NCBI RefSeq assembly: GCF_963678865.1
Contig: NZ_OY787459.1
Span: 2,694,501 to 2,758,500 of the forward strand
Length of the DNA stretch: 64,000 nucleotides
Reading direction: 5' to 3'
DNA from: Maridesulfovibrio sp.
GTDB lineage: Bacteria; Desulfobacterota; Desulfovibrionia; Desulfovibrionales; Desulfovibrionaceae
In this document: positions 1 to 64,000 of the stretch, piece after piece
Numbering within the stretch: the first letter of the stretch is position 1
Layout: each line of letters begins with the position of its first letter
Notes under the pieces: model-generated
The model's database searches: none
What the model was told of the DNA's origin: nothing
The model's input: the letters and a program-made list of their open reading frames with translations, nothing else
Made by a program: the position numbers and the translations under genes

Positions 1-110
1 ACTTCTATGGTCACTGTCCGTTTAAATCCGGCAAAAAGTTTTTCAAGGTATTCGAGGCTTTCTTGGGGTATGAAGTTACGGTATTTTTCTTCAGCGCTAA
101 GTGTGCTCAT
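1..110 (-). CDS. N-terminal fragment of an unidentified protein (cut by window edge)
   Basis: An open frame reads leftward from an ATG at 110 off the window edge and gives about 36 residues beginning MSTLSAEEKYRNF. A clear Shine-Dalgarno sequence (AAGGAGAG) sits a few bases upstream of the ATG, which is why I trust this start. The fragment is charged and helical-looking, with no signal peptide and no motif I can assign. It lies downstream of the radical SAM gene on the same strand, separated by about 130 bases with no obvious terminator, so the two could be cotranscribed. The function cannot be called from this fragment. Confidence 0.6.
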   Translation of the reverse strand, partial: MSTLSAEEKYRNFIPQESLEYLEKLFAGFKRTVTIE

Positions 111-242
111 GGTCTCTCTCCTTATCAGCAATGATAGTAATGCTTATTTCAATATGACTTATTTTAAGGGTTCGGAAAAGGTTTTTCCAAAATATAAAGC
201 TGAGAATTATCAGTAATAATTACTGAAAGCAATAATTTCAAA

Positions 243-1274
243 TTATTTATAATGAAGCTGAAAGGTGTTGCCGGGTTTAAAGGAAGTATTGTCAGGAGTA
301 ATACCAAGATCAGCGTAAAGTGGTTTAAGGCATGATTTATGGCCCCAGAGCTCACCGGAATATTTTTGCGGAACAATAAATTGTATGGCCTTGTCAGCCA
401 AGGCAAGGCGGGAGCGCAAATGTAAATACATGGCTTTTGATCGAACCATTTGCCCAAGTGCCGGATGCATCGGTCCGGCTGTAATATTCTTTTCAAATCC
501 GTCCTCATGCGCCACACCGATACGGATGACATGAATTATATTCCGCCAGAGACGCAGCAGGGCTGGAGCCAGTTCTTCTACAGTACGGGTAAGGGACCAT
601 GGGGTATACTTTCCGGCCCGGTACAGTTTTTCCAGTCCGGTTCCTTTTACTGTCAGGCAGGGGTAGATGCGTACGGCTTCTGGCTTGAATTCAATGGTCC
701 GGCTGACATCATTCTGAAAATTACCAGGTTCATCCCCCGGCAGGCCGGGCAGCAGTTGAATACCCAGCGAAATGCCGCTTTCACGTACTATATTGCAGGC
801 TTCAATCCCGGTTTGCGGGGAGTAATTGCGGCCTGAACGGCGTAGGACTTCAGCTGAAAAGCTCTGAATACCCAGCTCAATCATGTCCAGACCGGATGCA
901 TGAAGCTGCATGATTTGTTTTTGGTCAATACAGTCCGGACGGGTAGAACAACGAACTTTGGTCAGGAAGCCCCTTTCTTTAAATTCAGCAGCCAGTTTGA
1001 TGAAACGTTCCTGCCATTCAAAAGGGAGGGCCGTAAAAGTTCCGCCGAAGAACGCCAGTTCAAGCGGGGAACGATCTTTTGTATTGAAGAATGCAGGAAT
1101 CTCTTGTTTAATTCCTTGATATATTTCGTTTAATGTCTTAGCTCCTGTTCCTGTCTGCCTGTCCTGCGCACAATAGATGCATTTTGATGGACAGCCCAAA
1201 AAAGGCATAAACACCGGCCAGATGCGTGTTTTTGGATGTCCCGGTTCAGGGTGTTTGAAGATTGCTGTTTTCAT
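243..1274 (-). CDS. Radical SAM protein, Elp3-like family
   Basis: The 343-residue protein has the radical SAM iron-sulfur motif C-x3-C-x2-C (Cys28, Cys32, Cys35, in GCPSKCIYC) near the N terminus, followed by the glycine-rich FFGGTFTALP segment typical of the family's SAM-binding region. The start (PVFMPFLGCP before the cysteines) and overall length resemble the short bacterial Elp3-related radical SAM proteins (COG1243-like). There is no GNAT acetyltransferase domain as in true Elp3. It is probably cytoplasmic. The substrate is unknown; a tRNA or cofactor modification role is only a guess from the family. No strong ribosome binding site precedes the ATG at 1274. It is divergent from the HIT gene. 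Confidence 0.8.
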   Translation of the reverse strand: MKTAIFKHPEPGHPKTRIWPVFMPFLGCPSKCIYCAQDRQTGTGAKTLNEIYQGIKQEIPAFFNTKDRSPLELAFFGGTFTALPFEWQERFIKLAAEFKERGFLTKVRCSTRPDCIDQKQIMQLHASGLDMIELGIQSFSAEVLRRSGRNYSPQTGIEACNIVRESGISLGIQLLPGLPGDEPGNFQNDVSRTIEFKPEAVRIYPCLTVKGTGLEKLYRAGKYTPWSLTRTVEELAPALLRLWRNIIHVIRIGVAHEDGFEKNITAGPMHPALGQMVRSKAMYLHLRSRLALADKAIQFIVPQKYSGELWGHKSCLKPLYADLGITPDNTSFKPGNTFQLHYK

Positions 1275-1449
1275 ATCTGGAAGTCGCGGAGTTGAAAAAA
1301 ATAGGCAAATGATGCCTTTGTTTAATAAATTAGCTTGATTAAAAAAACGTGGTCGGTTATTTATCTAAATATAACTGTCTCTTGAAGCTTTCAGGATCGG
1401 TTTAAGATTATTTGTTCCAACATGCAACTCAAGAACAACAGTATTTATT

Positions 1450-1872
1450 ATGAATAATCAGGATTGTATTTTTTGTAAGATCGTTGCCGGGGAGATTCCC
1501 TGCTTCAAGATTTATGAAACAGACAAGGTGCTCAGCTTTCTGGACATCGGGCCTGTTAATAAAGGCCATGCTCTTGTCATTCCCAAGCAGCATTGCGAAA
1601 ATATCTGGGATCTGCCTGCCGAACTGGGGCAGGAGATTATCACTGCCTCCCAATTGGCCGGTGATGCTATTGTAAAAGCTACCGGGGCTGACGGGCTGAA
1701 TCTGATTATGAACAATAATGAAGCAGCCGGACAGCTTGTTTTTCATGCCCATTTTCATCTTATTCCCCGATTCAAGGAGGACGGTTTTGTCCACTGGGGT
1801 CAGAGTGAATATGATAGCATGGATGAGGCTGCAGCCCTTGCCCAAAAGATAGAAAAGATGATAACAGGATAA
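1450..1872 (+). CDS. HIT family protein (nucleotide hydrolase or transferase)
   Basis: This 140-residue protein is the usual size for a bacterial Hint/HinT-type HIT protein. The catalytic histidine triad HAHFHLIP is at His99, His101 and His103, and the N terminus carries the C-x2-C pair (Cys6, Cys9) seen in zinc-binding members of the family. HIT proteins hydrolyse nucleoside phosphoramidates or adenylylated intermediates; the natural substrate here is unknown. The gene is followed after about 130 bases by the IHF/HU-type gene on the same strand, which has its own good ribosome binding site. Short overlapping frames on both strands have no supporting signals. Confidence 0.9.
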   Translation: MNNQDCIFCKIVAGEIPCFKIYETDKVLSFLDIGPVNKGHALVIPKQHCENIWDLPAELGQEIITASQLAGDAIVKATGADGLNLIMNNNEAAGQLVFHAHFHLIPRFKEDGFVHWGQSEYDSMDEAAALAQKIEKMITG

Positions 1873-2002
1873 ATTACAGTAATTTATTCTTGCACGATAA
1901 CGCCTTTTACCTGAATCGTCGTACGCAGGATTTCAACCTGCTGCGGATAACACTAAAACCGCCGCCCCTGACCGCAGGGCCGGGGACAACGGAGGAAAGG
2001 AA

Positions 2003-2296
2003 ATGGCTAGCGGAAACACCCTTACTAAAGCCAGCGTTGTTGACTACATCTACGAAAAGACAGACCGGAACAGAGCTGAAATCAAGGAATTGGTTGAATC
2101 CATCCTCGACATCATGAAGCAGGCTGTGAAAAGAGATCATGCCATGTTGATCAGCGGATTCGGAAAATTCGAAGCTTACGACAAAAATGCCCGTAAGGGA
2201 CGTAATCCCCAGACCAATGAATCAATAACCCTGCCCGCACGCAAGGTTGTTGTGTTCAGGCTTTCCCGCAAGTTCAGATCTGAACTGAACGGGTAG
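2003..2296 (+). CDS. ihfA: Integration host factor / HU-family DNA-binding protein, IHF-alpha-like
   Basis: The 97-residue product is the standard length for the HU/IHF family of DNA-bending proteins. It shows the ISGFGKFE turn and the conserved beta-arm segment with ARKGRNPQTNE, which inserts an Arg/Pro tip into the minor groove, followed by the C-terminal helix ending RKFRSELNG. The N terminus (LTKASVVDYIYEKTDRNRAE) is closer to IHF-alpha than to HU, so ihfA is the best label, although the alpha/beta distinction is uncertain. A GGAGGAAAGGA ribosome binding site precedes the ATG. A hairpin with a short T run follows at 2354-2387. Confidence 0.85.
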   Translation: MASGNTLTKASVVDYIYEKTDRNRAEIKELVESILDIMKQAVKRDHAMLISGFGKFEAYDKNARKGRNPQTNESITLPARKVVVFRLSRKFRSELNG

Positions 2297-2353
2297 GTCG
2301 TTGCCGCATATGTTGCGGCCCGGATTCCTCCCGGTTTGATATTTTGCAATGAA

Positions 2354-2387
2354 ACAGGGGAGCTGGATTATTCCGGCTCCTGTTTTA
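2354..2387 (+). terminator. Probable intrinsic terminator of ihfA
   Basis: An imperfect hairpin (ACAGGGGAGCTGGA with TCCGGCTCCTGT, loop TTAT, small bulge) is followed by TTTTA, about 60 bases after the ihfA stop codon. Confidence 0.6.
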
Positions 2388-2440
2388 TACTATTGCTCAA
2401 TTTATCGGTTTTCGAATTCTTTTCAAATTTGATGTGTACA

Positions 2441-2480
2441 AAAAATCCGTCCTATCGAAACAGATAGGACGGATTTTTTT
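2441..2480. terminator. Strong bidirectional terminator
   Basis: A 16-bp perfect stem (AAAAATCCGTCCTATC at 2441-2456, complement at 2463-2478) with a six-base loop has T runs in both directions. It separates rightward ihfA from leftward rlpA. Confidence 0.9.
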
Positions 2481-2504
2481 ATCCAGTGACAGTTTGCCAG
2501 TGGA

Positions 2505-2577
2505 ACAAGCCCCTTTCAAAGAGGTAAGCCGCCGGAGGCAAAAGATGACTATTAAATAGCGCGGAGCAGCGCATCCA
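2505..2577 (-). repeat. Dispersed intergenic repeat, copy 1
   Basis: Read on the minus strand directly after the rlpA stop codon, this stretch contains GATGCGCTGC, then an AT-rich piece, then GCCTCCGGCGGCTTA and a short hairpin-like CTCTTTGAAAGGGG. The same order of blocks occurs at 12175-12255 after rlmH. CCTCCGGCGG is identical in the two copies and the flanks are diverged. It looks like a REP-like 3' element. Confidence 0.55.
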
Positions 2578-2579
2578 AA

Positions 2580-3449
2580 TTATTCAGTAACCAAAATCAC
2601 GTTGCCGTAATCGTTCTCGAGGGAAGCCATGGCATCTTCAGCTGCGGGGATGTTATAGAAATAACCGGCCTGTACGCGCATGAATTTCTGACCGTTCACT
2701 TCCACTTCCACTAAACGGGACTCTTTGTAGCCGCTGTTGCGCAGAGTTTCCAATATAGACTGTGCGCGGTTCCGGTCAGTGAATGCGCCCACCTGAATGT
2801 AGTAGTGCGCTTGGGCAGTGGCTTCTTCGGTGATGATGATTTTTTCAACTTCAGGTGCGGCCTGAACAGTTTCTTCCATCACGGCCTCTTCTGCCGGGGC
2901 AGCGGTTTCCGCAACTATTTCTGTTGATTCCACAGGTTCCACATTCACATCGTCAATGGTCCGCAGTTCTACAGGAGTCAGCCCTTTATTGACGATGCCC
3001 AGCTTGGATGCTGCGGCATATGAAAGGTCAATGATCCGCAGGTCAGGATCGGCAAAGGGGCCCCGGTCATTTACCCGGACAATCACTTTGCGTCCGCTGG
3101 CGCGGTCGGTAACTTCAAGCATTGTACCCATGGGCAGGGTGCGGTGGGCGGCGGTCATGGAGTACATATTATATGTTTCGCCATTGGCGGTAGTTTTGCC
3201 ATGGAAGTCGTCACCGTACCAGGAAGCCAGTCCTTGAGCCTTATAACCTTTGGCACTGAGGTGTGGAACATAGGTCCGCCCGTGCACTGTGTAAGGGTCG
3301 GTTTTTAAAACCGGTTTAACTACGTCCGGGGAATCCTGCTTTCTTATTTTATGTTGTGAAACCGGCCGGGTGGAATAAATTCTTTTTTTTGCACAGCCTG
3401 CGGGAATAATCAGCAGCACAGCTGCAAGCAGAAGTACATATCTGGACAT
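2580..3449 (-). CDS. rlpA: RlpA-family septal ring lytic transglycosylase lipoprotein with SPOR domain
   Basis: I place the start at the ATG at 3449, giving 289 residues, because GGAGG lies just upstream of it; an in-frame ATG five codons earlier lacks a ribosome binding site. The N terminus (MSRYVLLLAAVLLIIPAGC) is a lipoprotein signal peptide with the lipobox cysteine at residue 19. Residues of about 70-165 form the double-psi beta-barrel RlpA domain (ASWYGDDFHGKTTANGE, NDRGPF and IDLSYAAA motifs). An acidic alanine/valine/glutamate linker leads to a C-terminal SPOR domain (YYIQVGAF, at about 215-285) that binds denuded septal peptidoglycan. RlpA homologues cleave glycan strands during cell separation. 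The protein should sit in the outer membrane facing the periplasm. Confidence 0.92.
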   Translation of the reverse strand: MSRYVLLLAAVLLIIPAGCAKKRIYSTRPVSQHKIRKQDSPDVVKPVLKTDPYTVHGRTYVPHLSAKGYKAQGLASWYGDDFHGKTTANGETYNMYSMTAAHRTLPMGTMLEVTDRASGRKVIVRVNDRGPFADPDLRIIDLSYAAASKLGIVNKGLTPVELRTIDDVNVEPVESTEIVAETAAPAEEAVMEETVQAAPEVEKIIITEEATAQAHYYIQVGAFTDRNRAQSILETLRNSGYKESRLVEVEVNGQKFMRVQAGYFYNIPAAEDAMASLENDYGNVILVTE

Positions 3450-3607
3450 TTGAGCCTCCGTCATCTGGGGAATATTATTTACCGAAGCACTGCGGACGCA
3501 ATCGGTAATTCATCCATAGTGGGTGGAGGAATTAAAGTCCAGTAGTCTTGTTAAACATGCCTTCTGCCTTAAAGGACCGGAATCAGGGAGTCTGTTACTG
3601 GCGTAAC

Positions 3608-3638
3608 AAGAAAAGCGGTCCCGACGACCGGGACCGCT
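3608..3638 (-). terminator. Intrinsic terminator of the GGDEF gene
   Basis: A nine-base stem (AGCGGTCCC at 3614-3622, complement at 3630-3638) is followed on the minus strand by TTTTCTT, just past the diguanylate cyclase stop codon. Confidence 0.8.
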
Positions 3639-3680
3639 CATTTATTCTGACAGCTTTATATCGGAGGAAACCGACTTTAT

Positions 3681-5153
3681 TTACATGATACGCAGCTTGG
3701 GACGCATGGGTGAAACTACCACCCTGTTACGCCCCTGCATCTTGGCATCGTAAAGAGCTTCATCTGCCTTGCGCACTATTTCAGTATTCTTTTCAAGGCT
3801 GCCGGGGCAGACGGAAGATACACCTATGCTGGCGGTCACTTGAAAACTCTTATCCTGATAAGTCATGGTGGAGGATTCAATCTTGGTCCTTACCCGCTCG
3901 GCCAGCATCCGGGCCTGTTGTTCATTGGTATGCGGGAGCAGAATGACAAATTCCTCACCGCCGTAGCGGGCAATGAAGTCCGTAGACCGGAAAGTGTTTT
4001 CAAACATGCGGGCAACTTTTTCCAGCACCATGTCCCCGGCCATATGGCCATAGGTATCGTTGACGGCTTTGAAATAATCCAGATCGACCATGAGCAGGGA
4101 AAGATCTGTATTTAACCGTTGGTGGCGTTTGAATTCTTCAATCAGCCTTTCATCAAAGCTGCGGCGGTTGTAGACTCTGGTCAGGCCGTCACGATTGGCT
4201 CGGGTTTTAATCTTGTTGAACATAATGGCGTTGCTCAGGGCGAGAGAAAGGTGGTTCACCGCTGCGTTGAGGGTGTTAACCTGATCCTTGGCCAGCCTGA
4301 TGCTGTGTTCGCAAAGCATGACCAGACAACCGAATTTTTCACCTCGGGCAACCAGGGGCAGGGCCAGAATTCTTCCGGCTTCGGGACTGTAGACCATGCT
4401 GTTGTCCACAGCGGGGATGGTCTCGGCCATGTTGTAGCTTGAAACTTCCATACCGCTGAGCGTGACGATGTTTTCGATCATCAGCGCAATCCATTCGTCC
4501 TGAACATTTTCAACTTGTCCGGGATTGATGAAAATATCGGCGTCAATATGCTTTCCGGTAGGCAGCACATCCCAGAAGGCACCCTGTACGGAGTAAATCG
4601 GGAGCAGCATTTTCAGGTCTTCAGCTGCCTGCCCCAGAATATCCGCAACTTCCAGCCTCTCTGTGGCATTGGAAAGTACGGTATTCAGGAACTGCAGTTG
4701 CTCGGTCTTACGTGAAAGCAGTTCGCGTTCAAGGATGATTTCTTCGGTCATGCGGTAAAGATCACCGTAAAGACCGGCTATTTCCTTGGCCCTGAACAAG
4801 GCATCCTGCACCTTGGAGCTGGTGAGGGGAGAACTTACTACAGCAAGAAAACCGTCTTCCAGAACCTGTTCCAGATCGGCATTGTTCTGATCATCCTGAA
4901 TCAGGATGCGTTGCGTGGATTCGATATTTCGGTAAGCAGAGCGTTTTTCCTCCGGCAATTCTTCCCAGACTCTTTGCGGGATCCAGGTTGCGGCCGGCTT
5001 TTCATTCTTGCTCAGCTCTTTTTCTCCGGGCAGAGAACGCTCAGAAAAATTTCTTAAAAAGAATCCGGGACCGAGTGAATCCTCGATTTTACCGGCTTCG
5101 GTGCTGTTTAGACCGAACCCCCAAAGCAGTTCAGGCCTGTGTCCTCTTTTCAT
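3681..5153 (-). CDS. Diguanylate cyclase (GAF-like sensor plus GGDEF)
   Basis: The 490-residue protein ends in a complete GGDEF domain. The active-site signature is GGEEF at residues 398-402, and an RSTD inhibitory-site motif (RxxD) lies five residues upstream, so the enzyme should make cyclic di-GMP and be inhibited by its product. The central part (about 160-310) looks like a GAF-type sensor domain, preceded by a coiled-coil segment (EEIILERELLSRKTEQLQFL). The first 130 residues resemble a degenerate receiver-like or PAS-like region that I cannot name. No membrane segment or signal peptide is visible, so it is cytoplasmic. A GGAG ribosome binding site precedes the ATG. It is a single-gene unit with its own terminator. 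The signal is unknown. Confidence 0.9.
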   Translation of the reverse strand: MKRGHRPELLWGFGLNSTEAGKIEDSLGPGFFLRNFSERSLPGEKELSKNEKPAATWIPQRVWEELPEEKRSAYRNIESTQRILIQDDQNNADLEQVLEDGFLAVVSSPLTSSKVQDALFRAKEIAGLYGDLYRMTEEIILERELLSRKTEQLQFLNTVLSNATERLEVADILGQAAEDLKMLLPIYSVQGAFWDVLPTGKHIDADIFINPGQVENVQDEWIALMIENIVTLSGMEVSSYNMAETIPAVDNSMVYSPEAGRILALPLVARGEKFGCLVMLCEHSIRLAKDQVNTLNAAVNHLSLALSNAIMFNKIKTRANRDGLTRVYNRRSFDERLIEEFKRHQRLNTDLSLLMVDLDYFKAVNDTYGHMAGDMVLEKVARMFENTFRSTDFIARYGGEEFVILLPHTNEQQARMLAERVRTKIESSTMTYQDKSFQVTASIGVSSVCPGSLEKNTEIVRKADEALYDAKMQGRNRVVVSPMRPKLRIM

Positions 5154-5490
5154 GTCTGGTCTCCTTGATTGCCATGATTAAGCTGTCGGAAACAGTTTTC
5201 CAATCATGATTTTGCAAAATAGGGACCATTCAACATAAAGAGGATATAACATCTGGTTCATCAAACCATGCACAGAACATATATGAATAAAGAAATTGCT
5301 TTATTACAAGTGGTTAATCTCTAATATGGATTCGAGTTATAAATTTTCAATACGTCGGATGCAGAACCGGAAATACAATCTGGCGGATAAAATAAGGAAA
5401 AGACTGCCGGAAATCCGACGCCTCCCTGCAGCCTCGGTGGGAAAATAAAACCTTTGACAAGAGTGGGCCAAATGTGGCTTGAAATAACAT
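5154..5490. other. Divergent intergenic region without a convincing gene
   Basis: This region separates the leftward diguanylate cyclase from the rightward glycosyltransferase. It is AT-rich near the cyclase. A TTGACA -35-like hexamer occurs at about 5454-5459, but no good -10 follows and the next gene has no strong ribosome binding site. A 40-codon frame (5326-5448) has no ribosome binding site. Confidence 0.4.
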
Positions 5491-7149
5491 ATGAAAACTC
5501 AAAGAATATGGGGAACTCTGGACCCATTCCATGAAAGCGGGGCTATTCTGGGCCGCAAGGTTGCCAATGCGGGATTCCTGAACGGGCTGCTCAGTCGTGA
5601 CCATTTTGACGAGTATCACTTTTTTCTTTCCGGGGCAGGTACCAAAAAAGGGCTGTGCTCCTTTTTTCGTGAGAGTTACCCAGCTATGTTTGAACAGGGT
5701 AGGGTGAAAATCATGGACCGTCGGGATCTGCCTGCAGAACTGGCAAGCCGGGAATATTTTTGTTTTCACCAGTCCGACTGCATCAACTTTCCGCCCCATC
5801 TGGCCCGGGTCCGGAACCGTTATGCCAAAAACATTTTTCCAATCACCGGCACTACCCATTCCTTGAGTTACAGCAACTACGGCTCCTTTTTCCTCAATTA
5901 TTTATGGCCGGGAACCACCGGCAGGGACTGTATCGTAACTACATCTACAGCCGGGAAACAGGTTGTTGAAAAATATTTCAAGCATCTGCGTGAGGGACTA
6001 TGTTTGAGCGAAGAAACTCACCCTTCACCGCAGGTGAGACGAATTCCGTTGGGGATCACTCCCGGTCATATCCGGCCTGCAGATGAAAATATCAAAGCAG
6101 AGGCCAAACTAAATCTCGGTATGGATAGTGGCGATGAGCGGGTCAATATTCTTGTTTTCGGACGTATTGCCCATTATTCGAAGATGGACATCCTGCCGCT
6201 TTTCCGGGCCATGCAAAAACTTTTTATTGCCGGATTGAGCCGTGACAGGGTGCGGGTTATTCTGGCTGGCTGGCTGGATGAAGGAGACGATTTTTCCAAC
6301 ACCCTTGCCCAACTGGGACACAACATGGGGCTGGAACTTTCCATTATCGCCAGTCCTTCAGAAGAACGCAAAACCGACCTTTACCGGGCAGCAGATATTT
6401 TTGTTTCCATCTCCGACAACCCGCAGGAAACTTTCGGCCTGACCGTGCTGGAAGCCGGTGCAGCCGGACTTCCGGTCGTTGCCTCCGACTACGATGGTTA
6501 TAAAGATCTGGTGGTTGAAGGGAAAACCGGGTTGCTTATTGAAACCATCGGCCCGGAAGCCACCCCGGAACTGGATCTCATGGCCCCGCTATGTTTTGAT
6601 AACCACTACCATCTGCTAATGGCCCAGCAGACTGCTGTGAACACTCCCAAACTGGCCGCAGCACTTGCAAAGCTGATACACGACCCGCAATTGCGTAAAG
6701 ACATGGGAATGGCTGGGGCCGAGCGGGTCCGTGATAATTTCAGTTGGTCCAAAGTCATTGAAGAGCACATCAGACTCTGGGAAGAACTTAATACTGTTCC
6801 GGTGGAGGCTGATAAGCTGCGTAACCAGCTCCATCCCGTACAGCTTCGTTTGGGTGAAACATTTTCCCACTACCCGACTGAAACACTCAGCCCGCAGACA
6901 AAGCTGGTCACCGGTGATACCGGTCAGGCAATTTATCAGGGCCGTGAATTCCCGCTCATCTATAATGGAGTTGATAGATTCCTGAATGAGGATGTTGTTC
7001 GTAAAATGGCATTCTTCGCCCGCAAACCGTTGAGTGCAGCCAGTCTGGTCGAGAAAATGACGTCCATGGCCGGTGATATGGATCAACGGGAGGCCGAATT
7101 TCACATCCTCTGGTGCCTTAAGCACGATATTCTGGAAAAGGTATGCTGA
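5491..7149 (+). CDS. GT4-family glycosyltransferase with C-terminal extension
   Basis: This 552-residue protein carries the C-terminal Rossmann domain of group-1 (GT4) glycosyltransferases. The motif ETFGLTVLEAGAAGLPVVAS contains the E-x7-E signature that binds the nucleotide-sugar donor, preceded by DIFVSISDN. The N-terminal half (FHESGAILGRKVANAG) fits the acceptor-binding domain. About 120 residues beyond the usual GT4 end (from roughly residue 435) are of unknown role. No membrane segments are visible, so it is probably cytoplasmic or peripheral. Its stop codon overlaps the start of the next glycosyltransferase, which implies translational coupling. Acceptor and sugar cannot be predicted. 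The ribosome binding site is weak; the start is chosen because the family N terminus begins there. Confidence 0.85.
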   Translation: MKTQRIWGTLDPFHESGAILGRKVANAGFLNGLLSRDHFDEYHFFLSGAGTKKGLCSFFRESYPAMFEQGRVKIMDRRDLPAELASREYFCFHQSDCINFPPHLARVRNRYAKNIFPITGTTHSLSYSNYGSFFLNYLWPGTTGRDCIVTTSTAGKQVVEKYFKHLREGLCLSEETHPSPQVRRIPLGITPGHIRPADENIKAEAKLNLGMDSGDERVNILVFGRIAHYSKMDILPLFRAMQKLFIAGLSRDRVRVILAGWLDEGDDFSNTLAQLGHNMGLELSIIASPSEERKTDLYRAADIFVSISDNPQETFGLTVLEAGAAGLPVVASDYDGYKDLVVEGKTGLLIETIGPEATPELDLMAPLCFDNHYHLLMAQQTAVNTPKLAAALAKLIHDPQLRKDMGMAGAERVRDNFSWSKVIEEHIRLWEELNTVPVEADKLRNQLHPVQLRLGETFSHYPTETLSPQTKLVTGDTGQAIYQGREFPLIYNGVDRFLNEDVVRKMAFFARKPLSAASLVEKMTSMAGDMDQREAEFHILWCLKHDILEKVC

Positions 7150-8228
7150 GCAGGAGCGTAGTGCATCATACCGCTCTGGGGAAAAGCGGCGGAGCTTCAA
7201 AAGTAGCCCAGTTGCTTCATACGGGGCTTCTGGAGGCAGGCTGTAAGTCAGTTCATTCTTTCGAAGCTTCGGAAAATCCCGGTGATGAGCTTGTCTCCCC
7301 GGAGGATGCCGCCCGCAGGATTTCTGCGAAAAGCATTGTCCACCTGCATTCCTCGGCTGATCCGGCACGCTTTCTGCGCGCTCTTCCCCCCGGTACATCC
7401 ACAATCATCACTCTGCATGATACCCAGATGATTACCGGAGGCTGTGCCTCGCCCATGGGCTGTCCTGAATTCGATTCCGGTTGCTCTAACTGCCCACGAA
7501 AATTTCCCGAATCCGGTAAAACCCGCCGGGAGCGTCTGGAGGCTATTGTTGATTCAAAAGCCGTACTTGTTTCCCCTTCCGGATGGCTGGGAAGACTGGT
7601 CCGCCAAACTTTTCCCGGCTTAAAGCCCAAAATTATCCCAAACGGAATACCATGGCCGGATAAACCAGCCAGTAAAAATCAGATCAGGAAGGAACTAGGT
7701 ATCCATAAGGCTTCAAAAGTAATGCTTTTTGTAGCTCACGGAGGGGAGGAGGCTGCTTATAAGTCAGGACCGCAGTGGAGAAATTACTGGGCGGAAATTA
7801 AAGAATCCGTACCGGCTGCTCTTTGTTTTGCTATCGGAGGAAAGGAAAATTCACGGGATGGGGATTTTATCAGCATCCCTTACGTGGATAGCCTCATGCT
7901 GAATAAATTTATGGCTGCTGCAGATGTGCTTGCCTACCCCACACTTGGAGACAACCATCCATTGATAATTCTTGAGGCCATGGCCCAGAGTCTGCCCGCA
8001 GTCAGTTTTGCCGTAGGCGGTGTCATTGAACAGATATCCGACAGGGAGGACGGAATTCTGGTTCCCCCTTATGAGAAAGGGATTTTTACCGAAAAGGTAG
8101 CTATGTTGTTAAAAAACAGCAGACTTGCCCACGAGATGGGCAGCAGGGGATTTCAGAAAGGTAAAAAAAGATATTCCTGCGAAAGAATGCTGGATGACTA
8201 CATGAAAATTTATTTCACACTGGTGTAA
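7143..8228 (+). CDS. GT4-family glycosyltransferase, cysteine-motif type
   Basis: The ATG at 7143 overlaps the previous stop codon by seven bases (ATGCTGA). The 361-residue protein has the segment HDTQMITGGC followed by spaced cysteines (CP, GCSNCP), a pattern seen in a subgroup of GT4 transferases involved in polysaccharide or glycan synthesis. The C-terminal donor-binding region reads GDNHPLIILEAMAQSLPAVS. The first glutamate of the usual E-x7-E motif is aspartate here, while the second is kept. It is probably cytoplasmic. It forms a two-gene unit with the preceding transferase, so they likely act in sequence on one glycan. No polymerase, flippase or sugar-synthesis genes are adjacent, so the product is unknown. 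Confidence 0.85.
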   Translation: MLSRSVVHHTALGKSGGASKVAQLLHTGLLEAGCKSVHSFEASENPGDELVSPEDAARRISAKSIVHLHSSADPARFLRALPPGTSTIITLHDTQMITGGCASPMGCPEFDSGCSNCPRKFPESGKTRRERLEAIVDSKAVLVSPSGWLGRLVRQTFPGLKPKIIPNGIPWPDKPASKNQIRKELGIHKASKVMLFVAHGGEEAAYKSGPQWRNYWAEIKESVPAALCFAIGGKENSRDGDFISIPYVDSLMLNKFMAAADVLAYPTLGDNHPLIILEAMAQSLPAVSFAVGGVIEQISDREDGILVPPYEKGIFTEKVAMLLKNSRLAHEMGSRGFQKGKKRYSCERMLDDYMKIYFTLV

Positions 8229-8449
8229 TTAGGGTTTATCGTGTTATTATTTTATATATTTCAGAAAATTTCACCTTATCCGGGTTGACTTTTTTTCGTG
8301 TTTAAACTGGAACTACTTTTATAAACAAGAATATGAAGATGAGAAAAATCTTTCATTAACAAGCATTTCAGGCTAACATTATAATGAGCAAAGGCTGCTC
8401 AGTTATATGATGCTTGCTCGATACATTCTTTTTTCCGGGGAGGATGACC

Positions 8450-9415
8450 ATGTCCCAAACTAATATTCTACTTGAATCAGGCACTAACGAACTTGAAATA
8501 GTTGAATTTTACATTGACGAGATTGACAATGTACATGAAGGCTCAACCCGTCGCAGCTATTACGGCATCAACGTTGCCAAGGTCGTTGAGATTATTCGTC
8601 TGCCTGAGTTGACCGATATGCCTGACGCGGCAAATGATGCCGTCCTGGGAGCATTCGACCTTAGGTCGGAAATCATTCCCCTGATCGATCTCAGCCGCAG
8701 GGTTGGTAAAAACAGAATTGAAGATGAAGCCCCCAAAGTCATCGTCACAGAATTCAATAAAATTTCCACAGCATTCCTTGTTTCGGGCGTAACCAGAATT
8801 CACCGCATCAGTTGGGAGCAGGTTGAAGCTCCGAGCAAGCAGGTTTCTTCACTGACCGCGAACTCCATCACCGGGGTGGTCAAACTTGAAGGGCGCATTG
8901 TCTTCCTGCTGGACCTTGAAAAAATCGTTGCCGACCTCAACCCGGACATGGATATTACCGACATGCCTGAGCCCTCTCTGGTCGATAAAATTGAAAAACG
9001 CCAGCTCAAGGCTCTTATTGCCGATGACTCAACCATGATCCGGCGTATGATCGGGCAGATGCTTGAAGATGCCGGATTCCGGGTAACCAGAACCCACAAC
9101 GGTAAAGCAGCCTGGGATAAAATTACCCAGTGGAAAGCCAAAGCAGAATACGAAGGTAAAACTATCAACGACTATATCGACATTATGGTCACAGATATTG
9201 AAATGCCGGTCATGGATGGTCATAACCTGACCAAGCGCATCAAGGATGACCCGGAGTTGCGTCATATTCCGGTACTGCTTTGCTCATCCATCATCACCGA
9301 CACCCTCTTTCATAAAGGCGAATCCGTAGGTGCCGACGATCAGATTTCCAAAGCTGAAATCAACCAACTGGCCGAAAGAGTTTTCAAACTCATCGAAAAA
9401 GCAGAAAAAGGATAA
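8450..9415 (+). CDS. cheV: Chemotaxis coupling protein CheV (CheW-receiver)
   Basis: The start is set at the ATG at 8450 (321 residues) because GGGGAGG lies six bases upstream; a TTG further upstream would add twelve unsupported residues. Residues of about 15-170 form a CheW-like domain (YGINVAKVVEII, GAFDLRSEIIPLIDL, GVVKLEGRIVFLLDLEKI). Residues of about 190-315 form a receiver domain with the acidic pair (IADDST), the phosphorylatable aspartate in VTDIEMPVMDG, and a late lysine in the SKAE segment. CheV proteins couple receptors to CheA and are modulated by phosphorylation. The gene is monocistronic, with a strong terminator at 9440-9480, and is separate from the Wsp-like operon at 30-40 kb. 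Confidence 0.93.
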   Translation: MSQTNILLESGTNELEIVEFYIDEIDNVHEGSTRRSYYGINVAKVVEIIRLPELTDMPDAANDAVLGAFDLRSEIIPLIDLSRRVGKNRIEDEAPKVIVTEFNKISTAFLVSGVTRIHRISWEQVEAPSKQVSSLTANSITGVVKLEGRIVFLLDLEKIVADLNPDMDITDMPEPSLVDKIEKRQLKALIADDSTMIRRMIGQMLEDAGFRVTRTHNGKAAWDKITQWKAKAEYEGKTINDYIDIMVTDIEMPVMDGHNLTKRIKDDPELRHIPVLLCSSIITDTLFHKGESVGADDQISKAEINQLAERVFKLIEKAEKG

Positions 9416-9439
9416 TTTCAGCAGAATATAAAATAAACA

Positions 9440-9480
9440 AGCCCCCGCAAAGTATGGCTTTACGGGGGCTTTCGATTTTT
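9440..9480. terminator. Bidirectional intrinsic terminator
   Basis: The stem AGCCCCCG (9440-9447) pairs with CGGGGGCT (9463-9470), extended inward by CAAAG/CTTTA with a wobble pair, and a T-rich tail follows. It serves cheV and the convergent pgeF transcript. Confidence 0.85.
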
Positions 9481-9491
9481 AATTAACAAAT

Positions 9492-10238
9492 CTACCTGAT
9501 CCAGATCAGTGAACACTGACGCCCGGTGGTCTTTTCCCTGCGATAGGAGAAGAAACTCCGGGCCATGGAAAAAGTACAAAGATCAAGGGAATGAATGTTG
9601 CGCCGGGTAAGCCCGGCCTCCACTAATTGGTCAATAGTCAGCTTCCAGAGATCAACCGTGCAGGACTCTTTATCAAAATATGACTCGAAGCCCGGTCCGA
9701 AATCAGATTCAAAATTCACGAACTGGGCAACTGCCGGACTAAGGCTGGGACCGCGTACGGCCAGAAGGTCTTTGGGGTCACAGCTGTAGTGTTCGCAGAT
9801 ATCGGCAACACCTTTGCCGGGAAAATTGATAGCATTGCCCCGCCATCCGTTATGCAGTCCGGCGACAAAATCACCATTCTTGTGGGCTATCATGATCGGC
9901 TGGCAATCAGCGGTTTTGACTACCAGAGCATGCCCTGCGGCAGTTGTGGCAAGACCGTCCCCTTCAATAATTGGAGTATCAGCCGGGGAACCTTCTTCAA
10001 GGTCGTAATGCACCACATCTCCATGTACCTGAATACACTCATGCCAATGCGATATACCCAGAGTTGCGGCCAACTCGGTGCGGTTGGCCCGCACATCATA
10101 GGGATCGTCACCTACATCGTAAGAAATATTGCCACCGTCAAATGGTGCCTTGCAGCAGCCTCCGTTTCTGGTGCTGAAAGCGATTGAAACTTTATCCAGA
10201 CCCGGAAAAACAAACGGTATAAAATTTATTTTTGCCAT
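9492..10238 (-). CDS. pgeF: Peptidoglycan editing factor PgeF (YfiH/DUF152 family, multicopper polyphenol oxidase-like)
   Basis: The 248-residue protein has the family signatures in order: FSTRNGG near the N terminus, QVHG, VKTADCQPI and the metal-binding segment HNGWRGNA (most family members read HAGWRG). Homologues act as purine nucleoside phosphorylase/deaminase-type enzymes or remove wrongly incorporated serine from cell-wall precursors; which activity applies here cannot be told from sequence. It is cytoplasmic with no signal peptide. The gene begins 13 bases inside the end of the upstream cyclo-ligase gene on the same strand, so the two are translationally coupled. Confidence 0.88.
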   Translation of the reverse strand: MAKINFIPFVFPGLDKVSIAFSTRNGGCCKAPFDGGNISYDVGDDPYDVRANRTELAATLGISHWHECIQVHGDVVHYDLEEGSPADTPIIEGDGLATTAAGHALVVKTADCQPIMIAHKNGDFVAGLHNGWRGNAINFPGKGVADICEHYSCDPKDLLAVRGPSLSPAVAQFVNFESDFGPGFESYFDKESCTVDLWKLTIDQLVEAGLTRRNIHSLDLCTFSMARSFFSYRREKTTGRQCSLIWIR

Positions 10239-10801
10239 ATCAATTCCTTATCAGTGCAGACCAGCTGCACGTTTTTATCCCATGGTTCTATAGGGAATCC
10301 TTCCACCAGCTGAAAATCATAGCAGACACCCACAGAAAGAAATCCGTCCTTCTGCGGACGGGCCAGAAAACGGTCATAGTATCCGCCACCAAACCCGATT
10401 CGGAATCCCTTGCGGTCAAATCCAACACCGGGAACTATTACCAGATCAGGAGAAACCGCGTCCGGAAAATCGCAGCGGGTGCGGCATGGTTCCTTGATGC
10501 CGAATGAACCGGCGGTAAGGTCGGCCTCCGCACGGACGACTCCGAAATCCATCTGTCCGGGTTCGTTCCTGCGGCAACAGGGCATGAAAAGTTTCTTTCC
10601 GCTGTCCCATGCGTCCATCAACAGGGGGCGCACATCCACCTCGTTCCTGATAGGCCAGTAAAGCAAAACCTCTTCGGCCCGGCTCCACTGCTCCAGAGAC
10701 ATGATTGTTTCCACAATGCTGCGGCTCATGGAATCTACATCCGGACCGCGCATGACGGAACGCTTATCCAGTAATTGTCGTCTGAGTATTTCTTTATCCA
10801 T
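10226..10801 (-). CDS. 5-formyltetrahydrofolate cyclo-ligase
   Basis: I choose the ATG at 10801 (191 residues) because AGGTGG stands five bases upstream; a GTG at 10810 would add three residues and has no site of its own. The signature GFGGGYYDRFLAR near the C terminus and the N-terminal KEILRRQLLDKR basic helix are diagnostic of the MTHFS family. The enzyme converts 5-formyl-THF to 5,10-methenyl-THF with ATP, returning stored folate to one-carbon metabolism. The stop codon overlaps the pgeF start by 13 bases. In enteric bacteria the ygfA homologue follows 6S RNA; I looked for a 6S-like structure in the 200 bases upstream and did not see one. Confidence 0.92.
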   Translation of the reverse strand: MDKEILRRQLLDKRSVMRGPDVDSMSRSIVETIMSLEQWSRAEEVLLYWPIRNEVDVRPLLMDAWDSGKKLFMPCCRRNEPGQMDFGVVRAEADLTAGSFGIKEPCRTRCDFPDAVSPDLVIVPGVGFDRKGFRIGFGGGYYDRFLARPQKDGFLSVGVCYDFQLVEGFPIEPWDKNVQLVCTDKELIWQK

Positions 10802-11013
10802 GGCAGCCACCTGTTTCGAACTTTTACTTATGGGATGGGAAAATTAAGCACAACCCTGTGACAAAAATCAATCTCCAAGTGCTACAATAACGAAAATATC
10901 TTCCTTTTATGCCCTATGGAGGGCGTTTGGTTTTTCAGGGCAATAATGATATTCAAAAATCTGTTGAAAACAGGATAATTCAATGCCAACTCTAATATAC
11001 CTGCGGAGACAGT

Positions 11014-11685
11014 ATGACTGAATCCTCAAAAATATGGGTCGCTTTCGGCGATATACACCAGAGCGTTAAATTCGTGAACCTCATCCCTGAATTGGAAAAT
11101 GCTTCCGGGGTGATTGTAACCGGAGACCTGACCAATCATTCCCCGGCCGGGGCTATTGAGAAGGTCTGGGATGCAATTTCCAGCAGAAACAGTACCATAC
11201 TTGCGCAGCAGGGCAACATGGACCGGGCCAATGTTACGGCATTCCTCAAAGAAAGAAATGCCAACCTGCATTGTGAGTTTCGCGATCTGGCTGAAGGAAT
11301 AAAAGTCATGGGCGTGGGGTGCTCCATCCCTACTCCATTCGGCACTCCCGGTGAAATTACAGAAGAAAAAATGGAACAGTTGCTCGAAGAAACCCATGAC
11401 CGTCTAGGTGAATATGAGCAGCTACTGCTGGTGGTTCACGATTCACCCTTTAATACCAAGCTTGATGTCATTTCCAACGGAATCCATGTAGGCAGCAAGT
11501 CAGTGCGGGCTTTTATTGAGAAATATCAACCCGCTATTGTCCTTTGCGGCCATATCCATGAATCAAGCGGTGAAGACGTTATCGGTAAATCCCGTGTTAT
11601 CAATCCCGGTATGGCTTCCGGCGGCGGGTATGTGCTTGTCTCCGTTGAAAACGGCAAGCTGGACGCAACCCTTAAACAAATTTAA
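11014..11685 (+). CDS. Calcineurin-like metallophosphoesterase
   Basis: The 223-residue protein contains all the metallophosphoesterase blocks in order: GDIH (usual GDxH) near residue 13, GDLTN, GNMD (for GNHD/E), VVHDSPF and GHIHES near the C terminus. This set binds two metal ions and supports phosphodiester or phosphomonoester hydrolysis. The arrangement is like the YfcE/MJ0936 type of small soluble phosphoesterase. There is no signal peptide. A GCGGAG-type site precedes the ATG. The rlmH gene follows after only three bases, so the two are cotranscribed, but this is not an obvious functional pair. The substrate is unknown. Confidence 0.88.
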   Translation: MTESSKIWVAFGDIHQSVKFVNLIPELENASGVIVTGDLTNHSPAGAIEKVWDAISSRNSTILAQQGNMDRANVTAFLKERNANLHCEFRDLAEGIKVMGVGCSIPTPFGTPGEITEEKMEQLLEETHDRLGEYEQLLLVVHDSPFNTKLDVISNGIHVGSKSVRAFIEKYQPAIVLCGHIHESSGEDVIGKSRVINPGMASGGGYVLVSVENGKLDATLKQI

Positions 11686-11688
11686 AAC

Positions 11689-12159
11689 ATGAGTAAAATT
11701 CGATTCGTCTGGGTCGGCAAAATCAAAGAGCCGTTCTTCCGTGATGCCTGTGCCCATTACACCAAAAAACTGGGACGCTTCCATAAGCTTGATGAGACTA
11801 TCCTCAAGGATGCTCCGGGCAAGTTGCCGGCTCAGGACAAGGTGCAGCATGAAGGCAAGGCCATCATGGCCAAAATTCAGCCTTCGGACATGCTCATCTG
11901 TCTTGATGAAAAAGGTAAGGAGATGACTTCGGTAGAGCTTTCCAAACAGTTGCAGCGTTGGACCGAGGACCCGAATCTGACTCCCTGTTTTGTCATCGGC
12001 GGACCTTTCGGTCTTGCTGATGAAGTGAAAAACGCGGCCCGTGTGAAGCTTTCGCTGAGCAAGATGACCCTGCCCCATGAACTGGCCCGGACGATGCTTC
12101 TTGAACAGCTCTACCGTGCAGCTTCCATATTGCGCGGTTCGCCCTATCATCATGTTTAA
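11689..12159 (+). CDS. rlmH: 23S rRNA (pseudouridine1915-N3)-methyltransferase RlmH
   Basis: At 156 residues this matches the usual RlmH (SPOUT class, about 155 residues). It begins KIRFVWVGKIKEPFF and has CLDEKGKEMTS, the SAM-binding loop VIGGPFGL, the MTLPHELARTMLLEQLYRA knot segment and the C-terminal GSPYHHV that reaches the substrate base. The enzyme methylates pseudouridine 1915 in helix 69 of 23S rRNA on assembled 70S ribosomes. It starts three bases after the phosphoesterase stop codon. A dispersed repeat element follows the gene. Confidence 0.95.
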   Translation: MSKIRFVWVGKIKEPFFRDACAHYTKKLGRFHKLDETILKDAPGKLPAQDKVQHEGKAIMAKIQPSDMLICLDEKGKEMTSVELSKQLQRWTEDPNLTPCFVIGGPFGLADEVKNAARVKLSLSKMTLPHELARTMLLEQLYRAASILRGSPYHHV

Positions 12160-12174
12160 AGACAAAAGACAGGT

Positions 12175-12255
12175 TTGATGCGCTGCGTGCTTTTTATATA
12201 AAGATTTCCGCCTCCGGCGGCTTAAACCCTTTTTGTAAAAAGGCTTTAAGCATCC
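12175..12255 (+). repeat. Dispersed intergenic repeat, copy 2
   Basis: Starting 15 bases after the rlmH stop codon, this stretch contains GATGCGCTGC, an AT-rich piece, CGCCTCCGGCGGCTTA and the hairpin ACCCTTTTTGTAAAAAGG, the same order of blocks as at 2505-2577 after rlpA. Both copies have the same orientation relative to the upstream gene. Confidence 0.55.
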
Positions 12256-12316
12256 CAAAAACTTTTATTTGGGCTTCGCCGACTTGGATTATCATTTTCT
12301 GCAAGAGGAGAATATA

Positions 12317-12538
12317 ATGCTTAAAATGGATTACCTTGAAAGACTGGAAGAATACATGACTTCCGGTGATATGAAATTTGAATTCGATAACGGAACTGAA
12401 GAGAAAAGATTCGAAATTCTCGAATTCCTTGAAAAACTCATGGACGTCGCGGAAATCGCCGACGAGCACGCCACCAAACTGATATTCAAGGGCGGACTGC
12501 TGGAAGCACTTTCAGGGGCGGGGCAGGAAGAGGAATAG
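12317..12538 (+). CDS. Small acidic protein of unknown function
   Basis: The start at 12317 is supported by AAGAGGAG seven bases upstream, giving a 73-residue protein; an upstream extension would run back into the repeat region and has no site. The product is acidic and mostly predicted helical (MLKMDYLERLEEYMTSGD, then EFLEKLMDVAEIADEHATKL), with no cysteine, signal peptide or membrane segment. The coding region ends with a run of glutamates. I recognise no domain. It is followed immediately by a strong terminator, so it is probably the last gene of, or separate from, the phosphoesterase-rlmH unit. Confidence 0.65.
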   Translation: MLKMDYLERLEEYMTSGDMKFEFDNGTEEKRFEILEFLEKLMDVAEIADEHATKLIFKGGLLEALSGAGQEEE

Positions 12539-12560
12539 ATAGTCTTACTAGTTTTAAAAG

Positions 12561-12595
12561 AGCCCCGGCAGTGGTGTGCCTGGGGCTTATTTATT
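12561..12595. terminator. Bidirectional intrinsic terminator
   Basis: AGCCCCGGCA (12561-12570) pairs with TGCCTGGGGCT (12577-12587), with one bulged base and T-rich flanks on both sides. It lies between the small acidic protein and the convergent TPR gene. Confidence 0.8.
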
Positions 12596-13709
12596 GACCG
12601 AGTGTTAATTCCTGCACCCTTATCCTGCACTCCTGAGCTTCATCATCCATTCCTTTTTCATCATAAGCGAGTGCCAGATTGTTGTAAGCCAAGGCATGGG
12701 CAGGATGAAGTGCTAAAACCATTTTGTAGTCGGCGATAGCTCCGTCAAAATCACCTTTTTCATATTTAACAGTGCCGCGATTGAGAAAAGCCTTGGCGTA
12801 TTCGGGGTTGATTTCAATAACCTTGCTGTAATCGGCAATGGCCCCGTCAAGGTCGCCCTGTTTTTTGCGGATAACAGCCCGGTTGCCATAAGCTTCAGCA
12901 TCATATGGATTAATTTCAATGGCTTTGCTGTAATCAGCCACAGCTCCGGTCAAATCCCCGTTCAGTTTGCGGGCCAGACCTCGGTTAACATAAGCCATAG
13001 CAAATTCAGGATCAATGGAGATGGCTTTGTTGTAATCAGTAATAGCTCCAGTAGTTTCGCCTTTTCTGTAGGAAACAAAGCCCCGGTTATTATAGGCCAT
13101 GGCATAATCAGGATTAATCTGCAAAGCACGGTTATAGTCAGCTATGGCCTTTGTGAATTCTTCCATGTCGGCATGGACCAAGCCCCGGTTGTTGTAGGCG
13201 ATTGCAAAATCTTTATCTATGGCGATAGCCCGGTTGAAATCATTTACTGCCGTTTCAAAGTCCTTTTTTTTATAATAGGTCAGTCCCCGGTTTCCATAGG
13301 CCTTGGCATAATCTGGATTCATGGCAATCACTTTATTATAGTCGGCAATGGCTCCGTCTAAATTTCCAAGCTCTTCGCGCACATTACCACGGTTGTAATA
13401 AGCATATATGTAATCGGGGCTGATTTTCAGGGCCTGCTCATAATCAGCAACCGCACCACTGAGATCTCCCAGTGCCTTGCGGGCCAGACCTCGATTATTG
13501 TATGCAATGGCTCGATTGGCGACAGAAAGATCCTCCTGCAGACAGCGGGTGTACAGTTCGACCTGCTCTTCAGAATCCTTATTTTGGTATGCGGAGATGC
13601 AAACCTGCGGAAAACCGCAATAACCAGGGGCTGTCCCGCTGACCATGACCATTACACCTGCGAGCACACCAGCCATAAAAAGACCGCAATACTTTATTCC
13701 CTTGCCCAT
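12591..13709 (-). CDS. Secreted or membrane-anchored TPR repeat protein
   Basis: I place the start at 13709 (372 residues), where GGAG lies upstream and the protein begins with a signal-like segment MGKGIKYCGLFMAGVLAG; a longer reading from 13775 has no site. After a short linker there are eight full 34-residue TPR units and a ninth partial one. Each has the pattern AYxNRGxxxxxxGDxxGAIADYxKAIxINP, very uniform from unit to unit. It would be periplasmic or anchored, acting as a protein-protein scaffold. No partner genes adjoin it. The high similarity between repeats suggests recent internal duplication. Confidence 0.85.
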   Translation of the reverse strand: MGKGIKYCGLFMAGVLAGVMVMVSGTAPGYCGFPQVCISAYQNKDSEEQVELYTRCLQEDLSVANRAIAYNNRGLARKALGDLSGAVADYEQALKISPDYIYAYYNRGNVREELGNLDGAIADYNKVIAMNPDYAKAYGNRGLTYYKKKDFETAVNDFNRAIAIDKDFAIAYNNRGLVHADMEEFTKAIADYNRALQINPDYAMAYNNRGFVSYRKGETTGAITDYNKAISIDPEFAMAYVNRGLARKLNGDLTGAVADYSKAIEINPYDAEAYGNRAVIRKKQGDLDGAIADYSKVIEINPEYAKAFLNRGTVKYEKGDFDGAIADYKMVLALHPAHALAYNNLALAYDEKGMDDEAQECRIRVQELTLGQ

Positions 13710-13810
13710 CTGACCCACTCCTTGCTCCAGATTTATAATTACAGTGATAATGCCTGTTGCAGGGACCCATGACAAGGGGAGAACGGAAATTCACTTTAAG
13801 ATGAACAACA

Positions 13811-13840
13811 AAACCGCAATATCTTACGACATTGCGGTTT
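13811..13840 (-). terminator. Probable terminator of the marR-MFS-rsmG transcript
   Basis: A perfect ten-base stem (AAACCGCAAT with ATTGCGGTTT) and a ten-base loop, about 90 bases past rsmG. The T tail on the minus strand (TGTTGTT) is weak. Confidence 0.55.
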
Positions 13841-13931
13841 CAGATTTTGAAGTCATACTAAATTTTTGATGAATCAAGCCGGAAAGGTGATGAGCAATTC
13901 CCGATTCAGGTCATTTTACTGTTTCGACATA

Positions 13932-14618
13932 CTACACAGTCCGCAAGGACCATAAATAATGAATTTTATCACCGGCTTGATACTCCATGGAATTTTCCAG
14001 TGCATGTCCCAGAATTTTTAATTCATCTTCTGACGGTGCAGGATCATTGGACAGGATCACAACTCTGCCTTGCGGGGCCAGCATGGGTTTTACAAACTCT
14101 AAAAGATCTTTCCACGGCATGAAGGCCTTGCTGAGGATCAGGTCTGCGGGAAGGTTCGTTTGCGGAATTTTTTCCGCCCGTCCCTGAAATACATTGGTAC
14201 GCGGCAGTTTCATTACCCGCAGGGCTGTACGCATAAATATGGAACGTTTCTGGCGGGCCTCCACCAGATGGTAATTCCCGGCCTGCCAAAGGGTGCGCAA
14301 GGGGATTCCGGGCAATCCGGCTCCGGCTCCGAGGTCAAGGGAAACAGGATTGGGCGGGAGGCTCAAAGAGTCCAGAAAATCAGCCAGATGCAGGCTGTCG
14401 ATAATCAATGAATGGAAAACTTCTTCCCAGCCCTGAGGGCCGACCAGATTCATCGATTTGTTCCATTTAACCAGCATGGTCAGGTAATAGGCCAGAACCC
14501 TTGCCTGATCTGTAGCCGCTTTGAACCCTTCTTCCTGAGCCGGATTATCCTTGAGCCTGCGCCCGGCCTTACTTGCCGCACCCAGAATATCCGCTGCACT
14601 GATTTTTATGTCTTCCAT
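13932..14618 (-). CDS. rsmG: 16S rRNA (guanine527-N7)-methyltransferase RsmG
   Basis: The ATG at 14618 overlaps the MFS stop codon as TAATG and has AAGGAGG upstream, giving 228 residues; the longer open frame is not translated. The SAM-binding motif SLDLGAGAGLPGIPL, the preceding WNKSMNLVG segment and the VVEARQKR-like LVEARQKRSIFMR block are diagnostic of RsmG (GidB). It methylates N7 of G527 in 16S rRNA. RsmG more commonly lies next to mnmG or parA/parB; here it is the last gene after a MarR regulator and an efflux-type transporter, an atypical location. Confidence 0.93.
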   Translation of the reverse strand: MEDIKISAADILGAASKAGRRLKDNPAQEEGFKAATDQARVLAYYLTMLVKWNKSMNLVGPQGWEEVFHSLIIDSLHLADFLDSLSLPPNPVSLDLGAGAGLPGIPLRTLWQAGNYHLVEARQKRSIFMRTALRVMKLPRTNVFQGRAEKIPQTNLPADLILSKAFMPWKDLLEFVKPMLAPQGRVVILSNDPAPSEDELKILGHALENSMEYQAGDKIHYLWSLRTV

Positions 14619-16042
14619 TAGCCCTCCTTGCTGTTCCCGGCAGATTGCACACAAAGACCATTCTTGGCAACACGCTGTTTTTTCAGCAGGGAACGGATGG
14701 AGATGAGTACTGCAATCCCGCAAAGAGCAGCAAGGCTTGCAAGCGAAAAGCGCATTACGTTGAGATATTCGGCTGCTGATTCCGGTGAAACCGGAGCACT
14801 GCCCATAATCGTTGAAATGAATATGGCGATGATGACCATGCTGAATACCATGCCGAGAGTTCTCAATCCTCCGGATATTGCAGAGGCAAAACCGTAGCGG
14901 GAAGGCGGAACGCTACTCATGAGGATAATCATATTCGGTGATGAGAACAGGGCAAAGCCGACCCCCAGTACCACGAACATGGCATACAGATAATGAAGAC
15001 TGGTCTGGTCTGTAACCATGGCTCCCATGATTGTACCCACAGTACAGGCCAGCATACCCAGCAGGGCGAGCAAGCGTGGGGAAAATTTATCAGCCAGCCT
15101 GCCGCAGAGAGGTGAAAGTACAGCCTGAACAACAGGTTGGATTACGAGCACCAGCCCGGCATCATGCGGGGTAAAACCTTTTACACACTGCATATACAGG
15201 CTGAACAAAAAGACAATACCGAATGTCCCGGCATAGTTGATAAACTGCACCAAAGCGGCATCAGAAAAATCACGACGTTCTTTGAACAGGGTCAATTCCA
15301 CCAGCGGGAATTCCGCCTTATCCTGCATGTAGATGAACAGGGCAACCCCAAGCAGTCCTGTAATAAGGGCCACCGGGCCGAACCATCCGGCACTGAGGCT
15401 GGTGCCCCCGAAAACAATGGCTGCCACAGAAAGGGCAATGACTGCGCTTCCGGGGTAATCAAATTTTTCATCCGATGCGCGGAACTTACCGTTCAGATTC
15501 CGGCGGGCCACATAATATGAAATTCCCAAAGGAATCATGCCCAGAAAGTACAGACTGCGCCATCCCAGATGAGAGGTGACCAGACCTCCGACGTAAGGTC
15601 CGGCTGAGAGTCCCAGGTATACTGCTGCCACGGCCCAGCCCATGGCTTTCCCCCTTTCATGAGCAGGTACGGAATTGGTCAGCAGGGCCATGTTTGTGGC
15701 TATACCCATGCCGCCCACCATTCCTTGCACCATCCGCAGGCCGATTACGGTTTCAATATTATGCGCAAATCCGATCAGCATGGTAAAAATAGAAAACAAT
15801 AATATGCCTAACCTGAACATGGGTTGCCGGCCGTGCATATCCGCCAGCCTGCCAAGAGGCAGCAACAGTGCAGCAACACTGCCGATGTAGACTGATTCCA
15901 CAAGGCTTAGATCAAGACCGCTGGCCCCGAATTCACGGCCCATGACCGGAAGGGTGATACCCACAGCCGAAAACATGAACGGCATTGTGAATTGTGTTAC
16001 GGCTACCGTGAATATTACGGCTTTTTTCTTTGCATCATCCAT
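14618..16042 (-). CDS. MFS transporter, DHA2/EmrB-QacA-like (14 TM)
   Basis: The 474-residue protein is hydrophobic throughout, with about 14 membrane segments, the length expected for DHA2 drug:H+ antiporters. Motif A reads GRLADMHGRQ between TM2 and TM3, and the antiporter motif C region reads GLSAGPYVGG. It sits in the inner membrane and probably exports small toxic compounds; the substrate is unknown. It lies 29 bases after a MarR-family regulator on the same strand, the classical arrangement in which a ligand-released MarR protein controls its efflux pump. Its stop overlaps the rsmG start by one base. Confidence 0.88.
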   Translation of the reverse strand: MDDAKKKAVIFTVAVTQFTMPFMFSAVGITLPVMGREFGASGLDLSLVESVYIGSVAALLLPLGRLADMHGRQPMFRLGILLFSIFTMLIGFAHNIETVIGLRMVQGMVGGMGIATNMALLTNSVPAHERGKAMGWAVAAVYLGLSAGPYVGGLVTSHLGWRSLYFLGMIPLGISYYVARRNLNGKFRASDEKFDYPGSAVIALSVAAIVFGGTSLSAGWFGPVALITGLLGVALFIYMQDKAEFPLVELTLFKERRDFSDAALVQFINYAGTFGIVFLFSLYMQCVKGFTPHDAGLVLVIQPVVQAVLSPLCGRLADKFSPRLLALLGMLACTVGTIMGAMVTDQTSLHYLYAMFVVLGVGFALFSSPNMIILMSSVPPSRYGFASAISGGLRTLGMVFSMVIIAIFISTIMGSAPVSPESAAEYLNVMRFSLASLAALCGIAVLISIRSLLKKQRVAKNGLCVQSAGNSKEG

Positions 16043-16071
16043 TTATATCTCCAAAAATCTTTATTTCGCTT

Positions 16072-16536
16072 TTACAACATATCCCAGACATTGGGCATTT
16101 CCAGTTTCTCGCGGCTTGTATCAATAACCTGCGCCATTAATCTCATCAGCGTATCTGCTTCGTCTTTGCTCAGCCCGGAGAGCATAATTTCGTTAGCGCT
16201 TCGCAGTTCAAAATGTAGTTCCTCGTCGATTGCTTTAGCCTTTTCTGTGGGGTAGACAAGTTTCTGCCTTCTGTTTTCCGGGTTTTCCTCGCGGTACAGA
16301 AAACCTTCTTCGATTAGCTTGGCAACGGCTCTTGCTGTCGCTGCTTTGTCAACGCTCAAAACAAGAGAAATTTCATCCTGAGACTTTCCGGGATGGCGCA
16401 GGGCCTGCATCATGAATCCTACTTGGGCGTAGGTAATGCCCATGGTTTTCAGCTTTTCAGCCAGAATAACTCTATGCAGCCTGCCCATCTGTCCATTCAT
16501 AAAACCAAAAGAAACGTGTTTTTTTACCACTTGCAA
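16072..16536 (-). CDS. MarR-family transcriptional regulator
   Basis: The protein is 154 residues from a TTG at 16536; a GTG two codons later (16530) and an ATG at 16500 are alternative starts, and the ribosome binding site is weak (AGAG), so the exact start is open. The winged-helix region reads GITYAQVGFMMQAL, then SQDEISLVLSVDKAATARAVAKLIEEGFLYRE and the wing NPENRRQKLVYPTEKA, all typical of MarR. It should bind as a dimer to the TTGA-N4-TCAA repeats found 15 bases upstream and repress itself and the downstream MFS pump until an effector releases it. Confidence 0.9.
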   Translation of the reverse strand: MQVVKKHVSFGFMNGQMGRLHRVILAEKLKTMGITYAQVGFMMQALRHPGKSQDEISLVLSVDKAATARAVAKLIEEGFLYREENPENRRQKLVYPTEKAKAIDEELHFELRSANEIMLSGLSKDEADTLMRLMAQVIDTSREKLEMPNVWDML

Positions 16537-16550
16537 ATCTCTATTCTTTG

Positions 16551-16577
16551 TTGATTAGTCAACCGTTGATGTGTCAA
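16551..16577. promoter_or_regulatory. Tandem palindromic operator, probable MarR site
   Basis: Two palindromes of the form TTGA-N4-TCAA (16551-16562 and 16566-16577) are spaced 15 bp centre to centre, immediately upstream of the MarR start and facing the divergent sigma-54 regulator. Confidence 0.6.
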
Positions 16578-16701
16578 CTAAACGTAAATTCAATAATAGT
16601 CAATTAAAAGCACAAAAGTAGTTGCTTAGCGGTAAAACGTATGCTCATATTTTGCTAACCACACTGACTATGGGTCTTCTGCTGCACATAAACAAACCGG
16701 A

Positions 16702-18186
16702 ATGCTGATGGCAAATGTCTTAATTATCGATGACGATCCTTTTATCGGAGAGATGCTGATCGCTATTGCCGAAGCCCTCAATTACAACGGAGAAAAGGCC
16801 TTGACCCTCAAAGAGGGGCTTGATCTTGCCCGTGAGGAACGCTTTGATGTTGTTTTTCTTGATGTAATCCTGCCTGATGGAAACGGGCTCGATGCTCTGC
16901 CGGAACTTCAGCAGCTCAACAATATGCCCGAGGTAATTATCATTACCGGAAAGGGTGATTCCAAAGGGGCTGAGCTGGCGATAAACTCCGGAGCATGGGA
17001 TTATATTGCCAAACCAGCCAGTCAGGAAGAATATATGCTGCACATGAAAAGGGTCTTCCAGTACCGCAGCGAAAAACAATCTTCCAGCCCAAAGCTCGGC
17101 CATCATAATATCGTAGGACGTTCCGACTCAATTGTCCGTTGCCTTGGGCAAGCTGCCAAAGCTGCGGAAAGTCATGTCGGTGTACTCCTGCTGGGAGAAA
17201 CAGGGACCGGCAAGGAGCTTTTTGCACGGGCGGTTCATGACAACAGCATGCGGCGAAACGGTCCTTTCATAATAGTCGATTGTGCTTCGATCCCTGAAAC
17301 TCTCGTGGAATCAATACTTTTTGGACATGAACGGGGGGCATTTACCAGTGCGGATACAAGTCATGAAGGGCTTATAGCCAAGGCTGACGGCGGAACCCTT
17401 TTCCTTGATGAAGTAGGAGAGCTTCCGGTTTCCATGCAGAAATCCTTTCTTCGAGTCTTGCAGGAAAGGACCTATCGTCCTGTAGGCGGGCACGAAGAGC
17501 GCCGAAGTGATTTCAGGTTGGTTGCGGCCACAAACAGGGACCTTGAGGCATTGGTTCAAAGCGGACGTTTCAGGCAGGATCTGCTTTACAGGCTTCAAGC
17601 ATTCACCATTGAGCTGCCTCCTTTGAGACAGCGCGGAGAAGACATTCACAGGCTTTCCCGGTACTACCTGAATAAACTTGCTGCAGATTTCAATGCTCCG
17701 CCTATAGCCATTGCCGATGAGTTTCTCGATGCACTTAAGTCCTACTCATGGCCGGGCAATGTCCGTGAATTGTTTAATGTGCTGGAGCAGGTTTTTACTG
17801 CCAATCCAGAAGCAGGTGAGTTCCTGCCTATTCATCTGCCGGTCAGACTTCGTGTCTCGGCTGCTCAGGCATCTGTGCTTCCGCGGCAGGATTCGCGAAA
17901 TACTCTGACCCTGATTAAAGGTAATAAGTCACGCAAAATACAAGACGATGCTGCTGTTGGAACAACAATTCCGGAAATCAGCATACCGGATTCGTACAAG
18001 CTTCCGTCTTTTAAAGAATACAGGGAAGAAGCTGTAATCAGTGCTGAAAAAATTTATCTTGAAAGGCTCATTCTGATTAGCAAAGCCAATATGACAGAGG
18101 CTGCAAAGATATCAGGTATTTCAGTTTCGAGGCTATATGCCCTGCTTAAAAAGCACGACATCAAGAAGCAATACTCTATAGATTAG
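16702..18186 (+). CDS. Sigma-54-dependent response regulator (NtrC-type)
   Basis: The 494-residue protein has a receiver domain (residues 4-125, phosphoacceptor Asp54 in FLDVILPDG), an AAA+ domain with Walker A GETGTGKE and Walker [12 protein letters not shown], and a C-terminal Fis-type helix-turn-helix ([19 protein letters not shown]). The loop that contacts sigma-54, normally GAFTGA, reads GAFTSA here. A linker of about 60 residues separates AAA+ and HTH. A second ATG at 16708 is equally plausible as start. No cognate histidine kinase adjoins it. It is divergent from marR and ends in a strong terminator. It should activate a sigma-54 promoter elsewhere; the targets are unknown. Confidence 0.9.
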
Positions 18187-18188
18187 GC

Positions 18189-18229
18189 AAAAAAAATCCT
18201 CTGCGACGGACCTTCGCAGAGGATTTTTT
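18189..18229. terminator. Strong bidirectional terminator
   Basis: A 14-bp perfect stem (AAAATCCTCTGCGA at 18193-18206, complement at 18214-18227) with A and T runs on the two sides separates the sigma-54 regulator from convergent rex. Confidence 0.92.
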
Positions 18230-18247
18230 CGGCAGCAATTTAATAAG

Positions 18248-18877
18248 CTAGTCCATAGAACTGATATTAAATGCTACAGAATAAAAGTGGTGTGTGAAGT
18301 CAACGTACTCAACCGGAACGGTTTTGGGTACGTCAATCCTTGCCTGTGCAAAGTTTACAATACCTTTGATTCCGCCATCTACCAGATAATTGGCCGCACG
18401 TTGCGCCCTTTCCGGCGGGGTAGTGATAATTCCGATTTCAAGTCCAAGCTCTTCCACCCGAGCCTTGAACTGGCGGGTACAGACAACCTCAAGACCGGAA
18501 ACGACTTCTCCAATCTTATAGGGATCGCAATCAAATGCGGCGCGAATGGAAAATCCGCGTAGAGCAAATTCCTTATGGCGCAACAAAGCTCGTCCGAGGT
18601 TACCGACCCCTACAAGTGCGCAACCCCAGACCCGGTCAACGCCGAGGGATTGCTTGATTGAAGAGATCAGTTCATGCACGTAGTAGCCGACGCCGCGCAC
18701 GCCGAATTCACCGAAATATGCCAGATCCTTACGAATCTGAGAAGGATTAACCGAACAGGCGCGGGCCAGTTTTTCAGAGGAAATAACCTCTACACCGTCC
18801 CGTTTGAGTCCTGTCAAAACCTGTATGTATACAGCAAGCCTTTTAATGGTCGCTTTGGGGATATTCTGGGTTTTCAC
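18248..18877 (-). CDS. rex: Redox-sensing transcriptional repressor Rex
   Basis: The 209-residue protein matches Rex in length and order: an N-terminal winged helix (ISSEKLARACSVNPSQIRKD, YFGEFGVRGVGY) and a Rossmann domain with GVGNLGRAL at about 90-98 for NAD(H). The C-terminal swapped helix ends VDFTHHFYSVAFN. Rex dimers bind operators when NADH is low relative to NAD+ and release when NADH rises. In Desulfovibrionales Rex is known to control energy-metabolism genes, and its location beside the ATP-synthase F0 genes is a recurring arrangement in the group. A candidate Rex operator lies at the atp promoter (21042-21059). Confidence 0.95.
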   Translation of the reverse strand: MKTQNIPKATIKRLAVYIQVLTGLKRDGVEVISSEKLARACSVNPSQIRKDLAYFGEFGVRGVGYYVHELISSIKQSLGVDRVWGCALVGVGNLGRALLRHKEFALRGFSIRAAFDCDPYKIGEVVSGLEVVCTRQFKARVEELGLEIGIITTPPERAQRAANYLVDGGIKGIVNFAQARIDVPKTVPVEYVDFTHHFYSVAFNISSMD

Positions 18878-19174
18878 TTTTATTTCCTATTTTCCATGAC
18901 AAATGCACTTGCACGAAAAGAATCAGCTGGTAGTTTAAGGTTTAGAGTTCCGGAGCCCACTACCTTCCCTCATTAGTTCGCTCACTCCCTACTTAAGAGC
19001 CGAGTCGAACGCAACCTTTTCCGCCACCGTCAATTATTTATATACACTAAAACCCTTGCTCTCGGCTACCCCGTCAGACGCATAATATTAATTTATGCAG
19101 GGTATTATAGCCATAATGTCGGTAAAACCCCGATACCGGCATCAAACATGTGAAAAAATTAACAATAATTTGTG
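18878..19174. other. Intergenic region upstream of rex
   Basis: This region of roughly 300 bases separates the atpE terminator from rex. On the minus strand an AT-rich segment around 19035-19052 (TATATAAAT-like) could hold the rex promoter. A degenerate Rex-like palindrome (ATGTGAAA, two bases, ATTAACAA) lies at 19148-19165. No gene is seen. Confidence 0.35.
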
Positions 19175-19204
19175 GAAAAAAAAGGAGGCCCGAAGACCTC
19201 CTTT
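19175..19204 (-). terminator. Intrinsic terminator of the atp operon
   Basis: AAAGGAGG (19181-19188) pairs with CCTCCTTT (19197-19204). On the minus strand a run of T residues follows directly, 23 bases past the atpE stop codon. Confidence 0.88.
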
Positions 19205-19226
19205 AAATATTTCCAAATCCTTAAAA

Positions 19227-19574
<348 letters not shown>

Positions 19575-19624
19575 TTATTTAACAGGTCGTTAGACCATTT
19601 CCCCAAAATTAAGTTTACTTGATC

Positions 19625-20311
19625 CTAGTGAGCTTCTTCCAGAGAACCTTTCAGGTAAATCATGGTCAGCATGAAGAAAATGAAAGCCTGGATAACCTTT
19701 GCCAGCATGAACAGGAAGTACATGGGCAGGGTTGAAACAACAGGAGCAAGCAAGAAGAGAAGAACGAGAACGATTTCCTCACCGCGGATGTTACCGAACA
19801 GACGCAGAGTAAGCGAAAGCGGACGCGAGATGTGGGAAACCACTTCAATGATAAACATCAAGGGAGACAGAGCCGGAATGGGGCCCATGAAATGCTTGAT
19901 GTAGTGGGCACCATGAAGTTTGATGCCGATGTAGTTGTAGTAAAGAAAAGTACATACAGCCATTGCTGCGTTAGTATTGACGTTCGCAGTAGGAGCGTCA
20001 AATCCGGGAACAAGACCCATAAGGTTCAGTACGAGGATGTATACAAAAAGAGTACACATGAAAGGAAATACCTGACGTCCGCCCTCACCGACGTTTGAGA
20101 CGACAAAATCTTCCAATCCCCCGATAATAATCTCGGCAAGGTTCTGCACCCCGCCGGGAACCAGACTAAGCCTTCTGGATACAATAAAACCCAGTACGAA
20201 AAGAACACCCATTCCGAACCATGTGTACCACACGTGGTTGGGGATGTGAGTTCCCAGAGCGTTGTTAAGCTCTGTCATGATCAATAATGGATGTGGTAAA
20301 CCTCCAGCCAT
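19625..20311 (-). CDS. atpB: F0F1 ATP synthase subunit a
   Basis: The start at 20311 is supported by AAGGAGG ten bases upstream, giving 228 residues. The essential stator arginine is Arg170 in SRPLSLTLRLFGN, followed by GEEIVLVLLFLLAP, and the C-terminal helix carries the LPMYFLFMLAKVIQAFIF segment. Five to six membrane helices are visible. Subunit a forms the two half channels that load ions onto the c ring. It lies between the subunit-I-like gene (upstream, 5 bases) and atpE (downstream, 74 bases). The F1 genes are not in the window, so the synthase is encoded from two loci, as in other Desulfovibrionales. Confidence 0.95.
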   Translation of the reverse strand: MAGGLPHPLLIMTELNNALGTHIPNHVWYTWFGMGVLFVLGFIVSRRLSLVPGGVQNLAEIIIGGLEDFVVSNVGEGGRQVFPFMCTLFVYILVLNLMGLVPGFDAPTANVNTNAAMAVCTFLYYNYIGIKLHGAHYIKHFMGPIPALSPLMFIIEVVSHISRPLSLTLRLFGNIRGEEIVLVLLFLLAPVVSTLPMYFLFMLAKVIQAFIFFMLTMIYLKGSLEEAH

Positions 20312-20316
20312 GATCC

Positions 20317-20739
20317 TTATGCCTCCTTCACTTTTTGCCGTAACCCGGCTACGCCCCAAAATATCGCATTCACAACTACCGTACTAAGACCTGCAAGAAG
20401 AGCGTAAATTGAACACTGTCCCCAGACTATTAGCCCGTAGATGATCAGCCCGGATAAAATGAGCCGACCGTAGAAGCGAATTAACAAGGACACAACCGCG
20501 CCCTTGCGCATGTAAGCCAGATGCTGACCGAACTTGGCCAGCGACCAGAAGTTGAACGTTACCAGAACCGTCCCTGCGGCCAGACCCAGTGCCCAGTGGA
20601 CAAACCCGATGGATACTACGGCTGCTATAAGACATGTTCCAACAGCTAGATACAATTGATTTCGCACCAAGCTGCGTACGTCCGGATGAGTGAAGCCCCG
20701 CCTGTGGAGGAATGATTCAATCTTCTGATTCATTTTCAT
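20317..20739 (-). CDS. ATP synthase subunit I-like membrane protein
   Basis: The protein is about 140 residues from an ATG at 20739 (or 20733, two codons later), with four predicted membrane helices and short loops (LAVGTCLIAAVVSIGFVHWA, then LAAGTVLVTFNFWSLAKF). It fits the ATP_synt_I family, small proteins that assist c-ring assembly or Mg2+ supply. The start lies inside the end of the AtpZ-like gene (overlap of about 20 bases), so translation is coupled. A longer frame to 20838 overlaps AtpZ heavily and is not credible. The assignment rests on position and membrane topology more than on motifs. Confidence 0.75.
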   Translation of the reverse strand: MKMNQKIESFLHRRGFTHPDVRSLVRNQLYLAVGTCLIAAVVSIGFVHWALGLAAGTVLVTFNFWSLAKFGQHLAYMRKGAVVSLLIRFYGRLILSGLIIYGLIVWGQCSIYALLAGLSTVVVNAIFWGVAGLRQKVKEA

Positions 20740-20986
20740 TGGTTCCAGGACCTTTCCCCTGATCCTTTTTCTGAATGCGCTGAACTTCATCGAATACGTT
20801 CTTGAAGCCGGCAGCGATTCCGAAACACAAGAAAACAATTAGAAGCCAAGGCTTCGTTCCCAACCATTTATCGAGATACCACCCGATACCCAACCCGACA
20901 AAGGTGGAGACAACCAGATGAGTTCCGATCGTTGCGGCATTGCCGAGCAGATCGAAGGTCTCTTTATTCCCTCTTAAAAAGAACAT
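20717..20986 (-). CDS. AtpZ/AtpI-family ATP synthase accessory protein
   Basis: The 89-residue protein has two membrane helices (GTHLVVSTFVGLGIGWYLDKW, with glycine motifs, then PWLLIVFLCFGIAAGFKNVF) and a charged C-terminal tail, as in the AtpZ/AtpI family found at the head of F-type ATP synthase operons. AtpZ with AtpI has been linked to Mg2+/Ca2+ transport or c-ring assembly in other bacteria. A CGGAAG site precedes the ATG. It is the first gene of the operon atpZ-(subunit I)-atpB-atpE and is preceded by a promoter-like pair at 21068-21097 and a candidate Rex operator. Confidence 0.82.
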   Translation of the reverse strand: MFFLRGNKETFDLLGNAATIGTHLVVSTFVGLGIGWYLDKWLGTKPWLLIVFLCFGIAAGFKNVFDEVQRIQKKDQGKGPGTNENESED

Positions 20987-21041
20987 GTTGCTTCCGGTCC
21001 TTTATTTTATCCGGGGTGGAATTTGGTGCGCAAAGCGGACT

Positions 21042-21059
21042 TTGCGCAAACCTTCACAA
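21042..21059. promoter_or_regulatory. Candidate Rex operator at the atp promoter
   Basis: TTGCGCAAACCTTCACAA is 18 bp long and matches the Rex-type pattern TTGTGAA-N4-TTCACAA with a conserved right arm. It lies just downstream of the predicted start point of the leftward atp transcript. It overlaps a nine-base inverted repeat (TGCGCAAAG, 21027-21048). Confidence 0.5.
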
Positions 21060-21067
21060 GTGAGTCC

Positions 21068-21097
21068 CGTCTAGCACAATCATCAAATAAGAGTCAA
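21068..21097 (-). promoter_or_regulatory. Predicted sigma-70 promoter of the atp operon
   Basis: On the minus strand TTGACT (21092-21097) is followed after 18 bases by TAGACG (21068-21073). The expected start point is near 21060, about 75 bases upstream of the first gene. The -10 is weak. Confidence 0.45.
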
Positions 21098-21299
21098 CGG
21101 ATTCTTTATCCAGAACCTCTATTTAACTGAAATTTTATTCCAAAGATCAGTAGAGGAACCCACCTCGCAACAAAAAACACATAAATTCATATCCCTGAAT
21201 AGCAGAGGGCGCAACAGCAAAATGAAATTTGAACATTCATTCAGCTTTTTTTTTAAAAAAAATTACAATTAATAAACTAAAATAGCTGTATATTTTTAT

Positions 21300-21317
21300 T
21301 TGTAAAAAATTTCACAA
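21300..21317. promoter_or_regulatory. Second Rex-like palindrome, upstream of the Lon-like gene
   Basis: TTGTAAAAAATTTCACAA fits TTGTGAA-N4-TTCACAA with one change in the left arm. It lies in AT-rich DNA about 117 bases upstream of the Lon-like start codon. Confidence 0.4.
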
Positions 21318-21340
21318 TCAGCCACTCCGGTTGAAAATGT

Positions 21341-21369
21341 TCACTCCTCCTGCGGAGTGACTTTTTTTC
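21341..21369 (+). terminator. Leader terminator-like hairpin before the Lon-like gene
   Basis: TCACTCC (21341-21347) pairs with GGAGTGA (21354-21360), loop TCCTGC, followed by CTTTTTTTCC. No gene precedes it on this strand, so it would end a short leader RNA or small RNA. Confidence 0.5.
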
Positions 21370-21434
21370 CATATACAAGTAAGTCTTACAGCTCAGACCG
21401 GATACCGAATTTATTACAGGAAGATCGCAAAAAT

Positions 21435-23846
21435 ATGACCATTTATGAATTGTCTTTGGACAGGCTCAGCTCCAGACAGGAGCCTTCTGATATAAATTAT
21501 GAATCCAGTGCGGAAATACCGGAATCAAAATACGATTACGATCAATTCCAGCCCCGCGCTTTGCAGGCTTTCCGAATGGCCCTTGCCATCAAGGGGACCT
21601 GCCATAATTTATACCTGTCAGGGGATCCCAATCTGGGCAGAAGCTATTTTGCCCGTGAATATTTTGAGCTTCGGGCCGCCAAACAGGAGACACCGCCGGA
21701 CCAGCTGTACCTGCATAATTTTTCTCGGCAGGACCATCCCATTTCGGTCAGCCTGCCTGCAGGACGGGGCAAAGAATTCAAAAATTCCATGTCCGAAACA
21801 ATTTCACAGATCAGGGAACAGTTGCCTGCCTGGTTTGAGCGGGAACCGCATGTAAAGGCCCTTGAACAGATTTCGAGATCATTTCAGGATGAGCGGGAAG
21901 ACCTTTTCACCAATATGGAAGGCATTGCCAAAGATCGCGGATTCAGCCTTGAAATTGATGATCACGGGGGTTTGACTCTGATCCCGCTCGTTGAAGGGCG
22001 CATCCTTAATGACGATGAATTTGAACGTCTCGACCCCGATGTGCGCAAAACCCTGCGCAATGCCGCAGACGACCTGTTGGCAGAAGTGACCACCATCCTG
22101 CGCCGGATCAGTAAAACTGAAGAAGGCTTTCGTAAGGATGAACGCCAACTGCATCAGGATTCAGCCAAGGAACTTCTCAAAGATCTGCTCAGCCCGTTGC
22201 ATGAAAATTTTGATGAGTTTGAGCAGATAAATGGCTACCTCATTGAAGTGGAGGAAGAATTACTCGATAACATTGACCTGTTCATGCCCAAGGAGGCACA
22301 GGCCCCGTCTCTTATTCCGGGTTTGCAGCTCCCGGAAGCATCTCCGGTAGAAGAGCTTTTCACACGTTTTGAAGTCAACCTGCTGGTAGATAACAGCAGG
22401 ACCAAAGGCGCTCCGGTGGTCATGGCCGATCACCCGACCATGTTCAACCTGCTCGGTTCGATTGAACGGGAATCTGAAATGGGAGCGCTGTACACGGATT
22501 ATACGCTCATACGCGCCGGAGCCATACATAAGGCAAACCATGGCTATCTCATTGTTTATGCAGATGATATTTTGAGTACCCCGTCGTCTTGGGAAGGATT
22601 GCTGCGCGCCCTGCGGACCGGTCAGGCCAAGATTGAAGATCCCGGTGATGGGGAACAGGTCCGCACTAAAACCATTGAACCCGAACCAATCCCGCTGGAT
22701 CTGACTGTAATTCTGATCGGCTCTGAGGAAACTTACGAAATACTGCTTTATAACGACGAAAGGTTCGGTAAATATTTTAAACTCAAAGCCCACATGCAGC
22801 TTACCGCTGAACGCAATGATGACAATGTCGAACGTTTCATCCGGGTGCTGGGCAAAATTATTGCTGATTCAAAACTGCTTCATTTTGACCGTTCATCTCT
22901 GGCCAGAATTGTGGATTATTCCAGTCGGCTGGCTGAAGACCAGAAAAAATTGTCTCTGCGCATCCCCCTTTTAAAGGAAATCATGGTTGAAGCATCGGCA
23001 CTGGCAAGGCTGGACAACAAAGATATGGTGGACCTGCCCGCGCTGGCAGAGGCCATTACCATGAAAGATTTCCGCTCCAATCTTTATGAAGATGAATATA
23101 TGAATGAATATGACCGAGAAGTCATCAAGGTGGAAACCTCGGGTGAGGGTGTCGGACGGGCCAACGGTCTTTCAGTCACTCTGTTCGGTAATTATGAATT
23201 CGGTCTGCCGCACCAGATTTCGTGCACCATAGGAGTGGGACACGGCGGAATTCTGGACCTTGAGCGGGAAGCGCGTATGGGTGGCCCTATCCATACTAAA
23301 GGTATGATGATCATTAAAAGCTACCTTGTGGGGCTTTTTGCTCAGGACAAGCCTATCGTGCTTACCGGCAGCCTCTGCTTTGAGCAGAGTTATGCCGGAA
23401 TTGAGGGTGATTCAGCTTCCGGGGCCGAGCTGGCCGCCCTGCTTTCAGGCATCTCCGGGGTACCCATCAAATTTGATTACGCTTTTACCGGGGCTGTCAG
23501 CCAGTCCGGGACCATCATGGCTGTTGGCGGAGTCAGCCGTAAGATCGAAGGCTTCTTTGAAGTCTGTCGCCGCCGGGGTTTCAACGGAAAACAGGGTGTT
23601 CTCATTCCGGCAGATAATGTGCTAAACCTTATGTTGAGAGACGAGGTTGTTCAGGCTGTGGAAAAAGGTGAATTCCATATTTATCCGGTCAAAACCATTG
23701 AAGAGGCTATCTACATCCTTACCGGAATTGAAGCCGGGGTTCGTGGTGAAGACGGAAAATTCCCCGAAGGAACCCTTTACCGCAAAGCTGATGAAAGACT
23801 GGCTGAACTGGCAAAGCTGGCCAGCCTTGCCGAGTGTAAAAAATAA
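21435..23846 (+). CDS. Lon-like ATP-dependent protease (AAA plus S16 domain)
   Basis: I prefer the ATG at 21435 (803 residues, MTIYELSLDRL) to a GTG at 21357, because the GTG sits inside a terminator-like hairpin and homologues begin near the ELSLDRL segment. The S16 peptidase domain is at the C terminus, with catalytic Ser660 in EGDSASGAEL and Lys703 in GGVSRKIEGF, exactly 43 residues apart as in Lon. The N-terminal ATPase has a modified P-loop, GDPNLGRS, with arginine where Walker A has lysine; this is common in the AAA_32 Lon-related group. There is no LonA N-terminal domain and no membrane helix as in LonB. It is probably a cytoplasmic quality-control protease. Confidence 0.9.
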   Translation: MTIYELSLDRLSSRQEPSDINYESSAEIPESKYDYDQFQPRALQAFRMALAIKGTCHNLYLSGDPNLGRSYFAREYFELRAAKQETPPDQLYLHNFSRQDHPISVSLPAGRGKEFKNSMSETISQIREQLPAWFEREPHVKALEQISRSFQDEREDLFTNMEGIAKDRGFSLEIDDHGGLTLIPLVEGRILNDDEFERLDPDVRKTLRNAADDLLAEVTTILRRISKTEEGFRKDERQLHQDSAKELLKDLLSPLHENFDEFEQINGYLIEVEEELLDNIDLFMPKEAQAPSLIPGLQLPEASPVEELFTRFEVNLLVDNSRTKGAPVVMADHPTMFNLLGSIERESEMGALYTDYTLIRAGAIHKANHGYLIVYADDILSTPSSWEGLLRALRTGQAKIEDPGDGEQVRTKTIEPEPIPLDLTVILIGSEETYEILLYNDERFGKYFKLKAHMQLTAERNDDNVERFIRVLGKIIADSKLLHFDRSSLARIVDYSSRLAEDQKKLSLRIPLLKEIMVEASALARLDNKDMVDLPALAEAITMKDFRSNLYEDEYMNEYDREVIKVETSGEGVGRANGLSVTLFGNYEFGLPHQISCTIGVGHGGILDLEREARMGGPIHTKGMMIIKSYLVGLFAQDKPIVLTGSLCFEQSYAGIEGDSASGAELAALLSGISGVPIKFDYAFTGAVSQSGTIMAVGGVSRKIEGFFEVCRRRGFNGKQGVLIPADNVLNLMLRDEVVQAVEKGEFHIYPVKTIEEAIYILTGIEAGVRGEDGKFPEGTLYRKADERLAELAKLASLAECKK

Positions 23847-23864
23847 ACCAGACAGGATATTTAT

Positions 23865-24635
23865 ATGTCCAAATCATGGATAAAGAGCAAACTTCCTGAA
23901 TTTGTACGGGATACTTTCAGGGATTTCTGCCTGGCAGGAAATGCGCTGGAAGAGCAGTTCGAAACTTTTGACCGTGAGCGCAGCGTCAGTTTTGAAGCTC
24001 TTGACGACCTCATCGGCACCAAGATGAATAAGGGGCTGCTTTGGCGCTTAAAGGATACGGCCCATCTGCTTTTCCGGAACGAAGAAAGCGACCCTCTTTC
24101 AGGACGTTTTCTGGATTGGGGTATGGGATATATTTTTCACGAGGCTTTCAAACTGCGTGAGGATGCTTACCAGAACCTCAACTACGCTCCGCTATTTTCT
24201 TCTTTGCGCGGCAAGGATACCGCTTTGCCCGAATCAGTAATCGGGCAGGGCTTTGTGCAGGTGGTGGAGCAGACCGAAGAAAGTATGGAAAGGGAAATAA
24301 GCCGTATCAGATTTATCATTTCCAGATGTCGAAAACTTTTCCCAATTTATCTGAAAAAACATAAGGGTAACCCACTTCTGGGACGCTTGCTGTTTTCCCA
24401 GAGCCATCTGATTCACGAGGTTTTTCGTGAGGAATATGAGATGCTTATTGATGTAGTATACGAGGATGAGCCCGAAATGCTTTATGTGTTGGCTTCGCGG
24501 AGTTTACGTCTGGGCGGGTGGATGGAAAAAGCTGTGGAAGCCACCGGACTGGCATTTAAATTAAACCCGAACAACCTCAAGGTGTTGCAAGAAAAAGAAA
24601 TTGTTGATAATTGGACAAAAACAGTTAAAGTATGA
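23865..24635 (+). CDS. Conserved-looking protein of unknown function, helical
   Basis: This 256-residue protein begins 19 bases after the Lon-like stop codon and is probably cotranscribed with it. It has no signal peptide or membrane segment and is rich in charged and aromatic residues. Long helices are predicted; the last 50 residues (SRSLRLGGWMEKAVEATGLAFKLNPNN) look like a single TPR-type hairpin. No catalytic motif is visible. A role as substrate adaptor or partner of the protease is possible from position only. Otherwise the function is unknown. Confidence 0.75.
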   Translation: MSKSWIKSKLPEFVRDTFRDFCLAGNALEEQFETFDRERSVSFEALDDLIGTKMNKGLLWRLKDTAHLLFRNEESDPLSGRFLDWGMGYIFHEAFKLREDAYQNLNYAPLFSSLRGKDTALPESVIGQGFVQVVEQTEESMEREISRIRFIISRCRKLFPIYLKKHKGNPLLGRLLFSQSHLIHEVFREEYEMLIDVVYEDEPEMLYVLASRSLRLGGWMEKAVEATGLAFKLNPNNLKVLQEKEIVDNWTKTVKV

Positions 24636-24683
24636 TGACTAAGCAAGCGAACAATTCTAAATAATCGCAGGAGGCCTTGAAAA

Positions 24684-25166
24684 ATGAAGAAACTGATCTG
24701 GCTCGCAATTGCATTCAGCCTGATGTTTACATGGGGATGTGCCAAAAAGCAGGTTCCGCAGGAAGATGTTGTAGTTGTCGAGGAAACTGAGGTTGTAGTT
24801 GTTGAGGAAGAACCCGCTGCTGAAGTTGTTCCTCCCACCCCTATGGAAATCTACGAAAGTGAGTACAAGACTCTTCCCACTTCCCACGTAGTAACAAAAG
24901 GCGAATGCCTCTGGTGGATCGCTGAGTACAAGCAGATTTATAATGATCCGTTCATGTGGCCCCTTATTTACAAGGCTAACAGGGACCAGATCAAGAATCC
25001 TGACCTGATTTATCCCGGTCAGTCTCTTGAAGTTCCCCGCGCAGGCTTCACCCTTGACGAAGTTAAGGATGTCCGCAAACAGGCCGGTGCTTCCTGGAAA
25101 GCTCTCGAGCCCGCTGAGAACGCAATGGTTCCCGGCGAAATGAAAGCCGCGCTCGGTTACCTGTAG
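24684..25166 (+). CDS. LysM-domain lipoprotein
   Basis: The 160-residue protein starts after an AGGAGG site. MKKLIWLAIAFSLMFTWGC is a lipoprotein signal with the modified cysteine at residue 19, followed by a valine/glutamate-rich linker. Residues of about 68-118 form a LysM domain (HVVTKGECLWWIAEYKQIYNDP, then IYPGQSLEVP) that binds peptidoglycan. The overall design, an anchor plus linker plus LysM, suggests an outer-membrane lipoprotein tethered to the wall. It is followed by a clear terminator. Confidence 0.9.
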   Translation: MKKLIWLAIAFSLMFTWGCAKKQVPQEDVVVVEETEVVVVEEEPAAEVVPPTPMEIYESEYKTLPTSHVVTKGECLWWIAEYKQIYNDPFMWPLIYKANRDQIKNPDLIYPGQSLEVPRAGFTLDEVKDVRKQAGASWKALEPAENAMVPGEMKAALGYL

Positions 25167-25190
25167 AAATACAAGCATACCCGGTTTTTA

Positions 25191-25231
25191 AAACCCCGGT
25201 TCCCGCAGCAGTGGAGACCGGGGTTTCTTTT
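25191..25231 (+). terminator. Intrinsic terminator after the LysM lipoprotein
   Basis: AAACCCCGGT (25191-25200) pairs with ACCGGGGTTT (25217-25226), followed by CTTTT. Confidence 0.88.
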
Positions 25232-25362
25232 GCTTGAACCGCAGCATGATTACGGGGTATAGAAAAGTAATTTATTTTTCTAACTATAAAATTTTGGGAT
25301 TCTTAAATCCTTTCATATCAAAAGGGATTTAAGGCCCCCGACAGGCCCCCGGAAGCAGATGC

Positions 25363-26511
25363 ATGAATTTTATCAACTGGCTTAAATCTGGATTCGGCAA
25401 ACTCGTTATTGCCACAGCCCTGCTTCTGCTTTTCAGCACGCTCGGTTTTTACTGGATAGAATTGGGCGACGGTGAAGAAGCACGGATGTCCCAAGCTTTT
25501 TGGTGGGCCATCGTTACACTGACCACTGTGGGATATGGAGATATGGTCCCCATCACAGTGCCGGGCAGAATTTTAGGCGGGCTGGTTATGATTTCCGGCA
25601 TCGGGTTGGTAACTTCACTCACCGGTAACATGGCTTCCATGCTGGTGGAACAAAAAGCCAAAAAACGTAAGGGGCTGTTATCAGTGAAAGTCAGCGACCA
25701 TGTAATCATATTGGGCTGGAACGACTATGCCTTTGGCCTGATTGAATCTCTCAATGAACAGACTGCCCCCAGAAAACTGCATCTGGTTATAGTCAGCAAC
25801 CTTGAAAGCGAGGTCCGCGATGAAATCGCCTTCAGGTTGAACATGGGGGATCAGCTTAATTTCGTACACGGCAGCATCAGTCAGGCAAACGTTATTTCAA
25901 GGGCCAATCCTGATGTAGCCCGCAATGTCTACGTGCTCTGCCAGAGCGGGCTGGACAGTAAAGAATCCGACCAGCAGGCCATTTATGCTGTGCTGGCACT
26001 GCGCACACTGGCCCCAAAGGTTCCGGTTTATGCGGAAATTGCTCTTCACGAAAACAAGGAACATCTGCTTCGGGCCGGGGCCAATGAAATTCTTGTGCGC
26101 GGGGAAATATCAGGACGCATGATGGGCATGATGGGTGCCAGTCCGTCCATGTGGTCTTTTTTTAGGAACCTGCTTGGACTGGGTGATTCCGGGCGGCTGA
26201 TTTTCCGGCCCTTTACTGCAGAAGACCGCCAGATGAACTGGGGAGAACTGAGCTCCAGAATAAGAAACTGCAGCGGCGATCTTCCGGTGGCGGCCTGTAA
26301 ACTGGGTAAAAATTTGACCCTGCAGGATGTGCTGGACGAAGGGTCCGCACTTGACCAGTTCATCATGGAACTGTTCAAAACCTCCGGACAGGATTCTTCT
26401 CTGGGTATGCAGGGGCCGAAGGTTCAGATGAATCCACCGGACAGTGAACCCATGGATGAATACGATGCCCTGCTGGTCATCAGCTCTCCCGGAGGTCAGG
26501 AAAATGGCTGA
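25363..26511 (+). CDS. Potassium channel protein with RCK/TrkA-N domains (MthK-like)
   Basis: The 382-residue protein has two membrane helices (residues of about 14-32 and 68-90) flanking a pore loop with the K+ selectivity filter TVGYGD at 55-60. The cytoplasmic part starts with a Rossmann RCK domain (SDHVIILGWNDYAFGLIESL) followed by a second regulatory lobe. This is the 2TM-RCK design of MthK-type channels, assembled as tetramers and gated by a ligand bound to RCK. Its last eight bases overlap the start of a cyclic-nucleotide-binding protein, so the two are translationally coupled and may form one channel complex. Confidence 0.92.
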   Translation: MNFINWLKSGFGKLVIATALLLLFSTLGFYWIELGDGEEARMSQAFWWAIVTLTTVGYGDMVPITVPGRILGGLVMISGIGLVTSLTGNMASMLVEQKAKKRKGLLSVKVSDHVIILGWNDYAFGLIESLNEQTAPRKLHLVIVSNLESEVRDEIAFRLNMGDQLNFVHGSISQANVISRANPDVARNVYVLCQSGLDSKESDQQAIYAVLALRTLAPKVPVYAEIALHENKEHLLRAGANEILVRGEISGRMMGMMGASPSMWSFFRNLLGLGDSGRLIFRPFTAEDRQMNWGELSSRIRNCSGDLPVAACKLGKNLTLQDVLDEGSALDQFIMELFKTSGQDSSLGMQGPKVQMNPPDSEPMDEYDALLVISSPGGQENG

Positions 26512-27019
26512 TTTCTGGAGTTCCATTCCACTTTTCCAGAATCTTGATGAGCAAGAGTTGCAACAGGTCAGACCCATCTTTGCAAGCATAGCGGTACGTT
26601 CTGGTACGGATATTATTTCCGAAGGCGAAGAAGGGGACGAAATGTTCATTCTTGTGAACGGAAAGGTGCGCATTACCAAGGCTATGCTCATGAAAGGAAT
26701 GTCCCTGCCGCTCAGCGAAATCAAAAATACCAGCAAGGTACTGGCCAATCTGGATGACAGCAGCTATCCCATGTTCGGTGAAATTGCGCTTATTGACCGT
26801 GACCACCGCTCGGCCACGGTAACTGTGGTGGAAGACTCCGAGTTTTTGGTTACTGACCGTATGAAGTTTTTTGAATTTGTGGGAACACACCCGGCCATCG
26901 GCGGGAAATTACTCATGACCATCGGCAAAAGACTGGCTGCCACAGTACGCCGTAACAACAACGAATTGGTCAAGTTGACCACCGCTCTTGCCTTGGCTCT
27001 GTCCAAAAGCAGTAGATAA
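26504..27019 (+). CDS. Cyclic-nucleotide-binding domain protein, channel partner
   Basis: The ATG at 26504 is preceded by GGAGG and lies inside the end of the channel gene; the product is 171 residues. It is essentially one cNMP-binding beta-roll (ADFWSSIPLFQNLDEQEL, IISEGEEGDEMFILVNGKV, MFGEIALIDRDHRSATVTV) with the FGE-x-AL / R-(S/T)A phosphate-cassette layout, then a C-terminal helix. There is no helix-turn-helix, so it is not a CRP-type transcription factor. The context suggests a soluble regulatory subunit of the K+ channel. Confidence 0.85.
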   Translation: MADFWSSIPLFQNLDEQELQQVRPIFASIAVRSGTDIISEGEEGDEMFILVNGKVRITKAMLMKGMSLPLSEIKNTSKVLANLDDSSYPMFGEIALIDRDHRSATVTVVEDSEFLVTDRMKFFEFVGTHPAIGGKLLMTIGKRLAATVRRNNNELVKLTTALALALSKSSR

Positions 27020-27212
27020 TCCATATCAGGACTTAAAGAAAAGTTTATCAGGTTTAAAAAAGATTTACCGCAGCGAAATTCTCAGATCTGACGGCCAATG
27101 ACGCAATTTTATTGCCCATGGACTTTATCGTATTAAGGGTTCATGGTGCTCCGCGTATTTTCATTGAATAAGTTTTTTAACTCACCTGATTTCATCAACC
27201 AAATAACAAATC

Positions 27213-27285
27213 CCAAGGTCGTGAAGGTCCGTATTTATTATGTTGCGACCTTGGAAAATGTAGTGTTTACTTACGGTACTTCCGT
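27213..27285 (+). promoter_or_regulatory. Structured leader before the queuosine-precursor transporter
   Basis: CCAAGGTCG (27213-27221) pairs perfectly with CGACCTTGG (27246-27254). A second small hairpin, ACGG-TACTT-CCGT (27273-27285), ends just before the ribosome binding site AGGAGA. It does not match the preQ1-I consensus as I know it. Confidence 0.4.
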
Positions 27286-27299
27286 GCAGGAGATAGATT

Positions 27300-27980
27300 A
27301 TGAACGAATTGTTATGGCTGGGCTTTGCGGTCATGGACCTGAGTCTTGTCCTTATTATCTATAGATTTTTTGGCAAAACAGGTCTTTTCGGGCTGATTGT
27401 TTTCAATTTGATTCTCTGTAATATTCAGGTGTTGAAGACCATTGAATTGTTCGGGATGACCACCACTCTAGGTAATATACTTTATGCCAGTGTTTTTCTT
27501 TCCACAGATATGCTCAGCGAATTTTACGGTAAAGAGGAAGCCAAGAAAGCAGTTTATCTAGGATTTGTGGTTTTGCTCATGGCTGTGGTTTATATGCAGT
27601 TGGCCCTTAAATTTGTTCCGGCTGCTGACGACTTTGCCCAGCCCCATCTTGAAGCTATTTTCGGGTTTCTGCCCCGTATTGCCTTGGGAAGCATGGCCGC
27701 GTATATTATTTCCCAGTTGAATGATGTTTATGTTTTTCATCTGCTCAAAGATAAGATGGGCCAGCGTCATCTCTGGTTACGAAATAACGCATCCACCATG
27801 CTTAGCCAGCTTCTTGACTCATCCGTATTTTGTTTTGTGGCCTTGTGGGGGCTTTTCCCCTTTGAGGTCTGGGTTGAAATTCTTTTTACCACATACCTGT
27901 TCAAGGTTATAGTGGCTGTTATGGATACACCTTTTCTGTATATGGCCCGCCGGCTGCATTCCCGTGTTGCCGAGTCCTAA
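27300..27980 (+). CDS. Queuosine precursor transporter (YhhQ/QPTR family)
   Basis: The 226-residue protein has six to seven membrane helices and the conserved blocks of the Vut_1/YhhQ family, including STDMLSEFYGKEEAKKAVYLGF and, near the end, SQLLDSSVFCFVALWG with VMDTPFLYMARR. These transporters import preQ0 or preQ1 for tRNA queuosine synthesis. CAGGAGA precedes the ATG. The structured leader upstream could be a regulatory RNA. No queuosine biosynthesis gene is adjacent. dapF follows after 39 bases with its own site. Confidence 0.88.
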   Translation: MNELLWLGFAVMDLSLVLIIYRFFGKTGLFGLIVFNLILCNIQVLKTIELFGMTTTLGNILYASVFLSTDMLSEFYGKEEAKKAVYLGFVVLLMAVVYMQLALKFVPAADDFAQPHLEAIFGFLPRIALGSMAAYIISQLNDVYVFHLLKDKMGQRHLWLRNNASTMLSQLLDSSVFCFVALWGLFPFEVWVEILFTTYLFKVIVAVMDTPFLYMARRLHSRVAES

Positions 27981-28019
27981 GCCATTAATTTTTAGACCAT
28001 TATATTAATGAGGCTGCCA

Positions 28020-28865
28020 ATGAGTAAAATGTTCGGTAAATCAGTTCCTTTTTATAAAATGCAGGGTTGCGGCAATGATTTTGTAATTATCGATAACCGT
28101 GAACTCGGGGTTCCGGTGGAAAAGATGCCTCTCTGGGCTGAAAAGCTTTGTCGGCGCGCTTTCGGCGTCTACGCTGACGGCATTTTCTTTATTGAGAACG
28201 CTCCGGAAGGTTCCAATCTTGATTTTGTATGGCAGTTCTATAATTCCGACGGATCAAGGGCGGAAATGTGCGGTAATGCTTCCCGTTGCGCCGGTCGTCT
28301 GGCTCATGCACTGGGCATCGGCGGCGAGCAGCACACATTCGGTTCCGATGCCGGACCTATCAAGGTGCAGGTTTTTCCTGAGCTGGAAGAAGTAAAGGTC
28401 CAGCTTACTCCGCCTGAAGGGGTGGTTGTAAATCAGACTCTTGAAATCGACGGCGAGGAGTATGAATACCATTTCGCCAATACCGGAGTCCCCCATGCTG
28501 TTGTGCAGGTTGCAGATGTCGAGGATGTGGATATCAAAAAACTCGGGGCGGCGTTCCGTTATCACGAGGCTTTCGCTCCCGCTGGTACCAATGTCAACTT
28601 CGTTCAGATCGATGATAATGACAGTCTTATCGTCCGTACTTATGAGCGTGGTGTGGAAGATGAAACCTATGCCTGCGGAACCGGGGTCAGTGCAGTCCAG
28701 GTTACCCTTCATGCACAAGGGCTTACTGATGCCGCGGTGCGTATCCGTACTTCCGGCGGTGAAATTTTAAAAGTCATAATTGAAGATGGAAATGTCTTTC
28801 TGCAGGGTGGGGCTGAGCTCACTTTTTCCGGGGAAGTGTTTCTTGAATCTCTGGGAATTGAGTAA
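28020..28865 (+). CDS. dapF: Diaminopimelate epimerase
   Basis: The start at 28020 has GAGG six bases upstream and gives 281 residues, close to the family norm. The two catalytic cysteines are in EMCGNASRC (Cys84) and YACGTGVSA (Cys219). The N-terminal FYKMQGCGNDFVIIDN block and HFANTGVPHAVV are also diagnostic. The enzyme converts LL- to meso-diaminopimelate for lysine and peptidoglycan. It is cytoplasmic, with a strong terminator downstream. Confidence 0.96.
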   Translation: MSKMFGKSVPFYKMQGCGNDFVIIDNRELGVPVEKMPLWAEKLCRRAFGVYADGIFFIENAPEGSNLDFVWQFYNSDGSRAEMCGNASRCAGRLAHALGIGGEQHTFGSDAGPIKVQVFPELEEVKVQLTPPEGVVVNQTLEIDGEEYEYHFANTGVPHAVVQVADVEDVDIKKLGAAFRYHEAFAPAGTNVNFVQIDDNDSLIVRTYERGVEDETYACGTGVSAVQVTLHAQGLTDAAVRIRTSGGEILKVIIEDGNVFLQGGAELTFSGEVFLESLGIE

Positions 28866-28887
28866 ATTTCAGTTATTATTCCGGTTA

Positions 28888-28919
28888 AGGATGCTGCCTG
28901 AGGGCGGCATCCTTTTTTT
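28888..28919 (+). terminator. Intrinsic terminator of dapF
   Basis: AGGATGCTGCC (28888-28898) pairs with GGCGGCATCCT (28903-28913), one wobble, loop TGAG, followed by seven T residues. Confidence 0.92.
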
Positions 28920-29150
28920 GTGTCTTGAAAAAACCTCCCTTGAATGTATAAAATTCGATATAGATAAAATCAATGCTTGCAAGGCTGGAGTATTCCTTGT
29001 ATAGCCTTCTTTCCGCGCCTGTTGTGATTTATCAGATAACGGATATTCCTGTATTTCAGTAAAAATTATTGCTCGACAAGAAAGCAGTTCGATTGCAAAT
29101 CTGATTGTTTATGCTAAGCTACTTAAAATAAAGAGCTAAATGTATGTCTG
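28920..29150. other. Intergenic region with no visible gene
   Basis: AT-rich DNA lies between the dapF terminator and the promoter of the CII-like regulator. Only very short frames without ribosome binding sites occur. Confidence 0.4.
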
Positions 29151-29206
29151 TTATTACATAATAAACTGGCACGAAAATGGCTTATAATTAACATTGATTA
29201 TAATCA
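29151..29206 (+). promoter_or_regulatory. Promoter with flanking palindromes before the CII-like regulator
   Basis: TATAAT (29183-29188) forms a good -10. The palindrome TTATTA-CA-TAATAA (29151-29164) covers the -35 area, and the perfect palindrome TGATTATAATCA (29195-29206) lies at the expected start of transcription, an arrangement suited to autoregulation. Confidence 0.5.
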
Positions 29207-29235
29207 TAAAACAATAAACCAAGGGAGAGATAAAA

Positions 29236-29721
29236 ATGGCAAATAACGAACTGACTAAACTCTTGCAGGACGTTGTTCTTAAAAACGATAAGCCTGCCCG
29301 TGATGTGGCAAACGAAATCAGCAAGCCTTACCCCACCCTCCTTCGTGAAATCAATCCCGAAGACAAAGGTGCCAAGGTCGGCGTTGAAGAACTGATTCCC
29401 ATCATGAAGGCTACCGGCAGCATCCGTCCTTTGACCAGACTGGCCAATATCATGGGCTATGTCTTGGTTCCGATGGATATCAACCCCGAAGATCCCGATG
29501 AAGCCAACTACATGGCCCTTGATCTCATGGACGGTTTCGGCAGATACTCCAAGGCTCTCAAAAGCGCCTTGCAGGCCGATCCTTCCGAAGAGCTGGTTGA
29601 TTCCGTAGAGCAGGAAGGTTTTGAAGCAATCACCGCTATCCTTACTATGGTTCACTACCTGCGTAAGAGAGCAGAAGAAGAGAAAGCTAAGAATGCACCT
29701 CGCCTGGCACAGGTCAGCTAG
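29236..29721 (+). CDS. Phage CII-type regulatory protein
   Basis: The 161-residue protein follows AAGGGAGA and begins MANNELTKLLQDVVLKND. The N-terminal third (ARDVANEISKPYPTLLREINP, then GVEELIPIMKATGSIRPLTRLANIMGY) resembles the helix-turn-helix core of the phage CII/regulatory-protein family (Phage_CII_rep). The C-terminal part is helical and acidic, with a final EEEKAKN-rich segment. No other phage gene is nearby, so this is either a domesticated regulator or a relic. It is monocistronic, with its own promoter palindromes and a perfect terminator. Targets are unknown. Confidence 0.75.
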   Translation: MANNELTKLLQDVVLKNDKPARDVANEISKPYPTLLREINPEDKGAKVGVEELIPIMKATGSIRPLTRLANIMGYVLVPMDINPEDPDEANYMALDLMDGFGRYSKALKSALQADPSEELVDSVEQEGFEAITAILTMVHYLRKRAEEEKAKNAPRLAQVS

Positions 29722-29750
29722 CAGAAGTTCCATAAAGCTCTATCCAATAA

Positions 29751-29786
29751 AAAATCCCCGGCAGTTTAAACTGCCGGGGATTTTTT
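29751..29786. terminator. Strong bidirectional terminator
   Basis: A 14-bp perfect stem (AAAATCCCCGGCAG at 29751-29764, complement at 29771-29784) with loop TTTAAA and a T run. Confidence 0.93.
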
Positions 29787-29823
29787 ATTCAGCGCTCCTC
29801 AGCTGGCGGCCTGAAAATAAGGC

Positions 29824-30039
29824 TCAGCAATCATGGACATCTTTGTTAATATAAAAACAGAGGTCAAAGAGGTTGTTGACCATCTGGTCTACAAGATGAT
29901 CCTGTTCCGGGCTGGGAGGCTGCGTATTAACTGTTTTATTAATTATTTTCGCGAATAATACCGAAACAAGTTCGTCGTCCTTATTGGTCCAGTATTTTGT
30001 TGCAGACGCAGCTTTATTATCAAATCCGTGATAATACAT
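29824..30039 (-). CDS. Small 71-residue protein of unknown function
   Basis: The ATG at 30039 is preceded by GGAGGA, a strong reason to accept the gene despite its size. It begins MYYHGFDNKAASATKYWTN and ends INKDVHDC, with a proline-containing linker (TQPPSPEQDH) in the middle. It has two cysteines close to the C terminus and several histidines. There is no signal peptide, membrane helix or known motif. It is divergent from the chemosensory operon, whose promoter region it shares, and convergent to the CII-like regulator. Confidence 0.6.
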   Translation of the reverse strand: MYYHGFDNKAASATKYWTNKDDELVSVLFAKIINKTVNTQPPSPEQDHLVDQMVNNLFDLCFYINKDVHDC

Positions 30040-30144
30040 ACACTCCTCCGTGAGTGGGCATTGGCCGAGCATAAATTTGTCCGCCGGTTCATACTTAAGC
30101 TATCGGACGGGATAGCAAATCTCTTTACATAAAATAAATATTTT

Positions 30145-30185
30145 TTTGAACTGGTTCAAACTACCTGCAGTCATTGATTTAATCA
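30145..30185. promoter_or_regulatory. Palindromic operator candidates upstream of the chemosensory operon
   Basis: TTTGAAC-TG-GTTCAAA (30145-30160) is a perfect 7-2-7 palindrome. A second one, TGATT-T-AATCA (30175-30185), lies 14 bases downstream, followed by an AT-rich ATATAAAATAAATAC that could be the -10 region. They sit between the divergent 71-residue gene and the first MCP gene. Confidence 0.45.
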
Positions 30186-30300
30186 TATAAAATAAATACA
30201 AGAGAAGGGGTGGGTGTCAGAATCCCTCTTCCCTGATAAGATGGTATCAATTTAATCTGTAATAAAGGGTGGATCTGCCTGTGAAGGTGGATGTGCCGGG

Positions 30301-32532
30301 ATGTATCCGATGCGTTTTTCCCTCAGAAGAAAGATAATTGCCATTGCCTGCGGAGCCGCAATTATTCCCATTGTGGTCATGTTCATCATTACTAATATAC
30401 TTGAAGACCATTTGCATGACTGCATGAAAGGTGAGGTTCGTACTCTTATTGAATCCCATGTTTCCCAGATGACGGCTGATCTTTATGAGGAGTGCCGTAC
30501 AGCTGATCAACTGCTTGTCGCTGAAACAGGCAGGGCAGCTATGGCTTTGCAATCCCTGATGGATGATGAAGGTAAAGTAAAAGTTCTGAAAAGCGTTTCG
30601 GATTGGCAGGTAGACAACCTTCGTTCAGCGGATAAAGGCGAAATCACGGTCCCTGTGATGACCATAGGAGGCAAAAGCCTGACATATGCCGACCGCAAAG
30701 GCAACCCGTTGCCCATGCTGGTGGAGGCAACCCGTATATCCGGTGCCTATTGCACTATTTTTCAGCGCCTCAATCCCGAAGGTGATATGCTGGTGGTGGA
30801 TACTACTGAAGGGGAAGGAGAAGACAACTGGGAATTGGGGGATATTTTTTATTCTCTGGGGGAAGACGGTCAGGTGGAATCGGCCATCGATGATGTGCTC
30901 GGCGGACAGACTGTGGAAAAATATGAAAGTCAGGACGACGGAACTCGTTATACTATCTATTTGCCCCTGCGAGATCAGGACGGCTATGTGGCCGGGATGA
31001 TAGCTGTGTATATGGATGGTAAAATTATTGAAGTCCTCAGGAAATCCATGCTCAAAACCTCAATCGGCAAGACCGGGTACATCTGGGTAATCGGCAGCAA
31101 AGAGGAAGACAGGGGGCGCTACATTGTATCCAATTCAGTCAAAAATGACGGAGCCTCTGTGGATGCAGTGGGGGGGCAAAAGGGTTTTGTGGAGGATGTG
31201 ATTTCGCAGGCTATTGAAGCAGGGGAAGGAAAACTCAGCAGCAAAACCTATGTCTGGAAGGTGGGTCAAGAAGATGAGGGCCGGGATAAACTTTCTGTAT
31301 ACACCTATTTCAAACCTTGGGGTTGGGTTATCGGGGCCGGAGTTTATCTGGATGAATATCAGGGAATTTCGAATCGTTTGACCGGGGTGCTGGATTACCT
31401 AGTGGAGTGGCTGCTGATAACCGGTCTGGTGCTGCTGGCAATTACTCTCGCTGTTTCCCTTTATGCCAGCGGCCTCATTGCCAATCCGGTCAGTCATATG
31501 GTTGAGCTGGTCAAGGTGATTGCCTCCGGTGACCTCCATAGAGCCAGAGAAACCATAGCCGTAGTGGATGAAAGCTGTCCCAGTGCCCGCAATGCCATCA
31601 AGCATGTCGGTAATCCGGAAAATCTCGATGAAACCGGTCAGCTCTACCTTGCAATCAAAGGCATGGTTGATACCCTTTATTCCCTGATCGGGCAGGTGCA
31701 GCGTTCCGGGATTCAGGTGACCACTTCTTCTACGGAAATTGCTGCTTCGGCCCGCCAGTTGGAGGTGACCGTTAACCAGCAGGCTGCGGCAACCACGCAG
31801 ATAAGTGCCACCAGTGCCGAGATTTCCGCCAACTCAGGCGAACTTGCCGGGGCCATGCACCACGTGAATGATGCTGCATCCAAAATGGACAACCTTGCCT
31901 CTGAGGGGCAGGACGGCCTGAAGACCATGATCAGGATAATGGATGACCTGAGCTCCGCTACGGCCACCATTACCGGCAAGCTGGATGAAATCAATGACCG
32001 GGCCAATGCCATTGAGGGCATCGTCAATACCATCACCAAGGTTGCGGACCGCACCAATCTGCTTTCCCTTAACGCGGCCATTGAAGCTGAGAAGGCCGGA
32101 AAGTTCGGACAGGGCTTTTCGGTTGTCGCTGCCGAAATCAGACGGCTTGCTGACCAGACTTCCGTAGCTGCCCTTGAAATTGAGGACATGATCAGCAACA
32201 TGCGCAGCTCCGTTGATTCCGGTGTGGATGAAATGGAGAGATTTGCCTCGGATGTCCGCTTCGGAGTGGACAAGGCAGGCAAGCTGGGCAAGAAACTGGA
32301 CGGTATTATGACCGGGGTCCGGGAGCTTAATCCAAGGATTGAACAGGTCAACGACGGTATGACCGCACAGGCCGAAGGTGCCGGGCAGATCAGTGAAGCT
32401 ATGGCTCAGCTTTCCGAGACTGCATCGGATACATCTGATGCCCTTTCCGAATTCAACCGGGCAACATCCCAGCTGAACGAGGCTGTGCAGGGATTACGCA
32501 GCGAAGTCTCCCGCTTCAAGGTGAGTGAATAA
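30301..32532 (+). CDS. Methyl-accepting chemotaxis protein with Cache sensor (WspA position)
   Basis: The 743-residue receptor has a membrane helix at about 12-33, a large periplasmic Cache-type region (about 40-355, with GYIWVIGS and the terminal WGWVIGAGVYLDEY typical of Cache), a second membrane helix at about 362-388, then a HAMP-like segment and the signalling domain. The hairpin tip reads ITKVADRTNLLSLNAAIEAE, the CheA/CheW-binding signature. It is the first gene of a seven-gene Wsp-ordered operon. WspA receptors in pseudomonads sense surface contact; this one has a Cache domain and so probably responds to a small molecule. The next gene starts two bases after its stop codon. Confidence 0.92.
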   Translation: MYPMRFSLRRKIIAIACGAAIIPIVVMFIITNILEDHLHDCMKGEVRTLIESHVSQMTADLYEECRTADQLLVAETGRAAMALQSLMDDEGKVKVLKSVSDWQVDNLRSADKGEITVPVMTIGGKSLTYADRKGNPLPMLVEATRISGAYCTIFQRLNPEGDMLVVDTTEGEGEDNWELGDIFYSLGEDGQVESAIDDVLGGQTVEKYESQDDGTRYTIYLPLRDQDGYVAGMIAVYMDGKIIEVLRKSMLKTSIGKTGYIWVIGSKEEDRGRYIVSNSVKNDGASVDAVGGQKGFVEDVISQAIEAGEGKLSSKTYVWKVGQEDEGRDKLSVYTYFKPWGWVIGAGVYLDEYQGISNRLTGVLDYLVEWLLITGLVLLAITLAVSLYASGLIANPVSHMVELVKVIASGDLHRARETIAVVDESCPSARNAIKHVGNPENLDETGQLYLAIKGMVDTLYSLIGQVQRSGIQVTTSSTEIAASARQLEVTVNQQAAATTQISATSAEISANSGELAGAMHHVNDAASKMDNLASEGQDGLKTMIRIMDDLSSATATITGKLDEINDRANAIEGIVNTITKVADRTNLLSLNAAIEAEKAGKFGQGFSVVAAEIRRLADQTSVAALEIEDMISNMRSSVDSGVDEMERFASDVRFGVDKAGKLGKKLDGIMTGVRELNPRIEQVNDGMTAQAEGAGQISEAMAQLSETASDTSDALSEFNRATSQLNEAVQGLRSEVSRFKVSE

Positions 32533-32534
32533 CC

Positions 32535-33029
32535 ATGCTGGTACTCACATTCAGAATAGGCGAATATGTTTACGGGCTGGAGGCCCGTTCCGTAGCCGAA
32601 GTGGTCCCTCCCGCGGTCTGCAAGGAGTTGCCCCGTTCTCCGGATTACGTAACAGGACTTTTCAATTACCGTGGTAAAGTGACCCCGGTAGTGGATTTAT
32701 CCATGCTGGCTATGGATATTCCTTGTGCTTCGCGTATGTCCACCCGCATTGTCATTCTGGATATAGCAGACCTTGATGGCAGAGAGGACCGGGAGGAGCA
32801 TTTTTTAGGTTTGCTGGCCGAGAATATTACCGCAACCTTGAAGGTAGCTGATTCTGATTTTGAGGATCCCGGATTGGAAATACCGGACGCTCCGTGGCTG
32901 GGGCGGGTGGCTCGGGTTAACGGATGTATGCTGCAGTTGCTCAAACCGCAGAAGCTGTTGACCGATGAGTTGCGGAGGGTTCTTTTCCCCAAGGAAGGAA
33001 AAGGTCTGCCGGATGCATTTCAGGAGTAA
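32535..33029 (+). CDS. CheW-like coupling protein (WspB position)
   Basis: The 164-residue protein is a single CheW domain. It opens MLVLTFRIGEYVYGLEARSV and contains LPRSPDYVTGLFNYRGKVTPVVDL, the conserved CheW turn with the arginine/glycine motif, and later ENITATLKVADSDF. It should bridge the receptor and the CheA at 35-38 kb. The gene is tightly packed: it begins two bases after the MCP stop codon, and its own TAA is followed directly by ATGATG of cheR. Confidence 0.9.
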   Translation: MLVLTFRIGEYVYGLEARSVAEVVPPAVCKELPRSPDYVTGLFNYRGKVTPVVDLSMLAMDIPCASRMSTRIVILDIADLDGREDREEHFLGLLAENITATLKVADSDFEDPGLEIPDAPWLGRVARVNGCMLQLLKPQKLLTDELRRVLFPKEGKGLPDAFQE

Positions 33030-34322
33030 ATGATGAATCTTGAACCGTTTCATAAGATTCTCAATCGGGCCATGGGGCTTGCACCGGAGTCGCTGGCCAG
33101 TTCCGGTATCAAGCTGGCCCTGAAAGCGCGTATGCGTGAGACCGGGTGTGACGAGTCGCATTATCTTGCCCTGCTGCGTTCAAATGATCTGGAGCTGGCC
33201 GAGCTGGTTGAGGAAATTGTAGTCCCGGAAACATGGTTTTTTAGGGATAGCAAGCCCTTTGATCTGCTTTTTGAAACAGCTCTGGGAAAAAAGGACAGGG
33301 AATTCAGTGTGCTCAGCGCTCCATGTTCCACCGGGGAAGAATCTTATTCCATTGCCATGACCCTTATGGGGGCAGGGCTTAAGGGATTCAAGGTGGACGG
33401 TGTGGATATAAGTGAACGTGCTCTGCACAAGGCCCGGGGCGGGGTTTATTCTGATAATTCTTTTCGAACCGATATTCCTTTCTATGCCGAGAGGTGGTTC
33501 CGTAAATGCGCGCAGGGGCGTCAATTGGCGGAGCCGGTCCGGGAGGCGGTCAGCTTTTATTCCGGTAATATTCTCGAAGGGTGTCTGCCTCCGGGAAGAT
33601 ACGATGTTATTTTTTGCCGTAATCTATTGATTTATCTGGATGACGATTCAAGAAAATGTCTGGTGTCGTTGTTGAATGATAAATTGAAGGATAACGGATT
33701 GCTTTTTGTGGGACATGCAGAAATTCTGCCCATTTTCAATGACTGGTTCACCCCGGTCAGGAAGCAGGGAACATTCGCCCTGCGCAAGGGCAAGCGCAAG
33801 GTAGCCACATTGCTCAAGCCTCCGGTCTGCCCCAGACAGGATTGCTCACAAAAATTTTCCGCTGTTCCAAAACCTCAGTCAGCGGCATACAGGCCTCTTA
33901 AAGCCGCATCTCCGCTCAAGCCCATGGTCATGCCCCGTAAAGAGCAGAGGAGTTCGGTTGCAAAGAACGGAAAGCAGACCCAGCCTACCGGACAACCGGA
34001 GCAGTCTGTTGCGTCTGTTGATGAAATAAAGAAACTGGCTGATCGGGGCATGACAGATGAAGCTTTAAGCATGTGCGACGGGCTGTTGCGTGAGGGCGGT
34101 CCGGACCCGGAGCTTTTTCATCTCTGCGGGCTGCTGCATGAGTCCGGGGGAAATATTTCTAAGGCTGAGGAATACTATGGCAAGGCCCTATATCTTGAGC
34201 CGGACTATATGGAATCGTTGGTGCATCTTGCCCTGTTGCTGGAAAACAGGGGGGATGTGCGCAAAGCAGAAATCATGCGCAACAGGGCCCGCCGGGCTGA
34301 AAAACGAAATGAGGCCGGATAA
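33030..34322 (+). CDS. CheR methyltransferase with C-terminal TPR (WspC-like)
   Basis: Two ATG codons stand in a row at 33030 and 33033; AGGAG favours either. The 430-residue protein has the CheR N-terminal helical part, a SAM-binding fold (VLSAPCSTGEESYSIAMTL, VDISERALHKARGGVYSD, YDVIFCRNLLIYLD) and, after a basic, proline-rich linker (about 255-320), one or two TPR units (GGNISKAEEYYGKALYLEPDYM). It methylates receptor glutamates. The TPR extension is the hallmark of WspC-type CheR. It overlaps the next gene by one base (TAATG). Confidence 0.92.
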   Translation: MMNLEPFHKILNRAMGLAPESLASSGIKLALKARMRETGCDESHYLALLRSNDLELAELVEEIVVPETWFFRDSKPFDLLFETALGKKDREFSVLSAPCSTGEESYSIAMTLMGAGLKGFKVDGVDISERALHKARGGVYSDNSFRTDIPFYAERWFRKCAQGRQLAEPVREAVSFYSGNILEGCLPPGRYDVIFCRNLLIYLDDDSRKCLVSLLNDKLKDNGLLFVGHAEILPIFNDWFTPVRKQGTFALRKGKRKVATLLKPPVCPRQDCSQKFSAVPKPQSAAYRPLKAASPLKPMVMPRKEQRSSVAKNGKQTQPTGQPEQSVASVDEIKKLADRGMTDEALSMCDGLLREGGPDPELFHLCGLLHESGGNISKAEEYYGKALYLEPDYMESLVHLALLLENRGDVRKAEIMRNRARRAEKRNEAG

Positions 34323-34978
34323 TGCTTAAATCCTGCTGGAATACAATCGGTTACGCCGGGGACAGGTCCTGTGCCGAACTCGAGAACTGGAGCCACTGCT
34401 ACTATTGCCCGCATTTTACCAGTGCCGGGTTGTCCCTGCTGGATCGCAAGCCTCCCGAAGGTTATCTGGATGAAAATACCAAGTCCGTGTCCATTGCCAA
34501 AGAAGAGGAAAAGGCAGAGACTTCCGGGGCGGTTGTGTTCAGGATTTCAAGGGAATGGTTGGCTCTTTCCTCCCATGTTTTTGTTTCGGTTCTGGAGAAG
34601 CGTACCGTGCGGCCTGTTCCGCATCGCAACAGCAGGATGTTTCGTGGCCTGACCAGTCTGCAGGGTCAGATCATTCCGGTTGTTTCCGTGCGCGATCTTC
34701 TGGGGCTTGAGGCTGAATACCTGACCGAGGAGGAAAAGGGGTTCCGGGTTTACAGCAGGTTCATCTGTGTTGATCGCGGTTTCGGACGCTGGATTTTTGC
34801 GGTGGATGAAGTCTTCGGTGTACATCATTATCATCCTGATGCGCTCATGGATGCCCCGGCCACGGTAGCCAAGGCCCCGGCGGCATATACCCGAGGCATG
34901 TTTGAAATAGATGGTAAAAGAATTTCATTGCTGGAAGATGAGCTTCTTTTTGAGGCCTTCAACCGTATCATCAAGTAA
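34322..34978 (+). CDS. WspD-like CheW coupling protein with N-terminal cysteine cluster
   Basis: This second CheW protein (218 residues) starts inside the cheR stop codon. Its first 30 residues carry a cysteine/histidine cluster (Cys5-Trp, Cys17, His25-Cys26, Cys29-Pro) like that of WspD proteins, followed by a linker and a CheW domain (about 65-215, with RMFRGLTSLQGQIIPVVSVRDLL). The cysteines could bind metal or sense redox, but this is unproven. Two different CheW proteins in one operon is the Wsp pattern. Confidence 0.88.
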   Translation: MLKSCWNTIGYAGDRSCAELENWSHCYYCPHFTSAGLSLLDRKPPEGYLDENTKSVSIAKEEEKAETSGAVVFRISREWLALSSHVFVSVLEKRTVRPVPHRNSRMFRGLTSLQGQIIPVVSVRDLLGLEAEYLTEEEKGFRVYSRFICVDRGFGRWIFAVDEVFGVHHYHPDALMDAPATVAKAPAAYTRGMFEIDGKRISLLEDELLFEAFNRIIK

Positions 34979-35019
34979 GGCGGATATTATGAGCAACAGC
35001 TGGACAGGGAGAAAGTAAG

Positions 35020-37890
35020 GTGACGCGAGATATGGCGGATCTTTCCATGCTGGAACTTTTTCGCATGGAGGCGGGCAACCATACCCGGGTGCTGGAAGAA
35101 GGTCTCCCCGGACTTGGTGAAGACGTCTCTTTGGAAAAGGTGCAGCCTCTTATCCATGCTACTCACGCCCTGAAAGGTGCGGGCAAGATTGTGGGGCTGG
35201 TTGAGGCGGTGAGTCTTTCCGAGTCGATAGAAGCTGTGCTGGACAATTGTTCCGGTTCAGGGCTTCTGCTCGACCAGCAGGGTATTGATGCCTTGTTGGA
35301 CGGTGTTCGTTTTCTGCATTCCCTCGGGGAAGTGGAAGTTGAGGGAATGGATGGCTGGCTGGAAGAACGGACTGAAGAACTGAAATCTCTGCTGGGGCGT
35401 TTAGGGGCAATACTTTCAGGAGATGTGTTTGCGGATAAGGAGCCTGAGTCTGTTAAGACGCCGGAGGTAGAATCTCTTGTAGAAACACAGGGCGTTTCCG
35501 AACAGCCCGAAAACGATATTTCAGCGCCGGAACCTGCTCCGGCAGCTCCGCCTAAAGAGGATATCCCTCTTGCCGATCTTTCCATGCTTGATCTTTTCCG
35601 CATGGAGGCCGAGAGCCATTCACTGGCCTTGAATGCCGGACTGCTGGAGCTGGAGAGGGATCAGTCCCCGGATAAGGTGGAGCCGCTTATGCGTGCGGCC
35701 CATTCTATGAAAGGAGCAGCCCGAATTGTAGGCCTGACTGATGCCGTGGCTCTGGCACATGCTATGGAAGACCTTTTGGTTTCCTGCCAGAAAGGAGAGA
35801 CTGTTCTTGATGGAGCGCAGATCGATATGCTCCTTGCGGCGACAGATATCTATAGTGACGTTTCCCGGCTTGAAACGGATGCCATTCAGGGCTTCCTGAG
35901 CGAGCGCAAACCGCTTATGGACCAGATGGAAAAGGCCTTGCGTGGAGACGCGGCTGCTGTGGTCGCCGTCTGTGCAGATGTCTGCCCCGGAGGAGTTCCG
36001 GCTTCAGCTATTGAAGCCGCAATGGAGCCTATTGAGAATCCTGATTCGGGGGTTGATTCTGAAGAGCAGCCTGATTCTGTGCAGGATGATTCAGTTCAAA
36101 GTGTCATAGCTGGAAAGGTTACGGCAGCGGAAGAGAGTTCTGCAATCCGTGCCCCCAAGGATTCAGTCGTCCGTGTTTCCGCCGGAAATTTGAACAGACT
36201 CATGGCTCTTGCCGGTGAAAGCCTTGTTGAATCCGGCAGACTGGGTGAGTTCGCTTCTTCCTTGCTGCGGATCAAGGCCGGACAGCGTGATTTGATGAAG
36301 ATTCTGGAGGAATCATGCGAACGGGTCAACCAGGGCGAAACAGCCGAAGATGTGGTTGATGAAATAAAGGATGCCCTGAATGATTGTCAGGTGCATCTTG
36401 TCAAGCATATCAATGAGTTCGACCTCTTTCGCAGGCGTAATGATAATGTTTCGGGCAGGCTTTACCATGAGGTTATAGCCAGCCGGATGCGTCCCTTCTC
36501 TGACGGTGGGCGCGGTTTTCCCCGTCTGGTTCGTGATCTGGCTCGTTCTTTGGGTAAGGAAGTGGATTTTGTTATCGAAGGTGAAACGACTTCTGTAGAC
36601 CGCGATATTCTGGAAAAACTGGAGGCTCCGCTAAACCACCTGATCAGGAACTCAGTTGATCACGGTATTGAAATGCCTGATGATCGAGTTGCCGCCGGAA
36701 AAAATTCTACCGGGACAGTCAAGCTTATTGCCGGGCATAGGGCCGGTATGCTTTTTATTGAAGTACGGGATGACGGTCAGGGGTTGGACCCGGAAAGAAT
36801 CAGGGCCAAGGTTGTGGAACGAAAGCTGGCCCCGGCGCGTATGGCTGAGGAAATGAGCCGTACGGAGTTGATGGAATTCCTTTTTCTGCCCGGTTTTTCC
36901 ACTGCCGGAAAAGTTACGGAAATTTCCGGTCGCGGGGTCGGACTGGATGTGGTCCATGCCATGGTGCAGGAAGTAGGCGGAACTGTGCGCGCAGAATCTG
37001 AGCCCGGTCAGGGCATGTCTTTTTCCATGCAGCTGCCGTTGACCCTTTCAGTTATCCGTACTTTGCTGGTGAAGATTGCGGGTCAGCCTTATGCCATTCC
37101 CTTGAGCAGGATCAGCCGCATTGCCTGTGTGCTTCCCGAGCAGCTGCTGCTGGCCGAAGACCGCCAGTATGTGTCTCTTGACGGGGCCAACGTGGGGCTT
37201 GTTCCCGCAGCCCAGATTCTGGGGATGACTTTTCCGTCCAAGGAGCAGGACGGGGTGAAAGTGGTGGTCATAAGTGACCGCATGAACCGCTACGGGCTGG
37301 TGGTGGATGATTTTCTCGGCGAGCAGGATCTTGTAGTCCGCCCGCTTGACCATCGGCTTGGCAACGTTCCCGATGTTAATTCAGTGGCCATGATGCCCGA
37401 CGGTTCTCCGGTGCTTATCCTTGATGCCGAGGATCTGGTGCGTTCCATCGACAACCTTCTTTCCGGGGGCAGACTGAGCAAGGTCGGGCTTGAGTCAGCA
37501 GAAATCGTTCCGGTGCAGAAGATTCTGGTGGTGGATGATTCCCTCACTGTGCGTGAGGTGGAGCGCAAGCTGCTGGCCAACAACGGCTATGATGTTGATA
37601 CGGCTGTGGATGGTCAGGATGGCTTTAATGCAGTTATTTCAGGTAATTATGACCTTGTAGTCACTGATGTGGACATGCCGCGCATGAACGGTCTGGAACT
37701 TACTCGTAAAATCAAGGATGACCCGGATCTGAAATCCATCCCGGTGATGATGGTTTCCTACAAGGACCGCAAGGAGGATAAGCTCCGCGGCCTTGAAGCC
37801 GGTGCTGATTATTATCTGACCAAGAGCAGTTTTCATGACGAGACCCTGCTTTCGGCGGTTGAAGACCTTATAGGCGGGGCCGGAAAATGA
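35020..37890 (+). CDS. CheA-type hybrid histidine kinase with two Hpt domains and receiver (WspE-like)
   Basis: The start is a GTG at 35020 with AGGGAG eight bases upstream. The 956-residue protein has two tandem Hpt domains, phosphoacceptors His49 (HALKGAG) and His228 (HSMKGAA), each opened by a near-identical helix (DLSMLELFRMEA / DLSMLDLFRMEA). Then come the dimerisation region, the ATPase (LIRNSVDHGIE, GRGVGLDVVHAMV), a CheW-like domain, and a C-terminal receiver with Asp883 in VTDVDMPRMNG. This is WspE architecture plus an extra Hpt. It should phosphorylate CheB and the PP2C response regulator. It overlaps cheB by four bases (ATGA). Confidence 0.93.
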   Translation: MTRDMADLSMLELFRMEAGNHTRVLEEGLPGLGEDVSLEKVQPLIHATHALKGAGKIVGLVEAVSLSESIEAVLDNCSGSGLLLDQQGIDALLDGVRFLHSLGEVEVEGMDGWLEERTEELKSLLGRLGAILSGDVFADKEPESVKTPEVESLVETQGVSEQPENDISAPEPAPAAPPKEDIPLADLSMLDLFRMEAESHSLALNAGLLELERDQSPDKVEPLMRAAHSMKGAARIVGLTDAVALAHAMEDLLVSCQKGETVLDGAQIDMLLAATDIYSDVSRLETDAIQGFLSERKPLMDQMEKALRGDAAAVVAVCADVCPGGVPASAIEAAMEPIENPDSGVDSEEQPDSVQDDSVQSVIAGKVTAAEESSAIRAPKDSVVRVSAGNLNRLMALAGESLVESGRLGEFASSLLRIKAGQRDLMKILEESCERVNQGETAEDVVDEIKDALNDCQVHLVKHINEFDLFRRRNDNVSGRLYHEVIASRMRPFSDGGRGFPRLVRDLARSLGKEVDFVIEGETTSVDRDILEKLEAPLNHLIRNSVDHGIEMPDDRVAAGKNSTGTVKLIAGHRAGMLFIEVRDDGQGLDPERIRAKVVERKLAPARMAEEMSRTELMEFLFLPGFSTAGKVTEISGRGVGLDVVHAMVQEVGGTVRAESEPGQGMSFSMQLPLTLSVIRTLLVKIAGQPYAIPLSRISRIACVLPEQLLLAEDRQYVSLDGANVGLVPAAQILGMTFPSKEQDGVKVVVISDRMNRYGLVVDDFLGEQDLVVRPLDHRLGNVPDVNSVAMMPDGSPVLILDAEDLVRSIDNLLSGGRLSKVGLESAEIVPVQKILVVDDSLTVREVERKLLANNGYDVDTAVDGQDGFNAVISGNYDLVVTDVDMPRMNGLELTRKIKDDPDLKSIPVMMVSYKDRKEDKLRGLEAGADYYLTKSSFHDETLLSAVEDLIGGAGK

Positions 37891-38903
37891 GAATAGGTAT
37901 TGTAAATGATCAGGCTGCATCAGTAGATGTGTTGAAGAAAGTAGTCACTGCAGCCGGGCACAAGGTACTCTGGATAGCCCATAACGGTGAAAGGGCAGTC
38001 GAAAAATGTTGTGCCCAGAAGCCTGATCTTGTGCTTATGGATCTGGTTATGCCCGTTTTGGACGGGGCCGGAGCCACGCAGATGATAATGAAGAAATGTC
38101 CCTGCCCGGTCCTGATTGTAACTGCCAGTATTGAGGCTAATTCAACCAAGATTTTCGAGGCCATGGGAGCAGGGGCGCTGGATGTGGTCACCACCCCGAG
38201 TACCTCTCCAAGTGGGGAAATCAATGGTGAGCGTGAGCTGCTTTCAAAAATATCCGTAATCGGTAAGCTGCAGGGGCACGGCATGGCCCGTGAACCCCTT
38301 AAGTCTGCTCCTAAAGCACGGCTGGTCCCGCCTTTACTCGCTATCGGTAGTTCCACCGGAGGACCGTCAGCACTGGCTGAATTGCTTGGAGCGTTGCCTG
38401 TTGATTTTCCGGCGGCCATCGCCATTGCTCAACATGTGGACGGTAATTTTTCAGAAAATCTGGCCCAGTGGCTGGACAGTCAGGTTAAGATAAAGGTGAA
38501 CCTTGCACGCAGCGGTGATCTTATGCAGCCCGGCGTAGCGGTGATTTCCCCCGGAGACCGGCATATGCGTTTGGCTCAGGGCGGTATGGTGGAGTTGACC
38601 CTCGGCCCCGGGGATAATCTTTATGTTCCCTCGGTGGATGTGCTTTTCGACAGCCTGTGTTGTGCGGGTTTCCCTTCCAATTCGGCAGCGGTATTGTTGA
38701 CCGGAATGGGCGCGGACGGAGCAAGGGGCATGCTTGGTCTCAGGAATGCAGGCTGGTTTACCGTGGCTCAGGATAAGGAATCCAGTGTGGTTTGGGGGAT
38801 GCCCGGCGCGGCAGTGAAAATGGGAGCTGCCCGAGAGGTCTGCGCTATTGGAAATATGGCCGGGTTGCTGGTAAGGCATTTTAAGAAACGTTTCAGGAGT
38901 TAG
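37887..38903 (+). CDS. CheB methylesterase response regulator (WspF-like)
   Basis: The 338-residue protein has a receiver (phosphoacceptor in LMDLVMPVLDG) and a CheB catalytic domain with Ser in GSSTGGPSAL, His in AQHVDGNF and Asp in TGMGADGARGM, so the triad is complete. It removes methyl groups from the receptors and resets the system. In Wsp systems loss of WspF leaves the pathway locked on. It starts within the CheA stop codon and ends one base before the PP2C regulator. Confidence 0.94.
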   Translation: MRIGIVNDQAASVDVLKKVVTAAGHKVLWIAHNGERAVEKCCAQKPDLVLMDLVMPVLDGAGATQMIMKKCPCPVLIVTASIEANSTKIFEAMGAGALDVVTTPSTSPSGEINGERELLSKISVIGKLQGHGMAREPLKSAPKARLVPPLLAIGSSTGGPSALAELLGALPVDFPAAIAIAQHVDGNFSENLAQWLDSQVKIKVNLARSGDLMQPGVAVISPGDRHMRLAQGGMVELTLGPGDNLYVPSVDVLFDSLCCAGFPSNSAAVLLTGMGADGARGMLGLRNAGWFTVAQDKESSVVWGMPGAAVKMGAAREVCAIGNMAGLLVRHFKKRFRS

Positions 38904-38904
38904 G

Positions 38905-40095
38905 ATGATGACTGAAGTCAAAGAGCAATTGCTCACCGAACATAAGATTAATGTTCTGCTGATAGATGATCAGCCTATGGTGGGCGAGGCCGTGCGGCGT
39001 ATGCTGGAAGGCGAGGGCGATATAGATTTCCATTTTGTGAGCGATCCGACCAAAGCCATCCCCACTGCTGAGGAGTTGCAGCCCACAGTTATCCTGCAGG
39101 ATCTCGTCATGCCGGATATCGACGGCATGACCATGGTCAAGTTTATGAGGGTCAATTCCAAGCTTAAGGATATCCCCCTGATTGTGCTTTCTACCAAGGA
39201 AGAAGCCACCACCAAGGCCGAAGCATTTGCCCTCGGGGCCAATGATTATCTGGTCAAGCTGCCGGACCGTATCGAACTGCTGGCCCGTATCCGTTATCAT
39301 TCCAAGGGTTACATCAACCTTTTGCAGAGGAACGAGGCCTACGAACAATTGCGGAAAAGCAGGGATGAAATGCGCAAGGAACTGGCGGTTGCCGCAGATT
39401 ACGTTACCTCCCTGCTGCCCGATCCGCTCAAGGAAGGGGATATTCAGGCTGACTGGCGGTTCATCCCTTCCACTTCCCTCGGAGGTGACTCCTTCGGTTA
39501 CCATTGGCTGGATGATGATCATTTTGCCATGTATCTTCTGGACGTGTGTGATCATGGGGTAGGTTCGGCTTTGCTTTCGGTTTCAGCAATGAATGTGCTC
39601 CGTTCACAGACTCTGCCGGATACTGATTTCCTCAAGCCGGATATGGTTCTTGAAGCCCTGAATGATTCTTTCCAGATGGACCAGCAGAACAACCTTTATT
39701 TTACCATGTGGTACGGGGTTTACCGCAAGTCTGACCGGACACTGACATTTTCCAGCGGCGGACATCCCCCGGCCTTGCTGATATCCGGCGGTGAAGCGCA
39801 GCTGTTGCGTACTCCGGGAATGATTGTGGGCGGCATGCCGGATATGACCTACACCAGCGATTGCGTTACCGTTGATCCGGGCGCCCGTTTTTTTCTCTAC
39901 AGTGATGGGGTTTATGAGCTGAAAAAGGTGTCTGACGGCAAGATGTGGGAGTTTGACGAGTTTTCCAAATTCATGAAAGGGGCCGGTGGCGAACTGGGTA
40001 AGCCCATTGACATGCTTATTGATTATACCCGTGAATTGCAGGGTGCTGAGCTTTATGAGGATGATTTTTCCATGGTGGAATTTGTTTTTGCGTAG
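38905..40095 (+). CDS. Response regulator: WspR-like receiver fused to PP2C/SpoIIE phosphatase
   Basis: The first 130 residues are a receiver of the WspR type. VLLIDDQPMVGEAVRRMLE, the phosphoacceptor Asp66 in VILQDLVMPDIDG, IVLSTKEEATTKAEAF and ANDYLVKLPDRIELLARIRYH all match my recall of WspR. A coiled-coil linker (about 145-165) follows, then a PP2C-like serine phosphatase (about 180-396) with the metal and core motifs GGDSFGY, DVCDHGVGSA, SSGGHPPALL, YSDGVYEL and a final DD (YEDDFSMV). There is no GGDEF domain. The likely output is dephosphorylation of a STAS-type anti-sigma antagonist encoded elsewhere. It is the last of the seven coupled genes. Confidence 0.93.
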   Translation: MMTEVKEQLLTEHKINVLLIDDQPMVGEAVRRMLEGEGDIDFHFVSDPTKAIPTAEELQPTVILQDLVMPDIDGMTMVKFMRVNSKLKDIPLIVLSTKEEATTKAEAFALGANDYLVKLPDRIELLARIRYHSKGYINLLQRNEAYEQLRKSRDEMRKELAVAADYVTSLLPDPLKEGDIQADWRFIPSTSLGGDSFGYHWLDDDHFAMYLLDVCDHGVGSALLSVSAMNVLRSQTLPDTDFLKPDMVLEALNDSFQMDQQNNLYFTMWYGVYRKSDRTLTFSSGGHPPALLISGGEAQLLRTPGMIVGGMPDMTYTSDCVTVDPGARFFLYSDGVYELKKVSDGKMWEFDEFSKFMKGAGGELGKPIDMLIDYTRELQGAELYEDDFSMVEFVFA

Positions 40096-40134
40096 AGGCG
40101 CGTTGCGATTAATCGGGAATAAAGAGGACTGAGA

Positions 40135-41949
40135 ATGAGTATCCGCAAACAGTTCATAACCGGGTGTGTTGTTTTTTGCATTGCCCTGACCGTGGCCATA
40201 ATGTGGCTGGTTTCAGACTATGCCCGTGAGACCCTGATGGCCCAGTACCGTTCCAAGGCTGAAATAATGCTTCACACCATGAAGGCGGTGCGTAAGCATA
40301 CCGGGGCGGTGATCCGTCCAAAAGCCACGGAGGTGCTGCCGGAGAATATGTTTGTCCCCGAGTTGCAGTCCACATCCTTTACGGCCAACGGCGTGTTCAG
40401 TCGTATTCCCGACCAGTACAGGCATGAGCTGACTTTTAAAACCGCTTCCAGTAAACCGCGCAATTCCAAAAATCTTGCCACCAGCGATGAAGCCAGCATA
40501 ATTGAGGAATTGGATGCTATGGCTCAGGCCGGGAAAAAGCCTTTTATCGGTGAAATCCGAAATATCAACGGTATTGAGTCCTATATCGTCGCTGAAGGTG
40601 AATTCAACAAGCCCCCCTGTATGGTCTGCCATGGCGACCCCAAGGATGCTCCTCCATCCATGAAGAGCAGATATCCGGTCAAGGACGATATGGGCTATTA
40701 CCGCAAGCCGGGACGTATTGAGTGTGCCATGATCACGGCTGTTCCGCTTGCTGCGATGGACGCAGCAGCCAATCAGGCTATGGGCGCGGTTGTTTTTATG
40801 GGTTTTATTTTTATTGCGGTTACTCTCGGCTTTCTGCTTTTCGGGCTTAACCTTATTTTCAGACCGGTTTCCCAGATAACGAATATCGCCAAGCATGTTG
40901 CCGCCGGGGACCTGAACAGCGGGACCGTTGCCATCCGCAAGATGAAGAATCAGGCTGAAGGAAAATTCTTTGCAAGCCGGATAGTTCGTCCCGGTAATGA
41001 AATCGGTAATCTGGTAACATCTTTTGAGACCATGATTTCCGGTCTTTCTGCACTCATAGGAGAGGTCCGCACTTCCGGCGATAATGTTTCCGTGGCTGGA
41101 AACAAGATCCGGTCCACTGCTGAGCACATTGATGCCGCAGTAACCAGGCAGGCCGCTTCCACCAACGAAGTCACTGCCACCAGCAGGCTGATCAGCAAGA
41201 CCTCCAAAAATCTGGTGGAGGTTATGGAAGACGTTGCCGAGTCCGCGAGTGAGTCGGCACAGATGGCTGAGGCTCTGCAGGATAACATTGAACGTCGTGA
41301 ACAATCCCTTATAAGGCTGGTAAATTCCACGGACAATGTTTCATCCCGTCTGGGAGCTATCAACGAGAAAGCCAGCAGGATCAACCACATTGTTACCACC
41401 ATTGCCAGAATTGCCGACCAGACCAACCTGCTTTCACTCAATGCGGCTATTGAGGCGGAAAAGGCCGGGCAGTTCGGGCAGGGTTTTTCCGTGGTAGCCC
41501 GCGAAATGCGCAGGCTGGCCGACCAGACGGTGATTGCCGCAGAGGACATTGAACTTATGGTCCGGGACATGCAATCCGCGGTCAGCTCCGGTGTCATGGA
41601 GATGGAAGCCTTTAATCAGGAAGTGCGTTCCAGTGTTGATGAAGTGGAGCAGATGAGTTCTGATCTGGGGTTGATTATTGATCAGGTCCGGGTGCTCAAG
41701 CCAAGATTTATAGATGTTTCCCGTTCCATGGGAGACCAGTCCGACAGTGCGGAGCAGATCAGTGACGCCATGGGCGACCTGAGTGAATCCGCAGCCGGAA
41801 CTACTGAGTATCTGGAAGAATTCAACAGGACAGTGGCAAGTTTGAATTATACTGTACAGACTTTGACCGGGGCAGTGGACGGCTTTCAGGCAGTGGAAGA
41901 TGATTTCTTAATTTCCAAGGCTGAAAAAGACCCGGAATCCGACAATTAA
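40135..41949 (+). CDS. Methyl-accepting chemotaxis protein with heme-type Tll0287-like sensor
   Basis: The 604-residue receptor begins 39 bases after the PP2C regulator with GAGG upstream. A membrane helix (about 8-26) is followed by a periplasmic domain of about 170 residues containing the c-type heme motif CMVCH (Cys162, Cys165, His166) in the context PPCMVCHGDPKDAP, characteristic of the Tll0287-like (DUF3365) domain. Then come a second helix (about 216-242), HAMP and a signalling domain with the tip IARIADQTNLLSLNAAIEAE. Covalent heme attachment would make it a redox or gas sensor. It probably feeds the same CheA. Confidence 0.9.
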   Translation: MSIRKQFITGCVVFCIALTVAIMWLVSDYARETLMAQYRSKAEIMLHTMKAVRKHTGAVIRPKATEVLPENMFVPELQSTSFTANGVFSRIPDQYRHELTFKTASSKPRNSKNLATSDEASIIEELDAMAQAGKKPFIGEIRNINGIESYIVAEGEFNKPPCMVCHGDPKDAPPSMKSRYPVKDDMGYYRKPGRIECAMITAVPLAAMDAAANQAMGAVVFMGFIFIAVTLGFLLFGLNLIFRPVSQITNIAKHVAAGDLNSGTVAIRKMKNQAEGKFFASRIVRPGNEIGNLVTSFETMISGLSALIGEVRTSGDNVSVAGNKIRSTAEHIDAAVTRQAASTNEVTATSRLISKTSKNLVEVMEDVAESASESAQMAEALQDNIERREQSLIRLVNSTDNVSSRLGAINEKASRINHIVTTIARIADQTNLLSLNAAIEAEKAGQFGQGFSVVAREMRRLADQTVIAAEDIELMVRDMQSAVSSGVMEMEAFNQEVRSSVDEVEQMSSDLGLIIDQVRVLKPRFIDVSRSMGDQSDSAEQISDAMGDLSESAAGTTEYLEEFNRTVASLNYTVQTLTGAVDGFQAVEDDFLISKAEKDPESDN

Positions 41950-42020
41950 CATAGTTGTAACAACGCTGTCTTAATTAGTTCTAATGTTACAGGTAATGTC
42001 CCGAGCAAAAGGAGAATATT

Positions 42021-42713
42021 GTGTCAGTTGATAAAATACTGGTCGTAGAAGACCATAACGATACCATTGAGCTGTTGAAGTATAATCTTACCTCTTCCGG
42101 TTACGATGTCGTGACCGCAATGGACGGTCATAAGGCCCTTGATCAGGCCAGAAATGAACATCCAGACCTGATTCTGCTGGACCTTATGCTGCCCGGCATA
42201 GACGGCCTGGAAGTCTGTCGCAGGCTGAAGCAGGAAGTTGCCACACAGCATATCCCTGTAGTCATGCTTACCGCTAAAGGTGAGGAAGTGGACCGGGTTG
42301 TTGGGCTTGAGCTTGGCGTTGACGACTACATTGTCAAACCGTTCAGCCCGCGTGAACTTGTGCTGCGGGTTAAAGCTGTATTGCGCCGCAGTACTGAAGT
42401 TCCCGAACCGCGCCGCCCCGGAAAATGGAGCCGGGAAGGGCTCTCCGTGGACTTCGAAGCCCATTCTGTTGAATGTGACGGTGAGCTTGTGGCTCTGACC
42501 GCTACCGAGTTCAAGTTATTTTCAGAGTTGCTGCAGCACGAAGGCAAGGTCCGTACCCGCGACCATCTTCTTGATACGGTCTGGGATACCCATTTTGAGG
42601 GTTATTCCAGAACAGTCGATACCCATATCCGCAGGCTGCGCCAGAAGCTTGGTCCTTATGCGGATTACATCGAAACCGTGCGCGGCGTCGGCTATCGTTT
42701 CAAGAATTCATAA
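42021..42713 (+). CDS. OmpR/PhoB-family response regulator
   Basis: The start is GTG with AAGGAG upstream; the product is 230 residues. The receiver has the acidic pair VVEDHN, phosphoacceptor Asp in LLDLMLPGIDG, and the late lysine in VKPFSPRE. The C-terminal winged helix (LTATEFKLFSELLQHEGKV, SRTVDTHIRRLRQKLG, YIETVRGVGYRF) is of the PhoB/OmpR type. Its partner is the PhoR-like kinase downstream. There are no pst or phoU genes in the window, so control of phosphate uptake cannot be claimed. It lies 71 bases after the heme-type receptor. Confidence 0.9.
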   Translation: MSVDKILVVEDHNDTIELLKYNLTSSGYDVVTAMDGHKALDQARNEHPDLILLDLMLPGIDGLEVCRRLKQEVATQHIPVVMLTAKGEEVDRVVGLELGVDDYIVKPFSPRELVLRVKAVLRRSTEVPEPRRPGKWSREGLSVDFEAHSVECDGELVALTATEFKLFSELLQHEGKVRTRDHLLDTVWDTHFEGYSRTVDTHIRRLRQKLGPYADYIETVRGVGYRFKNS

Positions 42714-42876
42714 TTCCGTCTAAATTCTCGCTTAATCAGGGATTTTATCTTGTCGGTTTTTCCGGGGGCTTTGTTGCGCCCTTTAAAGTAATCCTAACCT
42801 GATTGTCACCTTGGGTGGCTGATCTTGTGTTAAGCTCTTAGCGTATGTTTGTAATTCACCGAGCAGAATAATTATT

Positions 42877-44670
42877 ATGAATAATGAATTGAAATTTTCT
42901 ATCAAAAGCAAACTTTTTGCCGCAGTATGCCTGACTGCTGCAATCTGCGTAAGTCTGCCGCTGGGTTTTGCCTATCATCTACTAAGGGCCGACCTGGCAG
43001 CGGATACGCGCAATGTGGTGCATGAAAAAATTGAACTTGCGGGGCGTATTTACAGAAAGAGTGATCATGCAGGAGTGCAGGACAGGGTTAATTCGATTTC
43101 CAACCTGATGGGTACTGAAGTTGCTTTCATCTCCATGGATGGGAAGAGTTCTGTACAGCCTTCGTGGGCTGTTGGAGGGGGTATTTCCCTGCATGATGTC
43201 GAGATAAGGAATGCCAGGGACGGAAATCCCGGTTTCCTTGTTGTAAATGATCCTCTGGATGGAAAAGAATCCATGCTGGCGGCCGTTGAGGTCCCTGCCG
43301 GTGTAAATTCTCCGTCCGGTTATCTTGTCATTAAAGAATCCCTGTACGGTCCTGAAGAAAGAATGGGTATGATTTTCGAGGTGTTCTTTTGGGCTTTACC
43401 CATTGTTGCGCTGGTCTGCTACGGGGTGATCCGTTTTGTGACCATGCAGCTCACAGCTTCGGTGGAATCCATGGTCAGAACTGCCGAGGCCGTTGGTCAG
43501 GGTAATTACAAACGCAGGATCAGGACTTTTCCAGACAAGGAGTTCATCCCCCTTGCCGAATCCATTAACTGGATGGCTGAGCGCATAGATGAGCATGTCA
43601 GCATTATTACCGGACAGAAGAATAAAATTCAGGCCGTGTTCAACGGCATGTGGGACGGGGTAATGGTGCTGGACGGCAATTGCCGTATTCAGAGTGTGAA
43701 TAGGGCTTTGGTTGATATTTTTCCTGATATTCAGGAAGGGGTAAACCGTAGTCCCCTTGAAATAATCCCCAGCCCGGACCTTTATGATGCATGCAAAGAG
43801 GTTGTAGCACCGGAAGGACCTGAATCCGGAGCTGTGCAGGTTGTTTTGCACAGTGGACGGGTTTACGATGTGAATATTGTCCGTTCCCCGCATACCTCCG
43901 AGCCGGGACAGGGACCGGGGGCTATTGCTGTTTTTCACGACATCAGCGAGATAAAACGTCTGGAGACTGTGCGTCAGGATTTTGTGGCGAACGTATCCCA
44001 CGAATTACGTACCCCGCTTACATCCATTAAGGGTTATGCTGAAACCCTGCTCTCCGATCCTCCTCCGCCGGAATCCTTACAGAGGAATTTTCTGGGTACC
44101 ATTGAGAAGAATGCCAATCACATGTGTAAGATCGTGGACGATCTGCTTAACCTGTCAAGGCTGGAAAGCGGTCATGAAAAGGTTAAGTTGACCCCGGTTG
44201 ATCCTGCCGATGTCCTGCGGGAAGCATGGGAGGCCTGTTCCGGACTTGCCAATAGACGAAAAGTAGATCTGGTCCGCAGTTTTGAGCGTGGGTCTTTCAC
44301 CGTCAAGGCTGATTCCGGACAGCTCATGCAACTGTTCAGGAACTTGTTGGAAAATGCCATCAAATATGGTCCGGAAGAAAAGTCTGTCAGTGTTGAACAC
44401 CGGGTTGATAGCGGCAGGCTGGAGCTTTCAGTCATTGATGAAGGGCCGGGTATTCCCACCGCTGATCAGTCCCGTATTTTTGAGCGTTTCTACTCTGTGG
44501 AAAAGTTCCGCCGTAATGAATTCGGCTCCACCGGACTCGGGCTTGCCATCTCCCGGCATATTGTTTCCAACCATGGCGGAAAAATATCCGTACAATGCCC
44601 TCCTGAAGGACGCAGGCAGGGGACTGCCTTTGTTTTCACCCTGCCCCTTGTGCAGGCAGGCGCGGTTTAA
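42877..44670 (+). CDS. PhoR-type sensor histidine kinase
   Basis: The 597-residue protein has two membrane helices (about 12-34 and 168-192) around a periplasmic sensor domain, a HAMP segment, a PAS domain (about 248-365), and then the kinase: His in FVANVSHELRTPLTSIKGYA, N box LLENAIKYGPEE, and GPGIP / GSTGLGLAISR boxes. This order is that of PhoR. It is preceded by a gap of 163 bases after the response regulator with no clear terminator. The stimulus is unknown. Confidence 0.92.
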   Translation: MNNELKFSIKSKLFAAVCLTAAICVSLPLGFAYHLLRADLAADTRNVVHEKIELAGRIYRKSDHAGVQDRVNSISNLMGTEVAFISMDGKSSVQPSWAVGGGISLHDVEIRNARDGNPGFLVVNDPLDGKESMLAAVEVPAGVNSPSGYLVIKESLYGPEERMGMIFEVFFWALPIVALVCYGVIRFVTMQLTASVESMVRTAEAVGQGNYKRRIRTFPDKEFIPLAESINWMAERIDEHVSIITGQKNKIQAVFNGMWDGVMVLDGNCRIQSVNRALVDIFPDIQEGVNRSPLEIIPSPDLYDACKEVVAPEGPESGAVQVVLHSGRVYDVNIVRSPHTSEPGQGPGAIAVFHDISEIKRLETVRQDFVANVSHELRTPLTSIKGYAETLLSDPPPPESLQRNFLGTIEKNANHMCKIVDDLLNLSRLESGHEKVKLTPVDPADVLREAWEACSGLANRRKVDLVRSFERGSFTVKADSGQLMQLFRNLLENAIKYGPEEKSVSVEHRVDSGRLELSVIDEGPGIPTADQSRIFERFYSVEKFRRNEFGSTGLGLAISRHIVSNHGGKISVQCPPEGRRQGTAFVFTLPLVQAGAV

Positions 44671-44767
44671 AAGACAGTGGAGTTGATGCGTTTTTTTACG
44701 CCATTATGTTGATGACAAAATGAAAACAAAAAGGATAAATTTCGTGCAAACTTAGCGGAGGTTCTGT

Positions 44768-45616
44768 TTGAACGAAAAATCCAAGGCTATACTTCTTATG
44801 GCCGCAACAGCCCTGATATGGAGTTCCGGGGGGCTGGCCATAAAGCTGGTGGACTGGAACCCCATGGCCATTACCGGGGTTCGCAGTGGCTTGGCCGCTT
44901 TGACTCTGGGTATTCTATTCAGAGGCCGTTTGAAGTTCGGATTCTCCCTTGTTCAGTTGGGCGCTGCTGTTGGCTATGCCGGGTTACTGATCACCAACGT
45001 TGCCGCTACTAAGCTGACCACCTCAGCCAACGCAATTTTGCTGGCTTACACTGCCCCGGTCTATGTGGCTTTGCTTGCTCCGTGGTTCCTAAAAGAGAAA
45101 ACCAGCCGCAGCGACTGGTTTTTTATAGCCATTACCGTAGGTGGCATGGTCCTGTTTTTTCTCGATAAACTTTCACCCAGCGGACTATGGGGCAACATTA
45201 TCGCTGTTGTCACCGGGATTTCGTATGCCGTTTTCACTCTGTGTATGCGAGCCCAGAAATCTTCTTCCCCGGTAGAATCCGTGATCATGGGGCATATTTT
45301 GACCGCCACCTGCGGACTGCCTTTCATGTTCAGCAGTATTCCTTCAGCCGAAAGCTGGGTAGGCCTAATCTATCTGGGTATTTTTCAGCAGGGTATATCT
45401 CTGGCCCTGTACACATGGGCTATAAAGCGTCTCGGGGCACTGGAAGCCATCCTGATCATGACCCTTGAGCCTATTTTCAATCCGATTCTGGTCGCCGTCG
45501 GCTACGGCGAAATTCCCGGCAGATGGGCGATTATTGGAGGGCTGGTAGTGATTGGTTCGGTTACGGTGCGCGGGGTGTTGCCGTTTTTACGTCCCAGACT
45601 TTATCGCCCAAGATGA
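44768..45616 (+). CDS. EamA/DMT-family transporter
   Basis: The start is a TTG at 44768 with GGAGG six bases upstream, and no ATG is nearby. The 282-residue protein has ten predicted membrane helices in two EamA repeats (ALIWSSGGLAIKLVDWNP opens the first, FQQGISLALYTWAIKRLG lies in the second). It is an inner-membrane metabolite exporter of the drug/metabolite superfamily; the substrate is unknown. It is followed by a bidirectional terminator shared with the SPOR gene. Confidence 0.88.
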   Translation: MNEKSKAILLMAATALIWSSGGLAIKLVDWNPMAITGVRSGLAALTLGILFRGRLKFGFSLVQLGAAVGYAGLLITNVAATKLTTSANAILLAYTAPVYVALLAPWFLKEKTSRSDWFFIAITVGGMVLFFLDKLSPSGLWGNIIAVVTGISYAVFTLCMRAQKSSSPVESVIMGHILTATCGLPFMFSSIPSAESWVGLIYLGIFQQGISLALYTWAIKRLGALEAILIMTLEPIFNPILVAVGYGEIPGRWAIIGGLVVIGSVTVRGVLPFLRPRLYRPR

Positions 45617-45686
45617 TTACCGGCTCCCGCTGTGTCACCGGGAAAAAGTGACAGACTGAGGATGATCTGAACAGTTTGTAAAGAGA

Positions 45687-45720
45687 ACCCCCGGAAGTTA
45701 AAACTTCCGGGGGTATTTTT
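45687..45720. terminator. Strong bidirectional terminator
   Basis: ACCCCCGGAAGTT (45687-45699) pairs with AACTTCCGGGGGT (45702-45714), loop AA, then ATTTTTT. It lies between the EamA gene and convergent SPOR gene. Confidence 0.93.
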
Positions 45721-46448
45721 TAGATAGCTTGCTTGCTCTTCAAGAGAGGTTTTTTGATGCCGTACTTGGTGAGCACTTTTTTAATTGCATCGGTGGAATC
45801 AGGTGTTCCGGTATGGCGAACAAAGACCCGATACCATGTGCGGGTTCCGCTTTTCCCTGCTTCAACGTAAGAGTTAAGGCCGTTGGCAACGAGTTTGTCG
45901 GCAAAGCTTTGCGCTCTCGCGTTATCACCGAAGGATGCTGCCTGATAAATGTAGTTGTACTTGGGCATATCAACTTCGGCGGGGTTGTCGATTTCCACCG
46001 GCGGTTCCGAGCCGGGCTGTTGAGTTTCAACAGTTTTTTCGGCAACCTTTACCTCGATTTTTTCCTGTTTTGCAGGTTCGGGCTTTTCTGCCGGTGCAGC
46101 TTTTTGTTCATCCCTGGAAGCGATTTCTTTTGCCGGTTCTTCGGGTTTTACTGCTGGCTCGGGCTTTTTCTTGAGCTGGTCAATGTAGTCCAGTTCTTCT
46201 GGCTTGAGCACTCCGCCTTTTACTTCCCCGGAAGCATTGACTGACTGGCTGGGCAGCATCATGGCTATTTCGGGCACATCCTTTTCAGGCTGGTAACCCC
46301 TGCCCAGCAGAATCCCCAGTACAAAGAAGGCGCACAGGGCGGCAACAGCACCGGCACACAGCCCGAGTACCTCAGGCATGGTGAAGGTAAAGGTGAATTT
46401 CTTTTCCTGACCGGGGACGGTTGTCTTCTTTTTTCTGGGTGCAGCCAT
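45720..46448 (-). CDS. SPOR-domain membrane protein
   Basis: The ATG at 46448 has GGAG upstream and gives 242 residues. A short basic N terminus (MAAPRKKKTTVPG) precedes one membrane helix (about 27-51), then a long lysine/proline/glutamate-rich periplasmic linker and a C-terminal SPOR domain (YIYQAASFGDNARAQSFADK). This is the FtsN/DamX-like design: a bitopic inner-membrane protein that recognises denuded glycan at the division septum. It lies 22 bases downstream of argS, in one transcript. Confidence 0.88.
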   Translation of the reverse strand: MAAPRKKKTTVPGQEKKFTFTFTMPEVLGLCAGAVAALCAFFVLGILLGRGYQPEKDVPEIAMMLPSQSVNASGEVKGGVLKPEELDYIDQLKKKPEPAVKPEEPAKEIASRDEQKAAPAEKPEPAKQEKIEVKVAEKTVETQQPGSEPPVEIDNPAEVDMPKYNYIYQAASFGDNARAQSFADKLVANGLNSYVEAGKSGTRTWYRVFVRHTGTPDSTDAIKKVLTKYGIKKPLLKSKQAI

Positions 46449-46470
46449 GGTGGAAACTCCGTTAGGTTTA

Positions 46471-48114
46471 TTACATGCGTTCGGGGGCGGAAACTCCAAG
46501 CAGATTCAGGCCGTTGGCAAGGGTGCGGGCAACTGATTGCAGCAGCACAAGCCTTGCGGCGATCACATTTTCCTCTGCGGAAAGGATGTGGTGCATGCTA
46601 TAGAACCTGTGCAGTGCGCTGGCGAGATCACGCAGGTAGTAGCTGATTACGTGCGGGCTCATGTTTTTACCTGCGTTTTCAGCTACGTCCGCAAACTGGT
46701 CCATAAGTTTCATGAGATCCAGTTCTTCTGCATTAGTCAGTGCGGAAAGGGGAGCTGCGTCAACTGCGGGAATCGCGATTCCCTGATCAGCGGCCTTGCG
46801 CAATACAGAGCAGATGCGCGCATGGGCGTACTGTACGTAATAGACCGGGTTATCCATGGTTTTCTGCTTGACCAGTTCAAGGTCGAAGTCAAGATGGCTG
46901 TCGCTTTTTCTTGAAAGGAACATGAAGCGGGATGCGTCGCGGCCCACTTCGTTAACCACGTCTTCGAGGGTTTCAAATTTACCGGCACGGGTGGACATGG
47001 CAATCTGTTCACCACCGCGCAGCAGGTTAACCAGCTGTACGAGGATTACATCAAGCTGTCCTTTTTTGCCGAGAGCTTCCACTGCGGCCTGCATGCGGGG
47101 GATGTAACCGTGGTGGTCTGCGCCCCAGATATCGACAACAATGTCGAAGCCGCGTTTGTACTTGTCATCGTGGTAGGCTATGTCGGAAGCGAAATAGGTC
47201 AGGTCTCCGTTGGACTTGCGCAGTACGCGGTCCTTGTCGTCACCAAGTTCGGTGGACTTGAACCAGAGTGCGCCGTCCTGTTCGTAAGCCATGCCGCGTT
47301 CTTTGAGGTCGGCGAAAGTCTCTTCAACCTTGTTGGCGGTTACGAGGCTCTTTTCTGAGAACCATACATCATGGCGGACATCAAAGGCGGCGAGGTCTTT
47401 TTTGATGCCTTCAAGGATTTCATCCTTGCCGTATTCGCGGCAGATGGCGATGGCTTCGTCCTCACTCATATCGAGGATACCGGGATTGCGCTCCAGCACT
47501 TCAGCAGCGAGATCCTTGATGTAATCGCCTTTGTAGAAATCTTCGGGGTCGGCAATGTCGCGGCCCTGAGACTGCTGGAGGCGGACCCATATGGAGTTGC
47601 CGAGGATGAGCATCTGGCGGCCGGCATCGTTGACGTAGTATTCTGCTTCCACATCATATCCGGTGAATTCGAGGATGCGCACAAGGCAATCGCCGAGGGC
47701 GGCACCGCGTCCGTGACCGATATGCAGCGGACCGGTAGGGTTGGCGGAAACGTACTCAACCTGAATTCTGGTCCCTTTGCCGATTTCGCTGCGGCCATAG
47801 TCTGCGCCTTTGCTCAGCACACCGGGGATGAGATCCTGCCAGAATGAGTTGGAAAAAGTGAAGTTGAGGAAACCTGGACCGGCAATATCAACTTTTTCAA
47901 TATATTGGTCTCCGGCCAGCTCTTCCTGAATAGTTTCAGCAATGGCGCGGGGATTCATTTTGGCCTGCTTGGATAGCATCATGGCGATATTTGCAGACAT
48001 GTCTCCGAATTTTTTATCTTTGGGAGGCTCGATAACGGCCTTCTCCGGCCATTCCCAGCCCTTGGCTTCGAGAATGGAACCGAGTACCTTTTCAAGGTGT
48101 TGTTTAGCTTTCAT
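46471..48114 (-). CDS. argS: Arginyl-tRNA synthetase
   Basis: The 547-residue class I synthetase has the HIGH motif at 131-134 ([19 protein letters not shown]) and the degenerate KMSKS-type loop [12 protein letters not shown]. The N-terminal Add-1 domain ([15 protein letters not shown]) and C-terminal anticodon-binding helical domain (ending [14 protein letters not shown]) are complete. It charges tRNA-Arg. AAGGAG precedes the ATG. No T-box or other leader structure is evident upstream. Confidence 0.97.
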
Positions 48115-48393
48115 GGTGGATGAAATCTCCTTATGGAATTACAGCTTGCGGGAAGGATATAAGGTCGTCCCGGCTGTTTAATGCGTGATAGGCATGCATC
48201 GCTTACCATCTTTCTTTACAGCTTCCAAGTGTTCAATAAGGGCTTAATAAGCTGTAGATGGATGTACAAGCGATTTAAAAATGTAAGTCTTTGTTGCCAA
48301 ATCTTTTAATACAGCAAAAAATAGCTCTGTACAAAGGGGAAATACAGGCAGGCTTTTCGTTATCAGCAACCACATTTCCGGCAGGATGGATTA

Positions 48394-49191
48394 ATGAGCA
48401 GAACCATTGCACTTTTAACTGATTTTGGACTTAATGATCCCTATGTGGGCCAGATGAAAGGGGTTCTGGCAACGCATGCTCCTGAGTCACCTATAATTGA
48501 TGTCAGCCATGGAGTGGAGCCTTTCTGTGTTTCGCAGGGTGCTTTTTTCCTTGCAGCGGCTATGGCTCATTTCCCCGGAGATACGGTTTTTATCACTGTT
48601 ATTGATCCCGGAGTGGGAAGTGGGCGGAGGATTATCGCTGCCGAGTTCGGAAAGCAGGTGGTCCTCGCTCCTGATAACGGGGTTCTTGAACTCGCTGAAG
48701 ACCGTTTTTCCGGTACTATGATTGTCACCGACCTGAGCGAGGCTGCAGCAAAAATTCATAGCTCGGCTACTTTTCATGGCCGGGATATTTTTGCTCCCAT
48801 TGCCGCATCCTTGGCTGGTGGAACATCTCTTGAATCTCTCGGCCCAAAACTTCCTTTGCGTGAAATCATACGCAGCGGGATCAATAAGCCTGTCTGGCTT
48901 GAGGATGGAGTGGAAGCCACCATCCTGCACAAGGACCGTTTCGGCAACCTCGTGCTGAATATTCTCGATACCCAGACCCTGCCCGAGCGTATGACCATCC
49001 CCGAAGAGCATCTTCTTTCCGGTAACGACGATGCTTGTGTAAAACGGGTCAGCTGCTATGCCGAGTTGCAGGCCGGAGCAACAGGACTTCTAGCCGGAAG
49101 TCAGGGGTATTATGAATTGGCCCTGAATCGTGGGGCAGCATCAGAAATGCTGGGACTTGAACCGGGTGATGTTTTGACTTTGAAGTTTTGA
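48394..49191 (+). CDS. SAM hydroxide adenosyltransferase (DUF62 family)
   Basis: The 265-residue protein carries the blocks of the fluorinase-like family: LLTDFGLNDPYVGQMKG at the start, VIDPGVGSGRR, LAPDNGVL, ATFHGRDIFAP, and a C-terminal domain with KDRFGNLVLNI. These enzymes split S-adenosylmethionine to adenosine and methionine using hydroxide; the physiological reason is unclear. There is no halogenase-specific insertion. It has its own terminator and lies alone. The preceding 280 bases hold no gene. Confidence 0.92.
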   Translation: MSRTIALLTDFGLNDPYVGQMKGVLATHAPESPIIDVSHGVEPFCVSQGAFFLAAAMAHFPGDTVFITVIDPGVGSGRRIIAAEFGKQVVLAPDNGVLELAEDRFSGTMIVTDLSEAAAKIHSSATFHGRDIFAPIAASLAGGTSLESLGPKLPLREIIRSGINKPVWLEDGVEATILHKDRFGNLVLNILDTQTLPERMTIPEEHLLSGNDDACVKRVSCYAELQAGATGLLAGSQGYYELALNRGAASEMLGLEPGDVLTLKF

Positions 49192-49210
49192 TAGTTTGGA
49201 AGATAGAATA

Positions 49211-49246
49211 AGCCCCCGGACCGGAGTCCGGGAGCTTCGGATTTTG
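49211..49246. terminator. Probable bidirectional terminator
   Basis: AGCCCCCGGAC (49211-49221) pairs with GTCCGGGAGCT (49226-49236), one mismatch, loop CGGA. T tails are modest on both strands. Confidence 0.65.
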
Positions 49247-49273
49247 GGAAGTAATGCTCAGTACGGTAACGGA

Positions 49274-50731
49274 TTACTCTTTATGCTGGGTGAATATATT
49301 GAATTCTGTAAAATTAACCGGATCATCGTCGCAATATCCATATACATCCACATTTCCGCCTTCTAAACCATTAGGATCAGGCTGGATAAAACGTCCGGTT
49401 GACGGGTCGTATTCACGATGGCCGAAATGAATCAGGCCGGTATCGTGATCTTGGAGACCGGCGGCAAAGCCAAGCGGGATGGAAATACGATCATTGGTAT
49501 CGACAATGGTGTTTCCGAATGAGTCACAGATAATCCGCTTAACCTCGTCTCCGTTATCATCAACAACCAGATAGATGGTCCCCGCCTGATCAGAAGCGAA
49601 ATAGTAGTCTTCGTCATTAAAACGCATGGTGATAGGGGCGCCGGCATTATTGTAAGCGAACTCTTTGCGATTCCGGCCCTCGCCGTCAACTACAGCAGCC
49701 AGCCTGTTGAAATCATACCAGCCGTAGCTTTCCACGGTACTGCCGTTAACCTGTCTTGCGATGCGCTTTCCGCTCGGATCAATAATGTAGGAAATCCTGC
49801 GCCCATCGGGGAGAACAACCTGTTGCAACTGGCCGGACTGGTGATACTCATATTTGGTTACATCCAAGTTATCCTGCTTCATAATCAGACGCCCCTGATC
49901 ATCATAGGAATATTTTACATCTCCTGCCTTAAGCGGACGTAGGCCCGGACCATAGCTGAAACGGCGTTGCCCGGTCTGGGGAGTTGCACCGAAGTAGCGT
50001 TCACCTGCTTTCCCGTATAGATATTCTTCGATCAGTTGTTTTCCTTTCCAAACCTTGTGCAGTCTGCCGCCTGCGTCGTATTCATATTTCAGGTGGTGGT
50101 TGAGAGGCGTAAGTGTGAGCTGTTTTTCAATAATCCGCCCATCTTCATTTTTTGAAGTAGCCAATACGGAAAAAGCTTTACTTGAACCGTGTATGACAAA
50201 AGGAGTTGTGCGGATGGCATTTTCAGGACCAGAATTCAATCTGTCCTGTTCAAATTCAAATTCCTCGTGCAGGTCTGTGTCTGTTCCGGTCTGGGGCTGA
50301 TTATGCCGGGGATGGATCTGTGGCAGTTGCGGTCTGCTCGCTCCAAACTCGGAAATAAGTTCTTTACCGTAATCTGTTTTTGCCAAACTCCGGCTTAGCC
50401 TGTGTTCGGGATTTTCAAGCATGAACCGGGCATGGGCAGCACGTTTGATCCATTTGTATCGTTCCATATCCTCTTTCCATTTCAGCTCCATGTTATCCCA
50501 TCTGGCCTGCGCTTCAGGTTTACGCATGGAGGGATACATAATGTCCCCATCCTCAAACCCAGAAAGATCGCGGTTAGGCTTCACAAGTTTTGCGCCAGTG
50601 TAACGGTCCACAACTTCCCACATGTTTTCGAGTTGTGTTTCAGGAGGTTCGTTCGCTCCGTACAAACACAGCCCGACGCTTAAATCCTTGCTGCTCTTTT
50701 TCCTCAATTCAAAATTTACCGCTGTATGCAT
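49274..50731 (-). CDS. Orphan RHS/YD-repeat core protein
   Basis: The 485-residue protein opens with about 165 residues of charged sequence that I cannot assign, then has degenerate YD repeats (KYEYDAGGRLHKVW, KYSYDDQGRLIMKQ, KYEYHQSGQLQQVVLPDG) and the RHS core-end signature FGHREYDPSTGRFIQPDPNG. Only about 25 residues follow, so there is no C-terminal toxin tip. No signal peptide and no adjacent VgrG, PAAR or immunity gene are seen. A GGAGA site precedes the ATG. It is either a small stand-alone YD protein or a remnant of a larger Rhs locus. Confidence 0.82.
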   Translation of the reverse strand: MHTAVNFELRKKSSKDLSVGLCLYGANEPPETQLENMWEVVDRYTGAKLVKPNRDLSGFEDGDIMYPSMRKPEAQARWDNMELKWKEDMERYKWIKRAAHARFMLENPEHRLSRSLAKTDYGKELISEFGASRPQLPQIHPRHNQPQTGTDTDLHEEFEFEQDRLNSGPENAIRTTPFVIHGSSKAFSVLATSKNEDGRIIEKQLTLTPLNHHLKYEYDAGGRLHKVWKGKQLIEEYLYGKAGERYFGATPQTGQRRFSYGPGLRPLKAGDVKYSYDDQGRLIMKQDNLDVTKYEYHQSGQLQQVVLPDGRRISYIIDPSGKRIARQVNGSTVESYGWYDFNRLAAVVDGEGRNRKEFAYNNAGAPITMRFNDEDYYFASDQAGTIYLVVDDNGDEVKRIICDSFGNTIVDTNDRISIPLGFAAGLQDHDTGLIHFGHREYDPSTGRFIQPDPNGLEGGNVDVYGYCDDDPVNFTEFNIFTQHKE

Positions 50732-50830
50732 TGTGACATCTCCTTAAATAATGTTATGTGGAAAAAGTTAATAACAACCTGTTTATTATGAACTTTTTCC
50801 CTTTTACATAATCAAGGATAGTCATCTGCC

Positions 50831-50858
50831 CGGACCTGAGTTACCCGACTCAGGTCCG
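50831..50858. repeat. Strong hairpin upstream of cobS
   Basis: CGGACCTGAGT (50831-50841) pairs perfectly with ACTCAGGTCCG (50848-50858), loop TACCCG. There is no T tail on either strand, so it is not a standard terminator. I see no cobalamin-riboswitch B12 box nearby. Confidence 0.5.
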
Positions 50859-50920
50859 CCTTGTGAAAAAAAAGAAAATTATTGATACTGTTGTAATGTA
50901 ATTGATTGCCGGAGGCATAC

Positions 50921-51658
50921 TTGAATATAATTCGTGATATTTTAATTACACTCGGCTTTATGACCCGTATCGGTCCGGTCATGGAGATAGAGGCTGAAGA
51001 CATCGGCCGAACTGTGAAGTGGATGCCTTTAAGTGGGCTGGTAATGGGACTGGTTATAGTGCTGCCATTCTGGTTGGGACTGTTTGCCGGAAAATTCTGG
51101 ATTCAGAGCTGGCTGACTGTAGCAGCCTCTGTGTATTTGACCCGCGGGCTGCACTTTGACGGCTTTGCAGATATTGCCGACGGAGCAGGCCCTTATCCTG
51201 ACCCGGAACGGTTCTGGAAGATTATCAAGGACAGTTGCAGCGGCGTGTTCGGAGTGCTGGCTCTGGTTTTGGCCGGACTGGGGCAGGCGGTCTGTTTTTA
51301 TTATCTTTATGAAGCCGGGGTCTATGGGGCTGTGGTCTGGATATTTGTGCTCGGCAGGCTGGGTAATGCACTCATGGCTATGGTCGGCAGGCCGCTGGCA
51401 AGACCGGGACAGGGCAGCCTGTCCATGGTCGGCGCGGATGGTTTTTCAATCGGTGTGGCTTTCGTGACTACTTTGCTGGTGGGAGTTTTTGGAGTCAGCC
51501 CGGCTGTGCAGGGATTGGGGTTGCTGTTGACCGCAGGAGGGGTTTTGTTTTTGTTTCGGCTGGCCAAGAGGGTCGGCGGGGCGAATGGTGATTTTTTGGG
51601 CGCGGCGGTGGTGTTGGCTGAGTTGGCCGGACTACTGGCGTTTTGTGCATTGAATTGA
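50921..51658 (+). CDS. cobS: Adenosylcobinamide-GDP ribazoletransferase (cobalamin synthase)
   Basis: The start is set at TTG 50921 because GGAGG lies five bases upstream; an upstream in-frame TTG would place that site inside the coding region. The 245-residue membrane protein has six to seven helices and the CobS signature RGLHFDGFADIADGAG, in which acidic residues bind metal. It joins adenosylcobinamide-GDP with alpha-ribazole in the last steps of B12 synthesis, in the inner membrane. It stands apart from other cob genes here. Confidence 0.92.
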   Translation: MNIIRDILITLGFMTRIGPVMEIEAEDIGRTVKWMPLSGLVMGLVIVLPFWLGLFAGKFWIQSWLTVAASVYLTRGLHFDGFADIADGAGPYPDPERFWKIIKDSCSGVFGVLALVLAGLGQAVCFYYLYEAGVYGAVVWIFVLGRLGNALMAMVGRPLARPGQGSLSMVGADGFSIGVAFVTTLLVGVFGVSPAVQGLGLLLTAGGVLFLFRLAKRVGGANGDFLGAAVVLAELAGLLAFCALN

Positions 51659-51729
51659 TATAAAAAATAAACTTTAAAGTTGGGTGCCCCTGCTTCGGGC
51701 GTAATTTTCAAATAAGCACAGGAAGCTAG

Positions 51730-53190
51730 ATGGATAATCTGCCAACATTGAAAAAATTCGGCGAACAGCTAGATCTGCTTAAGCAGCTTATTAAAGATGG
51801 CCGTGCAGAGGATGCTGATTCTATTGCCCAGAGTATGTATGAAAATTATGCCTATGCCCGTGAAGGCTATCTTTCACAGGAAGATGAGCTGCTGGACAGG
51901 CGCGGTGATATTGAAGAGAAAGACGAGCGTATTTTTTTGTTGGAGGGTAAGCTCAGGGAAGCCTGTAGTATTTATAATTCGGATTTGCAGCTTTTCGGTA
52001 AGTTTTGCAAAGCGCTACACCACGTCAACAACTTTAAATCCATGGCTGATCTGCCGGAAATGCTGCAGGGAATTGCGGATGATCTGGAGCTGGGGCGGAT
52101 TGCCGTGGTGCTGGACCGAGAGCTGTGCGAAGGCATAGCGTGCCCGGATGTGCCGACTTTTTACCTGAAAGGCTGCATGCGTTACATTGATGCAACTTTG
52201 AATGATGCTCCCAATCGCGTATTTCTAGGGCCGATTTCGCGGATGATGCGGCCGGATATTTTTTTCGGTGACCCGGAAGTTGGCCCGGAGTTGGGCGGTT
52301 CCTGTTTTTCTTTCGGTTTGACTGATAAATATAACTCCGGTCAGCTTATGGGGCTTTTTTCCATCCATGACCCGTCAGATGAGCGCTTTCATCCTGATAT
52401 GGGTACGGATTTTCTTGAATATTTCTGTAATTCTTTGGGGTCCACACTCATTGACGTGCTCAACCATCAGCGTGGAGAACTGCTGCGTGCGGATGTGGAG
52501 CGCATTACCCGTCACGATTTGAAAACCCCGCTCAATGCTGTAATCAACCTGCCACATCTGCTGCTGGCAGATGAGGATGATCCGGAAAAGATAGAGCTGA
52601 TCAAGAATATTCAGGATGCCGGATACCGCATGCTGGGACTGGTTAACAGGTCCTACGATATTTATCGTATGGAGAGCGGAACCTATGAGCTTCAACCCGG
52701 GGATGTAGATGTCCTCCCTTTGCTAAAGCGTATTGAACTGGATCTGTTGGATATGGTTGAGGCCCGCAGTAGCGAATTGCAGGTTTTTATCGACGGAAAT
52801 AGGGCGGGAAACGGTGATTCATTTCTGGTGCGGGGTGAGGAACTGCTGCTTTTTTCCATGCTCTCCAATCTGGTTAAGAACAGTCTTGAGGCCTGCCCTG
52901 CAGGAACTCCTGTGACAGTGCGGCTTTTTTCCGGGGACTTTCCGGTCTTGGCGGTTCATAATTTAGGCGTGGTCCCTGATTCCGTACGGAACAATTTTTT
53001 TGATAAATATTCCACGGCAGGTAAAACCGGGGGAACAGGGCTGGGGACCTATTCCGCCAGTCTTATAGCCAGAGCCCATGGCGGCTCCATTCGTATGGAA
53101 TCGAGCGAAGACGAGGGAACCACTGTTACTGTTGATTTTGATCCTGAATCAGCGCGGGGATGCGACGGGAAGTTTAAAGATGAATTTTGA
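51730..53190 (+). CDS. Soluble sensor histidine kinase
   Basis: The 486-residue protein has no membrane segment. It begins with a helical, coiled-coil region (about 1-90), followed by a GAF-like or DUF484-like sensor region (about 95-255), then the kinase. The phosphoacceptor is in RITRHDLKTPLNAVI, the N box in LSNLVKNSLEAC, and the G boxes are YSTAGKTGGTGLGTYSASL. No response regulator is adjacent. Its last 42 bases overlap the end of the convergent Cache kinase gene. Confidence 0.88.
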   Translation: MDNLPTLKKFGEQLDLLKQLIKDGRAEDADSIAQSMYENYAYAREGYLSQEDELLDRRGDIEEKDERIFLLEGKLREACSIYNSDLQLFGKFCKALHHVNNFKSMADLPEMLQGIADDLELGRIAVVLDRELCEGIACPDVPTFYLKGCMRYIDATLNDAPNRVFLGPISRMMRPDIFFGDPEVGPELGGSCFSFGLTDKYNSGQLMGLFSIHDPSDERFHPDMGTDFLEYFCNSLGSTLIDVLNHQRGELLRADVERITRHDLKTPLNAVINLPHLLLADEDDPEKIELIKNIQDAGYRMLGLVNRSYDIYRMESGTYELQPGDVDVLPLLKRIELDLLDMVEARSSELQVFIDGNRAGNGDSFLVRGEELLLFSMLSNLVKNSLEACPAGTPVTVRLFSGDFPVLAVHNLGVVPDSVRNNFFDKYSTAGKTGGTGLGTYSASLIARAHGGSIRMESSEDEGTTVTVDFDPESARGCDGKFKDEF

Positions 53191-55683
53191 ACCGCTACCC
53201 GGAGCTGATTCTATACTGATACTGCCGTGGTGGTTTTCAGTAATAATGAAGTAGGAAACCGAAAGTCCCAGCCCGGTACCAACCCCTTTGGGTTTGGTGG
53301 TGAAGAATGGTTCAAAGACCCTTTTACGCACGTTTTCTTCCATGCCCGGACCGTTGTCAGTAACGGACACAACAACGTAATCCTCGTCCCGCAGGATTTT
53401 TATTTCAATTTTCGGATTTTCAGTATTGCCATCGCGCATGGCGTGAGCTGCGTTGCCCAGCAGGTTGAGCAGGACCTGTTCTATTTCCGTGGGGGCGCAG
53501 ACTATATAGGGCAGATCTTTTTCATAATCCCTTATAATTTCAATTTGTCTGAAATCAAATTTTTTATTGAGATCATAATCCTGTGCAGCGAGGGCAACAG
53601 CACTGTCCGTCAGTTCGTCGAGTTTGCACGATGTGCGGTGAACATCGGTTTTACGGCTGAAATTGAGCATGTTGGTTATTATTCCAGCTGCCCTGGATGC
53701 TGATTCACGGACACCGGATATGATTTTAAGTATTCCGCGTTTTTCAATATATTTGTTGATACTTTCCAGAGAGATACCCAGCTCCCGGGCCGTCTGTTCG
53801 TTCTTGGCCAGTCCGGGGAGCAGTCTGCGTTCCATATTCTGGGCTCCCTGTAATATGCCGCCGAGGGGGTTGTTTATTTCGTGGGCCATGCCCGCAGCCA
53901 GTCCGCCTACCGACATCATTTTTTCCGTCTGAACCATCATTTCCTCAATCCGGACATTGTCGGTTACATCGTCCAGCCGGATGACCGCTCCATCGAACCC
54001 GTCGCTGAAAAGCGGGTAGATGGTGATGTTTTCGTATCTGGTTTCTCCATTTACGACCCGTGGAATACGTACTTTTTGTTCAGTTTTACCGTTGATTATC
54101 TGCTGTTTTACCCTGGTGATATCTTTATCCAGCTGGGGAAATACTGAAGAAAGCTGTTTGCCTTGTACGGAGTCGAATTCCAATCCGCTTAGAGCTGCGG
54201 CACCCTTGTTCCAAAGGGTGATTGCTCCGCCATTGTCCACCCCCACAAGAGCGGAGGGCATGGAATCGATAATGTTCTTCTGGTGGTTGCGTAGCCTGAT
54301 CAGTTCCTGTTCCACCCGCGCATGTTCCTTGATTTGTATTTCCAGTTGGTAATTGCTGGCTGATAGCTGCTTATTACCTTCTTCAAGGGCTTCCATCAGC
54401 TCTTCCTTTTCATGGATTGCAGATTTGATGGAAGCAAGCATCTGACTGATAACTGTTCCTAATTCCTTGATTTCAGTCGGTCCTTCCTGGGGAATCTCCG
54501 AAGCTGTAATGCCTCCTTCACGTATGGCTCTTGCTGCAGCGGTCAGTTTTATCAGTGGCTGAGCCACTTTGCCGGAAAGGATGGTGGCTAATACAAGCGC
54601 CAATGCCAGTATCCCTATGGAAAGCATGATAATCCTTTTTCTGAGAATCAGTCCCGGTTCTTCCAGATCATCCATGTAGGCGGAGGAGCAGATATACCAG
54701 TCCAAAGGTTCAAAGTACTTGATGTAAGCTCTTTTGCGGAAGGTGAAATCTCCTTTGTGGCGCGGGGGCTTATCCCAAAGGTACTCCCGTACTCCTTTGT
54801 TATGGACTGTTTCCATGAGTTCTTCGAAAATGGATTTTCCAGTTTCCGGGTTCATGATTTCAGCTACGGGCAGATTTTCATATATCGGGTGAATTACCAT
54901 TTCAGGTCTGCCTGAAAAAATAAATATATAGCCGTGTTTGCCTACCTTGATTTTTTCAAAATTATTTCTGAGCTCTTTGAGCACAGCCTGAAGCCGTACA
55001 TTTACCTCTTTTTCAATGTCATCAATGTATACGCCCGAACCAACAATCCATCCCCATTCCTTGAATAGCTTTACGTAAGACAATTTTGGCTGTTCCTTGC
55101 TCAGCCCCTGTCTTATGGGTTTGGGCCACATGTATTCGACAAAGCCGGAACCGGAGCGCATGCAGACATCACGGAAGGCGGCAAAAATGTTTTCGCCACT
55201 GTTGCGTACTCCTTTGAAACGGGGATCATCAAGTATTGTCCCGTCCAGCTCCGGTATGGTCGGATGCATGATCATGCGGGGTATGGGGATGGTGTCGTCA
55301 TTTATCCAGATATACCCGGTCCCGTCATCGTAACGCATGCTCTTCAACTGTGTAATGCTCAGTCTTTTGGCTTCGGCTTCTGACAGGGTGCCTTGCCTGT
55401 ATCTGTCGTAATTCAAACGGATCAGGTTGATGGATATGTCTACAAGGTTCCGCAGTTGTTTTTTGCGGGCGGAGATGGCGGATTGTTCCGAAAAGAGAAT
55501 GCTGTGGTATTCGTTGTTTACGGTTTGATATACAGCATCCACAATGGCTTGTGCATGGGAGAATTCAGATTCCATGACCGATTCTGTTACTGTCCGTTGG
55601 GCAAAGTAAGCCAGCCCGGAGGTGGTCGCTATGACAAGACCGGCAGCAAAGAAAAGCAAAATCGCTTTCATGGATTTGAGCAT
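53149..55683 (-). CDS. Cache-domain sensor histidine kinase with PAS domain
   Basis: The 844-residue protein starts after GGGAGG. It has a membrane helix (about 7-26), a large periplasmic double-Cache region (about 35-345, with YIWINDDTIPIPRMIMHP and a second copy YIFIFSGRPEMVIHP), a second helix (about 353-372), HAMP, a coiled coil, a PAS domain (about 460-580), and a kinase of the MAHEINNPLGGI type with ATPase boxes NLLGNAAHAM, DNGPGM and GTGLGLSVS. The two Cache copies resemble each other. It probably senses a small organic ligand. No partner regulator is adjacent, though acs lies upstream on the same strand. Confidence 0.92.
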   Translation of the reverse strand: MLKSMKAILLFFAAGLVIATTSGLAYFAQRTVTESVMESEFSHAQAIVDAVYQTVNNEYHSILFSEQSAISARKKQLRNLVDISINLIRLNYDRYRQGTLSEAEAKRLSITQLKSMRYDDGTGYIWINDDTIPIPRMIMHPTIPELDGTILDDPRFKGVRNSGENIFAAFRDVCMRSGSGFVEYMWPKPIRQGLSKEQPKLSYVKLFKEWGWIVGSGVYIDDIEKEVNVRLQAVLKELRNNFEKIKVGKHGYIFIFSGRPEMVIHPIYENLPVAEIMNPETGKSIFEELMETVHNKGVREYLWDKPPRHKGDFTFRKRAYIKYFEPLDWYICSSAYMDDLEEPGLILRKRIIMLSIGILALALVLATILSGKVAQPLIKLTAAARAIREGGITASEIPQEGPTEIKELGTVISQMLASIKSAIHEKEELMEALEEGNKQLSASNYQLEIQIKEHARVEQELIRLRNHQKNIIDSMPSALVGVDNGGAITLWNKGAAALSGLEFDSVQGKQLSSVFPQLDKDITRVKQQIINGKTEQKVRIPRVVNGETRYENITIYPLFSDGFDGAVIRLDDVTDNVRIEEMMVQTEKMMSVGGLAAGMAHEINNPLGGILQGAQNMERRLLPGLAKNEQTARELGISLESINKYIEKRGILKIISGVRESASRAAGIITNMLNFSRKTDVHRTSCKLDELTDSAVALAAQDYDLNKKFDFRQIEIIRDYEKDLPYIVCAPTEIEQVLLNLLGNAAHAMRDGNTENPKIEIKILRDEDYVVVSVTDNGPGMEENVRKRVFEPFFTTKPKGVGTGLGLSVSYFIITENHHGSISIESAPGSGSKFIFKLPVASPR

Positions 55684-55760
55684 TTATCCTCCCGACCGGA
55701 TTATTGAGAATCTGATTCCCATTTATAAAAGGATATCACACTAATCGGGCGGGGTAAATC

Positions 55761-55803
55761 AGGTTGCCGAGCTTACCGGGCGGTCCGGCAGCTTCGGCAA
55801 CCT
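55761..55803 (-). terminator. Hairpin downstream of acs
   Basis: AGGTTGCCGAGCT pairs with AGCTTCGGCAACCT (one bulged base), with a smaller CCGG-rich inner stem. It lies 11 bases past the acs stop codon. The T tail on the minus strand is poor, so termination or RNA stabilisation are both possible. Confidence 0.55.
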
Positions 55804-55814
55804 GCAGGTATGCT

Positions 55815-57791
<1,977 letters not shown>

Positions 57792-58015
57792 ATTTCCGGC
57801 TCCGGCTCATGAAATTTTTATGCTGGTTTGTGTACACTTCAATCAATCATATACGCTGTTTCAGCCTGGTTGAACAGCATAACAGGGACCTGCCGGTGAT
57901 AGAAACAGTAAATTTCATTTGCTGCGTTCAGCTTTATGCTTGATATGCAGGCAGATCAACGGGTATGTAAAAGGCTGTGCACGGATAAGCAGCGGAACCT
58001 TAACAAGAGGCTTTC

Positions 58016-60724
58016 ATGAGCGTTATTAATCTGGAATATCTTTTTCAGCCCGGATCTGTGGCCGTTATCGGCGCAACCAATGACCCCGCCAATGCGGGGA
58101 ATATTGTCATGCGTAACCTGATGGGTGGAGGGTTTCTCGGTCCGGTTATGCCGGTCTGCACTGATGCAGAGGCTATTGCCGGAGTTTTGACTTACAAGAA
58201 TGTGGAAAATCTGCCCAAGGTGCCTGATCTTGCGGTAATCTGTCTTCCGCTTCAGGAGTGTCCGCCTCTGCTGGAAAAACTCAGGAAAAAAGGGGTTAAG
58301 GCCTGTGCCCTGATCGGTCCTGGGTTCAGCGCTATCCCGGAGAAAGAGAGACTCCGGTTGCGGATGGAGTTGCTTTTGGCGGCGAATTCTCCGCAAATGC
58401 GTATACTTGGTCCTAAAAGTCTCGGTTTCATGGTTCCTGCGCTTAATCTCAATGCCAGCCTTGCTCCGCTTCCTGCCAAGGCAGGGAAAATAGCTTTTGT
58501 ATCCCAGTCGGATAGTTTTATTCCCACAGTTCTGGACTGGGCGGCAACTAATGATATCGGTTTTTCACACGTTGTTTCATTGGGCAGCCGTATCGATCTT
58601 ACTTTCGGTGATGTTCTTGATTATCTGGGATCGGACGCACAGACCCGGTCTATCCTTCTTTACATAGAGTCCATTCACGATGCCCGTGACTTTATGTCTG
58701 CGGCCCGTGCGGCTTCTCGCAACAAACCTGTTCTGGCAATACGTCCGGGGCAGGCCCTGCAGCACGTGACTCAGGAGCTGGCCCGTCTGGACAATGCCAT
58801 GATCGCCCGTGCGGATGAGGTCTATGATGTGGCTTTCCGTCGGGCAGGGATGCTGCGGGTGCAGACTATTGACGGCATGTTTGACGCGGCGCAGACTTTG
58901 GCCAGCCTGCGTCAGCCGGTGCGTGGCAACAGGCTGGCTATCATTGTCAACGGTACCAGCGCCGGGCTGGCAGCTGCGGACGGTTTGATCCGCAGGGGCG
59001 GGCAACTGGCTGAGCTATCCGATGAAACCGTGAAAAAACTGGATGCGGTTTTTGAAGGGCAGTGGAGCGGGAGTAACCCGGTGACTATCAAGTTCGACAC
59101 TCCCGGCCAGAGTTATCTTGACGCCCTCAAGGTGCTGATCAAGGATAAAGGAGTGGATGCCGTGTTGGTCGTCCATGTTCCATTTGCCGGGATTTCCAGT
59201 GCCGAAGTTGCTGAAATTCTTGCCAAGGGTTTGAAACGAGTCCGGAGGATGGTGCTTACTGCATGGCTGGGTTCAGGTATGTCCCGAAAGTCGCGGAAAA
59301 TTTTTTCCCTCCATGGGATTCCGACCTATGAAAGCGCGGATCAGGCTGTGCGTGCATTCATGTATATGGCCGAATACCAGCGCAACCAGGAATTGCTCAC
59401 CGAAACGCCGGATTCTCTTCCCACGGACTTTTTTCCAGACACAACCACTGCCCGTGAGATAGTGCATAAGGCCTTTTCCGAAGGCCGACAGGAATTGAAT
59501 GAACCCGAAGCGCGCAAGGTGCTTGCTGCTTATGGTCTTCCGGTTGTTGAAACAAAGGTGGCCATTTCCGCCCGTGAAGCGGTCATTGCCGCAGATGAAA
59601 TAGGTTGCCCGGTTGCCCTTAAAATACGTTCCCCGCAGATAAACCAGCCCTACGATGTGGGCGGGGTTGTCCTTGACCTTGAAAGTACGGAAAAAGTATG
59701 GGAAGCCGCGGCTACCATGCTGACCAGGGTCAACCGCCAGCGCCCAGACGCATATATAGAAGGATTCACTGTGCAGAAAATGGGACGCAGGCTGGGGGCG
59801 CACGAGCTTTTTATTTCGGCATCCGCTGATTCCACTTTCGGTCCGATCATCCATTTCGGACACGGGGGAATGACCCGTGAGGTAGTCCGTGATCAGGCCG
59901 TAGCCATGGTTCCCCTGAATATGAGTCTTGCCCGGGAGTTGATCAGCAGGACCCGTATTTCACGTCTGCTTTCCGGGACCCCCACCCAGCCCCCTGCGGA
60001 CATTGACGATCTTTGCTTAACCTTGATACAGGTCTCGCAGCTGTTTATCGATATTCCCCAGATAGTGCATCTGGATATCAACCCTCTTTACGGTGACGAA
60101 ACCGGGGTGCTGGCCCTGGGCGCCAAAATTATGGTGGCCGAGTGCAGGGATGATTGTCCGCAACTGGCTATCCGGCCCTATCCTCGTGAGCTGGAGGAAT
60201 GCGTGGTTCTCCGGGACAGCAGGCAGGTTACCCTGCGTCCCATCCGTCCGGAAGATGAACCCGCTCATTATGAATTTCTGGACCGTGTTTCCGATGAAGA
60301 CATGCGTATGCGTTTTTTCGGAGTGGTGCGCAGGGATTTCGACCATAAAGATATGTCCCGTTTCACCCAGATCAACTATGACCGTGAAATGGCTTTTATT
60401 GCCACGGCTCTGGGCGAGGGAGGAAAACCGGAAACCCTCGGCGTGGTGCGCACCTCCACCAAACCGGATAACTCCGAGGCGGAGTTCGCCATCGTAGTCC
60501 GTTCCGACCTTAAAGGAACCGGATTGGGGTCAATGCTGTTTCATAAGATTATCCGTTATACAAGGGAGCGGGGAACCCACTGGCTGGTGGGACAGACTCT
60601 TTTTGAAAACAAGGCCATGCAGGGCCTTTCTCGTAAATTCGGATTTGAGATCAGTGAAAATTACGATGAAGATCTCGTTGAAATGCGGCTGGACTGCACA
60701 AAGCCGGAAAATAAGTCGGAGTAA
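58016..60724 (+). CDS. PatZ-like protein acetyltransferase (NDP-forming acyl-CoA synthetase-like plus GNAT)
   Basis: The 902-residue protein has the three parts of PatZ/YfiQ: a CoA-binding domain (LFQPGSVAVIGATNDPANAG), a succinyl-CoA-synthetase-like and ATP-grasp part (ARKVLAAYGLPVVETK, KIRSPQINQPYDVGGVVLD), and a C-terminal GNAT domain (about 735-895, with DLKGTGLGSMLFHKIIRY). The SHTGALAG loop that holds the catalytic histidine in true ADP-forming synthetases is not recognisable before ADEVYDVAFRRAG, so the synthetase part is probably regulatory. It is expected to acetylate Acs Lys618 and is divergent from acs. Confidence 0.9.
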   Translation: MSVINLEYLFQPGSVAVIGATNDPANAGNIVMRNLMGGGFLGPVMPVCTDAEAIAGVLTYKNVENLPKVPDLAVICLPLQECPPLLEKLRKKGVKACALIGPGFSAIPEKERLRLRMELLLAANSPQMRILGPKSLGFMVPALNLNASLAPLPAKAGKIAFVSQSDSFIPTVLDWAATNDIGFSHVVSLGSRIDLTFGDVLDYLGSDAQTRSILLYIESIHDARDFMSAARAASRNKPVLAIRPGQALQHVTQELARLDNAMIARADEVYDVAFRRAGMLRVQTIDGMFDAAQTLASLRQPVRGNRLAIIVNGTSAGLAAADGLIRRGGQLAELSDETVKKLDAVFEGQWSGSNPVTIKFDTPGQSYLDALKVLIKDKGVDAVLVVHVPFAGISSAEVAEILAKGLKRVRRMVLTAWLGSGMSRKSRKIFSLHGIPTYESADQAVRAFMYMAEYQRNQELLTETPDSLPTDFFPDTTTAREIVHKAFSEGRQELNEPEARKVLAAYGLPVVETKVAISAREAVIAADEIGCPVALKIRSPQINQPYDVGGVVLDLESTEKVWEAAATMLTRVNRQRPDAYIEGFTVQKMGRRLGAHELFISASADSTFGPIIHFGHGGMTREVVRDQAVAMVPLNMSLARELISRTRISRLLSGTPTQPPADIDDLCLTLIQVSQLFIDIPQIVHLDINPLYGDETGVLALGAKIMVAECRDDCPQLAIRPYPRELEECVVLRDSRQVTLRPIRPEDEPAHYEFLDRVSDEDMRMRFFGVVRRDFDHKDMSRFTQINYDREMAFIATALGEGGKPETLGVVRTSTKPDNSEAEFAIVVRSDLKGTGLGSMLFHKIIRYTRERGTHWLVGQTLFENKAMQGLSRKFGFEISENYDEDLVEMRLDCTKPENKSE

Positions 60725-60726
60725 AA

Positions 60727-61872
60727 TTGAATTTTCCTGAGACAAAGACAAGCCGGAATCGTGCTCTGATCTTTAACATCTTAAAAGTCCTCTTTGCCGG
60801 AGGGCTTCTTTTCTGGCTCGTTAAATCCGGGGGAATTCGTCCGGAATATTTAATGGTCGAAGCGGCTGAAATACCGACCCTGATTGCTGCCTGTTTGTTA
60901 ATAATTGTGGGAATGCTTCTTTTCGCTCCCCGCTATGTTATGCTTTTAAAAGGGGCGGGCCTTACTATTTCCATGTGGGATTCGGTTAAGATTTCAGCGA
61001 TTTTAAACTTTTTCACCCAATGTGTGCTTGGTTCGGCCAGCGGGGATGTTGCCCGTTATTTTTATACTACCCGGATTACAGGGCAAGGAACGAAAGTCGG
61101 TGCGGCCATCATTTTGGACCGCATTATCGGTGTTATGGGATTGTTTCTGCTCGGCGGCCTGGGTATGGCTCTAAACTGGCCGTTGGTGGAACACTCACCT
61201 GAATTGCAGCACCTTGCCAAGCCTCTTCTGGCAGTATTCGCATTGCTTTGGCTGGGGGTTGTCCTTGGGTTCCTGACTTTAATCCGGGGGCGTAGGTTCG
61301 GATTTATGGCCGGGCTCCCCGTAGTTATTTTGACAGGGATGTTTTGGGCCGTGGGCAGCGGTTTTTTTTCTGGTGAAGTCTGTCCCGTGCTCTTTGGGGC
61401 CTCCTTATTATCTCTTTGCGCTCCGCTTCTTGCCCCTGAATTTATGGAAGACGGATTTATATTCAAAAAGTTTTTTAAAGGCTCAAAGCTGGGTGTAAAG
61501 ATAGGGGAAGTGTTCTCCGCCATGCTGATTTACCGCAATTCAGCATCTTCGGTATTAAAGGTTGTTGTTTTAACCATGATCCAGCATCTGACTATGGTCT
61601 TTTCCCTTTACCTGTTTTCTCAGATTCAGAATATCCCGCAATTGCCTGACTTTAATGAAATCTTTTTTTCAGCCCCGCTTGCTTTTCTTGCCGGGATAAT
61701 TCCTGCTCCTGCTGCCGGACTGGGGGTCAATGAGGTGGCTTTTGAAAGTATTCTTTTCATGGCTTCCAGTAAGATAGTTACAGCCGGGGCTTCAATTTTT
61801 CTGATGTTCCGTATCTGGCTGACCCTGTTCAGCTTGAGCGGGCTGTTTTTTATTTACGGTTCCAAAAAATAA
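60727..61872 (+). CDS. Flippase-like / LPG-synthase-TM-domain membrane protein (UPF0104)
   Basis: It starts at a TTG two bases after the PatZ-like gene, with CGGAG upstream. The 381-residue protein has eight or more membrane helices and the UPF0104 features: NFFTQCVLGSASGDVARYF, the arginine-containing ILDRIIGVMGLF, and the late PAPAAGLGVNEVAFESI segment. It lacks the soluble DUF2156 synthase domain of MprF, so it is a stand-alone transmembrane module, possibly a lipid flippase or glycolipid factor. A long palindrome follows the stop codon. Confidence 0.85.
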   Translation: MNFPETKTSRNRALIFNILKVLFAGGLLFWLVKSGGIRPEYLMVEAAEIPTLIAACLLIIVGMLLFAPRYVMLLKGAGLTISMWDSVKISAILNFFTQCVLGSASGDVARYFYTTRITGQGTKVGAAIILDRIIGVMGLFLLGGLGMALNWPLVEHSPELQHLAKPLLAVFALLWLGVVLGFLTLIRGRRFGFMAGLPVVILTGMFWAVGSGFFSGEVCPVLFGASLLSLCAPLLAPEFMEDGFIFKKFFKGSKLGVKIGEVFSAMLIYRNSASSVLKVVVLTMIQHLTMVFSLYLFSQIQNIPQLPDFNEIFFSAPLAFLAGIIPAPAAGLGVNEVAFESILFMASSKIVTAGASIFLMFRIWLTLFSLSGLFFIYGSKK

Positions 61873-61948
61873 AAACCATGTCGGGCCTTTCTGCAGGATA
61901 AGTCTTTCCTGCGAAGGACTTATCATGGAAAATGACCGGACATGGTTT
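61873..61948. repeat. 76-bp concentric interrupted palindrome
   Basis: Outer arms AAACCATGTC (61873-61882) and GACATGGTTT (61939-61948), and inner arms GATAAGTC (61897-61904) and GACTTATC (61917-61924), share the same centre. The two 14-base stretches between them match at 8 of 14 positions. There is no T tail. It starts directly after the flippase-like stop codon. Confidence 0.65.
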
Positions 61949-62141
61949 GAAGGAACTTTTCCCGATTGCGGGTTGCTCCTGACACCCTCCCGATTGATGT
62001 CTTGCATATCTGATCGGTTCGCGGTGGAATAACTTTATATGGCCCATGAAGTAATTTACCAGCCTACCCTTGCATAAATATGGTTACCCTATGTATGGTC
62101 CGTCTATAGAAACTAACCAACTGTAAACGGCGGAGCTTTCA

Positions 62142-62843
62142 TTGAAGAACCTGTTCATATTTATTACTGTCGCATTTCTACTGAATTCAACGTTAGCTGT
62201 TTGTGAGGCGTATAATGGGACCTCCGGTACCGGATCGGCAAAGAGTATGGACGCCGATCAGGCTCTGGGCCTGCTCATGGAAGGAAATCTTCGTTTTGTG
62301 AAAGGCAGCAGCGTATATCCAAACCAGACCTCTCATCAACGCAAAGTATTGGCCCTGCAGGGGCAGAATCCGTTTGTCACGTTAGTCACAGCTTCTGATT
62401 CGCGGGTGGATCCAGTATTGATTTTCGACCGCGGCCTCGGTGATCTTTTTACGATCCGTCTTGCCGGGAATGTTGCCGGGTCGGATACACTGGCTTCAGT
62501 GGAGTATTCCATGCTGGCTCTTGAAACTCCTCTGCTGGTGGTTATGGGGCATACCCGCTCTACCCTGATCAAGGCAGCTATCGACAAGGTGGAGTTAAAG
62601 GGGCACATGCTGCAACTTCTGGGTAAGCTTGAGCCAGCCATCAAGATGACCCGGGTGCTTTATCCTTCACTCAAAGGAGGGGAGCTGGTTGACAAGGTTG
62701 CGGAAACAAATGTGCGGCAGGTAATGCGGGATATTTTAAGCCAGTGCCCTCCTGTCCTTGAAAAAGTCCGCTCCGGAAAGGCCCGGCTGATGGGAGCCGT
62801 ATATGATACTGATTCCGGGGCGGTGCATTGGCTCGGCCCATAG
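62142..62843 (+). CDS. Beta-carbonic-anhydrase-like exported protein, zinc ligands lost
   Basis: It starts at a TTG with CGGAG upstream; the 233-residue product opens with a signal peptide (MKNLFIFITVAFLLNSTLA). The fold follows beta-class carbonic anhydrase: LLMEGNLRFVKG, the DSR dyad, IRLAGNVAGSDTLASVEYSM and VVMGHTR. The first zinc ligand Cys is Ala84 (ASDSR instead of CSDSR) and the second Cys is Ser140 (GHTRS instead of GHTRC); only His137 remains. I checked both codons (GCT, TCT). Normal zinc catalysis is unlikely. It could bind another ligand in the periplasm. Confidence 0.85.
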   Translation: MKNLFIFITVAFLLNSTLAVCEAYNGTSGTGSAKSMDADQALGLLMEGNLRFVKGSSVYPNQTSHQRKVLALQGQNPFVTLVTASDSRVDPVLIFDRGLGDLFTIRLAGNVAGSDTLASVEYSMLALETPLLVVMGHTRSTLIKAAIDKVELKGHMLQLLGKLEPAIKMTRVLYPSLKGGELVDKVAETNVRQVMRDILSQCPPVLEKVRSGKARLMGAVYDTDSGAVHWLGP

Positions 62844-62927
62844 TTCCGAACATGAAAGTCTGCTAATTCAAGATAATACCGTTTTTTGGTGGCGCGGCCA
62901 TGTCACGGTCAATGAAAAAGGCTAAAA

Positions 62928-64000
62928 TCAGTCTACCTGAATTTCATATGTTTTGAGCTTGCGGTACAGTGAACTGCGTTCCAGCCCGACAGCTTCGGCC
63001 AGTTTTGAGACGTTCCCTTTATATTCACGTAGTTTTGTTTCAAGGAATTGGGCTTCGAAATCAGCGCGCGCTTTTTTGAAATCTATTTCTCCTTCAGGCA
63101 GGGGTAACTGCTCCTGTCCTGCATTTTCATTGCGCGGACCGTTGGCTATTTCAGGGGGCAGATTCTCCGGTCCTACTTCTTTGCCGCCGAACATAATCAG
63201 CATTCTTTCCACGAAATTTTTTAGCTCCCGGACATTTCCGGGCCAGGAGTATCCGGTCAGGATATTCAAGGCCTGATCAGTAAAAGTCAGTGCTTTGAAT
63301 CCGTGCTGACGGGTCAGCCGGGTGATGAATTCTCCGATGAGCATGGGAATGTCCCCTGCTCGGTCACGCAGAGGCGGTACTTCCAGCGGAAAGACTTTCA
63401 GCCTGTAGTAAAGGTCTTCCCGAAAATTTCCGTTTTTAATTTCCTGAAAAAGGTCTTTATTGGTGGCGGCGATAACGCGGACGTCGACGTTGATGGTCTT
63501 CCTGCCGCCGACTCTTTCAAATCGCTGCTCCTGCAATATCCGCAGGATTTTGGCCTGTGTCTTCAAGCTCATGTCCCCGATTTCATCAAGAAAGAGGGTG
63601 CCGTTATCAGCCAGTTCGAATTTGCCTTCCTGAGCTTTTTCAGCTCCGGTGAATGCTCCTTTTTCATGCCCGAACAGTTCCGATTCGATAAGTTCTTCGG
63701 GAATGGCCGCACAGTTGACTGCTACAAGGGGCTTATCCGAGCGCTGGCTTTGTGAATGAATGGAGCGGGCCACTATTTCCTTGCCGGTCCCGTTTTCCCC
63801 GGTGATAAGTACCCATGCATCTGTAGGAGCAACTTGTCCGATGACTTCGCGCATGGACTCGATGGATTGGGAACTTCCGGTCAACTTGGCAGGCTGTTCA
63901 GCAGCAATGCGAGTCCGCAGGGCTTTGTTTTCCGATTGCAGCCGGGAGAATTCCACAGCTTTTTCAGCTGTGATGACCACTTTTTCAAGGGAAAGGGGTT
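62928..64000 (-). CDS. NtrC-type sigma-54 response regulator (N terminus off window)
   Basis: The frame is open to the right edge; upstream codons read PLSLEKVVITAEKAVEF, the end of a receiver domain, so the gene continues beyond the window. The visible part has a complete AAA+ domain with Walker A GENGTGKE, the sigma-54 loop GAFTGA, Walker B GTLFLDEIGD, the arginine-finger region, and a C-terminal Fis-type helix-turn-helix (KLAEAVGLERSSLYRKLKTY). It activates sigma-54 promoters. Its targets and kinase are not in view. It is convergent with the carbonic-anhydrase-like gene. Confidence 0.92.
   Translation of the reverse strand, partial: PLSLEKVVITAEKAVEFSRLQSENKALRTRIAAEQPAKLTGSSQSIESMREVIGQVAPTDAWVLITGENGTGKEIVARSIHSQSQRSDKPLVAVNCAAIPEELIESELFGHEKGAFTGAEKAQEGKFELADNGTLFLDEIGDMSLKTQAKILRILQEQRFERVGGRKTINVDVRVIAATNKDLFQEIKNGNFREDLYYRLKVFPLEVPPLRDRAGDIPMLIGEFITRLTRQHGFKALTFTDQALNILTGYSWPGNVRELKNFVERMLIMFGGKEVGPENLPPEIANGPRNENAGQEQLPLPEGEIDFKKARADFEAQFLETKLREYKGNVSKLAEAVGLERSSLYRKLKTYEIQVD

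Follow-up and report, generated by a model that had tools for sequence, protein, structure and literature searches.

The Wsp chemosensory system has been reported to be exclusive to the beta- and gammaproteobacteria, where all 794 clusters go with WspR or WspH, at a threshold of at least 30% identity of the A-F proteins to the Wsp of P. fluorescens or B. cenocepacia (Kessler et al. 2021, PMC8552884). The P. aeruginosa protein RssB (3eq2/3f7a) has the domain order receiver-linker-PP2C, and its operon partner, according to the accessible text on this system, is the STAS gene rssC and not a set of chemosensory genes. The accessible portions of PMC7184735 and PMC9855816 describe F7 clusters that combine chemosensory genes with a STAS gene and a serine phosphatase (F7 stage 1), and the Shewanella Che1 cluster with a CrsR-CrsA partner switch on RpoS. 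In RsbU/RsbP-type PPM phosphatases with coiled-coil linkers, a sensor domain drives the PP2C domain via a helical linker, and the available part of PMC12143880 proposes that sensors are exchangeable across phosphatases, cyclases and kinases. Multiple Hpt domains together with a receiver are reported for ACF and Tfp CheAs in the accessible part of PMC10782961. The portion of PMC6956133 available to us has nothing bearing on the operon described below.

The operon lies in a 64-kb window, the whole stretch of Maridesulfovibrio sp. DNA that was analysed. The ORF list and Pfam show seven genes of the forward (+) strand at 30301-40095 in the wspA-F order, the last of them encoding a receiver-PP2C protein. 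Adjacent genes overlap by at most 4 bases or are separated by at most 41 bases. An MCP with a Cache_3-Cache_2 sensor occupies the WspA position (MCP 1, 30301..32532), in an order conserved among relatives. It is followed by a CheW (PF01584, WspB position, 32535..33029), a CheR methyltransferase with C-terminal TPR-like repeats whose matches fall below the curated cut-off (WspC position, 33030..34322) and a second CheW-like protein (PF01584, WspD position, 34322..34978). The CheA in the WspE position (35020..37890) consists of two Hpt stretches, HATPase and CheW domains and a C-terminal receiver, which fits the ACF (Wuichet and Zhulin) and Tfp CheAs as the accessible text of PMC10782961 presents them. 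A CheB with a receiver (WspF position, 37887..38903) precedes the response regulator (38905..40095), in which Pfam, phmmer, the alignment and a structure model place a WspR-type receiver at about 14-140, a helical stalk and a PP2C/SpoIIE domain at about 180-395. The original prediction had described this gene set, and its ORFs, coordinates and domains check out. It had also ended the operon at the seventh gene, which is probably one gene too early. Another MCP (MCP 2, 40135..41949, +), found in the ORF list and by Pfam, with a Tll0287-like sensor and a CMVCH c-haem motif, begins 39 bases downstream of the regulator gene, and a simple scan found no terminator-like site in that gap. A receptor of this type accompanies the operon of the window and that of 7 of the 112 loci scanned, with CxxCH retained in 8/8. 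It probably belongs to the operon as its eighth gene. Simple promoter and terminator scans gave counts not above chance (11 against 11.0, and 16 against 12.6, sd 4.0). The suggested surface sensing found no support here; the receptors are of the Cache and c-haem types.

Two CheW homologues, a CheA with a C-terminal receiver and a terminal WspR-type receiver are Wsp features of the operon by Pfam and phmmer. Its output domain is SpoIIE/PP2C, neither WspR (GGDEF) nor WspH, and therefore we class it as Wsp-like, outside the Wsp R- and H-systems. It shares the gene order A-F, the terminal protein's receiver and stalk and the CheA kinship with the Wsp of Pseudomonas and Burkholderia, but differs in its output, in its receptors and in a distribution far beyond the beta- and gammaproteobacteria. 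Compared with six gammaproteobacterial GGDEF-type operons (L280-L285), tblastn segments were 26-55% identical, with some proteins below 30%. The F7 and Che1 systems belong to a different class of chemosensory system, in which the gene order differs and a CheY is present, and the portions of their descriptions available to us mention no fusion to a WspR-type receiver.

The original prediction had proposed a kinship of the regulator's receiver to WspR, and this was confirmed. In a phmmer search of solved structures, it matched the WspR chains 3bre and 3i5a with 168.1 and 163.5 bits, and the third-best solved receiver with 58.0 bits. The match continues into the stalk helix as far as residue 158. 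RssB, which is alike in domain order and overall fold, carries another kind of receiver (41.5 bits). By sequence, the receiver of the regulator is specifically of the WspR kind. Each of the 17 genomes of the genus examined has exactly one WspR-type receiver. A second one, with GGDEF or any other output, is absent from all 17.

The SpoIIE/PP2C domain scores 131 bits in Pfam, and its closest relative by sequence is that of RssB (60-61 bits). Ten residues (D21, D22, D66, K118, G194, D195, D213, H217, G218 and D334) are invariant in 114/114 homologues; S96 is identical in 113 of the 114, and D386 and D387 in 111, with gaps in the other three. D66 is the predicted phospho-acceptor, and D195, D213 and D334 are metal-binding aspartates. 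As read from the alignment, the phospho-acceptor and metal residues are intact, in agreement with the earlier statement on the metal motifs and with the SpoIIE fold found. The structure was predicted as one chain (mean pLDDT 92.3). In this model a single continuous helix, 122-169, links both domains, and the closest fold is RssB (TM 0.58 over the entire protein), with the SiaA PP2C domain also close.

In the reading that we favour as probable, a chemosensory array of the Wsp class acts through a serine phosphatase, which would switch a STAS partner encoded elsewhere. The Cache MCP, and probably the c-haem MCP, would control CheA via the two CheW proteins, with the receptors adapted by CheR and CheB. 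CheA would transfer phosphate onto D66 of the WspR-type receiver, and phosphorylation would alter the packing of two receivers. The stalk (122-169), one continuous helix and probably a coiled coil, would relay this change to the PP2C domains, and these would then remove phosphate from a serine of the STAS protein. The STAS protein would swap partner, and a target would be freed from a HATPase anti-sigma factor or kinase. The sequences themselves establish the operon order, the receiver kinship, the intact active sites, the heptad-quantised stalk, the single WspR-type receiver and the existence of STAS and HATPase genes; we infer the transfer of phosphate and the activation that follows from it, the dimerisation, the STAS substrate and the end target. 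The phosphatase could also act on a STAS protein with an end effect on cyclic-di-GMP, via a STAS-controlled diguanylate cyclase. We consider this unlikely. SiaABCD connects PP2C, STAS and a cyclase according to the accessible part of PMC9239204, and the PP2C domain of SiaA is a close fold match for the regulator. Since a STAS switch can act on a diguanylate cyclase in this manner, cyclic-di-GMP may yet be involved.

An output on a STAS protein has to be reconciled with the absence of a STAS gene from the window and from the surroundings of the operon; a HATPase partner is likewise not encoded in the window. A genome-wide search gave 12 STAS matches, and HATPase genes are present as predicted. 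Three of the STAS genes (1458163, 3073822 and 759795) adjoin the genome's three best HATPase_c_2 matches. Any STAS of the genome could serve another phosphatase, because six further SpoIIE-type phosphatases are present. Our best guess for the partner would be the HATPase-STAS pair at 1458163-1458956, with the STAS at 1458163-1458459 and the HATPase at 1458585-1458956, or the STAS gene that stands by itself at 3009775-3010074. In other species, 7 of the 80 loci have a Pfam-confirmed STAS frame no more than 1.5 kb from the gene for the receiver-PP2C protein. STAS density was taken from 42 of the genomes, where 291 matches over about 217 Mb give about one per 0.74 Mb. These 42 were chosen from the 80 loci mostly for long flanks and not drawn at random, and they include 9 of the 11 loci with a STAS-like frame already found (L138 and L166 were left out). 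At this density, about 0.6 STAS would be expected by chance within 2 kb across the 80 loci, and the linkage observed is about ten times that. At least 6 of the 42 genomes have a STAS within 2 kb among the matches listed (G202, G204, G213, G214, G228 and G243). A clustering test gave 12/12 (binomial p 7e-7), but its HMM had been retrained on the same matches, and we prefer the Pfam counts.

The linked STAS neighbours vary in distance and strand between loci. At two loci, L107 and L137, it lies downstream of the regulator on the same strand, about 60 bases away or less by the first ATG of the STAS gene. For six of the seven linked proteins the best match among the genome's own STAS proteins is L008, which is paired with a HATPase_c_2 gene, or L011; for that of L107 it is L015. 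The identities reach 53% (L092 to L008) and 50% (L090 to L011), and only 27% for L093. Hpt-STAS-like fusions near L133, L138, L164 and L166 show no clear serine where one would be expected; one of them was run against Pfam and scored 22.0, just under the STAS cut-off of 22.6. The linkage above chance supports partner switching, as judged from gene neighbourhoods. The partner switching of the original prediction is favoured by inference only, from some other species where a STAS stands beside the same regulator. That the PP2C domain acts on something other than STAS, such as a receptor, one of the Che proteins or the target of a protein kinase, is in our view less likely still than a cyclic-di-GMP output. 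It would suit an operon without STAS and the 73 of the 80 loci with no Pfam-confirmed STAS nearby, which were searched with a home-made model and not each with Pfam, 12 of the 80 having less than 1 kb of sequence downstream. Both the STAS linkage and the domain itself, which belongs to the SpoIIE/RsbU/RssB type, speak against it. Very improbable is an adaptor mode in which the regulator mainly binds or titrates its partner with little need for catalysis, as E. coli RssB binds sigma-S: the nearest whole-protein fold is P. aeruginosa RssB, reported in the accessible part of PMC12143880 to be an adaptor whose phosphatase domain is active, but D195, D213 and D334 are retained in all the homologues, in contrast to the truncated E. 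coli RssB of the same source.

The original prediction saw in the PP2C output a rewiring event. A local rewiring is not supported, because receiver-PP2C proteins, 49-87% identical, span about nine phyla by label, often with the same operon. The full Wsp order, read by tblastn, stands immediately upstream of the receiver-PP2C gene at 29 of the 80 loci, in eight phyla. In samples collected by receiver only, the output was PP2C in 16/26 Desulfobacterota, with GGDEF in 7 and a class III cyclase in 3, each of these three adjoining a receiver-PP2C. PP2C made up 15/17 of the Planctomycetota sample, and GGDEF 64/69 of the Gammaproteobacteria sample. Duplicates (L170, L198, L208, L209 and L211) were excluded, as were second copies of the cyclase and truncated receiver frames in L205, L206, L213, L221, L222 and L223. 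A histidine kinase is another output joined to the WspR-type receiver; WspH is a hybrid histidine kinase. Our data disagree with the 2021 survey (PMC8552884): Wsp-ordered PP2C operons occur in eight phyla and the receiver-PP2C regulator in about nine, and Desulfobacterota have GGDEF forms as well.

The stalk has 35, 42 or 56 residues in the PP2C forms (114/114), 29, 36, 43 or 50 in the GGDEF forms (71/71, counted from the alignment, the short L279 excluded) and 66 or 73 in the class III cyclase forms (7/7 distinct). Across all 192 proteins measured, the steps between stalk lengths within one kind of output are of seven residues or a multiple of seven. A quick tree of the PP2C forms shows 8 changes of length. 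The stalk is probably a coiled coil, and such heptad-quantised lengths point to a coiled coil that drives swappable outputs. Unlike in RsbU and RsbP, outputs are exchanged here on one receiver family. One receiver with four kinds of output, heptad stalks in each of the three kinds for which lengths were counted and at times two outputs in an operon, such as the cyclase and PP2C regulators of L110 and L293, amount to a natural experiment in the control of unrelated enzymes by a single input domain, a question directly raised by the RsbU work in the part of PMC12143880 available. We suggest, tentatively and with somewhat more doubt than for the partner-switching scheme above, that Wsp is no cyclic-di-GMP invention of the beta- and gammaproteobacteria but a branch of an ancient class of chemosensory arrays spread over many phyla. 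Its receiver and stalk would be a universal plug driving PP2C, GGDEF, class III cyclase and histidine kinase through one heptad-register coiled-coil mechanism, some Desulfobacterota arrays would drive a cyclase and a phosphatase at once, and the PP2C form may be older.

A first tree had nested the GGDEF forms within the PP2C forms, with loci mostly fetched by similarity to the PP2C form, and the ancestral PP2C that it implied was not upheld. In alignment A2, 35 of the 80 loci were set beside the regulator of the window; L124, with a stop codon in the stretch used, was omitted. In a balanced receiver tree, which left out L240 (weak, 110 bits), the short L279 and near-copies by identity and in which the bootstrap was unsettled, keeping all non-GGDEF forms together lay 8.1 log units above the free search (p 0.619). 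A single GGDEF clade was not rejected (p 0.313), nor was a single PP2C clade in the CheA tree (p 0.242). Because of these likelihood tests, the trees leave the order of outputs undecided, and the PP2C form may be ancestral as a possibility only. In the CheA tree, from which L103 and near-copies by identity were left out and whose outgroup branches are long, the CheA of the operon groups with the GGDEF-type Wsp CheAs, as against the genome's four other CheA-like kinases (99/98).

The window covers 2694501-2758500 of a genome of 4.35 Mb that consists of one contig. The seven tightly packed genes at 30301-40095 of the window encode an MCP, CheW, CheR, a second CheW, CheA with a receiver, CheB with a receiver and a receiver-PP2C protein, here called the regulator (38905-40095, +). 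Their order is that of wspA-F, with the regulator at the end, and the genes and domains of the window agree with the component list of the original prediction. A second MCP with a Tll0287-like sensor and the c-haem motif CMVCH (40135-41949) starts 39 bases past the regulator. In a scan of the window and 112 further loci (L-numbers below denote loci), the window operon and those of seven other loci proved to have such a receptor, and all eight receptors retain CxxCH. Since the c-haem MCP adjoins the operon and recurs there elsewhere, the window operon probably comprises eight genes, and its input is probably of redox or ligand type. A phage CII-like gene (PF06892, 29236-29721) lies upstream of the operon; two more genomes of the genus have it there too, at 98% and 87% identity.

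Against the two solved WspR proteins, residues 1-140 of the regulator reached 168.1 and 163.5 bits; the next solved receiver stood at 58.0 bits. This confirms the special relation to WspR that had been proposed. The WspR match spans the stalk, the helical stretch between receiver and output domain, as far as residue 158. RssB has the same receiver-PP2C order, but its receiver is of another kind (just 41.5 bits), and for the phosphatase part RssB is the nearest protein (61 bits). By these sequence scores the regulator reads, part by part, as a WspR front on an RssB-like back. In the predicted structure (one chain, 36 sequences; mean pLDDT 92.3, pTM 0.71), a single helix, 122-169, links receiver to phosphatase. 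Using Foldseek with the whole model, we obtained RssB (3f7a) as the top match, with a TM of 0.58, and 0.38-0.39 for WspR chains. Each of the 17 genomes of the genus examined has one WspR-type receiver at 281-337 bits, the next best scoring at most 63, and a GGDEF partner with a WspR-type receiver was found in none of the 17.

The system is a real, conserved Wsp chemosensory variant with a phosphatase output, widespread but patchy. The regulator was matched in 41 of 199 genomes sampled from the order (E 1e-40 or better). Of these matches 22 are full-length or nearly so, 14 in the window's genus (own genome included) and 3 and 5 in two other genera of the family; the rest are PP2C only (2), receiver only (15) or a generic receiver-PP2C at 31% (2). 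The patchiness follows from the 158 sampled genomes without a match, which include other genera of the same family. Among ten cases examined, drawn from the 21 full-length ones outside the own genome, nine retain the Wsp order (L068-L071, L073-L077), and in the tenth, L072, the contig ends after CheA. CheB of one genus (L073-L077) matches essentially over its methylesterase half only, the receiver domain being apparently lost.

A wide scan covered one genome per species in 84,980 species, and its counts refer to the best 80 loci among the matches listed. These are 49-87% identical and full length or nearly so (two cut by contig ends). They include many metagenome assemblies and, by their NCBI labels, fall into about nine phyla; among the records not titled as metagenomes are Methylococcus capsulatus, Sulfidibacter corallicola, Zavarzinella formosa, Desulfoferrobacter suflitae and Fundidesulfovibrio agrisoli. 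With the PP2C form spread over about nine phyla by label, the local rewiring event of the original prediction is not borne out. The complete wspA-F series, in order, lies directly upstream of receiver-PP2C in 29 loci (eight phyla by label); A-F is complete elsewhere in the locus in ten, L107 and L117 among them. Another 15 have only the end of this order, 12 of them being cut by a contig end; L101, L108 and L162 show no further matches despite room. The remaining 26 have partial sets, a different chemosensory cluster or none.

To avoid output bias, we used receiver and stalk alone as the query (E 1e-30) and then classified the downstream part. In Desulfobacterota, 26 receivers in 23 of 395 genomes are joined to PP2C (16), GGDEF (7) or a class III cyclase (3). 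Planctomycetota gave 17 matches in 15 of 294 genomes (PP2C 15, histidine kinase 1, unclassified 1), and Gammaproteobacteria 69 in 65 of 369 (GGDEF 64, PP2C 3, cyclase 2); one of these two cyclases, L168, breaks off early and was called from its first residues, only the receiver being found. The planctomycete kinase (L236, 1402-3105) is a hybrid with HisKA, HATPase and a second receiver, and presumably resembles Burkholderia WspH. Four Wsp operons end in a receiver-class III cyclase followed by a receiver-PP2C, the two genes being adjacent in L124, L293 and L294 and separated by ~0.8 kb in L110. L107 and L117 each have a Wsp operon that ends in its own receiver-GGDEF and is divergent from an adjoining receiver-PP2C gene. 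Genomes with a receiver-PP2C locus have one WspR-class receiver in 36 of 42 cases and two in six. In another family of the order (L080-L085), WspR-type receivers stand alone as frames of 161-214 aa, with no chemosensory operon; of the six loci, five have a kinase-and-receiver frame of 1252-1278 aa next to the receiver and one is cut. A further genus of the window's family has the same PP2C (51%) fused to a GAF domain in the receiver's place, the break falling within the stalk (L078, 4628-6211, and L079, 4691-6250; Pfam on L078 only). Thus, the phosphatase is swappable too, and not just the outputs of the receiver.

Within each output kind, stalk lengths, counted between fixed anchors on both sides, differ by multiples of seven with no exception. 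PP2C forms (n=114) have 35 (15), 42 (98) or 56 (1) residues, GGDEF forms (n=71) 29 (1), 36 (3), 43 (55) or 50 (12), and distinct cyclase forms (n=7) 66 (six) or 73 (one). A quick PP2C tree needs 8 length changes. This periodicity is strong evidence that control of the output runs through a register-dependent coiled coil. Coiled-coil linkers have been proposed to let phosphatases, cyclases and kinases exchange sensors (PMC12143880).

In trees, the WspR-class receivers cluster together, apart from three ordinary receivers (100/99). The CheAs of GGDEF operons from Gammaproteobacteria and Desulfobacterota together form one clade (11 rows, 100/98; 14 rows in another tree), and those of cyclase-plus-PP2C operons form their own (2 rows, 100/100; 4 rows, 100 in the other tree). 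As to which output is the older, neither of the arrangements compared was rejected by tree tests, and the outgroups sit on long branches.

Kessler et al. 2021 (PMC8552884) describe Wsp systems as exclusive to beta- and gammaproteobacteria, with wspR or wspH in all 794 Wsp clusters, whereas the window operon combines the A-F order with a PP2C output. Six of the seven Desulfobacterota GGDEF loci (L287-L292) have all seven Wsp genes in order, and the seventh, L286, is cut. Together with the PP2C operons, they appear to go against this exclusivity, Wsp likeness being judged here otherwise than by those authors' identity threshold against their reference strains. Already known are class F7 chemosensory clusters that include STAS together with a serine phosphatase (PMC7184735), a partner switch at the Shewanella Che1 locus (PMC9855816) and receiver-PP2C regulators in general (PMC5847659); WspA-F and WspR are mentioned for planctomycetes in passages that do not discuss the output domain (PMC6461901). 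Searches of openly licensed papers turned up no account of PP2C fused to a WspR-type receiver.

It is likely but unproven that the regulator acts by partner switching. The own genome has the partners that this idea calls for, with 12 STAS matches and 18 HATPase_c_2 matches (6 above cut-off), the three best of which adjoin STAS genes. Seven of the best 80 loci (L090, L092, L093, L105, L107, L137, L165) have a STAS frame, confirmed by Pfam, no more than 1.5 kb from the regulator gene, and in L090 an HATPase_c_2 gene sits between the two. With 291 PF01740 matches in about 217 Mb (42 genomes), less than one STAS within 2 kb would be expected by chance over 80 loci. The best own-genome match of the linked STAS proteins is L008 or L011 in six of seven (for L093 weakly, 27%) and L015 for that of L107; L008 forms a two-gene unit with an HATPase_c_2 gene. 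Linkage above chance and these matches support the partner switching originally predicted; on the other side, neither the window operon nor most homologous loci show a linked STAS. In four loci of Planctomycetes (L133, L138, L164, L166), a Hpt-STAS-like fusion, its STAS part seemingly without the usual serine, is divergent from receiver-PP2C, and these loci adjoin a different chemosensory gene set.
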